Below are positions 1 to 38,695 of a stretch of DNA of 38,695 nucleotides, one piece after another (the first letter of the stretch is position 1; each line of letters opens with the position of its first letter). Both the position numbers and the translations under genes were made by a program. The notes beneath the pieces were generated by a model. The model ran no database searches, had not been told where the DNA came from, and saw only the letters and a program-made list of their open reading frames with translations. This DNA is from a virus, in IMG/VR virus record IMGVR_UViG_3300031251_000060, positions 1 to 38,695 of that record. One strand, written 5' to 3'.

Positions 1-9
1 CCGCCGTCA

Positions 10-224
10 TGTAGTGTCCCAATTTGAATACGGAGCGCCGGTCTGCGACCCGCAGCGGCTGGATGAATCTACGAAACTGGTTTGAGAAGGCGGAATTAGG
101 GCGAATTTCTTAGAAAGAGGCGGAAATACAGGCACTTACAGAGACGAACTGACAGAAACGACGGTTTGAGAGGTTTTGACCCGAAACCGCCATATTTGAA
201 TAGCTTTGAGAGGTTTTTCACGGG
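10..224. repeat. Left phage end with transposase-binding-like repeats
   Basis: The probable left terminus is TGTA at 10-13, matching the TGTA that starts the reverse complement of the right end. Repeats of TTTGAATA or TTTGAGA lie at 23-30, 81-87, 165-171 and 195-216. The last is bipartite: TTTGAATAGC followed at once by TTTGAGAGGTTT. The reverse complement of 38645-38666 carries nearly the same 22 bases (20 of 22), so the sites point inward from both ends, as Mu transposase sites do. No gene is visible here. The first nine bases would be host flank. The exact terminus is inferred from symmetry. Confidence 0.65.
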
Positions 225-752
225 TCAGGAGAAGAGGTTTAATTGGGCCTTAACGGGGGTTTTAGGAGCCGTTTTTTTAGGCTTCAGGCTGGTCAAAATC
301 TGACGGGCCGAGGCGAGCTCGCGAACGGGATCAGGCGCGGCCTGCCGGGACTGGCCAGCGACCATCAATGTATGCTCCACCAGGTTGCGGACGGCCTTCG
401 CGGAATCGTAATATTTTTCACCGTGAATTTTCCAGTGGGATTGGATGACTTGACGCAGGTAAGCGGGCCGATATTTGACCTTGGATTCCATGTGCGCGGC
501 GGCGTTCATGAAGACCTTCATGAAGATCTCGCGGTAGGCGTCGCCGTGGATGGTGACGGCGCGGGAATTGAGCCAGCTCGCCGGCCAGAGAACGACCCAC
601 GAGAGCAGCTTGCTGCGATCCTGGGCGAAGCAGCGGTCATCGCCGGGTTCGGTGTAGAATTTCGTCCGCAAAAACGATAGGCACGAGTCGGTCAATTCCT
701 TCGGCGTCGGCTGCTTGGAGCGGTTGTAATTCTTCGGGCGCATGACGGTCAA
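225..752 (-). CDS. Unknown protein, last gene of the early operon
   Basis: A 175-residue (TTG at 752) or 172-residue (ATG at 743) basic protein that I do not recognise. It has a conserved-looking core with aromatic and charged residues (HMESKVKYRPAYLRQVIQSH near residues 87-106) and a Lys/Pro-rich tail ending in QLNLFS. No membrane segment or signal peptide is seen. The start overlaps the end of the upstream 48-codon reading frame, so translation is probably coupled. Its place at the end of the transposition operon suggests an accessory early function, but none can be assigned. Confidence 0.7.
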   Translation of the reverse strand: MTVMRPKNYNRSKQPTPKELTDSCLSFLRTKFYTEPGDDRCFAQDRSKLLSWVVLWPASWLNSRAVTIHGDAYREIFMKVFMNAAAHMESKVKYRPAYLRQVIQSHWKIHGEKYYDSAKAVRNLVEHTLMVAGQSRQAAPDPVRELASARQILTSLKPKKTAPKTPVKAQLNLFS

Positions 753-895
753 TCAGTCACTTGAACATTTCGGTTTTCTTCATCAATCGAAACGCTGACC
801 GATTCGGGAAAGTTGCCCGTATCGATAAAAAATATCGGGTCGGAATCCTTCACTCCGGCGGCCTCGACTGCTTCTTTAAATTCTTTCCAAGTCAT
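749..895 (-). CDS. Small 48-residue acidic protein
   Basis: An intact 48-codon frame fills the gap between two larger leftward genes. It begins MTWKEFKEAVEAAGVKDSDP, predicted as a helix followed by a short beta segment, and ends NVQVTD. The compact charged helix is typical of small phage proteins. Upstream of the ATG at 895 is a modest GAGAT purine stretch. Its TGA overlaps the possible TTG start of the next gene, which supports coupling and makes the frame credible. Function unknown. Confidence 0.55.
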   Translation of the reverse strand: MTWKEFKEAVEAAGVKDSDPIFFIDTGNFPESVSVSIDEENRNVQVTD

Positions 896-945
896 ATCTC
901 AAAAATGTTGTTCATCACCGCCAAAAATCCTAGCAAAAACTGCGG

Positions 946-1746
946 TCAAAACGGGTTTACGGTTTCCGAGCTGACGCCGGAGCCAAGCTCGCAGTCGGCG
1001 TCCGTGGCGGGATCCAGTTCGGGATCAAAGTCGGCCATGTTTTCCACGACCGGCAAGGGCGGCAGGATCGGGGCTTTGCCGCGGGCGCGGAGATCGTCGC
1101 AATATTTGCAATTACACTGGACGGCGGCGGTCCATTTCATCTCGTGGATCGTCAGCGGTTCGCTGCCCTGCAGATGAGTGTAAGGCGGCACAATGATGTT
1201 GGTGTTGCGCTTGTCGTTCACGACCTGCTGCAACCGCATCATGAGGCGCTGGAGGTCGCTCGGTCCTTCGTGGCCGCCGGCCTTGATGGCCGGTTCATCG
1301 GTCAGATCCTTAATCGAGACGCCCGGCCGGCCGTGGTTGAACATATCGTCCACGATTGAGGCCATGAAACGCTTCGGCTGGGATTCGTAGAGCGCCAGGC
1401 ATTTTAATGCGCTGCGGATCACATCGCGCTTGCGGCGGGCCTCCCCGATCTGAGGCTTGCCGACTTCATTGGTCGATTTCAGGTTGTCCGCGAGCATGCC
1501 GAGGCACGCCTTGACGCGATCCACGTCGGCTTTGTTGTCCAGGTCATTGGCGGACTCCAGCAAGCGGGACGGCTGACGGTCGGAAGTGATGGCTTCGAGC
1601 AGGGTGAGCTGGGTGGGATTATCCAGGCTGACGGCCCAGGCGCAGACGCGGAGGCGGAGATTGCGATCGCCCGTCTTCCAATCTTGGGCCCGGCACGCGG
1701 CCGGCCACCAACGAGCCTGCAGAGAAATGCGTTGGGGTTCGGTCAT
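946..1746 (-). CDS. Phage early protein with a C-terminal Cys cluster
   Basis: A 266-residue protein. The N-terminal 110 residues are helical and start with an aromatic patch (ARWWPAACRAQDWKTGDRNL) followed by a segment around ESANDLDNKADVDRVKACL. This arrangement recalls small Mu-family early regulators such as GemA, but the resemblance is too weak to name it. Near residues 210-215 a CNCKYC motif could bind a metal. The C-terminus is acidic and probably disordered. The start overlaps the stop of the upstream HTH gene by 4 bp (ATGA), consistent with one operon. Confidence 0.7.
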   Translation of the reverse strand: MTEPQRISLQARWWPAACRAQDWKTGDRNLRLRVCAWAVSLDNPTQLTLLEAITSDRQPSRLLESANDLDNKADVDRVKACLGMLADNLKSTNEVGKPQIGEARRKRDVIRSALKCLALYESQPKRFMASIVDDMFNHGRPGVSIKDLTDEPAIKAGGHEGPSDLQRLMMRLQQVVNDKRNTNIIVPPYTHLQGSEPLTIHEMKWTAAVQCNCKYCDDLRARGKAPILPPLPVVENMADFDPELDPATDADCELGSGVSSETVNPF

Positions 1747-1934
1747 AAATCAGGAATCTGTTTTTTTAAGAGGTAAACCACTTTTCCGAGCGCGATCATT
1801 GCCTCATGGTAAACTTTTTGTTTCCGGCATCCAAAATGGTCCCCAATTTCCTTATATGACATGCAGCCAGGGATTTTACGTGAGACATGTTCCCCCAGCC
1901 GGTGATAAACCTGCCATGACGGTCTGCGTTTCAT
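1743..1934 (-). CDS. Small sigma-region-4-like HTH protein
   Basis: A 63-residue basic protein. The segment MSYKEIGDHFGCRKQKVYHE (residues 25-44) has the helix-turn-helix pattern of sigma-70 region 4 and related regulators, followed by a helix ALGKVVYLLKK. It is likely a DNA-binding regulator. In Mu the transcription switch proteins Mor and C sit at the end of the early operon, and this gene is in a comparable place, but I see no specific Mor/C signature. It overlaps both neighbours by 4 bp (ATGA). Confidence 0.65.
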   Translation of the reverse strand: MKRRPSWQVYHRLGEHVSRKIPGCMSYKEIGDHFGCRKQKVYHEAMIALGKVVYLLKKQIPDL

Positions 1935-2272
1935 AATTTTACAAACACCACGCGCCGGTTCACCCGGCGCAATTTTAGATGGCGGTATTTCCCGCGCGAG
2001 ATCCGGTTCGCCACCGCCGACCTGGTCAGTCCGATACGTTCCGCTTCCGCCGTGATGAAATCCTTCATGGCGACCTCGCCCGGCAGGATCGGCGGGGTTT
2101 TGGGAATCTCCACGGCGGCGCAGACAAAAATCACTCGGCAGTTCACCCGGCGGAGTTCGAGCTGGTACCGGCCATGATAAACGCGGTGCAGAATATTTCG
2201 GACCGAGCAGCCCAGCCGCGCCGCCTCATCGAGGCAGAATTCCTTGAAAAGAATTGGCGGATTAAACTTCAT
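1931..2272 (-). CDS. Protein with two tandem copies of a DNA-binding-like repeat
   Basis: A 113-residue basic protein built of two homologous halves. Repeat 1 (about residues 8-50) runs FKEFCLDEAARLGCS...RRVNCRVIFV and repeat 2 (about 69-113) runs MKDFITAEAERIGLT...RRVNRRVVFV. Each has a helix-turn-helix-like pattern, a GRY/GKY turn and a terminal beta strand. An internal duplication of a small DNA-binding module is the simplest reading. The ATG at 2272 is preferred over an upstream start because it overlaps the previous stop as ATGA, the operon's usual coupling. Confidence 0.7.
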   Translation of the reverse strand: MKFNPPILFKEFCLDEAARLGCSVRNILHRVYHGRYQLELRRVNCRVIFVCAAVEIPKTPPILPGEVAMKDFITAEAERIGLTRSAVANRISRGKYRHLKLRRVNRRVVFVKL

Positions 2273-2568
2273 CTCGTATTTATTCGCTCGTAGATTTTGG
2301 TGTGCCGGCAGACGACGCATTCGATGAGGCGCTGTTCTTGCATCTGTTCGAGGCAATCCGTGACCTGGTATTTATTTGGCACCAGGAGCGGCCAGCGGCG
2401 CTGTAGCGCAATGTCGATCTGGACGGCCGAGAAACGTCCCCGCCAGCCAAACACAATCCGGCGCACCGCGCCATCAACCCCGCCATAACGAAAGACGAGG
2501 ACGGCAATCGCAGCAGTGCGCCGGTCAGGCGCACGGCTGATAGATTGACGGGGCATGCATTCATTCAA
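2269..2568 (-). CDS. Small unknown protein, possibly winged-helix-like
   Basis: A 99-residue basic protein (TTG start at 2568, or 95 residues from the ATG at 2556). The TTG is favoured because AAGGGA lies six bases before it. The C-terminal half (PNKYQVTDCLEQMQEQRLIE) could be a recognition helix followed by a wing, as in small winged-helix proteins. A CVVC pair near the C-terminus may be structural. The stop overlaps the next ATG. An overlapping frame at 2280-2564 is Ser/Arg-rich and was rejected. Confidence 0.55.
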   Translation of the reverse strand: MNECMPRQSISRAPDRRTAAIAVLVFRYGGVDGAVRRIVFGWRGRFSAVQIDIALQRRWPLLVPNKYQVTDCLEQMQEQRLIECVVCRHTKIYERINTR

Positions 2569-3267
2569 TCATGTTCCCTTCGTCCATAGTTTGAAGTGCA
2601 GTTCGATCATCGCCAGCGAAGCCAAATATTCCTGACTGTGAACATTGTCCGAATGCTTCTTATTCAGCGCGGCTTTGAACTCATCCACGGTGCCAAAGAA
2701 GCATCCCCGCTGCAGGCGAATGCCTTTATCAGTTCTGAACGCTAACAATTCCGCAGCATCACTCCCGATCGGCCCGAAGTAAAAAAATGGACGGGGGCCG
2801 TCATCAACCAGTGATCCGTCTTTTAATTTTGCGCCACGGAGGTAAGCGCCACTGAGGTCAGCGCCACTGAGGTCAGCGCCACTGAGGTAAGCGCCACTGA
2901 GGTCAGCGCCACTGAGGTAAGCGCCACTGAGGTCAGCGCCACGGAGGTCAGCGCCACTGAGGTCAGCGCCACTGAGGTAAGCGCCACTGAGGTAAGCGCC
3001 ACTGAGGTCAGCGCCACTGAGGTAAGCGCCACGGAGGTAAGCGCCACTGAGGTAAGCGCCACTGAGGTCAGCGCCACTGAGGTAAGCGCCACTGAGGTCA
3101 GCGCCACGGAGGTCAGCGCCACTGAGGTCAGCGCCACTGAGGTAAGCGCCACGGAGGGAGACTTTCTTTTCAACGGCAGCGGCCACCGTCAACTTAATGG
3201 AATTTTCCTTGTCTGAATGTTCAAATAGGACCGAGCCGGTGAACCGGCATTTGATTTCAATTTTCAT
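2569..3267 (-). CDS. Pentapeptide-repeat protein
   Basis: A 232-residue protein in three parts. Residues 1-38 are a small beta/alpha N-domain (MKIEIKCRFTGSVLFEHSD). Residues about 38-146 hold 21 consecutive pentapeptides of the form A-Y/D-L-S/R-G, expected to fold as a right-handed quadrilateral beta helix. A C-terminal alpha/beta domain of about 85 residues follows (GCFFGTVDEFKAALNKKHSD). This three-part layout is common in tailed phages, where its role is unknown. Pentapeptide proteins such as Qnr/MfpA mimic DNA and bind gyrase, but that activity cannot be inferred here. The ATG at 3267 has an upstream AAAGG and overlaps the previous stop. Confidence 0.9.
   Translation of the reverse strand: MKIEIKCRFTGSVLFEHSDKENSIKLTVAAAVEKKVSLRGAYLSGADLSGADLRGADLSGAYLSGADLSGAYLSGAYLRGAYLSGADLSGAYLSGAYLSGADLSGADLRGADLSGAYLSGADLSGAYLSGADLSGADLSGAYLRGAKLKDGSLVDDGPRPFFYFGPIGSDAAELLAFRTDKGIRLQRGCFFGTVDEFKAALNKKHSDNVHSQEYLASLAMIELHFKLWTKGT
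2834..3157 (-). repeat. Tandem 15-bp repeat encoding pentapeptides
   Basis: Over twenty near-identical 15-bp units (GCGCCACTGAGGTAA or GCGCCACTGAGGTCA on the plus strand, some with CGG in place of TGA) lie head to tail. They differ mainly at one Tyr/Asp codon position and one Ser/Arg codon. Because even synonymous positions are almost invariant, the array looks recently expanded and could change length by slippage without breaking the frame. Confidence 0.9.
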
Positions 3268-3560
3268 GATTTTACCTTTTTGTTTGTAGCTGGCTGCAGT
3301 TCCGCGGTCCATATGCCTTTGGCCATAGGGTCCAGCTTGATGCGGGTTTCAATTTCGTCCGGGTCGGCCTGCGGCTCGACGGTCTTGATGAAGGCTTTGG
3401 CCGCGCAGCGCAGCGCACCGAATTCTGCCTGGGACGTGCAACTGGCCGAGACGCCCACCGGCTGTTTATCCCACCGCTTTGCGCCGCCGGGGAAATAGGC
3501 GCGGAACACTTTCGTGTCCGCGCCTTTATCTGGGGATTGTTTGATGATGACGGTATTCAT
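3264..3560 (-). CDS. Unknown 98-residue early protein
   Basis: The protein opens MNTVIIKQSPDKGADTKVFR and includes a central Cys pair (SASCTSQ, ALRCAAKAF). The pattern suggests a beta-rich N-terminus and a central helix. The tail, TNKKVKS, is basic. No family is recognised. The ATG at 3560 gives a normal start and the stop overlaps the start of the pentapeptide-repeat gene by 4 bp, so the two are probably translated together. Confidence 0.65.
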   Translation of the reverse strand: MNTVIIKQSPDKGADTKVFRAYFPGGAKRWDKQPVGVSASCTSQAEFGALRCAAKAFIKTVEPQADPDEIETRIKLDPMAKGIWTAELQPATNKKVKS

Positions 3561-3563
3561 AAA

Positions 3564-3662
3564 TCAAGCCTCCATCGAGCCCATCGGCCGCCGCAAATCC
3601 TCCAACGCACAAAGCAGGGAGAACACGGTCGCCGCCAGCAGGGTTTTGATTTTTTCGATCAT
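3564..3662 (-). CDS. Possible 32-residue membrane peptide
   Basis: A short intact frame fills the gap between two early genes. It begins MIEKIKTLLAATVFSLLCAL, a plausible single transmembrane helix, and ends with a charged tail (EDLRRPMGSMEA). The ATG at 3662 follows the upstream TAG by seven bases, with an AGGAAAA purine run in between. Too short to be certain; accepted because the gap otherwise breaks the operon and the start is well placed. Confidence 0.4.
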   Translation of the reverse strand: MIEKIKTLLAATVFSLLCALEDLRRPMGSMEA

Positions 3663-3669
3663 GGTTTTC

Positions 3670-4797
3670 CTATTGGGTTTTTCCGAAGTTTTCCAGCTTG
3701 CGGAATTGATTTGCGCCCGAAGGCTCAATCCATTTCTTGCTCATCCAGATGCCCAGCCATTGGCCGATATTGGAGTCAGTGCGCGCCTTCAGGTCCAACT
3801 GGCTGAAGGTGGCGGACAGGCTTTCTCCAATCTTCAACGCCTCGGCTGAGAGCGGGCCAGCCTTGGCGTTGGCGGTCTTTTCCTGTTCCGTCTGCTCGAA
3901 GATATCCGGCAACGGCTTGCCGTAGAGTGCGCAGATTTTTTCCACGCGCACCCGGTGCAGCTTCATCATGCGCAGATACGCCGTGGATGAATTGACGACG
4001 ATCTGCGACTGCGTTTTGCCGTCCACGAAGGCCGCCAGATGATGCAGCGTGGTTTGCCTCAGGACCGTGGCCGATTCCCTGGAATCACCGCTCAACAGCC
4101 AGTTGCGCAGGTGCAATAGCGGGTTTTCACGGGTCAAATTTTCGCCGGTGATAAGGCGCTCCAGCGCGGTCATCGTCTTGTCGCTCCAGACAGCCTTGCC
4201 CATCATCAGGCACGCCGCCACGGTGGCGTTCTCAATGCCGGATTTCTTGGCGTCCGGTGCCTGGCTGATCCACCAGTCCAGTTCGGCTTTGTAGATGGCC
4301 GCCACGGCGAGGATCGTGTCGGTGGTGGATTTGGCGATCCGGTCCACGCCCACTACCACGGCCGCCAGCGCGTTGCAGGCGCGGACCACGCGCGCCGCAT
4401 CGCGCGGGGCAAAGCCGTGCTGCAGGTGAAGCTGGTCCGCCAGCGAGCGGTTTGCGCCCATGTTCACCACGTCCATCGTTTTCTTTTTGCCCTGCGCCAC
4501 CGGCCAGCCGGTGGATACCAGCAGCAAAACCGATACCTTGCTCTGCACCACGCCGAGGAGACGATGCTGGCCGTCCGTGAGATTGCCGTCGGCATCAAAG
4601 GCGATACCTTCGTGCGTACAGAGCCACGCGCCGTTTTTCATGTCCATCGTGTAGCCTTCCAGCATCCGCGCCTTGAGCTTACGGTTTTTCAAGTTGCATT
4701 TTAGCCAGTCTGCCGCAAGTTCCGGCGTGACCTGGACGAAGTGGAATTTCACAGCCGCGAACGGCGTGTCTTTGATATTGGCAACCGGCATTCTCAC
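3670..4797 (-). CDS. DGQHR-motif (ParB/Srx-like) phage protein
   Basis: A 375-residue protein. The N-terminal half has a ParB/DndB-like pattern: VTPELAADWL, then GYTMDMKNGAWLCTHEGIAF, then DGNLTDGQHRLLGVVQS at about residues 70-86. The DGQHR motif is the nucleotide- or metal-contacting loop in ParB/Srx-fold proteins. The C-terminal 200 residues are helical and unassigned. Such proteins occur in phage early regions, but their activity is mostly unknown; a role in DNA protection or replication would fit next to Gam. The ATG overlaps the Gam stop as ATGA. Confidence 0.7.
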   Translation of the reverse strand: MRMPVANIKDTPFAAVKFHFVQVTPELAADWLKCNLKNRKLKARMLEGYTMDMKNGAWLCTHEGIAFDADGNLTDGQHRLLGVVQSKVSVLLLVSTGWPVAQGKKKTMDVVNMGANRSLADQLHLQHGFAPRDAARVVRACNALAAVVVGVDRIAKSTTDTILAVAAIYKAELDWWISQAPDAKKSGIENATVAACLMMGKAVWSDKTMTALERLITGENLTRENPLLHLRNWLLSGDSRESATVLRQTTLHHLAAFVDGKTQSQIVVNSSTAYLRMMKLHRVRVEKICALYGKPLPDIFEQTEQEKTANAKAGPLSAEALKIGESLSATFSQLDLKARTDSNIGQWLGIWMSKKWIEPSGANQFRKLENFGKTQ

Positions 4798-5336
4798 GAT
4801 TGCACCTCCGTGTCGGTGAGGTTGGGTTCCACGTAGAATGACTCATCCTGGACAACCTTGACGCCGATGGGCGCGAGGACTTTGGCTTCCACGGCGGCCT
4901 TGTCGGTGGCGCCGGCGTAGAACGTGATGATGGCTTCCTTGTCCACGGCGAGAGTGTTGCGGGTGAAGTTGAAGGCCCGGACCGTGATCTCTTCCAGGAC
5001 CCGATCCCACGTCCAGCGCGAGAGCAGCTTGAGCTTCGGCGTGCCGGTGCGGAAGCCGAGCGTGCCGGCGGCGAAGTCCAGCGACTTGCGTTTGCCGAAC
5101 TCGGCGGGGTTGGCCTCGGCCCACGCGCGCAGCGCATCGGACTTGGTCTTGATGTCCGCATCGCACGCGGCGATGTTGGCGGCGTATTTTTCCTCGACGG
5201 CCAGCTTCTCGGCGTCCAGCCGGGCGATGAACTTGCGGCGATTGTTGGCGGTGAGTGCCAGCTCATTCATCTCGGCCTCGGCGGCGGTGCGGTTGGCGAT
5301 CAGCGGGGTTTGAATTTTGATTCGGTTCTTCGACAT
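4794..5336 (-). CDS. gam: Mu Gam-like host nuclease inhibitor
   Basis: A 180-residue protein with the Gam layout: a long N-terminal coiled-coil helix (about residues 15-75, rich in Ala/Glu/Lys), then a compact domain with LDFAAGTLGFRTGTPKLKLL and the WDRVLEEI segment. Mu Gam binds the ends of double-stranded DNA and shields them from exonucleases such as RecBCD, as the Ku homologue does. The chosen ATG (5336) starts MSKNRIKIQTPL; the frame runs further upstream, but that part is low-complexity antisense of the neighbouring gene. It sits in the transposition operon as expected. Confidence 0.82.
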   Translation of the reverse strand: MSKNRIKIQTPLIANRTAAEAEMNELALTANNRRKFIARLDAEKLAVEEKYAANIAACDADIKTKSDALRAWAEANPAEFGKRKSLDFAAGTLGFRTGTPKLKLLSRWTWDRVLEEITVRAFNFTRNTLAVDKEAIITFYAGATDKAAVEAKVLAPIGVKVVQDESFYVEPNLTDTEVQS

Positions 5337-5362
5337 ATTTGGTTTGATTGATGGGTTGATGG

Positions 5363-5566
5363 TTAGCGGGTTAAGAACTGGTAGAGGGTGACGGCGGAAA
5401 GGACGGCTACCGCGCCGAGCGCGAAGTTCACGACGTAGTTCAGGCGCTGGAGCCAGAGCGCGCGATCGCGCGCGGCCAGCCAGGCGGTGACTTCGGTCGG
5501 CGTCATGTTGTCGTGGTCCAGATCCCGGAGCGGGACGATCGGCAGATGGCGGATGACGGGGGTCAT
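5363..5566 (-). CDS. Small single-pass membrane protein
   Basis: A 67-residue protein. Residues 1-40 are soluble and charged (TPTEVTAWLAARDRALWLQR). Residues about 42-65 (YVVNFALGAVAVLSAVTLYQ) form one strong predicted transmembrane helix next to the C-terminus, so it is probably a tail-anchored inner-membrane protein. Its start overlaps the upstream stop (ATGA). A role as an anchor or in superinfection exclusion is possible, but nothing specific shows it. Confidence 0.65.
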   Translation of the reverse strand: MTPVIRHLPIVPLRDLDHDNMTPTEVTAWLAARDRALWLQRLNYVVNFALGAVAVLSAVTLYQFLTR

Positions 5567-5748
5567 ACGGACTCCTGCATTTCATTCATGATGGCCGTCC
5601 GCAGGGACTGGCGTTCGCGGTGGTGGGTGATCTTCTTCCACGCCTTGGAGAAGCGGGTCAGGGTGGACTCTTTGCACAGCCGGTCCGGGCTGATGTTAGC
5701 CATGCCGACGTTCGGCATCGGTCGGGTTGTTCGGTAGGTTTTTCCCAT
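5563..5748 (-). CDS. Small basic unknown protein
   Basis: A 61-residue basic protein (MGKTYRTTRPMPNVGMANIS at the start, then a helical FSKAWKKITHHRERQSLRTA). The Arg/Lys-rich helix could bind nucleic acid, but there is no family match. It overlaps the membrane-protein gene by 4 bp and has a 35-bp gap upstream. Confidence 0.6.
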   Translation of the reverse strand: MGKTYRTTRPMPNVGMANISPDRLCKESTLTRFSKAWKKITHHRERQSLRTAIMNEMQESV

Positions 5749-5783
5749 AATTAAGTCGCTTTAATTTGGTGGTTAATGGTTGG

Positions 5784-6215
5784 TCAAAGGGTCATTACAA
5801 TTTGAAGGCCGGGCGTGGCCGGTTTGAGTTCTGCGTCGGCCAGGCGGATGTTGTTCGCGTTGGCCCAGGTGACGGCGGCGGCGCGGGAGTAGAGGCGATA
5901 CACGCTCACCCACGAGCCTTTGCGTCCGGGATTCTCATTCTTGATTCGGCCGCCGAAGATGCCGCGCGCTTCATCGGAGAGATTCATCGGCACGGCTTCG
6001 ATGATTTCCAGGGCGCGCAGGGCGTTCCACGCATTGCTGGCCACGCCCTGGCGATGTTCCTTGTCCACGATGTCCTCCGGCACATCGCCGGCGGATACAT
6101 ACGCCTGCACCAAGGCCCGGCGCACGATGTGGGCCATCACGCGCACGAGCAGCTCGTGCTTGTACTGCGAAACGGCGCGCTCGGCGTCGGAGATTTGGGC
6201 GGGCAGGGTAAGCAT
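5784..6215 (-). CDS. Winged-helix-like early protein
   Basis: A 143-residue protein. The N-terminal half is helical (ERAVSQYKHELLVRVMAHIV). The C-terminal half has the layout seen in small winged-helix proteins of phages: NAWNALRALEIIEAVPMNL as the HTH region, then a basic wing NPGRKGSWVSVYRLYSRAA near residues 95-113. It may be a DNA-binding accessory of replication or transposition; this is inference from pattern only. It lies just downstream of the small zinc-ribbon gene. Confidence 0.65.
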   Translation of the reverse strand: MLTLPAQISDAERAVSQYKHELLVRVMAHIVRRALVQAYVSAGDVPEDIVDKEHRQGVASNAWNALRALEIIEAVPMNLSDEARGIFGGRIKNENPGRKGSWVSVYRLYSRAAAVTWANANNIRLADAELKPATPGLQIVMTL

Positions 6216-6220
6216 GGGAA

Positions 6221-6418
6221 TTATCGGCGATAGACGCCGCTACGAGGTTGTGTTTCTGTCACGACGTGGTCGGTGTCTTCGCCACACAAATCGCAGGGCC
6301 ATTTATAAATCCCCGTATCGCACTGCATGTTCGTAATCTTGCGTCCATGGCATTGCTTGCACCGAACGCGCACTTCACGAAATGCGTTCACTCCGTATGA
6401 ATTTCCATTGGTGGCCAT
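6221..6418 (-). CDS. Small zinc-ribbon protein
   Basis: A 65-residue protein with two CxxC knuckles: CKQC (about residues 20-23) and CDLC (about 42-45). They are spaced as in zinc ribbons, with basic residues between them (HGRKITNMQ). It is probably a metal-stabilised nucleic-acid or protein binding module. It lies between the MuB-like ATPase gene and the winged-helix-like gene, with no recognised homologue. Confidence 0.7.
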   Translation of the reverse strand: MATNGNSYGVNAFREVRVRCKQCHGRKITNMQCDTGIYKWPCDLCGEDTDHVVTETQPRSGVYRR

Positions 6419-6428
6419 AACGCAGTTA

Positions 6429-7478
6429 TTAAAATTTCTGGCCTTCGAGTTCTTTCAAGCCGGCGTGGGCGGCTAGGACGTGCTGCCAGGTGATCTTCTG
6501 TTTGCGCTGGGCGGCCAGCTTGGCGCCCATGCGCAGGAGGGTGAGCCACATGCCGAGCGCCTCGTCTTCGAGCAGATGCTTTTCCAACTCGCGCGCCGGG
6601 CCGGTGGCGGGCGCGAGATCGTAGGCGGCGGCGAAGGTGTTGAGATCGGCCTGCGTGGGGACATTGGGCAGCTGCAGCGCGCACAGGCGGCGGCGCTTGA
6701 TCTGGCGCAGGATTTTGTAGAGCGCGCCGGCCTCCATCGCATCGCGGAAAACATTCGTGGCGCAGATCACCACGCCGCACTGACGCTCGTCGAAAATCTC
6801 CCGGATGAAATCAATGGACTGAATGGCGCTGGTGGAGTGGGATTCCTTGATGCAGGCGTGGGCCTCGTCCACGATCAGCAGCATCCGATCATCGAAGGCG
6901 TTCTTGATGCGCTCGCGGAGGCGGACGTTGGAGAGGTTCTCGCCGATGCGCAGCGGGCGGGCCAGTTCCTTCAGGAAGTTGCACATGGCGCCGCCGGTGG
7001 GCATGCGCACATAGACAGTGCTGCCGTGGTTGTGCGCGTCGCGGTAGGCTTTCAGCGCCTCGGTCTTGCCGATCTGCTGGTCGCCGAAGATGAAGGCGAT
7101 CTTCTGAAACTCCAGGGCGGCGCCGCACACGTTCCAGATGCGGTCGGTCAGAGCGGTGGGAACGAAAGACAGCTTGCGGCCCTGGGACCGTTTATCCTGG
7201 AGTTCAAAGAAGCTGTTGATCCCCTTGACGACGTTGTCGAGCTTGCCCTCGTATTTGCCCCGGAACAGCTGGCTCACGACCGCCCCGGTGTAGCCGATGA
7301 TCTTGGCCGTCTCGTCAATGGTCAGGCCGTGCTCGATGTAATGCGCGTGCAGCCGGCGGATGGCGCTGCGCTGTTCATCCGGCAGATCGGCGGTGGCGCG
7401 GTTGACGATGTCGCCGGGGATCCGGAGGGTCATGTTTTGCTGCGGAGAGGTTTCCGTCAGTTGATTGTTGTCGCTCAT
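6429..7478 (-). CDS. B: MuB-like AAA+ transposition ATPase
   Basis: A 349-residue protein with the MuB layout. An N-terminal HTH is near residues 51-75 (GLTIDETAKIIGYTGAVVSQ). The AAA+ domain follows, with Walker A GDQQIGKT at 132-139 and Walker B LLIVDEA at 200-206. MuB binds DNA non-specifically as ATP-bound filaments, delivers target DNA to the MuA transpososome and stimulates strand transfer. It lies directly after the transposase gene, the normal A-B order, with 20 bp between them. The ATG at 7478 gives the expected short N-terminal extension. Confidence 0.93.
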   Translation of the reverse strand: MSDNNQLTETSPQQNMTLRIPGDIVNRATADLPDEQRSAIRRLHAHYIEHGLTIDETAKIIGYTGAVVSQLFRGKYEGKLDNVVKGINSFFELQDKRSQGRKLSFVPTALTDRIWNVCGAALEFQKIAFIFGDQQIGKTEALKAYRDAHNHGSTVYVRMPTGGAMCNFLKELARPLRIGENLSNVRLRERIKNAFDDRMLLIVDEAHACIKESHSTSAIQSIDFIREIFDERQCGVVICATNVFRDAMEAGALYKILRQIKRRRLCALQLPNVPTQADLNTFAAAYDLAPATGPARELEKHLLEDEALGMWLTLLRMGAKLAAQRKQKITWQHVLAAHAGLKELEGQKF

Positions 7479-7498
7479 TTGTCCTTCAGGTTTTGGGT

Positions 7499-9463
7499 TT
7501 AGGTTCGTTGCCCGATCGCCCCGAGCAGGTCATCGCCGGCATTGGAGCTTTCGGAAATGGGGTTGGTATCATTTGATACCGTGGCCAGGATGTCGGCGGC
7601 GGCGTCGGGGCCTTCGGTGCGGACGCGCTGGGCGGATTCCCGCTCGGTCGGCGTGACCGGGCTGCGCCGGTTCAGCACCTCGGAATTGCTCTGCGCATCG
7701 GCGATGCGCTGGCGGGTGATCTCCGCGCCGCGGGCGGCGAGCGGGGCGAGCAGCTCCTTCTCGATCTTGGCGGCCCGGCCCATCTGCGCGTGCAGGCCGG
7801 CCACGTCGTCGCGGCGGACTTTCTGCCAGGCATCGAGCACGCCCAGCCACGCGCCGCGCGCGTCGAAATAATGCGCGGTCTGCGGCGAGAAGGGATTCAC
7901 CACAACTTCGTAGCGCTCGCCGACGGGCAGATGATGGGCGAGGAATTTGAGCGGCGCCGGGGAAATGTTCTCGTCGAGAAATTCAATCACGCGATCGTCG
8001 CCGACTTTCACTTCGCGGCCGGTCTTGGTGTGCAGCAGGGTGGCGATTTGTTCCGGGCGGAATTTCACCAGGCTGCGCGCGCCGCTGTCGAAGACTTCGC
8101 GCGGGGACAATTTGCGGGCGAGCGGCGAGGCGGCGGCGAGCACGGCGTTGCGGCGCAGCTCCTCCAGCTCCATCACGGCCGCCCCGGTGAGCAGGCCCAC
8201 GCCGGGCACTTCGTAGTCCACCGTGGTCAATCCCGCTTCCTCCCAACCTTCCAGCTCGTGATCGGTGCGGCGGTTGATGCGCTCCATGATTTCCTCCACC
8301 AGCCACTTCGCCTGGTTCACTTCCAGGAAGGGCAGCTTGAGCAGAGCGGCGCGTTCCGCCGGCAGCGCGAGCATGGCCTTGATCAGCCCGTCGGCATGGC
8401 GCTCGCGGCCGTGCAGCTCCTCGGGCAGGTTCACGCGCGAGTTGCTGCCGGTCTGGCCGGAGAACTGGAGCAGGTTGGCCGTCTCGTTGTGAATTAGATT
8501 GCCGAGCGATTCCAGCGAAGCCTTGAGACGGAAATTGCCCTTGGAGCGGCCGGCGTATTGCCCGGCGAAAGCGCTCGCGCCCTCGATGCCGCTGCGGCTC
8601 ACGGTCAACTTGCCGCCGGTCAGGTCGAATAAAACTTTTTCAATCGTCTCATTGAGCGCGGCCGTGCCGTGTTCCACGAGGAAAGTGCAGCCGTCGGCGC
8701 GATAGCCGAACGTGCCGAGGACGTGCGCGACCAGGAAAAGCATCTCGTCTTCCTTCAGGCCGACGCTCTTGCCGGTGGCCTCGTCTTCCAGGCGTGGCTT
8801 GACGCCGCGGGCGAACTGGCACCCGGAGAAAATATCGTGCGCGTGCAGCTGCAGCAGGCGCATGGCCCGGCGCTGGCCAGCGGCCACGACCTTAAAATCG
8901 TGCCACATATCGTCGAAGGTGATGAACTGGCCGACGTTCAGGCCCAGCCGGGTGGTGAAGACCAGCGGCCGGAAATCCGCCGCGGCGCTGCGCCCGATGC
9001 GCGCGGCCACGAGCTCGAATTTCGTCGGCTTGTGCCGGATCAGGTTGTCATAGGTGCAGCCGAACGGCAGCGAGTGGCGCGGGAGGAAGTTGTCCAGGCC
9101 GGGGATCTGATCGCCGCGCAGCCAGCGCCGGCGCAATTCGCGGAAGGCGGGCCGGCACTTACGGCCGTTCTGTTCGCACAGTTTTTTCCAGTAGTCCAGG
9201 AACTCCGCATCCAGTCCGCGCCCGGCGGGGACCTTGGAGCGGTTCACCAGCGTCCGCCAGTCGTTCGTCTTGCGCCATACGTCATATTTGCGGCGGGCGG
9301 TCTGGACGGAGACGCCGAGGCGGCGCGCGGCCGCAGCCAGGCTCTGCTCGATCGGGCGGGCGATGCCCTGCAGTTCCCCCAGCCATCGCGCCACGTCGGA
9401 GCGGACATCGGACGGGAGTTGGAGATATTCGGCGAGCTGAGTTTGGGGGATGAGCGAGGTCAT
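7499..9463 (-). CDS. A: MuA-like DDE transposase
   Basis: A 654-residue protein, close to MuA (663). An N-terminal HTH region (LAAAARRLGVSVQTARRKYD, about 42-61) precedes the RNase H-like core. The first catalytic Asp is D184 or D185 (ITFDDMWHDF). The second position is in LVEHGTAALNE, where MuA has Asp336 in IDNTRGAAN; here it is Glu264. The Glu is E318 (LKASLESLG). A MuA-type C-terminal barrel follows (RYEVVVNPFSPQTAHYFD). The enzyme would join phage ends to target DNA for replicative transposition. It is followed by the MuB-like gene. Confidence 0.93.
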   Translation of the reverse strand: MTSLIPQTQLAEYLQLPSDVRSDVARWLGELQGIARPIEQSLAAAARRLGVSVQTARRKYDVWRKTNDWRTLVNRSKVPAGRGLDAEFLDYWKKLCEQNGRKCRPAFRELRRRWLRGDQIPGLDNFLPRHSLPFGCTYDNLIRHKPTKFELVAARIGRSAAADFRPLVFTTRLGLNVGQFITFDDMWHDFKVVAAGQRRAMRLLQLHAHDIFSGCQFARGVKPRLEDEATGKSVGLKEDEMLFLVAHVLGTFGYRADGCTFLVEHGTAALNETIEKVLFDLTGGKLTVSRSGIEGASAFAGQYAGRSKGNFRLKASLESLGNLIHNETANLLQFSGQTGSNSRVNLPEELHGRERHADGLIKAMLALPAERAALLKLPFLEVNQAKWLVEEIMERINRRTDHELEGWEEAGLTTVDYEVPGVGLLTGAAVMELEELRRNAVLAAASPLARKLSPREVFDSGARSLVKFRPEQIATLLHTKTGREVKVGDDRVIEFLDENISPAPLKFLAHHLPVGERYEVVVNPFSPQTAHYFDARGAWLGVLDAWQKVRRDDVAGLHAQMGRAAKIEKELLAPLAARGAEITRQRIADAQSNSEVLNRRSPVTPTERESAQRVRTEGPDAAADILATVSNDTNPISESSNAGDDLLGAIGQRT

Positions 9464-9464
9464 A

Positions 9465-10205
9465 TCATTTGCGGGTGAATAGTTCGGCGATGAAGGCGGG
9501 CTGACGGTTGTTTTTCGGCATCCTTAACCAGTCGTTAATGGCCGCTGTGGTCTTCATTAAAACGCCCCGGAAAATCTCGCAGTCCTGATCTGTGTGAACG
9601 GTGAACCGCCCGCCGAGCAATTCCACATCCTTGATGATGCGGTTCATGATGTCGGCCACCAGGATCCGCTCCGCCTCGGCCTGCTCGCTGAGCGATAGCT
9701 TGCGCTTGCCCTTGCCGTGGGCTTCGTGGTTGCCGGGGGCGAGCTTGGCCAGGCCGAGCTTGCGGAAGAAATCCGTCTGCGTGAGACCGTCGGTGACTTT
9801 GGCCAGCGAGCTGGAGAGCATCTGCGTGTCGCTCTCGCTCCAGGCGCTCGGCGGCGTGGCCAGCAATGCGCGGAACCGGTCACCCAAACCGAGCTTCTTA
9901 AAGTCCGATTTCACACCCTTCGCCATGTTCATCCGCTGGCGGGCCGTCTCGTCGGACATCGTGAAGGTCTCTTCGAGATAATCCTCCCAATTCAACCTCT
10001 CCAAATCTTTTGGGGAGGTTAAATCGGTTCGGCGTCCGGGCTGTAATCCGTATTGATCACGGACTTCGATCAGGGCGAAGCCGCACATGACCTGTGAGGC
10101 GACCGAGCCGCGGGCGAATTGCGCGGCGAGATTATCCCAAAACCGCACGGCGTCTTTGGCGTCCGTGGGGATGGCTTGCTGTGGTTGGTATTTGGTGACG
10201 TTCAT
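9465..10205 (-). CDS. DUF3102-like early protein
   Basis: A 246-residue protein preceding the transposase gene. Residues about 40-100 have the DUF3102 pattern: a helix with CGFALIEVRDQYG, then WEDYLEETFTMSDETARQRM and MNMAKG, which resembles proteins that detect or bind DNA through a helical bundle. The rest is helical with a basic linker (HGKGKRKLSLSEQ). Function is unknown; the position suggests a role in transposition or its regulation. Its stop lies 2 bp before the transposase ATG. Confidence 0.65.
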   Translation of the reverse strand: MNVTKYQPQQAIPTDAKDAVRFWDNLAAQFARGSVASQVMCGFALIEVRDQYGLQPGRRTDLTSPKDLERLNWEDYLEETFTMSDETARQRMNMAKGVKSDFKKLGLGDRFRALLATPPSAWSESDTQMLSSSLAKVTDGLTQTDFFRKLGLAKLAPGNHEAHGKGKRKLSLSEQAEAERILVADIMNRIIKDVELLGGRFTVHTDQDCEIFRGVLMKTTAAINDWLRMPKNNRQPAFIAELFTRK

Positions 10206-10207
10206 AT

Positions 10208-10747
10208 TTAAGAAAGTTTTTGCGACGAAGTGCTCATCCGCGTGCGTCTGAATGCCTCCTCGCCAATCGGCGATTTGTGGGAGGTGATGCGCTGTGTGGG
10301 GGTCGGAGTTTCCTTCGTCGCAAATTTAGTGGCGCTGAGGTGGCGGCGTTTCAGGAACGCGGCGAGGTCGGCGCGGGCGTATTGGTTGCGGCCGCTGTTC
10401 AGGCTGCCGGCCAGCTCGTCATGGAGATCAATGCGCGTGCGCGGGCGGATCTGGAAGAGCTGATCCACTTCGCCGGCATGGAAGAACCGGCGCGCGGGCG
10501 GCAGGATGGTGTTGATCACGCCGGAGAGTTCATAGGCGGCCAGCTTGGTGTCATTGCTGCGCGCCTGGACTTCCAGCATCCAGAACCGGAGATCGCGGCG
10601 CTTGCCCTGGGGATCGTTGGCGAGATTGAACACCCATTCAAAGCCCGCCTCGAGGAGAGTGCCGCCATCCACCAGGTCAAACAGCTTGGCCGCGCTCCAG
10701 CCCAGTTGTGCGGCAGCCACATCTATCTTGACGAGTTGGGCGTTCAT
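10208..10747 (-). CDS. Unknown protein with a MerR/excisionase-like N-terminus
   Basis: A 179-residue protein. The first 45 residues (VAAAQLGWSAAKLFDLVDGG) look like the HTH of MerR or excisionase-type proteins. A middle region with WMLEVQARSNDTKLAAYELS and ILPPARRFFHAGEVDQLFQI follows, and a basic disordered tail ends the protein. The ATG at 10747 is chosen because the frame upstream of it is antisense to other sequence and the upstream gene stops at 10753. It probably binds DNA; its specific role is unknown. Confidence 0.6.
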   Translation of the reverse strand: MNAQLVKIDVAAAQLGWSAAKLFDLVDGGTLLEAGFEWVFNLANDPQGKRRDLRFWMLEVQARSNDTKLAAYELSGVINTILPPARRFFHAGEVDQLFQIRPRTRIDLHDELAGSLNSGRNQYARADLAAFLKRRHLSATKFATKETPTPTQRITSHKSPIGEEAFRRTRMSTSSQKLS

Positions 10748-10752
10748 ATATA

Positions 10753-10992
10753 TTAGCGGCAGAGGTTGGGCGTGGGGATGCGGACGGGATGGGTGGCCGC
10801 GCCCCAGCGCGGGGTTTGTTTGCCGACGGCCGCGGCGTTCAGACGGCTGAACTTCCGGCCGATGGCGGCGTTCACCTGGGCGAGGTCCGACACCGTGAGA
10901 TCGGGATCCGCATCGGCGAGCTGGCGCAGGCCGCGCAGCGCGGTGGCATCCGCGGCGTCGTGGATATGGACGAAGTAATCGAGCTTGGTCAT
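10753..10992 (-). CDS. Small unknown early protein
   Basis: A 79-residue protein beginning MTKLDYFVHIHDAADATALR, with a helical middle (LADADPDLTVSDLAQVNAAI) and a basic end. No family is recognised. The ATG overlaps the stop of the upstream frame (ATGA). Its first four residues, MTKL, are the same as those of the upstream gene product (there from a GTG start), which may be coincidence. Confidence 0.6.
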   Translation of the reverse strand: MTKLDYFVHIHDAADATALRGLRQLADADPDLTVSDLAQVNAAIGRKFSRLNAAAVGKQTPRWGAATHPVRIPTPNLCR

Positions 10993-11426
10993 GACTTGCC
11001 TCCTTTGCCGGCGGGTTTAGACTTGGGGGATGATCCCGAAAATTGAGCCGATAAATTACTGGGCGAAGCTGGAAGGCGGTCCGTGTGATGGTGTGGTTTT
11101 TCCCATCCATAAACCACTGCCGACCATTTGTTTTTCCGCCTGCCCGCGCAAGGTGAACCTGGCGGTAATTTCCCCGCCGCAGGCGTTGCTGCCGCGACCG
11201 GCGGTTTACCACCTGATCGGGATGGGGCCGATGCTGCTTTATCGCTTTGATCCGCAGGGAGAGATCCCAAAAAAATCCGGATGATCTCTTTTCCCTCCTC
11301 CACAAATACGGCTTCTAAAATCTGCAGGTCGCCACGGATCAGCTTCTGGGCCGCTTCGACCATTCCCCTCCGCCGCAGCGTCCGCAGAAAATTACGCCGT
11401 ATCCTTTTGTATTCGAGCTTGGTCAC
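10989..11426 (-). CDS. Unknown early protein with a low-complexity C-terminal half
   Basis: A 145-residue frame with a GTG start at 11426 that overlaps the upstream stop. Residues 1-56 look real (basic HTH-like helix with IRRNFLRTLRRRGMVEAAQ, then DLQILEAVFVEEGKEIIRIF). From residue 57 on it becomes Ser/Pro/Gly-rich, and a good reading frame on the opposite strand (11030-11284) covers this part. Either both strands are coding or the C-terminal half is a read-through tail. The ATGA overlap at the stop supports the full frame. Confidence 0.5.
   Translation of the reverse strand: MTKLEYKRIRRNFLRTLRRRGMVEAAQKLIRGDLQILEAVFVEEGKEIIRIFLGSLPADQSDKAASAPSRSGGKPPVAAATPAAGKLPPGSPCAGRRKNKWSAVVYGWEKPHHHTDRLPASPSNLSAQFSGSSPKSKPAGKGGKS
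11030..11284 (+). CDS. Possible antisense-embedded small protein (GGPCDG motif)
   Basis: An 84-residue frame on the strand opposite to the early operon. It contains YWAKLEGGPCDGVVFP (residues 10-25) and a final YHLIGMGPMLLYRFDP. The pairing of an N-terminal GGP.DG with a C-terminal YRF is a pattern I associate with a widespread family of small uncharacterised phage/bacterial proteins, and codon choice looks normal. A G-rich run immediately precedes the ATG. It would be the only rightward gene inside the leftward operon. No promoter is evident. Confidence 0.45.
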   Translation: MIPKIEPINYWAKLEGGPCDGVVFPIHKPLPTICFSACPRKVNLAVISPPQALLPRPAVYHLIGMGPMLLYRFDPQGEIPKKSG

Positions 11427-11770
11427 AGGGCACCTCCGGTGGCGAGGTTGACGACGCGCGTGGCGTAATCACGATCGTCGTGGCTGGGCCGGCTGACGCG
11501 GTTCGGGCAATGCCAGAGGAGGCTGTATTCGGCGGCGGTCGGCCAGCGGTGGGTATGCTGGCGGAAATGGGTGGCGCGCTTCGTCAGCTCGGTGATGACG
11601 ACGGGGCGGACGGCGTTGGGATTGGACCAGTCGCGTCCGGGGTAAACCTTGCGGACATAGCTCATCAACTGCCAGCGCGAAAGCTCGCCACGGGTGCCGA
11701 CGACTCGGTCGTCGTTTCCGGTCTCAACCAAAGACAGCGCCGCGACGATGGATAAAAGGTTGGTGATCAT
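11423..11770 (-). CDS. Possible lysozyme-like (SLT-type) protein
   Basis: A 115-residue protein. MITNLLSIVAALSLVETGND at the N-terminus, then VVGTRGELSRWQL, fits the start of a transglycosylase/lysozyme-like domain, in which the Glu in the VE(S/T)GN motif is catalytic and a GE.S..Q segment follows. The C-terminal part (EYSLLWHCP, then DYATRVVNLA) fits the end of such folds. The short length and hydrophobic first residues may be a leader or part of the fold. It would cleave peptidoglycan, but its place in the early operon is odd. Assignment is tentative. Confidence 0.4.
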   Translation of the reverse strand: MITNLLSIVAALSLVETGNDDRVVGTRGELSRWQLMSYVRKVYPGRDWSNPNAVRPVVITELTKRATHFRQHTHRWPTAAEYSLLWHCPNRVSRPSHDDRDYATRVVNLATGGAL

Positions 11771-11979
11771 TTAGAACCCTGTGTGAAGTTCAGCGGCAAT
11801 TCAGATTGCAAGCGCTGCGCACTCTTCAGCGCATGGATGTGTTCGCAGATGTTTTTCCATGCCGGGTGCTGGGGCTTGAGCAGCGAGCGTTGCGCCTCCA
11901 GCAAGGTGAGCCGTTCGGAAATGGAATCCGGCATCGTCCGCGCGACGTGCTCCATGATAATGGTCAGGGCGTCGCTCAT
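11767..11979 (-). CDS. Small helical unknown protein
   Basis: A 70-residue, mostly helical protein (SISERLTLLEAQRSLLKPQH then AWKNICEHIHALKSAQRLQS). The pattern suggests a helical hairpin or coiled coil. No family is recognised. It overlaps both neighbours by 4 bp (ATGA). Confidence 0.6.
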   Translation of the reverse strand: MSDALTIIMEHVARTMPDSISERLTLLEAQRSLLKPQHPAWKNICEHIHALKSAQRLQSELPLNFTQGSK

Positions 11980-12164
11980 GATTCCGCTCCTACTAATTGG
12001 TTAAGCCGTTTTGTGACTCGAGGAAACCGCGACGGCTTTTCGATGGAGAAATAAATCGCCTCACGGCTGCAGCCGACTTGGCGGGCGAGTTCGGCGATAG
12101 TGAAGATCCCCTTCGCCGCCGCCCGCTGCCTTAAAAGATTTCGTTTGATTTTTTCTTGGCTCAT
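11976..12164 (-). CDS. Small HTH regulator, first gene of the early operon
   Basis: A 62-residue basic protein with a helix-turn-helix at about residues 21-44 (FTIAELARQVGCSREAIYFS). It is the first gene of the leftward operon and is divergent from the XRE repressor gene. This is the place of Ner in Mu or Cro in lambda, which turn down early transcription, so a Cro/Ner-like role is likely. The promoter seen at 12188-12216 would start transcription about 15-20 bp before its ATG. Confidence 0.7.
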   Translation of the reverse strand: MSQEKIKRNLLRQRAAAKGIFTIAELARQVGCSREAIYFSIEKPSRFPRVTKRLNQLVGAES

Positions 12165-12237
12165 GCTTAGTTAAGTTTGTTGACATGAAGATAATTAACT
12201 AGATGAAGTCTGTCAACAGGAAATTAATTAAATTATT
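12165..12237. promoter_or_regulatory. Divergent repressor/early operator region
   Basis: AT-rich 73-bp gap between the divergent regulators. On the minus strand TTGACA (12211-12216) and TATCTT (12188-12193) are separated by 17 bp, a good sigma-70 promoter for the early operon. Three AT-rich near-palindromes, TTAGTTAA (12167-12174), ATAATTAA (12191-12198) and TTAATTAA (12224-12231), and the perfect inverted pair GTTGACA (12179-12185)/TGTCAAC (12211-12217) overlap or flank it. These are candidate repressor and Cro/Ner operators. A rightward promoter for the repressor is not clear, although a TTGACA lies at 12180-12185. Confidence 0.7.
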
Positions 12238-12681
12238 TTGAGTCAGTTTAGAACAGATGAGCAAGTTGAATTCGTTGAGCTTTATGCCCGTTTGGAAGAA
12301 CGGGGATTGAAGGCGGTGGATGTTGCGCGCCGGCTTAAAATCACCGCGCCGGCCATATCAATGCTGCGCAGCGGAAAGAATAATCCGCATCCGAGCACGC
12401 TGGAGGACTTGAGAAATTATGTCCGGGAAGTTTGTTTGGAACCGGATGCGATGCACGATCTCCCGTCCAACGATCTGGAATTATGGCGCGGCCGGGCGCG
12501 GCGTGCGGAACGGGAGCTGGCCGATATAAAGAATGGTCTCCGCGACTTGTTAGCCCGGTCTAGTTCCGCCCCCGCGCACAAAACCAGCACCGACCGAGCA
12601 CCGGCCGGGCATCTTCCTCCAGTGGCGCCGAACGTGAAGGGGTTGGAGGAGATGGAGAAGACAAAATCCCGTCACGCATGA
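12238..12681 (+). CDS. XRE-family phage repressor
   Basis: A 147-residue protein. An XRE helix-turn-helix spans about residues 10-62 (ARLEERGLKAVDVARRLKIT then APAISMLRSGKNNPHPSTLE). A helical linker (LWRGRARRAERELADIKNGL) and a Pro/Ala-rich tail follow. It is the likely lysogeny repressor acting on the operators at 12165-12237. The start is TTG (12238) with no close Shine-Dalgarno, which would limit translation. There is no peptidase domain, so it is unlike LexA-type repressors. Confidence 0.8.
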   Translation: MSQFRTDEQVEFVELYARLEERGLKAVDVARRLKITAPAISMLRSGKNNPHPSTLEDLRNYVREVCLEPDAMHDLPSNDLELWRGRARRAERELADIKNGLRDLLARSSSAPAHKTSTDRAPAGHLPPVAPNVKGLEEMEKTKSRHA

Positions 12682-12757
12682 GCGCCAGAAACTCCAGCGT
12701 TTTCAGTGGTGTTTTTTCCCGTCTAAGAAATTTCTCAAGCTGCGATTCCTTCGGCAT
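12560..12757 (-). CDS. Possible small antisense-oriented protein
   Basis: A 65-residue frame convergent with the repressor gene and overlapping its last 120 bp. The first 37 residues (MPKESQLEKFLRREKTPLKT and LEFLALMRDGI) look like a real helical protein; the rest is Pro/Ser-rich. GGAGG lies six bases upstream of the ATG at 12757, an unusually good ribosome site for this region. It may be a real gene or chance; no family is known. Confidence 0.35.
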   Translation of the reverse strand: MPKESQLEKFLRREKTPLKTLEFLALMRDGILSSPSPPTPSRSAPLEEDARPVLGRCWFCARGRN

Positions 12758-12856
12758 GGCCCCCTCCAGAGCGCGAACCCGATGTGTTCGAGCCGAGGCA
12801 CCGCGAAGCGCCTTTACACCAAACACACCAGGCCGCGCCAATGGGCGCGTGACCTG

Positions 12857-12901
12857 GCATGATGATGTAATTGAAAATTCGCGGTTTTCGGCTCATCATG
12901 C
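12857..12901 (+). promoter_or_regulatory. Candidate promoter with overlapping inverted repeat
   Basis: TTGAAA (12871-12876) and CATCAT (12894-12899), 17 bp apart, form a plausible sigma-70 promoter for the lipoprotein gene, about 60 bp before its ATG. The perfect 9-bp inverted repeat GCATGATGA (12857-12865)/TCATCATGC (12893-12901) flanks the -35 and covers the -10, so a dimeric repressor bound there would block transcription. Sequence-only inference. Confidence 0.45.
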
Positions 12902-12956
12902 GGGGACGCAAATAGACAGACGCAATTATTGGCCGATAGGTTAAGGAAATCAAACC

Positions 12957-13382
12957 ATGAAAATTATTCTCTGCTTGATCGCCATCACCGCGCTGCTCAC
13001 TGGGTGCGGCCAGAACCCGGCCCCTCAAACCAAGATTGCTCACTGGGAATATAAAATCGTTATGGTTGAAAACTTCGAACATGCGATGAGACATTTCGCC
13101 TCGGCGGAACTTAGAACTAATATCGATCTTGGGCTGCAACATTTGCAGCAGTCTGATGCTGCTGCAGGAAATTTTGTTCTAGATACTGGCAATGCTGAAA
13201 TGAACGAAAATAATTCTGGAGTTGATACATACAAACTTGGAAATGAAGGTTGGGAACTCGTGTCTGCTGTTCCACAAATTGAAACCATCCCTGATGCCAA
13301 GTTTTCCGTGGGGCGGGATTACAAACCATTCGTGAACATCCGCACCGGAAAGATCATTTTGATTTTTAAGCGGCCTAAATAA
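12957..13382 (+). CDS. DUF4177-like lipoprotein
   Basis: A 141-residue protein with a type II signal peptide. A charged start and hydrophobic stretch are followed by LLTGC, so Cys18 (lipobox L-T-G-C) would be lipidated. The mature part starts with a charged linker. WEYKIVMVENF and LGNEGWELVSAVPQ, together with the final IFKRPK, match the DUF4177 pattern of small beta-rich proteins. AAGGA precedes the ATG. The gene is AT-richer than its neighbours, like a moron. It could act in lysogenic conversion or superinfection exclusion, which is inference. Confidence 0.75.
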   Translation: MKIILCLIAITALLTGCGQNPAPQTKIAHWEYKIVMVENFEHAMRHFASAELRTNIDLGLQHLQQSDAAAGNFVLDTGNAEMNENNSGVDTYKLGNEGWELVSAVPQIETIPDAKFSVGRDYKPFVNIRTGKIILIFKRPK

Positions 13383-13772
13383 TTTCCTTGCCGCCGGGGC
13401 CGCGTTGGTGGTTTAATCGGCGTGACCGGAGGCGAGCGACCGCTTGACCGCCGGCTTTTCTTTTTCTGCCCTCCAAACTTCTGTTGTGCCGCACAACGAC
13501 GCTTTGAATTGATCCGTGCCATTCTCGGCGCGTGATTCGAGCGACATCCAACACACTTCAAAATTCCGGCAGCCGGGCGACACTCCCACGTCAAGTGGTC
13601 GCTCGCTTGTCCCGTCACCTGGCTGCCGCTTTTAATTTCTCCTGCCGCAAACTCCGATCTTTCCTCCAGCTAGTCATAGGGCTGGTCCTTTCGGATCGGG
13701 AAGGTGCGTTCATGATTTCGCGCCTCGGCGGGAGTTTTTCGTTTCCAACCCTAACCCAACCCAATCATTAAA
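13383..13772 (+). other. 390-bp non-coding stretch with RNA-structure potential
   Basis: No convincing gene is seen. It carries a long inverted pair: 13422-13448 with 13590-13618, 24 matched positions plus a possible G-U and a small bulge, enclosing about 140 bases. A strong local hairpin lies at 13567-13581/13614-13628 (14 of 15 positions paired, including one G-U), followed by CTTTTAATTT. A palindrome GTTGTGC-C-GCACAAC is at 13483-13497. A nested stem is at 13656-13701 (CCGATC/GATCGG outside, CCAGC/GCTGG inside). The local hairpin loop contains most of the long-range arm, so the two could form a pseudoknot or alternatives. It may include the terminator of the lipoprotein gene, a structured RNA, or a 5' leader of the next gene. 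Confidence 0.5.
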
Positions 13773-14432
13773 ATGAAATTCAATCAATGGACTCTCGGTC
13801 TTGCCGCTGCGCTGGCGATGTTCGCCACCGGCCCGGTCCAAGGCCAAACCAACCAGGTGCCGGACCTGATCGGCTCCATCAGTTTATCCGGGGCGCTGGG
13901 CAATGTGGTGACGGCCGTGGAGAACAGCGCCCTCCTCAACTCCACCAACTACGCCTTCGCGCCGTATCTCACCTACGCGCCTTCCGCGCCGGCGGGCAAT
14001 AAGATCGGCGGCGGCCTGCTGGCCATCTACAACGTGCCCTCGCTGAACACCACCTATGCGGCCACGAACGGATCGGCGGGCGTCGGCGCGGCGCTGGGGC
14101 TGGATTATCTGGGCCAGTTCTCCCTGGTCAGCGGCAACGCCACTGTCCATGTGGATACGCATCCGCTGGCGCATATCGGCCTTTTGAGCTGGCTGCCGGC
14201 TGACATCAAGAATGTCACCATCACGCAGTTTGCGCTGGTCGGCCTGGGCCAGCCGCTGTCCGGCGGCGGGCAGGGCGCGGCCACGATCTGGGACATCGGC
14301 GAGGCGGCGAAGTTCGGCCACTGGCTCGGCGGCAACTTTGGCGTTGGCTTTACCTGGGGCGAGTGGATGAATGCCGGCGCTTATTCCGGCCACCGCTATC
14401 ACCTGTTCGTCGAATGGCAGAAGGGATTTTGA
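13773..14432 (+). CDS. Secreted or outer-membrane-like protein
   Basis: A 219-residue protein with a Sec signal peptide (MKFNQWTLGLAAALAMFATG, likely cleaved after PVQGQ near residue 25). The mature part is beta-rich with alternating hydrophobic residues (FSLVSGNATVHVD, VTITQFALVGLG, GGNFGVGFTWG) and ends YHLFVEWQKGF. A terminal Phe and amphipathic last strand are typical of proteins recognised by the outer-membrane assembly machinery. It is probably an outer-membrane barrel or secreted beta protein. Role unknown; masking of a phage receptor is one possibility. The promoter would have to lie in the structured leader upstream. Confidence 0.65.
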   Translation: MKFNQWTLGLAAALAMFATGPVQGQTNQVPDLIGSISLSGALGNVVTAVENSALLNSTNYAFAPYLTYAPSAPAGNKIGGGLLAIYNVPSLNTTYAATNGSAGVGAALGLDYLGQFSLVSGNATVHVDTHPLAHIGLLSWLPADIKNVTITQFALVGLGQPLSGGGQGAATIWDIGEAAKFGHWLGGNFGVGFTWGEWMNAGAYSGHRYHLFVEWQKGF

Positions 14433-14468
14433 TTCACATTTCGCTTGAAAAAAACGCCGCCAAAAAAA

Positions 14469-14633
14469 ATGAACCTGACTATCCCCAATATAAACCCTGC
14501 GTCATCGGCGGCGGCGCGGCTAGTGGGGTGTTCACCTAAGGCGGGTAAGACCGGATTGACCGGCGGCCGCCGGTTGCTGGTGGACTGGCCGCAGCATGAA
14601 ATGTTCAAGCTCCAGGTGGAGGCGCTCTCGTAA
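14469..14633 (+). CDS. Small unknown protein ahead of the DUF1353-like gene
   Basis: A 54-residue basic protein (ATG at 14469, or 62 residues from a TTG at 14445) with a Gly/Lys-rich middle (PKAGKTGLTGGRRLLVDWPQ) and the tail EMFKLQVEALS. No family is recognised. Its TAA overlaps the next ATG (TAATG), so translation is coupled to the downstream gene. An A-rich run precedes the start. Confidence 0.55.
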   Translation: MNLTIPNINPASSAAARLVGCSPKAGKTGLTGGRRLLVDWPQHEMFKLQVEALS

Positions 14634-15163
14634 TGAACCCCGAACCCCATTTCGTAACCGACCTGGTGGCCACACCTTTGCACGATGGTAAGAACTGGCG
14701 GCTGGTTCATGATCTGAAGTTCCGGGATCAGGTGGGCAACCTGCATATCGTTCATGCCGGATTCACCACGGATTTTGCGAGCATCCCGTCGCTCTCCCGG
14801 ATCGGGGCGTTCCTGATGCTCGTGGGACTGGCGCTGGACCGGTTCATGTCGGATTGGGGCGTCATCCTGTTCGTGCTCGGCTTCGTCATCACCTGGCTGG
14901 CTGATGATCTGAACGGCGACGATCTGCTCGACGGCCCGGCGACGTTGCACGATGAAGGCTACCGCCGGCCGCGCCTGGGGAAATCCTCGTGGACGATGAA
15001 ATTCTATTGGGACTGGATTTTGTTCACGGCCATGCGCGCCAACGGCCAGCCGCTGTGGAAATGCTGGCTGATCTGGTTCAACGTCGCCGCCTTCGGCTGG
15101 GTGGCGTGGTTCCAGGAACCTGCCGCCGGACATCAATCAAACCATCCCCCGTGCAATGATTGA
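14633..15163 (+). CDS. DUF1353-like protein with inserted membrane helices
   Basis: A 176-residue protein. HAGFTTDFASIPSLSRI (about residues 41-57) and ATLHDEGYRRP (about 103-113) are the signature motifs of DUF1353 phage proteins. Between them are two hydrophobic helices (FLMLVGLALD and WGVILFVLGFVITW) not usual in the family, and another hydrophobic stretch follows near the C-terminus (WKCWLIWFNVAAFGWVAWF). The family's biochemical role is unknown; the conserved His and Asp residues suggest a hydrolase-like fold. It precedes holin-like and spanin-like genes, so a part in lysis is plausible. Confidence 0.75.
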   Translation: MNPEPHFVTDLVATPLHDGKNWRLVHDLKFRDQVGNLHIVHAGFTTDFASIPSLSRIGAFLMLVGLALDRFMSDWGVILFVLGFVITWLADDLNGDDLLDGPATLHDEGYRRPRLGKSSWTMKFYWDWILFTAMRANGQPLWKCWLIWFNVAAFGWVAWFQEPAAGHQSNHPPCND

Positions 15164-15392
15164 TACCAACGCCATCGCCCATGCCAATGAGACTGCGCAG
15201 GCCGCCACGGCCTTGGCGGCGCAGTGGTGGCCCACCGCGTGCGCGGTGGCGGTGATCGTGGCCCGCGAGCTGAAGAATTTCAACCAGTGGGCAGTGAACG
15301 TGGCCGAGTTCGTGATCCGGCACGGCGGGCTGGTGATGATCGCCAAAAAGGTGATCTGGAATCCGGATGCGGATCAGAACCGCCTGAAATGA
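15156..15392 (+). CDS. Small holin-like membrane protein
   Basis: A 78-residue protein. Residues about 16-36 (AATALAAQWWPTACAVAVIV) form a hydrophobic segment and residues 49-66 (VAEFVIRHGGLVMIAKKVIW) a second, weaker one. The tail is charged. Size and topology fit a phage holin, and its neighbours fit a lysis cassette. It overlaps the preceding gene by 8 bp. Without experiment it cannot be told from another small membrane protein. Confidence 0.5.
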   Translation: MIDTNAIAHANETAQAATALAAQWWPTACAVAVIVARELKNFNQWAVNVAEFVIRHGGLVMIAKKVIWNPDADQNRLK

Positions 15393-15396
15393 TTTT

Positions 15397-15786
15397 ATGA
15401 TGTTAGCCGAAACCATCGCTTCGAATGTCAACTGGACGCTGATCGCCACCATCGTCATGGCGCTCGCCACGATGGGCATGTGGTGGGACGCCAAGAACAG
15501 CAAGACAGTTATCGAGCCGAATCCGCTGCCGGTGCAGAAGATCTGGCCGGCCGCCACCACGGCCGAGATGCGGGAGCGGTTTGATGAAACCAACCGGCGG
15601 CTGGCCGCGCATGACAAAGACCTGGCTGAACTGCGCGAGGTGATCCGGTGCGAGCTGCCGGAGATGGAGCGGCGCATTGCCACCGCCGGCGAGCAACGCG
15701 TGGAGAAGATCCACGGCCGCATCAACGATGTGCTGTCCGAGGTGAGCAAGCTCGAAGGCATCATAGAAGCCAAACGTAATTCCTGA
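15397..15786 (+). CDS. Membrane-anchored coiled-coil protein (i-spanin-like)
   Basis: A 129-residue protein. One N-terminal transmembrane helix (WTLIATIVMALATMGMWW, about residues 13-30) is followed by a short Pro-rich linker and a long coiled coil (ETNRRLAAHDKDLAELREVI onward). This is the topology of inner-membrane spanins (Rz), which link to an outer-membrane partner during lysis. No o-spanin lipoprotein overlaps it; the lipoprotein at 12957 is far away. An alternative is a structural membrane protein. Confidence 0.5.
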   Translation: MMLAETIASNVNWTLIATIVMALATMGMWWDAKNSKTVIEPNPLPVQKIWPAATTAEMRERFDETNRRLAAHDKDLAELREVIRCELPEMERRIATAGEQRVEKIHGRINDVLSEVSKLEGIIEAKRNS

Positions 15787-15787
15787 C

Positions 15788-16045
15788 ATGAGAAACACTT
15801 TAAAACCCAAGGTGCTGCTCGCGCTGAACGCGGCGGACGGCGTCCCGTTCCCGGCCTCGGCGCTCGCGCAGGCGGTCAAGCAGCTCGCGCGCCCGGCCCA
15901 GCCCACCAGCGCCGACGTGGCCGATGCCCTCCGCGCCTGCGAAGAGGAAGGCTACATCTGCGGTGTGACGGACACCCTGACGAATGAAGTCACCTGGACG
16001 CTGACCGAGAAGGGCGTCCACAAAGCCCGGCAAATCGCCCAATGA
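15788..16045 (+). CDS. Small winged-helix protein
   Basis: An 85-residue protein whose pattern is a winged helix: VLLALNAADGVPFPASALAQ, then the recognition part SADVADALRACEEEGYICGV and a wing TNEVTWTLTEKGVHKARQIA. Such small winged-helix genes are common directly upstream of terminase genes in Mu-like phages. It could regulate late genes or assist terminase. It ends 3 bp before the terminase small-subunit ATG. Confidence 0.65.
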   Translation: MRNTLKPKVLLALNAADGVPFPASALAQAVKQLARPAQPTSADVADALRACEEEGYICGVTDTLTNEVTWTLTEKGVHKARQIAQ

Positions 16046-16048
16046 ACC

Positions 16049-16594
16049 ATGAGCACCAAAAAACGCTTATCGAAGCTGGACCAATACGCCAGTCAACTGG
16101 TCGAGATGGAAGCTGCCGGATCCACGCTGGCGCAGATGCAGGCGTGGCTCAAGGAAGAGGGCTGCACCGTGGCGCTTTCCAATCTCTCCACCTATTTATC
16201 AGCGCAGCGGCAATCGCGCTTGCAGTCCTCGTTGCTCCAGCAGATTGCGTCCGGGGCGCAGCAATGCAAGGAAGTGGAGAAGCAGTTCGGCAGCAATCCG
16301 GCGCCGGAGATGACCACGATCATCAAGCTGCTGCGGGTGTTTATTTTGCAGCTTTCCACGCAGGCGGGAGCGCAGCCGGAATTGTTCGAGCTGGTCAACC
16401 CGCTGGTGAAATCGGTGATGGACTATGTCAAGACCGAGCAGAAGGAAAAGTCGCTGGCGTTCGACGAGCGCAAGCTGGCGCTGCTGGAAAAGAAAGCGGC
16501 GCAGGCGGACCAGACGGACAAGGTCTTGACGGATGCGGAGCTGACGCCGGCCGAGCGGGCGCAGCGCATCAAGGAGATTTACGGCCGCGCATGA
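16049..16594 (+). CDS. terS: Terminase small subunit (Mu gp27 type)
   Basis: A 181-residue protein of the DUF3486/Mu gp27 type: an HTH near residues 20-50 (GSTLAQMQAWLKEEGCTVAL then SNLSTYLSAQRQ), followed by long helices that would form the oligomer, and a C-terminal segment ELTPAERAQRIKEIYG that contacts the large subunit in the family. It marks phage DNA for packaging; Mu phages package headful DNA starting in host flank at the left end. It overlaps the large subunit by 4 bp (ATGA). Confidence 0.8.
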   Translation: MSTKKRLSKLDQYASQLVEMEAAGSTLAQMQAWLKEEGCTVALSNLSTYLSAQRQSRLQSSLLQQIASGAQQCKEVEKQFGSNPAPEMTTIIKLLRVFILQLSTQAGAQPELFELVNPLVKSVMDYVKTEQKEKSLAFDERKLALLEKKAAQADQTDKVLTDAELTPAERAQRIKEIYGRA

Positions 16595-17979
16595 AGAAAG
16601 CACCCTCCATTATCTCTCCGTTGTCCACGCTGCTGCCTTACCAGAAGGCGTGGATCAACGACGATGCCCGGTTCAAGATCGGGCTGATGGCGCGGCAGAC
16701 AGGCAAGTCCTGGACCTCGGCGCTGGAGGCCGTGCGCGATTGCAAGGAACGCAAGACGACCTGGGTGTGCCTTTCCGCTGGCGAACGCCAGGCGCTGGAA
16801 TGGATGCTGAAAGCCCGCGAGCACGTCGAGGCTTTTAAGGTTGCGGAGGCGGGCTATGTGGAAGAGCGCGACGGCGCGGAGATGCTTTTGAAGCAGGCGG
16901 AGTTCCGGTTCCCGAACGGCTCCCGGCTGATCGCCATCCCGGCGAACCCGGCCACGGCGCGCGGTTATTCCGCCAACCTGCTCCTGGACGAATTCGCCTT
17001 TCATGAGAACCCCGATCAAATCTGGCGGGCGCTTTATCCGTCCATCTCGAATCCGCTGAAAGGCATCTACAAGGTTCGCGTCGTCAGCACGCCGAACGGC
17101 CTGGGTAATAAGTTTTCGGACCTCTGGACCAAGGCGGACGGATGGAGCAAGCATCACGTTGATATTTATGAGGCAGTCAAGGCCGGCCTGCCCGTGGACA
17201 TCGAGGAGCTCAAGCGCGGCCTGAATGATCCCGAAGGCTGGGCGCAAGAATTTGAATGCCAGTTCCTGGACGCCGCCGCCGTGCTGCTGCCTTATGACTT
17301 GATCGCCGGGTGCGAAAGCGCCGAGGCCACCACCACCATCTCGCCGGAATGGTGGCAGACGGCCAGCGCCAAGCCATTGTTCATCGGCTGGGATTTTGCC
17401 CGCAAGCGCGATCTGTCTGTGCCGTGGATCGCCGAGCAGGTGGGCGACGTGCTGCACACCCGCGAAGTGGTGGAATATCGCGGCATGAGCACTCCGGACC
17501 AGATCAGCAACATGGATCACCGGCTCCGTGCCGCCCGCCGGGTGAGCGTGGATTACACCGGGCCCGGCATCGGCCTCGGTGATGAACTGGTGAAACGCTT
17601 TGGCGAATACAATCCGGAGAAACATCAATTCGGCAAGATCGAGCTGGTGACATTCACGCAAAACGAAAAGCTGAAACTTTTTCCCGCGCTCCGGGTGGCG
17701 TTTGAAAACAAGCGCCTGCGCGTGCCGGTCAGCCGGGATGTGCGCGAAGACCTGCATTCCATGCAGCGCGTGGCCACCACCGGCGGCAGTGTAACCTACC
17801 GCGCCCCGCACACGGCGGACGGTCACGCCGACCGCTGCACCGCCCTGGCGCTCTGCCTCCGGGCGAGCGGCACGATGGGCGGCGGCATCAATGCCGAAAC
17901 TTTATCCCAGATCAGGATTGGCGTTCCGGCGAACCGGACGTTTCAACCCCGTCAATTTAACCCCCGGAGGCTCGCTTGA
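16591..17979 (+). CDS. terL: Terminase large subunit (Mu gp28 type)
   Basis: A 462-residue packaging motor. The ATPase domain has Walker A ARQTGKS (residues 34-40) and Walker B LLLDEFAF (130-137). The RNase H-like nuclease has GWDFARKRD (about 266-274), SVDYTGPGIGLGD (about 318-330) and the last acidic position in DGHADRCTALAL (about 409-420). It translocates DNA into the head and cuts it at the end of packaging. The frame continues upstream, but that part is antisense-like; the ATG at 16591 overlaps the small-subunit stop. Confidence 0.92.
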   Translation: MKKAPSIISPLSTLLPYQKAWINDDARFKIGLMARQTGKSWTSALEAVRDCKERKTTWVCLSAGERQALEWMLKAREHVEAFKVAEAGYVEERDGAEMLLKQAEFRFPNGSRLIAIPANPATARGYSANLLLDEFAFHENPDQIWRALYPSISNPLKGIYKVRVVSTPNGLGNKFSDLWTKADGWSKHHVDIYEAVKAGLPVDIEELKRGLNDPEGWAQEFECQFLDAAAVLLPYDLIAGCESAEATTTISPEWWQTASAKPLFIGWDFARKRDLSVPWIAEQVGDVLHTREVVEYRGMSTPDQISNMDHRLRAARRVSVDYTGPGIGLGDELVKRFGEYNPEKHQFGKIELVTFTQNEKLKLFPALRVAFENKRLRVPVSRDVREDLHSMQRVATTGGSVTYRAPHTADGHADRCTALALCLRASGTMGGGINAETLSQIRIGVPANRTFQPRQFNPRRLA

Positions 17980-18046
17980 GAATTGCCCTAAAACCGATTT
18001 CCGCCCCGTTGTCACGTCGTTGGGGTCTCCAACGCAGCCTTGAGCC

Positions 18047-18083
18047 CGTTAAAGGGGTATTAATGGCATTCCTGAAGGGAGTT
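18047..18083 (+). repeat. Dispersed repeat shared with the right end
   Basis: The stretch TTAAAGGGGTATTA...TGGCATT before the portal gene matches TTAACGGGGTGTTA...TGGCATT at about 38590-38613 with a 2-bp gap, and both continue into a purine-rich segment. The copy here lies in the 109-bp gap between terminase and portal genes and ends in the portal ribosome site. In the same gap, TTGCCCTAAAACC (near 17984) is the inverse of GGTTTTAGGGCAA near 38551. Confidence 0.45.
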
Positions 18084-18088
18084 AAACC

Positions 18089-19930
18089 GTGATTAGCACC
18101 CCCGCCATCCGCTCCGCCGGGATACCCATCGAAAAAGCCGGTGGATTGCCGCCGCTCCGAGCCGCCGCTGCCACGCCGTCCGCTGCACCTGACCGGATCA
18201 TTGGTTCACTTTCCGCCGATCTATCCCGGATGCTCCGCCCGCAGGCCGCCTACCGCTGGCTGCTGCCGTCCCTGGGCGCGATCACCCCGCAATATATCGA
18301 GAGCACCTTGCGCGGGGCGCTGGCTGGCAATCATGTCCAGGCGTGGGAGCTGTTCGACTTGATGCTCGATACCTGGCCGGAGCTGGTGAGCTGCGCCAAT
18401 GAACTGACCGAGGGCGTCCAAGGCCGTAAGATTGTCTTCGAACCGTTCTGCGAGGAAGACGAGGAGCCGACGGACGATGCCGCCCGCAAGTGCAAGGTGG
18501 TTTCTGCCGCGCTCCGCCGGATGCGCCCGGATCCCGCCGCCGATGAGAATGATCTGGACGGCACGGTGAAGGATATCATGAGCGGCTGGTTCATGGGCCA
18601 GGTGGTTCTGGAAACCAACTGGGACGCCGGCTACGGCAGCGAAGAACTTAATATTTTAAATTCCGCCACACTGGGACCCATCACCGCGCCGCGCTCCACC
18701 TTCTGGGTTCACCCGGTGTGCTACGCATGGAACATGGAAGGCCGGCTGGGCCTCCGCCAAGAATTAGGGGCCATGCGCGCGACTACTCGCGACGCCAAGC
18801 AAAAGGCCACGGTCGGTAATCTGTGGAACTCCACCACCTTCCAGCCGCGCCCGACGGACATCCTTGAATTTCCCCCGGAGAAGTTTCTGGTGGCAATCCA
18901 CAAATCCAAGTCCGGCACGGCGCTCGGCGGCTCCATGCTGCGCCCGCTGGCGTGGTGGTGGTGCGCGTCGAACTTCAGCGCCGACTGGCTGCTGAACCTT
19001 TCGCAGTTGTTTGGCATCCCGTTCCGCTGGGTCAATTATGATCCGTCGCTGCCGGATCCGCTGAAGAACGAGCTCGACGCCATGATGCAGAACATGGGCA
19101 GCTCCGGCTGGGCCCGGTTCCCGCAGGGCACCGAGCTGAAGTTTCTGGAGGCTGGCAAGGGCGGCGAGAACTCCCCGCAGGATGCGCTGCTGGACCGGTG
19201 CGACCGCTACGCCCGGCTGCTGATCCTCGGCCAGACCTTGAGCGGCGGCCAATCCGCCAGCAAGGGCGGCGGCAAGGCGTTCGGGGCCGTGGAATCCGCC
19301 GTGAAGACGCAGCGCATCGATGCCGCGTGCAAATATGTGGCCGGCGTGCTGAACACGCAGCTCGTGCCGAGCGTGGTGCGATTGAATTTTAACAACGCCG
19401 AGGAATTGCCGACGGTCAAGTTCATGGATGAGCGCGAAGGCGGCCTGGAGGATTCTCAGCGCGATCAAACGCTCGCCACGGCCGGCCTCAAGATCGGCGT
19501 GAACTATCTCCGCAAGAAATACGACATCCCGGAACCGGAGGAAGATGAAGAAACCATCGGCGGGCAGGCGGAGCCTGCACCCACCATTCCTGGAGCGGAG
19601 CTTAAGCTGGGCGAAGTGAAACCGGCCGCGGAAGACGCGGAAGCGGTTGAAGAAATCGGCGCGCTGCAAGCCAAGGCAGTGGAAACCGAGGCCGCGCAGA
19701 AAACCGAGATCGCCGACACGCTGCACGACATGCTGCTGCCGCTACTCAAGCGCCTCGAGGCGATCGCCAACGTGGATGACGGCGCCATCCAACAGCACAT
19801 GATCGAGAAGCTGCTGAAGGATTTCCCGCAAATCGCCGATGCCATCAAGGCCGACGATTCTCTCGCCAAGAAACTCAACCCGCAACTTAGCCAGGCATTG
19901 ATCGCCGGGCTCACACAAAAGACACCATGA
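18089..19930 (+). CDS. Portal protein (Mu gp29/DUF935 type)
   Basis: A 613-residue protein in the DUF935 pattern: the helical N-domain (LPSLGAITPQYIESTLRGAL), a segment with AWELFDLMLDTWPELVSCAN, a WWWCASNFSADWLLN core, and RFPQGTELKFLEAGKGGENS then LILGQTLSGGQSASKGGGKA. Twelve copies form the DNA channel of the head and dock the terminase. A Glu/Ala-rich C-terminal extension (from about residue 490) follows the portal core. The GTG start is preceded by AAGGGAG at a good distance. It overlaps the next gene by 4 bp. Confidence 0.9.
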   Translation: MISTPAIRSAGIPIEKAGGLPPLRAAAATPSAAPDRIIGSLSADLSRMLRPQAAYRWLLPSLGAITPQYIESTLRGALAGNHVQAWELFDLMLDTWPELVSCANELTEGVQGRKIVFEPFCEEDEEPTDDAARKCKVVSAALRRMRPDPAADENDLDGTVKDIMSGWFMGQVVLETNWDAGYGSEELNILNSATLGPITAPRSTFWVHPVCYAWNMEGRLGLRQELGAMRATTRDAKQKATVGNLWNSTTFQPRPTDILEFPPEKFLVAIHKSKSGTALGGSMLRPLAWWWCASNFSADWLLNLSQLFGIPFRWVNYDPSLPDPLKNELDAMMQNMGSSGWARFPQGTELKFLEAGKGGENSPQDALLDRCDRYARLLILGQTLSGGQSASKGGGKAFGAVESAVKTQRIDAACKYVAGVLNTQLVPSVVRLNFNNAEELPTVKFMDEREGGLEDSQRDQTLATAGLKIGVNYLRKKYDIPEPEEDEETIGGQAEPAPTIPGAELKLGEVKPAAEDAEAVEEIGALQAKAVETEAAQKTEIADTLHDMLLPLLKRLEAIANVDDGAIQQHMIEKLLKDFPQIADAIKADDSLAKKLNPQLSQALIAGLTQKTP

Positions 19931-22029
19931 ACGAAAACGACATCCCGCTTCAGGCCCGGCTCTCCGTCGAGGCCCCGCTGACCGCTGCCGGCCGCTTCAT
20001 GTTCATGCCCGCGGGCGAGCATATCATCCAATGTTCCAAGGGCACCGCCACGGCGCTGGTCAAGGTGCTGGTGGATGAATCCGCCGTCGCCGCGCTCAAT
20101 GCGCAGCTCGCCGATGTGGCCGCGCGCAAAAGCCCGCAGCGCCCCTATTGCGATTTTAATCACGACCAGGACAAGGCCAGCTTCTGGCCCTCCGGTTTTG
20201 TCTGGCAGCCGGATGGTGTTTATGTCGAGGGCGAATTCTCCGCCAGCGGCAAGGCCGCGGTGGAAGGCAAGGATTACCGCTGTTTTTCCCCGACGTTCCA
20301 CACCAATGCCGAATTGCCGGACAAACCGCTGCAGGCCGGCAAGGCGCTCGTGGCCCCGCCCGGCAAGCGCGGATCCGACCAGGTGCCGGCCAAGGTGATC
20401 AATCATCCCCGCGCCGGGCTGAATTTCGGCGGGCTCGTCAACGAGCCGGCCTTCGAGGACATGAAACCACTTTTCGCCAAAGCGGCGGAGAACGCTGGAG
20501 CTTCCAGCGATGCAGTAAACCAAAACCAAATAGAAACCGAACAAATGAAAAAGACCATCGCCGAGCTCCAGGCGGCAAAAAACACTCTGGAATCACAGGT
20601 GAACGCCTTGCAGGCCAAGGCCACCAAAACCGAAATCGAAACCGCGCAGCTCGGCGAGTTGCAGGCCAAGCTTCACAGCGCCGAGCAGGACGTGAAGATC
20701 GCCGGGCTCGAAGCCAGTGAAGTCGCCCGCCTCACCAGCGATGCGGATGCCGCCGTGGCCCGCGCCGTCAAACGCGGGGCCGTTCCCGCGCAAGACGCCG
20801 CGCTGCAAGCCAAGTGGAAAACCAACTGCGCGAACAACCCGGACATGATCGTCGTCCTCGACGCCATCCAATCCGAAGGCACCCCGCTCACCGCCAAGAT
20901 TTCCACGACCAACGTGGAGCTCGGCGCGATGTCGCCCAAGTCCGCCGCTCAGAAGCTGGTGGAAATGCAGGCCGCCAACTGCAAGATCGTTTCCGTCCAG
21001 GATAAGATCAAGCAGGCCAAGGAAGTCCACGCGCTCTACGCGAAGGAAATTTCCGGCAACAAGCATTTCGCCGACATGCCGCTCAATGCGGCCGTCGCCG
21101 CGGACACGGAAGGCACGCTGGCCGGCACGCTCGTCGCGCTGCGCACGCTGGAGCTCTACAAGCTGGAATTCCCCGTCCTCGGCATGATCACGTCGGATTA
21201 CTCCGATCAGCCCGCGAACTACGGGCAGACCACCACGGCCCGCATCGTCACCGTTCCGGCGATCATGACCTACGACGCCACCATCCAGGCGGATGGCCGC
21301 GCCAAGGGCTGGGTCATCGGCACGCCGGCGCAAACCACGGATGTGAGCCTCACGCTCAACAACCACAAGGCGGTCGAAATCAGCTTCGACGCCAATGTGC
21401 TCGCCAGCACGGTCCGCCGGCTGTTCGACGAACAGGCCGAGGCCGCGCAATACGCGCTGGGCAAGGATCTCGTGGACGCGCTGTACGCGGTTTACACGGC
21501 CGCAAACTTCGGGGCGAACGCGCCGTTTGCGGAAGCCTCGGTGGACTTCGGCCGCCGCACCTTCAGCAAGGTGAGCCGCATCCTGAACAAGCAGGGCGTG
21601 CCGCGCAGCAACCGCTTCGCGCTGATCAACTCGGATTATTTCGAGAAGCTCGAACAGGATCCCACGCTGGTGAGCCTCGCGGTTTACCAGAAGCCGGAGA
21701 TCATCACGGGCAGCCAGCTCCCGCAGATCAGCCGCTTCACCCCGATCGAAGCGAGCAACCTGCCGGCCACCGGCAACATGGCGGCGTTATTCGGCCATCG
21801 CTCCAGCGCGATGATCCAGACCCGCGTCCCGAACGACTACACCACCGTGCTCGGACCTTCGAGCAGCTACGGCCAGGTGTCCGTCGTCACCAACCCGGAC
21901 ACCGGCGCGAGCGCGCTGCTCACGCAATACGTCAGCCACCAGGGCGGCTACGCCGCGTGGCGCCTCGCCTGGATGTATGCCGTGGCCAAGGCCAACAACA
22001 AAGGCGGCCAGATCGTCAGCAGCCAATAA
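19927..22029 (+). CDS. Fused head protease, scaffold and major capsid protein
   Basis: A 700-residue protein combining what are two genes (I and T) in Mu. Residues about 1-190 resemble the Mu I protease (PYCDFNHDQDKASFWPSGFV, then CFSPTFHTN). Residues about 205-275 are a Gln/Glu/Ala/Lys-rich coiled coil like a scaffold. Residues about 340-700 resemble the Mu T/major capsid type (NNHKAVEISFDANVLAS, ALFGHRSSAMIQTRVPND). Self-cleavage would have to free the capsid domain. ATG overlaps the portal stop. No stop codon or frameshift is seen between the parts. Confidence 0.85.
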   Translation: MNENDIPLQARLSVEAPLTAAGRFMFMPAGEHIIQCSKGTATALVKVLVDESAVAALNAQLADVAARKSPQRPYCDFNHDQDKASFWPSGFVWQPDGVYVEGEFSASGKAAVEGKDYRCFSPTFHTNAELPDKPLQAGKALVAPPGKRGSDQVPAKVINHPRAGLNFGGLVNEPAFEDMKPLFAKAAENAGASSDAVNQNQIETEQMKKTIAELQAAKNTLESQVNALQAKATKTEIETAQLGELQAKLHSAEQDVKIAGLEASEVARLTSDADAAVARAVKRGAVPAQDAALQAKWKTNCANNPDMIVVLDAIQSEGTPLTAKISTTNVELGAMSPKSAAQKLVEMQAANCKIVSVQDKIKQAKEVHALYAKEISGNKHFADMPLNAAVAADTEGTLAGTLVALRTLELYKLEFPVLGMITSDYSDQPANYGQTTTARIVTVPAIMTYDATIQADGRAKGWVIGTPAQTTDVSLTLNNHKAVEISFDANVLASTVRRLFDEQAEAAQYALGKDLVDALYAVYTAANFGANAPFAEASVDFGRRTFSKVSRILNKQGVPRSNRFALINSDYFEKLEQDPTLVSLAVYQKPEIITGSQLPQISRFTPIEASNLPATGNMAALFGHRSSAMIQTRVPNDYTTVLGPSSSYGQVSVVTNPDTGASALLTQYVSHQGGYAAWRLAWMYAVAKANNKGGQIVSSQ

Positions 22030-22050
22030 GCGCCCAGTAATTGAAAACAC

Positions 22051-22082
22051 GGCGGGGAGTCACTAACCGCCACTTTTAAACC
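22051..22082 (+). terminator. Hairpin after the capsid gene
   Basis: GGCGG (22051-22055) pairs with CCGCC (22067-22071), and an inner AGT/ACT can stack; the stem is followed by ACTTTTAAA. This is a short, weak terminator-like or processing hairpin 21 bp after the capsid stop. Confidence 0.4.
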
Positions 22083-22112
22083 ATCATTAAAACCCAGAAA
22101 CCGATTCAACAA

Positions 22113-22595
22113 ATGAAAACGAAATTCAACCTGTTCTTCGCGGCGCTCGGCGTCGCTTTCACGGTGCTCTGCACCATTCCCGCCCAGGCTGATGTCGGCA
22201 CGATCGACTTCGGCGTCACTAACGCCGTCATCGCGGCCAACAGCACCAACAGCGCCATTGGCACCGGCACTGTCAACATCGACAACACGATGTTTCCGCT
22301 CCTGGAGTTCAAGGGCGGCACCATCGCCACCAATGCCGCGAATGTGATCATCCCGATCTACCTCGTGGATTCCGATGGCAACGTGGCCACCACCGCGCTG
22401 ACCAACTGGAGCGTGCCACAAATCGTCGGCACACCAGGGACGCCGACCACCAACAACGTCGTGGCGTTTCTCCAGCTCACGGATGCCCAGGTCGCTGGCG
22501 CCTATGGCTTGAGTTGTCCGAACCTCGGCAACACGTCGCTCGCCGGCAACCTGCAGAGCCCGTCGCTGAAGGTGATTAAAAAGCGGATCCGATAA
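22113..22595 (+). CDS. Signal-peptide protein in the decoration-protein position
   Basis: A 160-residue protein with a clear Sec signal (MKTKFNLFFAALGVAFTVLC, then TIPAQA and a likely cut before DVGT). The mature part is Asn/Thr-rich and beta-like (AANSTNSAIGTGTVNIDNTM, then VIIPIYLVDSDGNVAT) and ends with a basic KVIKKRIR. It lies directly after the capsid gene, where head decoration proteins sit, but a Sec leader is not expected of a capsid protein. It is bounded by hairpins on both sides, as an independently expressed insertion would be. Function unknown. Confidence 0.7.
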   Translation: MKTKFNLFFAALGVAFTVLCTIPAQADVGTIDFGVTNAVIAANSTNSAIGTGTVNIDNTMFPLLEFKGGTIATNAANVIIPIYLVDSDGNVATTALTNWSVPQIVGTPGTPTTNNVVAFLQLTDAQVAGAYGLSCPNLGNTSLAGNLQSPSLKVIKKRIR

Positions 22596-22609
22596 CGCGG
22601 ATCATTCAC

Positions 22610-22660
22610 GCCGGGTGTATGGAAGTCTGCACACCCGGCACAACCTCAACCTTATTTTTT
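22610..22660 (+). terminator. Strong hairpin after the signal-peptide gene
   Basis: A perfect 9-bp stem, GCCGGGTGT (22610-22618) with ACACCCGGC (22631-22639), has a 12-base loop. A T-run (22653-22660) lies 13 bases farther on. It is probably a transcription terminator or an mRNA-stabilising hairpin. Confidence 0.55.
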
Positions 22661-22668
22661 AAACCATC

Positions 22669-22857
22669 ATGTTGGAAAAACACAAAGTTCTGGCCGCGCA
22701 GATCGCGGAGGCGGTCACCACCGCCAAGGAGATCGAAGCCGATGGCGGCTCGGTTCAGCCCATCATCAACGGCCTGCGCAATACTGCCACCCTGGTGGAT
22801 CTGCGCATCGCCAATTACGCCGAGGCTGCGCCCGTCGCTCCCAAAGCCAAGAAATAA
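22669..22857 (+). CDS. Small helical head-region protein
   Basis: A 62-residue protein, mostly one helix (MLEKHKVLAAQIAEAVTTAK) followed by a second (IINGLRNTATLVDLRIANYA) and a Lys/Pro tail. It sits between head genes and its stop is directly followed by the next ATG. It may be a head-tail joining or accessory protein; no family is recognised. Confidence 0.55.
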   Translation: MLEKHKVLAAQIAEAVTTAKEIEADGGSVQPIINGLRNTATLVDLRIANYAEAAPVAPKAKK

Positions 22858-22858
22858 C

Positions 22859-23359
22859 ATGAGCTGGAACACCATCCAGGCCGACGACGTGCTCGCCGAG
22901 TTTACTCCGGTGGAAGCGGCCACGCTGCAATCCATCCAGGGCGCGAGCGACCGGCTGGCTGGTGTTCTGCTCAATTCCGTCAATCAGACCCGCGGCAGCA
23001 TCGCCGCTGGCGGCTACGGCCTCGATGCCGCCGGCACCGTCCCGGATCAGCTCCGCTCGGATGTCATAGCCATCGCCCGTTGGCGCTGGCTGATTTCGTT
23101 CCCGCAGATGAAGTCCATGCAGACGGATGCACGCAAGGCGGCGTTCGAGGATGCCATCAAGCGGCTGGACCTGGTCGGCAACCAGAAGGTGAACGTGGAA
23201 GCGCCCGCCGGATCCGTTAGTGCCCCCTCGGGAAATTGGAACAGCGAGAACAAGCTCGTTCCCCGCGGCCATCCCATTGCCAAGCCCGGCTCGCAATTCA
23301 CGCCGAAGCCGAACGATTACGCCAACCCGGACGGCCCCGCCGACGAACCCCTGATTTAA
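22859..23359 (+). CDS. Head-tail connector (Mu gp36/DUF1320-like)
   Basis: A 166-residue protein beginning MSWNTIQADDVLAEFTPVEA, with ARWRWLISFPQ and a C-terminal extended part rich in Pro/Asn. The length, position and N-terminal pattern fit DUF1320/gp36 adaptor proteins, which join the portal to the tail. The frame extends upstream of this ATG, but the extension is not coherent; the ATG at 22859 follows the previous TAA closely. Confidence 0.6.
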   Translation: MSWNTIQADDVLAEFTPVEAATLQSIQGASDRLAGVLLNSVNQTRGSIAAGGYGLDAAGTVPDQLRSDVIAIARWRWLISFPQMKSMQTDARKAAFEDAIKRLDLVGNQKVNVEAPAGSVSAPSGNWNSENKLVPRGHPIAKPGSQFTPKPNDYANPDGPADEPLI

Positions 23360-23362
23360 AAT

Positions 23363-24148
23363 ATGCTCGATGCCGTGCCATTCAAGGAAGCGATCGCGAA
23401 TCTTCAAAAGAAGAATTTGCTCCCGCTGAATTTGGATAGCGCGCAGATCCGGCAGCTCGAGGCCGCGCTGCGCCGGCAATCTATTTTCTCCGCCGACACC
23501 ACCATCACTGGCTACCTCGAAGAAATTAAAAAGACCGTCGCCTCCATCATCGAGCCGAAGCAGGTCACGCGCGAAGGCATGACGCAGACGGTCACTGATG
23601 GGTTTAATCCCGCCACGGCCCGCGCCAACCTGCGCGCCACGCTGCAGCGCTTCGGCTACAAGCCCGATGAAGCCATTGCCGGCACGATCAAGGATCTATC
23701 CAGCGACGCGCGGCTTAACCTGGTAGTCAAGACCAACACAGAACTCGCCCAGGGCGCCGGACATTTCATCCAGCAGAATATGGATCCGGATGTGGTGGAT
23801 GAATATCCCGCGCTCGAGCTGGTCCGCTACGAGGAGAAGGCCGTTCCGCGCGATTGGGAACAGCGCTGGCGCCTGGCCGCATCGGTCGCGGGCGATCCTG
23901 CCGCCGCCGCCGCCCTGGAATTGAACGGCCGCATGGCCGCGCTCAAGTCCTCCGGCATCTGGCAGGCGCTCGGCGATGGCGAAGGCGGCTACGATGATAC
24001 GCTCGGCAATCCCTTTCCGCCGTTCGCTTTCAACTCTGGCATGTGGACGGAGGAAGTCAGCCGCAAGGAGGCCGTGGATCTCGGCCTGCTCGATGACGAT
24101 GAAAAAGCCGAACCGGCCAAACTGGATCTTGCGGAGTTATTCGCATGA
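23363..24148 (+). CDS. Possible minor head/morphogenesis protein
   Basis: A 261-residue protein. The C-terminal part has NPFPPFAFNSGMWTEEVSR, a Pro-Phe-rich motif that resembles the C-terminal region of Mu gp30 (F)-like head morphogenesis proteins but is not a full match. The N-terminal two thirds are helical (KEAIANLQKKNLLPLNLDSA, RANLRATLQRFGYKPDEAIA). Its place between connector and virion-morphogenesis genes fits a head-assembly role. It overlaps the next gene by 4 bp. Confidence 0.5.
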   Translation: MLDAVPFKEAIANLQKKNLLPLNLDSAQIRQLEAALRRQSIFSADTTITGYLEEIKKTVASIIEPKQVTREGMTQTVTDGFNPATARANLRATLQRFGYKPDEAIAGTIKDLSSDARLNLVVKTNTELAQGAGHFIQQNMDPDVVDEYPALELVRYEEKAVPRDWEQRWRLAASVAGDPAAAAALELNGRMAALKSSGIWQALGDGEGGYDDTLGNPFPPFAFNSGMWTEEVSRKEAVDLGLLDDDEKAEPAKLDLAELFA

Positions 24149-24762
24149 GCACCGCCTACAAAGTTTCTGTGACCGACAACGCCACGCCCGCCATCGATGC
24201 GAAGCTGGCGCAGTGCTCACCCGCCCGGCTGCGGGCCATCGTCGGCCCCGCGTGCGCGAAGCACGTGCGGACGCATTTACTCGGCAACGGTACCAACAAG
24301 CGCGGCTGGCCCTCCACGCATTTCTGGCCGGATGCGGCCCGCAGCACCAGCTGGTTCGCCAACGCCAGCGATAGCACCGTCATCATCAGCATCAACAAGA
24401 TCGGCGTGCGGCAGCGTTATTACGGCGGCACCATCACGCCGGTCAAAGCCAAAGCCCTGGCCATTCCGATCTCGCCCGTGAGCTACGGCCATGTGCCGGC
24501 GGATTTCCCCGGACTGTTTTTGCTGCGGACCAAGAAGGGCGCTTATCTGTGCCAGGGCGGATCATCCGAGAAAAACACGCGCGGCCGTGTGCGCGGCCAG
24601 AAACTGGCCGGCGGCAATAAATCCCGCCGCCAGACCGCAGCCCTCACGTTTCTTTTCAAGCTGGTCGGCAGCGTCACGCAGACCGGCGATCAATCCGTCG
24701 TGCCCTCGGCCGACGAGCTGATGCAGGTGGCCATGACGCGCATCACGGAGGCCGTCAAATGA
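24145..24762 (+). CDS. Virion morphogenesis protein (Mu gpG/tail-completion type)
   Basis: A 205-residue protein. VRQRYYGGTITPVKAKALAI (about residues 88-107) is the signature of the phage virion morphogenesis family (Mu gpG, P2 tail completion). It is needed to finish heads or tails in those phages. The segment WPDAARSTSW and a basic, Arg/Lys-rich stretch near residues 145-163 follow the usual plan. It overlaps both neighbours by 4 bp. Confidence 0.85.
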   Translation: MSTAYKVSVTDNATPAIDAKLAQCSPARLRAIVGPACAKHVRTHLLGNGTNKRGWPSTHFWPDAARSTSWFANASDSTVIISINKIGVRQRYYGGTITPVKAKALAIPISPVSYGHVPADFPGLFLLRTKKGAYLCQGGSSEKNTRGRVRGQKLAGGNKSRRQTAALTFLFKLVGSVTQTGDQSVVPSADELMQVAMTRITEAVK

Positions 24763-25502
24763 TTGCACCCGCACCCCAGCTCATTGATCTGACGGATTAC
24801 ACCGCGCTGCAGGATGATCTCACCGCGCTGCTGCTGAATCACAAGAAGCTTTACCAGGTGAACGCCTCCCAGGAGCGCAAGCTGCTGCTGGAATCCAATG
24901 TGGCCATTGACAGCCTCTGGAGCAATCCCCGCAACGCCGGCGCCGGCGCCGGCATCATCGTCGAGGATGTGCGGCCGAACACCAGCGAACAGAACACGCC
25001 GGGCCCCATCGCGGATCTCGTGTGCGGGTTTGTGGTGCTGGCGGAGCGTAACATTTGCATGACGCCCGGTGTCGGCTGCGGCCTGCACCCGGAGCAGATC
25101 GAACAGATCATCGTGGATCTGCTGCACTTAAAGCTGCTGCAGCCCTACGGCCAGCTTCGCTGCACCGGCCAGTTCGGCGAGCCGGCCGCGGATTGGATCA
25201 GCGAGGATACCGGCATCTACGCCCGGCGCGTGAAGTTGAAAATGCTCAACGCCCGCAAACAGACCGACACCTGCGATCTAGTCTCCATCGCCAACACGGC
25301 CGGCACGGTGACGATCACCTGCAACTGCACGGCATCGGGCTTGCAGATATGGTACACCACGGACGGCAGCTTTCCCGGTGAACTCACGGCCGGAGCCAAA
25401 GTTTACACCGCCCCCTTCAACGTCGATCCCGGCACCGTGATCCGGGCGATGGCTTACGCAGACAACCTCAACCCCAGCGCCCTCAAGCAAATCACTGCCT
25501 AG
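24759..25502 (+). CDS. Tail-terminator-like protein with an Ig-like C-domain
   Basis: A 247-residue protein. Residues 1-175 resemble Mu gp37/tail-terminator (DUF1834) proteins: ERKLLLESNVAID, then GLHPEQIEQIIVDLLHLKLL. The C-terminal 75 residues (TVTITCNCTASGLQIWYTTD, PFNVDPGTVIRAMAYAD) match the chitobiase/hexosaminidase C-terminal (CHB_HEX_C) Ig-like domain with its WYT.DG hallmark. The Ig-like part would sit outside the tail ring and may bind carbohydrate. It overlaps the previous gene by 4 bp. Confidence 0.7.
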   Translation: MIAPAPQLIDLTDYTALQDDLTALLLNHKKLYQVNASQERKLLLESNVAIDSLWSNPRNAGAGAGIIVEDVRPNTSEQNTPGPIADLVCGFVVLAERNICMTPGVGCGLHPEQIEQIIVDLLHLKLLQPYGQLRCTGQFGEPAADWISEDTGIYARRVKLKMLNARKQTDTCDLVSIANTAGTVTITCNCTASGLQIWYTTDGSFPGELTAGAKVYTAPFNVDPGTVIRAMAYADNLNPSALKQITA

Positions 25503-25542
25503 TTAACGTCGAATTATTCAACCCTTAACCATCCAATAAAAC

Positions 25543-26490
25543 ATGAGCAACGTCATCCTCCCCTCCATCATCCAAGGCCCCTGCTACCTGTCGCATGGCG
25601 GCGTGGTGCAATACGTCAAGAAAGACATCCAAGTCACCGACAACGTCGAGAGCTGGAATCCGGAGACGGCCACCGGCACGCTCGGCGAGCGCCACAAATC
25701 GCGCAGCTACAAGCTCAGCTACACCAACAGCGGAATGGTCACGGCTGGGTTGCTGGATTATTATTTCGCCGCGCTCCTAGACCTCACCAAGATCGGCAAG
25801 AGCATCATCAATGGGGCGGTCACCATCTACAGCCTCACGGAGAACAAGACCTATGCCTTCAATGCGGCCGGATTGAGCAAGCCGCCCGGCCTGATCCTGA
25901 GCCCCGCCGCCACCGCATGGGACTCGGCCGAGATCACCGCCATCGGCGACGTTTCCAAGCAGCCCACTGATGCCGCCGCGCTCCGTACCCTGGCCAACAC
26001 GTTCACGGCCGACACCTCATACGATGAATCCAAGGTGATCTCGGATATTTACAAGGCATCGCTCGGATCCCGCGCCACGCCGTTTGATGCGATGGGTTCA
26101 ATGGACGGATTCAAAATCATCCCCGGCTTTAGCGTCAAAAACATCATGGCCGGCGACGTGGGCATCGCGGACATCATCCTGATGGATGTGACGGCCGGCG
26201 CGAGCTTCACGCCGTCCAACCTGACCGAGGCGAACGTGGACACGCTGCTCTCCGTGCAGGGCACCGGCGCGATCCTGCCGGGCCAGGCTTACGCCAAGGC
26301 CAACGAAGACCTGGTCATCACCGGCACGCAGGTCGGCTGGGTATTCACCCTCAAGCATGCCGGCGCGAAAAAGCAGGACCGGCAATATCTCTCCGGGGAT
26401 CATCGCCATAAAGAGCTCACGTTCGTCAACGCGCGCAAATATACCACCGGCGCTCCGGGCGCTTACCTGGCTTACACCGCGCCGGTCTGA
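25543..26490 (+). CDS. Major tail tube protein (siphovirus-like)
   Basis: A 315-residue protein with the layout of long-tail tube proteins: beta strands, Gly/Thr-rich, with TSYDESKVISDIYKASLG and NEDLVITGTQVGWVFTLKHA. It follows the tail-terminator gene and precedes a small tail gene. No sheath gene is present, so this is the likely tube of a non-contractile tail. Assignment rests mostly on position and composition. Confidence 0.6.
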   Translation: MSNVILPSIIQGPCYLSHGGVVQYVKKDIQVTDNVESWNPETATGTLGERHKSRSYKLSYTNSGMVTAGLLDYYFAALLDLTKIGKSIINGAVTIYSLTENKTYAFNAAGLSKPPGLILSPAATAWDSAEITAIGDVSKQPTDAAALRTLANTFTADTSYDESKVISDIYKASLGSRATPFDAMGSMDGFKIIPGFSVKNIMAGDVGIADIILMDVTAGASFTPSNLTEANVDTLLSVQGTGAILPGQAYAKANEDLVITGTQVGWVFTLKHAGAKKQDRQYLSGDHRHKELTFVNARKYTTGAPGAYLAYTAPV

Positions 26491-26501
26491 ACTGACTTAC
26501 C

Positions 26502-26912
26502 ATGAGCGAGCGAGGCACACGGCAGATCGAAGTGGATGGCGAATTTCTCGCCACCTACAACGACGTGGTGAAGGCGTCGCCGATCACCGGCGGCCCCAAG
26601 TTCCAGACCGTGGAAGGCTACGGCGCTGCCAATGTCGCGTTCATCGATCTCGGCAACGAGCATCTGCACCGCCGCTACACCATGACACGCGAACACGCCG
26701 ATAACGCTGCCAGCGAGGATTGGTTTCAGACGGCCGCGCAGCAGTTCAACGGCGTTGCCGATGTGGTACTCACCCACCGCTCTTACGCCGGCGCGGAGGC
26801 GAAATACCTGATAACCGGCGCGCAGGTAACGGTGGAAGTGGACGAGCCAATCGGAGTCTGCACCATCACCACCATCAACATCAATGGCGGCATCGCCGTC
26901 CTCATCCCATGA
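26502..26912 (+). CDS. Small tail protein
   Basis: A 136-residue protein with beta-rich segments (QIEVDGEFLATYNDVVKASP, then YLITGAQVTVEVDEPIGVCT). It is a probable tail component or assembly partner by position and has no recognised family. The stop overlaps the ATG of the first fibre gene. Confidence 0.55.
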   Translation: MSERGTRQIEVDGEFLATYNDVVKASPITGGPKFQTVEGYGAANVAFIDLGNEHLHRRYTMTREHADNAASEDWFQTAAQQFNGVADVVLTHRSYAGAEAKYLITGAQVTVEVDEPIGVCTITTININGGIAVLIP

Positions 26913-27913
26913 AAATCTTGAAAAATATCCTCAAATCTTTCGCCCTGCTTTTAATCATTGGGTCCAGCGTCACGCTGGCGCTGGGGCTGACGCCGTTTTA
27001 TTATCAGGGTTACAATTCCGACGGTACGCCGCAGACAAATCTGATCTACATGAGCGCCTGGCCGCCCGCGCAGAACAGTTTTACCAGCTACGGCACCAAC
27101 ATCGTTTTCGGCGGCAACGTCATCGTGGTGCAGCCGAATGTGAATGGCTACGCCTCCAATGCGGCCTATCCGAACACCTACCGCTGTTTCATCACCAACA
27201 TCAACCAGGCGTTCACCGTCAAGCTGCTGGACACCACCAATTTCAACAGCCTGGCGTATTACCTGCAGGCGTCCGTAACCAGCACCGGCGACCAGAGCAC
27301 CTACGCGATGGTGACCAACTGGCTCGGCTACGCTCCCGTGCGGCCGACGTATGCGGCCGTGACCACGGCCTTGAACTTCACGCCCGCGACGAATGGCGGC
27401 CCGATCGCCAACAGCCAGTTGCCTTACACGCCGGCACCGAACACCTTCTCCGGCATCACCGCCGCGCTTGGCTACACGCCGCCGACGAATACTTACACCG
27501 GGCTGACGCTGGCTCTGGGCTTCACCCCGGCGACGAATGGCGGACCGATCCTGACCTCGCAGCTCGGCTTCGCGCCGGCGACGAACGCGGGGCCGATCAG
27601 CTCCGCTCAGATCGTGGCGGGCCTGGGTTACACGCCGCCCACGAACACCTATGCCGGGCTGAAGTACGTGCTGGGCTTTGTGCCGGCCACCAACGGCGCG
27701 GCGATCACCTCCGCGCAGATCACCACCGGCCTTGGCTACACGCCGGAAGTTGCCGGGTCGGTCAATTACACGGCGCTCACCAATGCGTTCGGCTATGTGC
27801 CCGCGCCGGCGTTCACCGGCTGGAATTCCAACCTGACCGTGCTGGCGGTGCAGTCCGGCGCCACCAACACGCAGCTCCTGCGTATCACCAACGGCATCAT
27901 CAATCCCCCATGA
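26909..27913 (+). CDS. Tail-fibre-like protein with Sec leader and repeated YTP units
   Basis: A 334-residue protein. Residues 1-27 are a Sec-type leader (MKILKNILKSFALLLIIGSS then VTLALG). The middle and C-terminal part (about residues 138-300) contains ten or so copies of an L-G-Y/F-T-P unit, often with PPTN or PATN, as in fibre shafts of many tailed phages (LGYTP repeats). The ATG overlaps the previous stop (ATGA), so the leader is not a start-choice artefact. It is expected to bind a host surface structure; export through Sec would be unusual for a fibre. Confidence 0.75.
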   Translation: MKILKNILKSFALLLIIGSSVTLALGLTPFYYQGYNSDGTPQTNLIYMSAWPPAQNSFTSYGTNIVFGGNVIVVQPNVNGYASNAAYPNTYRCFITNINQAFTVKLLDTTNFNSLAYYLQASVTSTGDQSTYAMVTNWLGYAPVRPTYAAVTTALNFTPATNGGPIANSQLPYTPAPNTFSGITAALGYTPPTNTYTGLTLALGFTPATNGGPILTSQLGFAPATNAGPISSAQIVAGLGYTPPTNTYAGLKYVLGFVPATNGAAITSAQITTGLGYTPEVAGSVNYTALTNAFGYVPAPAFTGWNSNLTVLAVQSGATNTQLLRITNGIINPP

Positions 27914-30900
27914 AATTCTTGAAATCCATTTTTAGCCTGGTGTTTTTAATCATCGGGTTCAGCGTCCCGGTGCAGGCCACGCTGGTGTCGTTCCCGATCA
28001 AATCCATGTTCGGCAGCACCAACTATGTGAAGCCGTTCACGGTGACGGCCGTGGCCTCCAGCATCACCGACAACACCAACTATTTCGTTGGGACCACCAC
28101 CATGGTCACGCCCACCGGTGGCACCAATCCGTTCGTGGACCTCACCCCGAATAATTATGTGGTCCAGTTCACCGACACCCGCGCGCCCTGGCGGATACAA
28201 GTGACAAACTCAGCGACCGTGCTGAATGCGCTCCAGCTCACCATCGGCACGCTGCCCACGTTTAATTATGTGCCGGTTATCGGCAGCGCGGACCTCACCG
28301 GCATTGTCCATACCGGCGGCACGACCACGCTGCTCGTCACGAATATGTCCGTGGTATCGGCGGCGTTCACCTACGTCACGAACGGGCAGAATAATTACAT
28401 CGTCGTCGGCACGTTCCCGTCCTTCGCCGGCGGTTACATTTCAAACGTTCTCTACGGTTTCCCCGGCACCACCAATGTGGACGATGGCCGCGGCCTCACG
28501 CCGCACACGCCTCCCTATCTGGCGATTAGCCTGGATGGCGGGACCACCTGGAATAATCGCGGCTCGACCAACAGCACTTGCAAGGTGGCCGTGTTCCTGC
28601 GCGAGCCTTGCTGGTGGACGAATGTGGTCATCCGCGGCTATGTCAATAATTCCGTGGTCGGCGCCACCAACGATCTCACCGATCAAAACACCTTTGTCAG
28701 CCAGCTCACCACCAATGCCAATCAGGTGGTGAATCTCGCCGGCGCCCAGACCATCGCGACCGCGGCCGCCGGCCAGTGGTCCACCTATCCGGCCGTGTCC
28801 GGCGTGGATCTCAATCAAAAGCCGCTGACGATGTCGCCGAACTGGGCGGCCTCGGTGGAAACCAACACGCTGGCCCTTTCTTTCAATTTCAACGGCTCGC
28901 CCGCCTTTCGCTATGTCCCGGCCGCCAGCGCGGTCAGTGGCGGCATGATGACGCAAATTGGCGGTTTCACGGTCACTGCAACCAACCTGCAGTTCAGCGG
29001 CAGCACCACCAATACGAATAGCCCGAACATCTGGATGACGGCCAATTTGAATCCGCCCGTGTGGATCCAACGCACCACCTTGACCAATTACATGACCGGC
29101 ACCAACTGGCACGTTTGGACCGATAAACCCACGAACAGCTTCGCCTTCTTCCGCGCCTCCTACAGCACCAACAATGCCCCGGCTCGCTTTGAAGTGGGCG
29201 ATATTGCCATCTCGGCCGATACCTCCACCAATTACATCTATTTCGCCTATCTCACCGATCCCTCCGCTTCGCTGCCGGCGGGGGTTTTGACCAATGGATC
29301 GCCGCTCGCCGCCGCCAGCCTCACGGGCATCGCCTCGCTCACCAATCTTCCCTACAAGGCGGATGGCTCCATCTGGCAGGCCATGCCGATTGCCCCGGTT
29401 TACCTCGCCTGCTCGCAGCTTATTGACGGGTATTACAGCGCCACCTACACCACCACGAACATTTGCACGAACACGGCCATTGTTCTGCGGATGCTCACTA
29501 ATCTCGCCAACACCGGCTGGACGGCCACCATGACCAATCAGGGAACGCCCCTGTGGGTTGCGCTCGATGCCCATGGTTCGCTCACCATCAATTCCAGCGG
29601 CAAGCTGGATTACAATACCAACTTTTTTCTAAATGGCCCGTCCAACTTCATCGCCACCTGCCACGCCATGGGCTGGATGGTGTCTCACGGCATGTATGTG
29701 AACAGCGAGCTTTCTCAAAACAATCCGGCCACGAATACCTGGTATTGCGCTTACAACGGCTCCGGCCTCGCCGCCAAGGCCACGTCCACGCTCACCGATC
29801 CGAGCCACTTCTACGGCCAGGCCCCGAACTTTTACACCCCGGTGATGACGCTGGCGGAGATCCCGGACCACATCAAACAGTTCTATGATTGGGGCTTTGA
29901 CGGAATATGCATGAACGACGGCGGAGTGACCGGGAAATCCTACGTCGAGATTCAAAATGCGGTTGCCTTCAATGTGATCTACCCGAAGAACAGCCAGGGG
30001 AATGTCCAATCGTGGAAATATAATTACTACGGGCGCAAGCCGATGTTTGTCATTCCCTACGAGACCATGGGGCAAGGAACGAATCTCTACTCCACGCCCG
30101 ATCTGGTGGCTACGCGCAATGGCTTCCTGACTGATCAAGGCCCGCAGGTGAATGGCATCTACGGCAATGTTTTATACTCCCTCGGACAGCTTCGCTACGC
30201 GCAGGACAATTATCCGCTCACGGTCAAATGCAATAACGGGATGCTGGTTCCCGTTGGCAGCGGCGGTGGCGTGGATACCGTCAATGCCACCGCCTCGGCC
30301 CTGGCTTCCATGCCCACCGGCGTCTGGCCGGATGTGGTCAATGTTCCCGACTCATTCAATCTGCTCACCAATAAATACTGGAACCGGATCCACAACGATC
30401 CGCTCCAGCTCTGGCCGCGCTGGGCGGTTGACGGCGGACCGAATCGCTACGCCGTTCTCGCCAAGCCGCTCGTGGACGGCAGCACGGCCGTGGGCGTGTT
30501 CTGCGATATGCCCGCCGGCGGCACCAACATCACCGCCACCTGGCAGCAGCTCGGGCTGGTGTCCGGCGCGTGGTATAACATTTACGATGTCTGGAACAAT
30601 TCCAACCTTGGCAACGTCCAGACGAATTACGCGGTGAGCATCGGGGCCGCCCAGGCGCGGCTGCTCATCTTCACCCCCACGAACCTGCTGGCGAGCATTC
30701 CGCCGGGCAACGTGATGACGAACGGCCAGCCGTTCCTGACGGCTTTTACCGATGCTTCCGATTGGCTGACTTACTCAAATGGGTTTGGTTGGTTCCGATC
30801 CTTGGGGGCATCGGCAACCAATTTTCTGTTTGATTTCAAGACGGGACAGGGAATTAAACTTAACTTTTCCGGCGCGACGTATTATCTCGGCCAAGACAAC

Positions 30901-31581
30901 AACCAGGGCAATGGATATTTGACATCAAACTACCGGCCCGGCAGCGGCGTTTTGGACGAAAACCAAAGCAGCTGGTTTATGGCATGGGGATACTCCGACG
31001 ATTCCGTTCGTTGGTTCCGCGCTCCCGCCAACGGCGCCGGCGGCGCAGCTTCGTTTGTGCAGCTTTTCCGAATGGATAACAACGGCAGCGTGACCATCGC
31101 CGGCACGAATACGGCGGCAGTGTTCAAGGGCAACGGCAATGCGCTGACGAACCTCGACGCCACCAAGCTCACCGGCACCATTCCGAGCGCGCTGCTGCCT
31201 ACCGTGCTTACCAACTTGAATAACATTAACAGCGGCTCAACTCCAACCGTCACTATTTTAGATAATCACTGGCGGCTTGATTCAATCACGGGAACCGATG
31301 GAAATCACCTTATTACATTGAGCATCACCAATACTGTGGCGGCAGGAACCGAAATCACTGTTGCAACCGTAAATTATTCTAAAGCATATCCAGCGAACCC
31401 GCTGGTGGCACTAACATGGGCAAATGTTAAATCAGCAAGAATGTCAGAGATTGCAGGCGGAACGTGCGCTTCAATTTTCACCACAACGAATTACTCCATT
31501 GTCTATTACGGAGTAGCCAGCATTGGCGGGTTCAATGTTGCCGGAACCAATCAGATTTATGTCGGCAGAGCAATGCAATGA
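27910..31581 (+). CDS. Large tail fibre with a GH27-like domain and Sec leader
   Basis: A 1223-residue protein. Residues 1-23 are a Sec-type leader (MKFLKSIFSLVFLIIGFSVP). Residues about 25-485 are Thr/Asn-rich beta structure. Residues about 485-925 match the GH27 alpha-galactosidase plan: GWMVSHGMYVN, WGFDGICMND (661-670), then LLTNKYWNRIHNDPL (about 818-832), YAVLAKPLVDGSTAVGVF (about 850-867) and SGAWYNIYDVW. The C-terminal part has a KLTGTIPSALLPT linker and an AT-richer tip. The GH27 nucleophile Asp aligns with N669, with D670 next to it, so activity is uncertain. The ATG overlaps the previous stop. Confidence 0.8.
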   Translation: MKFLKSIFSLVFLIIGFSVPVQATLVSFPIKSMFGSTNYVKPFTVTAVASSITDNTNYFVGTTTMVTPTGGTNPFVDLTPNNYVVQFTDTRAPWRIQVTNSATVLNALQLTIGTLPTFNYVPVIGSADLTGIVHTGGTTTLLVTNMSVVSAAFTYVTNGQNNYIVVGTFPSFAGGYISNVLYGFPGTTNVDDGRGLTPHTPPYLAISLDGGTTWNNRGSTNSTCKVAVFLREPCWWTNVVIRGYVNNSVVGATNDLTDQNTFVSQLTTNANQVVNLAGAQTIATAAAGQWSTYPAVSGVDLNQKPLTMSPNWAASVETNTLALSFNFNGSPAFRYVPAASAVSGGMMTQIGGFTVTATNLQFSGSTTNTNSPNIWMTANLNPPVWIQRTTLTNYMTGTNWHVWTDKPTNSFAFFRASYSTNNAPARFEVGDIAISADTSTNYIYFAYLTDPSASLPAGVLTNGSPLAAASLTGIASLTNLPYKADGSIWQAMPIAPVYLACSQLIDGYYSATYTTTNICTNTAIVLRMLTNLANTGWTATMTNQGTPLWVALDAHGSLTINSSGKLDYNTNFFLNGPSNFIATCHAMGWMVSHGMYVNSELSQNNPATNTWYCAYNGSGLAAKATSTLTDPSHFYGQAPNFYTPVMTLAEIPDHIKQFYDWGFDGICMNDGGVTGKSYVEIQNAVAFNVIYPKNSQGNVQSWKYNYYGRKPMFVIPYETMGQGTNLYSTPDLVATRNGFLTDQGPQVNGIYGNVLYSLGQLRYAQDNYPLTVKCNNGMLVPVGSGGGVDTVNATASALASMPTGVWPDVVNVPDSFNLLTNKYWNRIHNDPLQLWPRWAVDGGPNRYAVLAKPLVDGSTAVGVFCDMPAGGTNITATWQQLGLVSGAWYNIYDVWNNSNLGNVQTNYAVSIGAAQARLLIFTPTNLLASIPPGNVMTNGQPFLTAFTDASDWLTYSNGFGWFRSLGASATNFLFDFKTGQGIKLNFSGATYYLGQDNNQGNGYLTSNYRPGSGVLDENQSSWFMAWGYSDDSVRWFRAPANGAGGAASFVQLFRMDNNGSVTIAGTNTAAVFKGNGNALTNLDATKLTGTIPSALLPTVLTNLNNINSGSTPTVTILDNHWRLDSITGTDGNHLITLSITNTVAAGTEITVATVNYSKAYPANPLVALTWANVKSARMSEIAGGTCASIFTTTNYSIVYYGVASIGGFNVAGTNQIYVGRAMQ

Positions 31582-31807
31582 TATGCGCCGCACCCTGACC
31601 ATATCCTAAAATGAGCAATGAATCTCCAACTGAACACCGGCTGCGCGACCTAGAGGCGTTTCGCGCCGTGACCGAGGATCGGTTTACGCCGGCCCCAACT
31701 GCACCAACGGCCTCGCGCATACCTGGAACAGCAACGGCGTCGTCTGGCTGCGCTATTCGAGCATGGGCGCGACAACGTGGAGTGAGAAACAACTTGCACC
31801 CTGATTT
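31582..31807 (+). pseudogene. Decayed locus with two gene fragments
   Basis: Between the fibre gene and the tape measure gene lies a broken region. From 31611 a frame starts MSNESPTEHRLRDLEAFRAV, which looks like the head of a small coiled-coil protein, but turns into nonsense after about residue 25. In another frame, 31682-31804 reads as a credible C-terminus, with AHTWNSNGVVWLRYSSMGAT and WSEKQLAP followed by TGA. So two unrelated ends are joined, as after a deletion or recombination. Confidence 0.6.
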
Positions 31808-33364
31808 ATGGCTGATGCCGACCAGACACTGAAGATTCTCATCCAGCTCGGGGTGATCGGGGAGAAAGATGCCCAGGCGGCGAAGGATCTGCTTAAGGAA
31901 ACCTCCGCGGCTGGCGAAGCCATGAATGCCGGCACCAAGAAAACCACCGAGGCCACAGAGGAGGCAGCGGCAGCGGCGGAAAAATCCGGGCTCACCCACC
32001 GCGAGCTGAAGCGGGTTTTGCTGGATATTGGGAATATAGCGGCTCCGGGCGCGGGCCGTGGTTTGATGGAACTGGCGATGGGCCCGGTCGGAGTCGGCCT
32101 GGCGCTGGTCGGGGTTTATGAGATGGTGAAAAAGACGCTGGAGGAGGATGCGGCCGCCGCGGATAAATTTGCCGAGGAGATATCCAAACCCACCACCGGC
32201 GGCATTGAGGGGATTCGCAAGGCGTGGGATGAAGCTGCCGTGGCGCTGGGCCAGTATTACTCCCGCATGGAACACGCCGGCGAGGATGCCAATCCGGAGG
32301 CCACGCAAATCAAGCGCATCCGGGAACTGGTGGAAGTCCAGACGGAAGCATCTAAGAAAATCGTCGAGGCGCTAGGCAAGGAAGAAGTCGCCCGGATCAA
32401 GGCCCACGGTGGATCTCCGGAAGAGGTGGCCGCCGCCGAGGCGCGCACCAAGGCGCAGACGGATGCGCTGGAATCCCAAAAGGTAAAAGACACCGGCATC
32501 AATCTGCTACTGAAGGAGCGGGCGGACATCACGGCCCGATTCAGCAAAGACCAGCGCGAGGCCGAGGAGGCGCAGGCAAAGTTGCGCGAGGTGAACAAGA
32601 AGTTTGCCGATGACGAGGCGACCCTGAAAAATGCGCGGGCCTTGAAGGAAAGTGAAACCATCAAGGCGCTGATCAAGGCTCAGCAGGATAAGATTGAAAA
32701 GAATTCCGCCACGGCCGCCGATCAAAGCCCATACAACAATGCCGGGCGGATCGCGGCGCAGATGAATATTGATGAAGCCACGGCCGAGATCGAGCGGCTG
32801 AAAGGCCTACAGTCCAGGGCAGCCGCGCTGGCCAGACAGCTGGAAGGTTCCGCACCGGCACGTAACAAAACCAAAACCGACGCCGAGGAGGATGCCAAGC
32901 AGAAATCCAACATCGCCGAGCAGGATTCTAAACGTCAGCACGAGTTGCCCGGTGAAATTGACCAAGCCCAAAAAATGCAGTCCATCAGGGACCAGGCGGA
33001 AAAGCTGGCCAATGAGATTGCAACTCCGGAGGGCAGCGTCCTTCGCGCGGCCAAGGATATTGCCGCGTATGTCATTTCCAAAAAGCCGGTGTCGCAGGGG
33101 CAGCAGCAGGAGTTGGTGGACTTTGCCGATTTGCTCGAGCAGCGGATGTCCGGTCAAAAGAATTTCCATTTCAAGAACGCTACGGCCGCGGCGACCTTCA
33201 TCACCAAGACGTTCGAGAAAAATGATTTCACCGGAGTGTGGCAGATCATTCATGACGCCGTGTCGGCCGTGAATAACAAAACTGACCGGCAGCAGGCGGA
33301 CTGGCAGAAGAAATTTGCCGCGCTGCAGGCGCAGATCCGCGGCGGCGGCGGGCAAGTGCCATGA
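31808..33364 (+). CDS. Tape measure protein
   Basis: A 518-residue, almost entirely helical protein rich in Ala, Glu, Lys and Gln, with one hydrophobic patch near residues 83-104 (LMELAMGPVGVGLALVGVYE). This is the pattern of tape measure proteins, whose length sets tail length. It would give a short tail (roughly 75-80 nm by the usual 0.15 nm per residue rule). It overlaps the next gene by 4 bp. Confidence 0.75.
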   Translation: MADADQTLKILIQLGVIGEKDAQAAKDLLKETSAAGEAMNAGTKKTTEATEEAAAAAEKSGLTHRELKRVLLDIGNIAAPGAGRGLMELAMGPVGVGLALVGVYEMVKKTLEEDAAAADKFAEEISKPTTGGIEGIRKAWDEAAVALGQYYSRMEHAGEDANPEATQIKRIRELVEVQTEASKKIVEALGKEEVARIKAHGGSPEEVAAAEARTKAQTDALESQKVKDTGINLLLKERADITARFSKDQREAEEAQAKLREVNKKFADDEATLKNARALKESETIKALIKAQQDKIEKNSATAADQSPYNNAGRIAAQMNIDEATAEIERLKGLQSRAAALARQLEGSAPARNKTKTDAEEDAKQKSNIAEQDSKRQHELPGEIDQAQKMQSIRDQAEKLANEIATPEGSVLRAAKDIAAYVISKKPVSQGQQQELVDFADLLEQRMSGQKNFHFKNATAAATFITKTFEKNDFTGVWQIIHDAVSAVNNKTDRQQADWQKKFAALQAQIRGGGGQVP

Positions 33365-35478
33365 CATTCGATACGCTCCAATATGTCGATGCGGCCGGCG
33401 CCACGCAGGAGGTGGCGCTGGCGCTGCAAAATCTGGCGGACAGGGGTAGCGCGGTGAAACTGGTTTTCACGCCGGCATCCCACGCGGTCAGCACCTTCAC
33501 CATCACCTGGGCCCAGCCTCCGGAATACGGCATTGCCATCCCGTTCAAATCCCGCTGCAAGGTTTACGCGAACCGCACCTCGGCCACCGGCGAGCCGAAC
33601 AGTTTCAGCGAAGGCACCATTTTGTTTCAGGGGCGGATGACCAAGCTGAACGGCTCGGCCAGCGGCAACAATGTCTCGATGTCCATGATTTTGTCCGATC
33701 TCTGGTGGGATCTGGAACGGCTCACCATGATGCAGCCGTGGTCGGTCATCTCGGATAACACGGGGGATGTGATCGGCTACACCACGTTTACCTGGCCGGA
33801 TCTGGTCCTCTTCCAGAGCTTCGCCGGCTATGCCTACGATCCCGCACCGGTGACGCATCACATCACGAGCTGGCAGCAGATCAAAGACATCATCAATTAC
33901 GCCACGGGCTACAGCTTCGGCATCAATGCCGTGCAGGTGCAGCTCGCCGGCGCGGCTGAGTTCACGCCGCGCTACGTGCCGTTCTACCCGCTGCGCTCGG
34001 CCAAGTGCGCGGACGCTTTGAAGACTTGTCTGCGGCCGCATCCGGGCGTGTTCACGGAGGTGGATTATTCCACCGAGCCGCCCACGCTCCATTTCCGGAA
34101 CCGCGCCGCGATGACGGCCGTCACGCTGCCTTACAAGAGCAAATTGGACGACGGCACCATCCACGTGGCCACGGATATTGAGGCGCTGCCCGAGCTCGTG
34201 CCGGATAATGTTTGCATTTATTACAAGCTCGCCGGCGAGCTCAACGGCCAGCCGGCGAACTCTTACACTTCGGATTATTATCCGGCCATCAATCTCAATG
34301 TGACGGGGCCGGTGGCGCTCGGCGATCCGGTGGGCGGCAGCGCGGCGCCGTATGTGAAGAACGGCTTGCCCAATCGCGGCCTCGCGGCGGCCGTGCTCGA
34401 TGCGGGCGTGACGGCCGTGATCGCGTGCCGGCCGCCGAACAACCTGCTCGATCTTGATTATTCGGTGGATGTCTCCGGACCGTCCACCACCATCACGCGC
34501 AAGAATGTGGTCAGCCAGGCGCTGAACCCGGCCGATTACACTTTGTGGGAGGATCGCGTTTCCAGCCTCGCGCCCGAAGCCCTGGGCGGCCAGATCCCGG
34601 ACAGCGGCGTGGGCGTGCTGCAGCTGGTGAATGCCGGCGCTTACAACGCGGCCACGAATCCCAAGGGTATCCAGATTATCGGTGACGACGGCGTGGATTA
34701 TTCCGCCACCTTCGCGGCCGTGCTGCCGTATTTCACGAACGACGATCTCTACACCTGGATGCGGCGGCCGGATAACCAGCAGCCGATCAAGGCGGTTAAA
34801 TGCACCGTTAAGGCGCTGTTTACCTACGTCAAAAACACGGAAATTGGCGCGGTCACTTACAAGGATAAAACGAAAGAGCACGAGCATTCCTTCACCATCC
34901 TGCTCACGGATGCGCCGACGGGCAAATACACCTTGAAGCAGGAAACCACGCAAACGGAGACGATCCCCACCGGATTGGCCGAGGGCATTTACACCGAGCT
35001 GGCGGACCTGCAATGGCGCGTGCGGCACGAGATCATCCAGGAAGCGGCCGACAGCAGCTCGCTGCCCACGCTGCTCAAGCCGGGCAAGCACCTGGTGAAT
35101 CTCTCCGGCGGACTGGCGGCGTGGAGCACGATGAATGCGATCGTGGAGCGCGTGAATATCGAATTCTTCCGCACGGCCGCCAATCGCATGGTGGCGCGGC
35201 AATCTATTTCGTGCGGGCCGGTGGATCATCTGGAGCCGGGCTATCTGGTGCAGCTCCAAAACATGTTTTTGAACCGGAACCGGAGCGGCATCGATGCCAG
35301 CCAGCGGCTGACCGGCACCAGCAATAATCAGGTGGACCTGACCAGCTCGCCGGCCGCCGGCGCGTCCGATGCCGGCACGGCGCTGCCCAGCTCGATGCAC
35401 TTCGTGTTTGTGGATGCGGACAACAATCACACGGTGCTGAAGATGGATTCAGAAGGAGGAATGTTCCATGGCCGCTAA
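33361..35478 (+). CDS. Tail hub / baseplate-like protein
   Basis: A 705-residue protein, beta-rich, located immediately after the tape measure gene, where distal-tail or hub proteins lie. Segments such as SFSEGTILFQGRMTKLNGS and SDLWWDLERLTMMQPWSVIS suggest hub-like barrels; MVARQSISCGPVDHLEPGYL near residues 613-632 resembles other phage tail hub C-termini. No peptidase signature is recognised. Start overlaps the tape measure stop (ATGA). Confidence 0.6.
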   Translation: MTFDTLQYVDAAGATQEVALALQNLADRGSAVKLVFTPASHAVSTFTITWAQPPEYGIAIPFKSRCKVYANRTSATGEPNSFSEGTILFQGRMTKLNGSASGNNVSMSMILSDLWWDLERLTMMQPWSVISDNTGDVIGYTTFTWPDLVLFQSFAGYAYDPAPVTHHITSWQQIKDIINYATGYSFGINAVQVQLAGAAEFTPRYVPFYPLRSAKCADALKTCLRPHPGVFTEVDYSTEPPTLHFRNRAAMTAVTLPYKSKLDDGTIHVATDIEALPELVPDNVCIYYKLAGELNGQPANSYTSDYYPAINLNVTGPVALGDPVGGSAAPYVKNGLPNRGLAAAVLDAGVTAVIACRPPNNLLDLDYSVDVSGPSTTITRKNVVSQALNPADYTLWEDRVSSLAPEALGGQIPDSGVGVLQLVNAGAYNAATNPKGIQIIGDDGVDYSATFAAVLPYFTNDDLYTWMRRPDNQQPIKAVKCTVKALFTYVKNTEIGAVTYKDKTKEHEHSFTILLTDAPTGKYTLKQETTQTETIPTGLAEGIYTELADLQWRVRHEIIQEAADSSSLPTLLKPGKHLVNLSGGLAAWSTMNAIVERVNIEFFRTAANRMVARQSISCGPVDHLEPGYLVQLQNMFLNRNRSGIDASQRLTGTSNNQVDLTSSPAAGASDAGTALPSSMHFVFVDADNNHTVLKMDSEGGMFHGR

Positions 35479-35722
35479 CAAAGGTAAGTTCTTTTTAAAT
35501 CTGTATGCCACGGCCAAGACGCCGCAGGGCAATGGCGGCTTGAGCATCACTTTGGAGGACGGCACGGTCGTTGTGGTCGGCGGCTTGATTGATTCCGAAG
35601 GCAACCCGCGCACGCTGGAGGCGTATGAGCTGCCCACGTGCGAGCCGGGTGACAGCGGGCAGCTGGAGAATTTCACGCGGATATTCTTCTGCTCCGAACG
35701 GTTCAAAGCGGAGGGGCAATGA
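35468..35722 (+). CDS. Small tail protein
   Basis: An 84-residue protein with a strong Shine-Dalgarno (AAGGAGG, 9 bases before the ATG). It begins MAANKGKFFLNLYATAKTPQ and is beta-rich with an EPGDSGQ loop and a CSERF ending. It overlaps the hub gene by 11 bp and the next gene by 4 bp. It may be a small tip or baseplate component; no family is recognised. Confidence 0.6.
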   Translation: MAANKGKFFLNLYATAKTPQGNGGLSITLEDGTVVVVGGLIDSEGNPRTLEAYELPTCEPGDSGQLENFTRIFFCSERFKAEGQ

Positions 35723-38199
35723 GCGAGAATTGCAAGGACGGCAACGCGCTGGGGGCGATGAAAATCTTGCCGTGCGTTTCCACGCAGCCGGTTATCATGC
35801 GGACTTCGCCTTCGCCCTCGCGGGATTCCACCACGGGCCGGATCGTGCCGAACTTCCAATCGTATGCGCAGCGCGGCATGGATACGGCCGAGATGCCGCT
35901 CTGTGAAAAGCACGGCTGGAAAGGGGTGGAATCTTTCAAAGTTCATCAGGGCCGGGCCAGCTTCGACGGGAGCAATGCCAACACGCGTTATCTGGGTGCG
36001 TATGTTGAAGCCACCATCAGTTCCCAAGGAAACGAGACGATTGATTTTCAGAAATACGATGCCTTCCAATATCTGGATTCAGAGGGTCATGTGACCGAGA
36101 CGCCAACTGATAACAAACAATATCTGTCCGACCGCGGAATCTTCACTTTGAATTATGAATCCAAATGCCAGGCGGGATCGGGTTCAGACGTGGGTCGCCT
36201 GACGGGAAATCTTTCGGCCAATGGCAATGCCAGTGCCACCCGAGGTTCCGCTTCCACGCAGCGTGCCTATCGCAGTTCGCCCACCATGACCGACCGCGGC
36301 GCCGGCGGGATTTTGGGTATGAGGCCCGATCCGGCGGCAAATATGTTCCGGAGCACAATGCTGACTGTGGACCAGGACATGTCCCTGACGGATGCCCAAT
36401 ATGCCGCCGCTGATGCGGCGGCCACATACCTGGCGATCGACGTGTGCGGGCTGAGCGCCTCCAAGGATCCGACCACCGGCAAAATGATGGTGAGCTTTTC
36501 GTCAAATATAGACACCGGCCTCGTGAACACGGTTCTGAGCGTTGAAGATATTCGCGCCATGAGCCGCGTGGTGCCGATCACTTATCATAAAACCAACGAT
36601 GACGGCACGGAGGGCGATTTGGCCACCGGCGGAACCATAAGCATCCAGTGGGATGTGTCGGTCTCGGCCACGACGATTTCGCTGACCTATAAACAGACCG
36701 CGGCGTATTCGTCTGAAAAACAATGGTACACCGATGGCTATTCCAGCGATTGGACCGCCAACGCATCTATCATGATCGAGGTGAACGTGACCTTGAATAC
36801 GCCTTACACCGTCAGCGAAGTTTCCGCTCAAGCCAAGGCGCTTTTGAACGAGTGGAACATGGCCGACGATGTGCAGTATCCGTGGCGCACGGATGGCGAT
36901 TGCCGGACCTTGCCGCTGGTGACGTATGACGAGTCGGCCGGTAACGCACCGGCCCTGGGCTGGGTGGATTCCAGGGCGAATACCAACGACTTCACCGGCC
37001 AGATCCGGGGCAAGCCGCGAGCGAACGCCAAATACAACGACGGCTGGATCGACTTCAATGAGCTGATCTACGTTTTCACCGATGGCTGCAGCGGCATCGA
37101 GTATAAGTATGGCGGCATGTCGCCTTCGGCACTGCCGACTGCCACCCAATGGTCGGTCGGCGCGGATGATGATCCGCCCTATGGCCGGTTCAGCTGCGCG
37201 GCCAAGGATGAATTCCGCGATTATTCCAGCAAGGCGGGCGTCTTTCATACGTCCGAAAACGGGGTCAAATACCGCAAGATGTGCTTCCTCAAAGAGCCGT
37301 TGCCGGCGCAGAACTTCTTCGGCGCGTGCGGGGCGAAACGGGACTGGACCCTGAAGGATGCCAACTGCGGTGAAACCACGGACAAGCGCTGGCCGAACGC
37401 CTGGGCGATATGCGGGGCCGTGCGCTTCACGGCTAATCGAGACGCAGCCACGGGCATCGTCACCGTGACATATCCGGCTTTGACCGGATTGGTGGACGGC
37501 GACAAGGTGACCTTTATCTTGGGCAATGACACCGAAACCGAGGCGGATATTCAGGTGTCGAACGTGACACCTGAATCCTTCAAATATCAGGGCGAATTGC
37601 CGACGGGAACGTATTTCAAATCCGCTGGCGCAACGGGCGTCTGGTTCGCCGATACCCGGCCCAAAGGCGACTTCGTGTGGAGCGTGGATTCCGGGCATCG
37701 CGAAGGCTCTGGTGATGGTGAGCATTGGGTGCGCAATTCGCAGCTGCAGCAGGGCAACGTCAAGCCCTGTCCATGTACCACGAATTACCGCGCCGTGATC
37801 GCCGTTTTGCCCGCCGGCAGCCCGGAGCGATCAGATGACCGATGGCTGCCGTCATCCACCACCATTGCCACGATTGGGGCCGTGAGTGCGGTGGCGGAAT
37901 ATTGGTCGGTGGACGTGTGCCAGGCGATGACCGATTTGTTCTGGACGAACCATCAAGATGAGATGATCCAGCAGGCGGGAGTTTGCGCGCCGAACATGAT
38001 CGACGGCCACGCCAATTATACGGTGCCGAAAGTCGAGGCGCGATTGACCGCGCCGGCGGGTGCTCCGGAGCAATTCAACACCTATTTTGCGCTCGGCAAT
38101 CAGCGCCGAATGAGCGAGGTCCAGTTGGATTGCGGCTGCTCAGTCGCTGCCGTCGATGGCACGTTTGACGCCTGGCCAACCGGAACCTTCCTGATCTGA
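35719..38199 (+). CDS. Large unknown tail-tip protein
   Basis: An 826-residue protein, beta-rich and with many Cys (for example CEKHGWKG, CGAKRDW, CPCTTN, CGCSVAAVDG), Trp and Asp. No catalytic motif is recognised. Its size, its place after the hub and the lack of a leader suggest a tail-tip or receptor-binding protein. The Cys pairs could bind metal or form disulfides. It overlaps the previous gene by 4 bp. Confidence 0.55.
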   Translation: MSENCKDGNALGAMKILPCVSTQPVIMRTSPSPSRDSTTGRIVPNFQSYAQRGMDTAEMPLCEKHGWKGVESFKVHQGRASFDGSNANTRYLGAYVEATISSQGNETIDFQKYDAFQYLDSEGHVTETPTDNKQYLSDRGIFTLNYESKCQAGSGSDVGRLTGNLSANGNASATRGSASTQRAYRSSPTMTDRGAGGILGMRPDPAANMFRSTMLTVDQDMSLTDAQYAAADAAATYLAIDVCGLSASKDPTTGKMMVSFSSNIDTGLVNTVLSVEDIRAMSRVVPITYHKTNDDGTEGDLATGGTISIQWDVSVSATTISLTYKQTAAYSSEKQWYTDGYSSDWTANASIMIEVNVTLNTPYTVSEVSAQAKALLNEWNMADDVQYPWRTDGDCRTLPLVTYDESAGNAPALGWVDSRANTNDFTGQIRGKPRANAKYNDGWIDFNELIYVFTDGCSGIEYKYGGMSPSALPTATQWSVGADDDPPYGRFSCAAKDEFRDYSSKAGVFHTSENGVKYRKMCFLKEPLPAQNFFGACGAKRDWTLKDANCGETTDKRWPNAWAICGAVRFTANRDAATGIVTVTYPALTGLVDGDKVTFILGNDTETEADIQVSNVTPESFKYQGELPTGTYFKSAGATGVWFADTRPKGDFVWSVDSGHREGSGDGEHWVRNSQLQQGNVKPCPCTTNYRAVIAVLPAGSPERSDDRWLPSSTTIATIGAVSAVAEYWSVDVCQAMTDLFWTNHQDEMIQQAGVCAPNMIDGHANYTVPKVEARLTAPAGAPEQFNTYFALGNQRRMSEVQLDCGCSVAAVDGTFDAWPTGTFLI

Positions 38200-38200
38200 T

Positions 38201-38557
38201 ATGATCCGCATTCCCAAAGACAGGATTTCCAAGCTGCCGAGCGCCTATGCTTTTGATGTTTGGTCCACCCCTCACACGGTCGCCGGCGACGACCTGATCT
38301 TTGCGGACAAAGACATCGAGCCGGTCGTTTTGAGGCACGATCCGGGCCGGCTGGCCGGCAAGGCCGTCGCCCTGGCCACGGAGGAAGTCCAGGGCATCAT
38401 TTCCGGCCGCCTCGCCGCCTGCACGGCCTGCGAATGGAACCACGATTGGATCTGCCAGCATCCCGGCTGTTTACCCTGCGCCCAGACGAAGCTCCCCGGC
38501 CGTCTGAAAGCGATGCTGGAGCGTCCGGCATACCAGTGTCCAGCGGGCAGGTTTTAG
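38201..38557 (+). CDS. Small Cys-rich tail protein
   Basis: A 118-residue protein. The C-terminal half has CTACEWNHDWICQHPGCLPC (about residues 74-93) and ends ERPAYQCPAGRF, a zinc-like cluster of six Cys and one or two His seen in small proteins at the end of phage tail operons, often with a CP.G.W/F ending. It is probably a metal-binding structural or accessory protein. It begins 2 bp after the previous stop and is the last gene of the phage. Confidence 0.65.
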   Translation: MIRIPKDRISKLPSAYAFDVWSTPHTVAGDDLIFADKDIEPVVLRHDPGRLAGKAVALATEEVQGIISGRLAACTACEWNHDWICQHPGCLPCAQTKLPGRLKAMLERPAYQCPAGRF

Positions 38558-38694
38558 GGCAACGCCGGCGGCCGGGATTCCCGCTGGCTTAACGGGGTGT
38601 TATCGTGGCATTAACCGGAGGGTAAGGAAGGGGCTGGAAACCGGAAATCTCTCAAACCTATTCAAATTCTTCTCAAAGCGTTTTCGTTTTTACA
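38558..38694. repeat. Right phage end with inward transposase-like sites
   Basis: No gene. The last bases read TTTTTACA then C. On the opposite strand this gives TGTAAAAACG, matching the TGTA at the left end. CTCAAA (38651-38656 and 38672-38677) and TTCAAA (38661-38666) are inverted TTTGAG/TTTGAA motifs. Bases 38645-38666 match left-end bases 195-216 in inverted orientation at 20 of 22 positions. A short palindrome CGGGATTCCCG lies near 38573. The 22-bp sites are probably bound by the transposase. Confidence 0.65.
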
Positions 38695-38695
38695 C

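Follow-up and report, generated by a model that had tools for sequence, protein, structure and literature searches.

A fibre-like phage protein with a GH27-like, probably non-catalytic domain in a putative receptor-binding-protein slot

The tailspike depolymerases of phages are mostly beta-helix, endo-acting enzymes. The parts of the literature covered by our searches hold no description of a GH27 in a fibre, and a table entry for a 'capsid fiber protein' of an Alteromonas phage lists an alpha-galactosidase hit of the HHpred type (PMC8228385). Here we analyse P0001, a fibre-like protein of 1223 aa with a GH27-like domain inside it, encoded by a phage genome of 38,695 bases (the window, that is the whole stretch of DNA analysed, which is a complete IMG/VR record). 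The terminase, portal and protease/capsid genes of this phage match PHROG head-and-packaging families, and its minus strand carries MuA- and MuB-like genes, named by their translations and by the counterparts that related phages carry. Since the relatives of the terminase, searched in one genome per species (84,980 species), lie almost all on Verrucomicrobiota contigs (the best being 69% identical), the host phylum is likely Verrucomicrobiota. The early region also encodes a pentapeptide-repeat-like protein with many LSGADLSGAYLSGA units (2569-3312, minus strand).

The P0001 gene occupies positions 27910-31581 of the plus strand, which also carries all features of the protein given below. We placed its start at the ATG at 27910 on the strength of a four-base overlap (ATGA) with the stop codon of P0002, the gene before it. 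P0002 (26909-27913, plus strand) codes for a fibre-like protein containing repeats of the LGYTP type, and it is joined to the gene upstream of it by the same arrangement. A mechanical ORF of 1565 aa starting at 26884 was rejected, its first ~340 codons being the preceding gene read out of frame. An N-terminal fibre part (27979-29382) precedes the GH27-like domain, and a fibre-like stretch, GNGNALTNLDATKLTGT (31129-31179), follows it; judging from its sequence and from a comparable stretch in the fibre of L089, the latter would be a fibre motif. The C-terminal third of P0001 (30703-31578) has a GC of 0.52 and a GC3 of 0.58, versus 0.58-0.63 and 0.72-0.84 in the rest of the gene and of the phage, and looks by composition as if it had been acquired separately. 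No whole-length homologue of P0001 was found. Pattern searches based on the domain or on the full-length protein picked up no related sequence among viral contigs or genome contigs, and comparison with the phage relatives gave no match to any part of P0001 or of P0002.

The initial annotation had recognised a GH27-like domain at 29365-30685 (aa 486-925), with C-terminal motifs close to the family and a fold deemed credible. The motifs are indeed present: LLTNKYWNRIHNDPL (aa 818-832) and AKPLVDGSTAVGVF (aa 851-864) both fall within a phmmer match to the plant alpha-galactosidase 6f4c (E=6.7e-5), and AKPLVDGSTAVGVF also lies within a match to Pfam Melibiase_C (PF17801), the C-terminal antiparallel beta domain of GH27, at aa 847-920 (30448-30669), which scores 43.6 bits for a curated cut-off of 22.9 (E=3.1e-11). 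A GH27 HMM built from 29 bacterial sequences gave 50.5 bits for the whole domain and 49.2 bits for its C-terminal part. The barrel region alone (29383-30360) reached 4.8 bits, a score equalled by 1 of 1000 shuffles, and when only the barrel was shuffled within the whole domain, 3 of 1000 shuffles did as well as the real sequence. Likewise, hhalign returned a probability of 97.6 (E=4.6e-12) for the full domain versus 13 (E=0.002) for the barrel. The HMM score comes almost wholly from the C-terminal part; GH27 homology is established at the sequence level for the C-terminal sandwich, while for the barrel it is suggested, weak but above chance. The Pfam barrel family (Melibiase_2) has no match in P0001 and would, together with the low hhalign probability, fit a GH27 origin limited to the sandwich, the preceding region having another fold and no barrel. 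We find this quite improbable given the rarity of equally good shuffles and the WGFD, CHAMG...GMY and LASMP stretches, which stand in GH27 family order. A structural ranking also argues weakly against it: Foldseek placed GH27 enzymes first for an AlphaFold2 model from a four-row alignment (~420 columns, TM about 0.3), a result that is partly circular, the alignment having held real GH27s. That model (mean pLDDT 36.6) and the one from the single sequence (30.1) are both untrustworthy.

GH27 enzymes act on alpha-Gal, alpha-GalNAc or beta-L-Arap. Their catalytic nucleophile is the Asp of a K-x-D motif after strand 4, which is invariant in two GH27 alignments and missing from a single one of the GH27s compared. 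In P0001 the corresponding columns hold C667-M668-N669, followed by D670, in three MAFFT modes, within WGFDGICMNDGG (aa 661-672; 29890-29925), so that the Asp is missing from its place; the numbering of the initial annotation, N669 in line and D670 next to it, is exact. The GHWNDPDML of GH27 aligns with VKCNNGMLV, and GWNSW is without counterpart. VKCNNGMLVPVG (30223-30258) aligns with GHWNDPDMLVVG of GH27. The acid/base Asp after strand 6 (W-R-T-T-G-D) would be D731 or D742, its placement shifting between alignments, as does that of the second-strand position (WVALDAHG or TMTNQGTPLW). With the nucleophile, the lysine of K-x-D, GWNSW and NDPDM all lost, canonical GH27 catalysis by this domain is unlikely. 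Of the two functions first considered, a cutter of alpha-Gal or GalNAc and a dead binding domain, these replacements favour the second, and we regard the domain as probably a non-catalytic, sugar-binding one.

Two other phage contigs bear on this reading. L205 (IMGVR_UViG_3300035696_000389), with sheath, tape-measure and baseplate genes, encodes between sheath and tape measure a fibre-like protein that ends in a GH27 (PF16499, 1e-31; PF17801, 3e-6) with intact catalytic motifs. L207 carries a stand-alone GH27 (8878-10176; Melibiase_2, 2e-36) with a fibre-like gene before it and small genes downstream, and its nucleophile site reads D-Y-D, the nucleophile being kept and the lysine lost. Both genes have signal-peptide-like starts. 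That these phage GH27s keep their nucleophile suggests that activity is useful in such a slot and speaks against a dead domain in P0001, as do the uncertainty of the barrel alignment when no model is reliable and the position of D670 directly beside the nucleophile place. An active glycosidase fibre could be imagined if the strand were shifted by one residue, with D670 as nucleophile and D731 or D742 as acid/base, trimming terminal sugars of the host coat. We hold this to be unlikely, considering that the lysine, GWNSW and NDPDM are lost as well and that N669 falls in the nucleophile column whichever of the three alignment modes is used. The P0001 domain is not specially close to either phage protein: GH27s from the host phylum match it best, and where Verrucomicrobiota genomes match (12 of 388), only the C-terminal part is covered and the proteins are ordinary GH27s. 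PF17801 is absent from 32 records of terminase relatives. Three further candidates were set aside: a regular GH27 on L002 (MT835685, a faecal 'Bacteriophage sp.' in GenBank), which stands beside SusC/SusD-type genes on what looks like a misfiled Bacteroidota chromosome; a GH27 on L204, which neighbours a terminase at the end of its contig and may be host flank; and a Klebsiella phage match (E=0.5), taken as chance.

The P0001 gene lies before a probable tape-measure gene (31808-33364, plus strand); neither this gene nor those of related prophages have a PHROG match, and they were named from size, composition and position. We compared this slot across thirteen stretches downstream of the terminase from the relatives' genomes. 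There the relatives encode a GDSL hydrolase fibre (L211), an S74-chaperone fibre (L217), a 790-aa fibre (L214), a tandem pair (L218), the L212 protein and, in an Opitutaceae Mu-like prophage (L216), an Mtd-like protein, all with signal-peptide-like starts. The last belongs to a complete DGR (L216:9779-13748), consisting of the Mtd-like protein, a 105-bp template repeat and a reverse transcriptase, and 13 of 13 differences between template and variable repeat fall at template adenines. No DGR was found next to the P0001 gene in the window. Because relatives carry an Mtd-like protein with a DGR, a GDSL fibre and an S74 fibre there, this position in the tail block, common to known receptor-binding proteins, very probably serves as a slot for receptor-binding proteins whose ends can be exchanged. 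The N-terminus of the L212 protein resembles those of P0001 and P0002; for P0001, whose first ~120 aa are concerned, blastp gave a weak match (27% over 127 aa with the signal-like part counted in; E=0.001-0.004), and no other slot protein matched. The designation as a tail fibre, made in the initial annotation, is thus backed by the slot and its equivalents in relatives, from which we infer a fibre role for P0001 itself.

The GH27 match, the replaced motifs, the tail-gene slot with its receptor-binding equivalents and the L212-like N-terminus lead us to favour P0001 as a receptor-binding fibre of a Mu-like Verrucomicrobiota phage, whose centre is probably a lectin-like, GH27-derived domain without catalysis. 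This centre would stem from a GH27 alpha-galactosidase/alpha-GalNAcase whose C-terminal sandwich and probably barrel persist and whose catalytic machinery (nucleophile D to N, lysine partner, GWNSW, NDPDM) is lost. The old pocket or the sandwich may bind a sugar of the host surface polymer, most likely as a lectin, with the nature of that sugar, like the binding itself, being presumed. The N-terminal part would attach P0001 to the particle, while its signal-peptide-like beginning could be a true export signal or an uncleaved hydrophobic anchor.

This beginning, which the initial annotation had not noticed, is unexpected: the cytoplasm is usually seen as the place where tail fibres are both produced and assembled, and a protein joined to tails there would not normally start in this way. 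The N-termini of P0001 (MKFLKSIFSLVFLIIGFSVPVQA, 27910-27978) and P0002 (MKILKNILKSFALLLIIGSSVTLALG) show a positive n-region, a hydrophobic core and a small-residue motif. Signal-peptide calls come from a heuristic of our own, positive for 18 of 190 genes (versus 1.7% of shuffled N-termini) with a start rule that missed P0001 and P0002, which were found in a run over all ORFs. Over all ORFs the heuristic is barely specific (58/1193 on the coding strand versus 39/959 antisense), and we therefore confine the argument to slot genes with plausible starts, which were chosen with these starts already known, and claim no formal enrichment. Small genes (150-181 aa) with signal-peptide-like starts also occur in the head/tail block of several of these phages, behind the capsid region (window 22113-22595; L210:5564, L220:4626 and L209:8604 in reverse-complement coordinates). 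In the literature as far as our searches covered it, phage signal peptides are described on endolysins (PMC6116005; PMC7696170), and no description of them on fibres was found.

Since P0001, P0002 and many slot equivalents begin in a Sec signal-peptide-like manner, we treat P0001 as a putative virion protein. These starts, and that of the stand-alone GH27 of L207, would suit an exported surface or periplasmic protein of the lysogen, outside the virion, masking or binding the coat of that cell in the exclusion of other phages or in adhesion; we give this limited credence, the genes lying inside the tail-morphogenesis block and the slot equivalents being Mtd-like with a DGR or bearing an S74 chaperone, both typical of receptor-binding proteins. 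A speculative proposal, to which we likewise assign a low probability, is that Verrucomicrobiota Mu-like phages have receptor-binding proteins with cleavable Sec signal peptides, among them the dead-GH27 P0001 and the DGR-diversified Mtd-like protein, which would be exported first and be added to the particles outside the cytoplasm, on lysis or later. If real, signal-peptide-like starts recurring on receptor-binding-protein genes would challenge the picture of cytoplasmic fibre assembly.

Under the favoured reading, as a receptor-binding fibre with a non-catalytic centre, P0001 resembles a glycosidase that has become a binding module, and the motif-intact phage versions allow a direct comparison. 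With GH27 enzymes (PDB 6f4c, 1ktb) it shares the C-terminal beta-sandwich, probably the last part of the barrel and the order of the barrel motifs, but its nucleophile, lysine partner, GWNSW and NDPDM are replaced and the domain sits in a 1223-aa fibre-like protein. The L205 fibre sits in the equivalent slot, flanked by tail genes and the tape measure, and has a signal-peptide-like start and a C-terminal GH27, yet its motifs are intact and outside the GH27 part it has no detectable similarity to P0001. Mtd-like proteins with a DGR (L216; Mtd of Bordetella phage) are comparable through the L216 slot in a related Mu-like prophage and its signal-peptide-like start, but they have a binding end of the C-type-lectin/FGE type that is diversified by the DGR. 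Finally, P0001 has in common with phage tailspike depolymerases a carbohydrate-active domain on a host-recognition protein, and differs from them in that this domain would have a GH27-derived exo-enzyme fold and is probably inactive.
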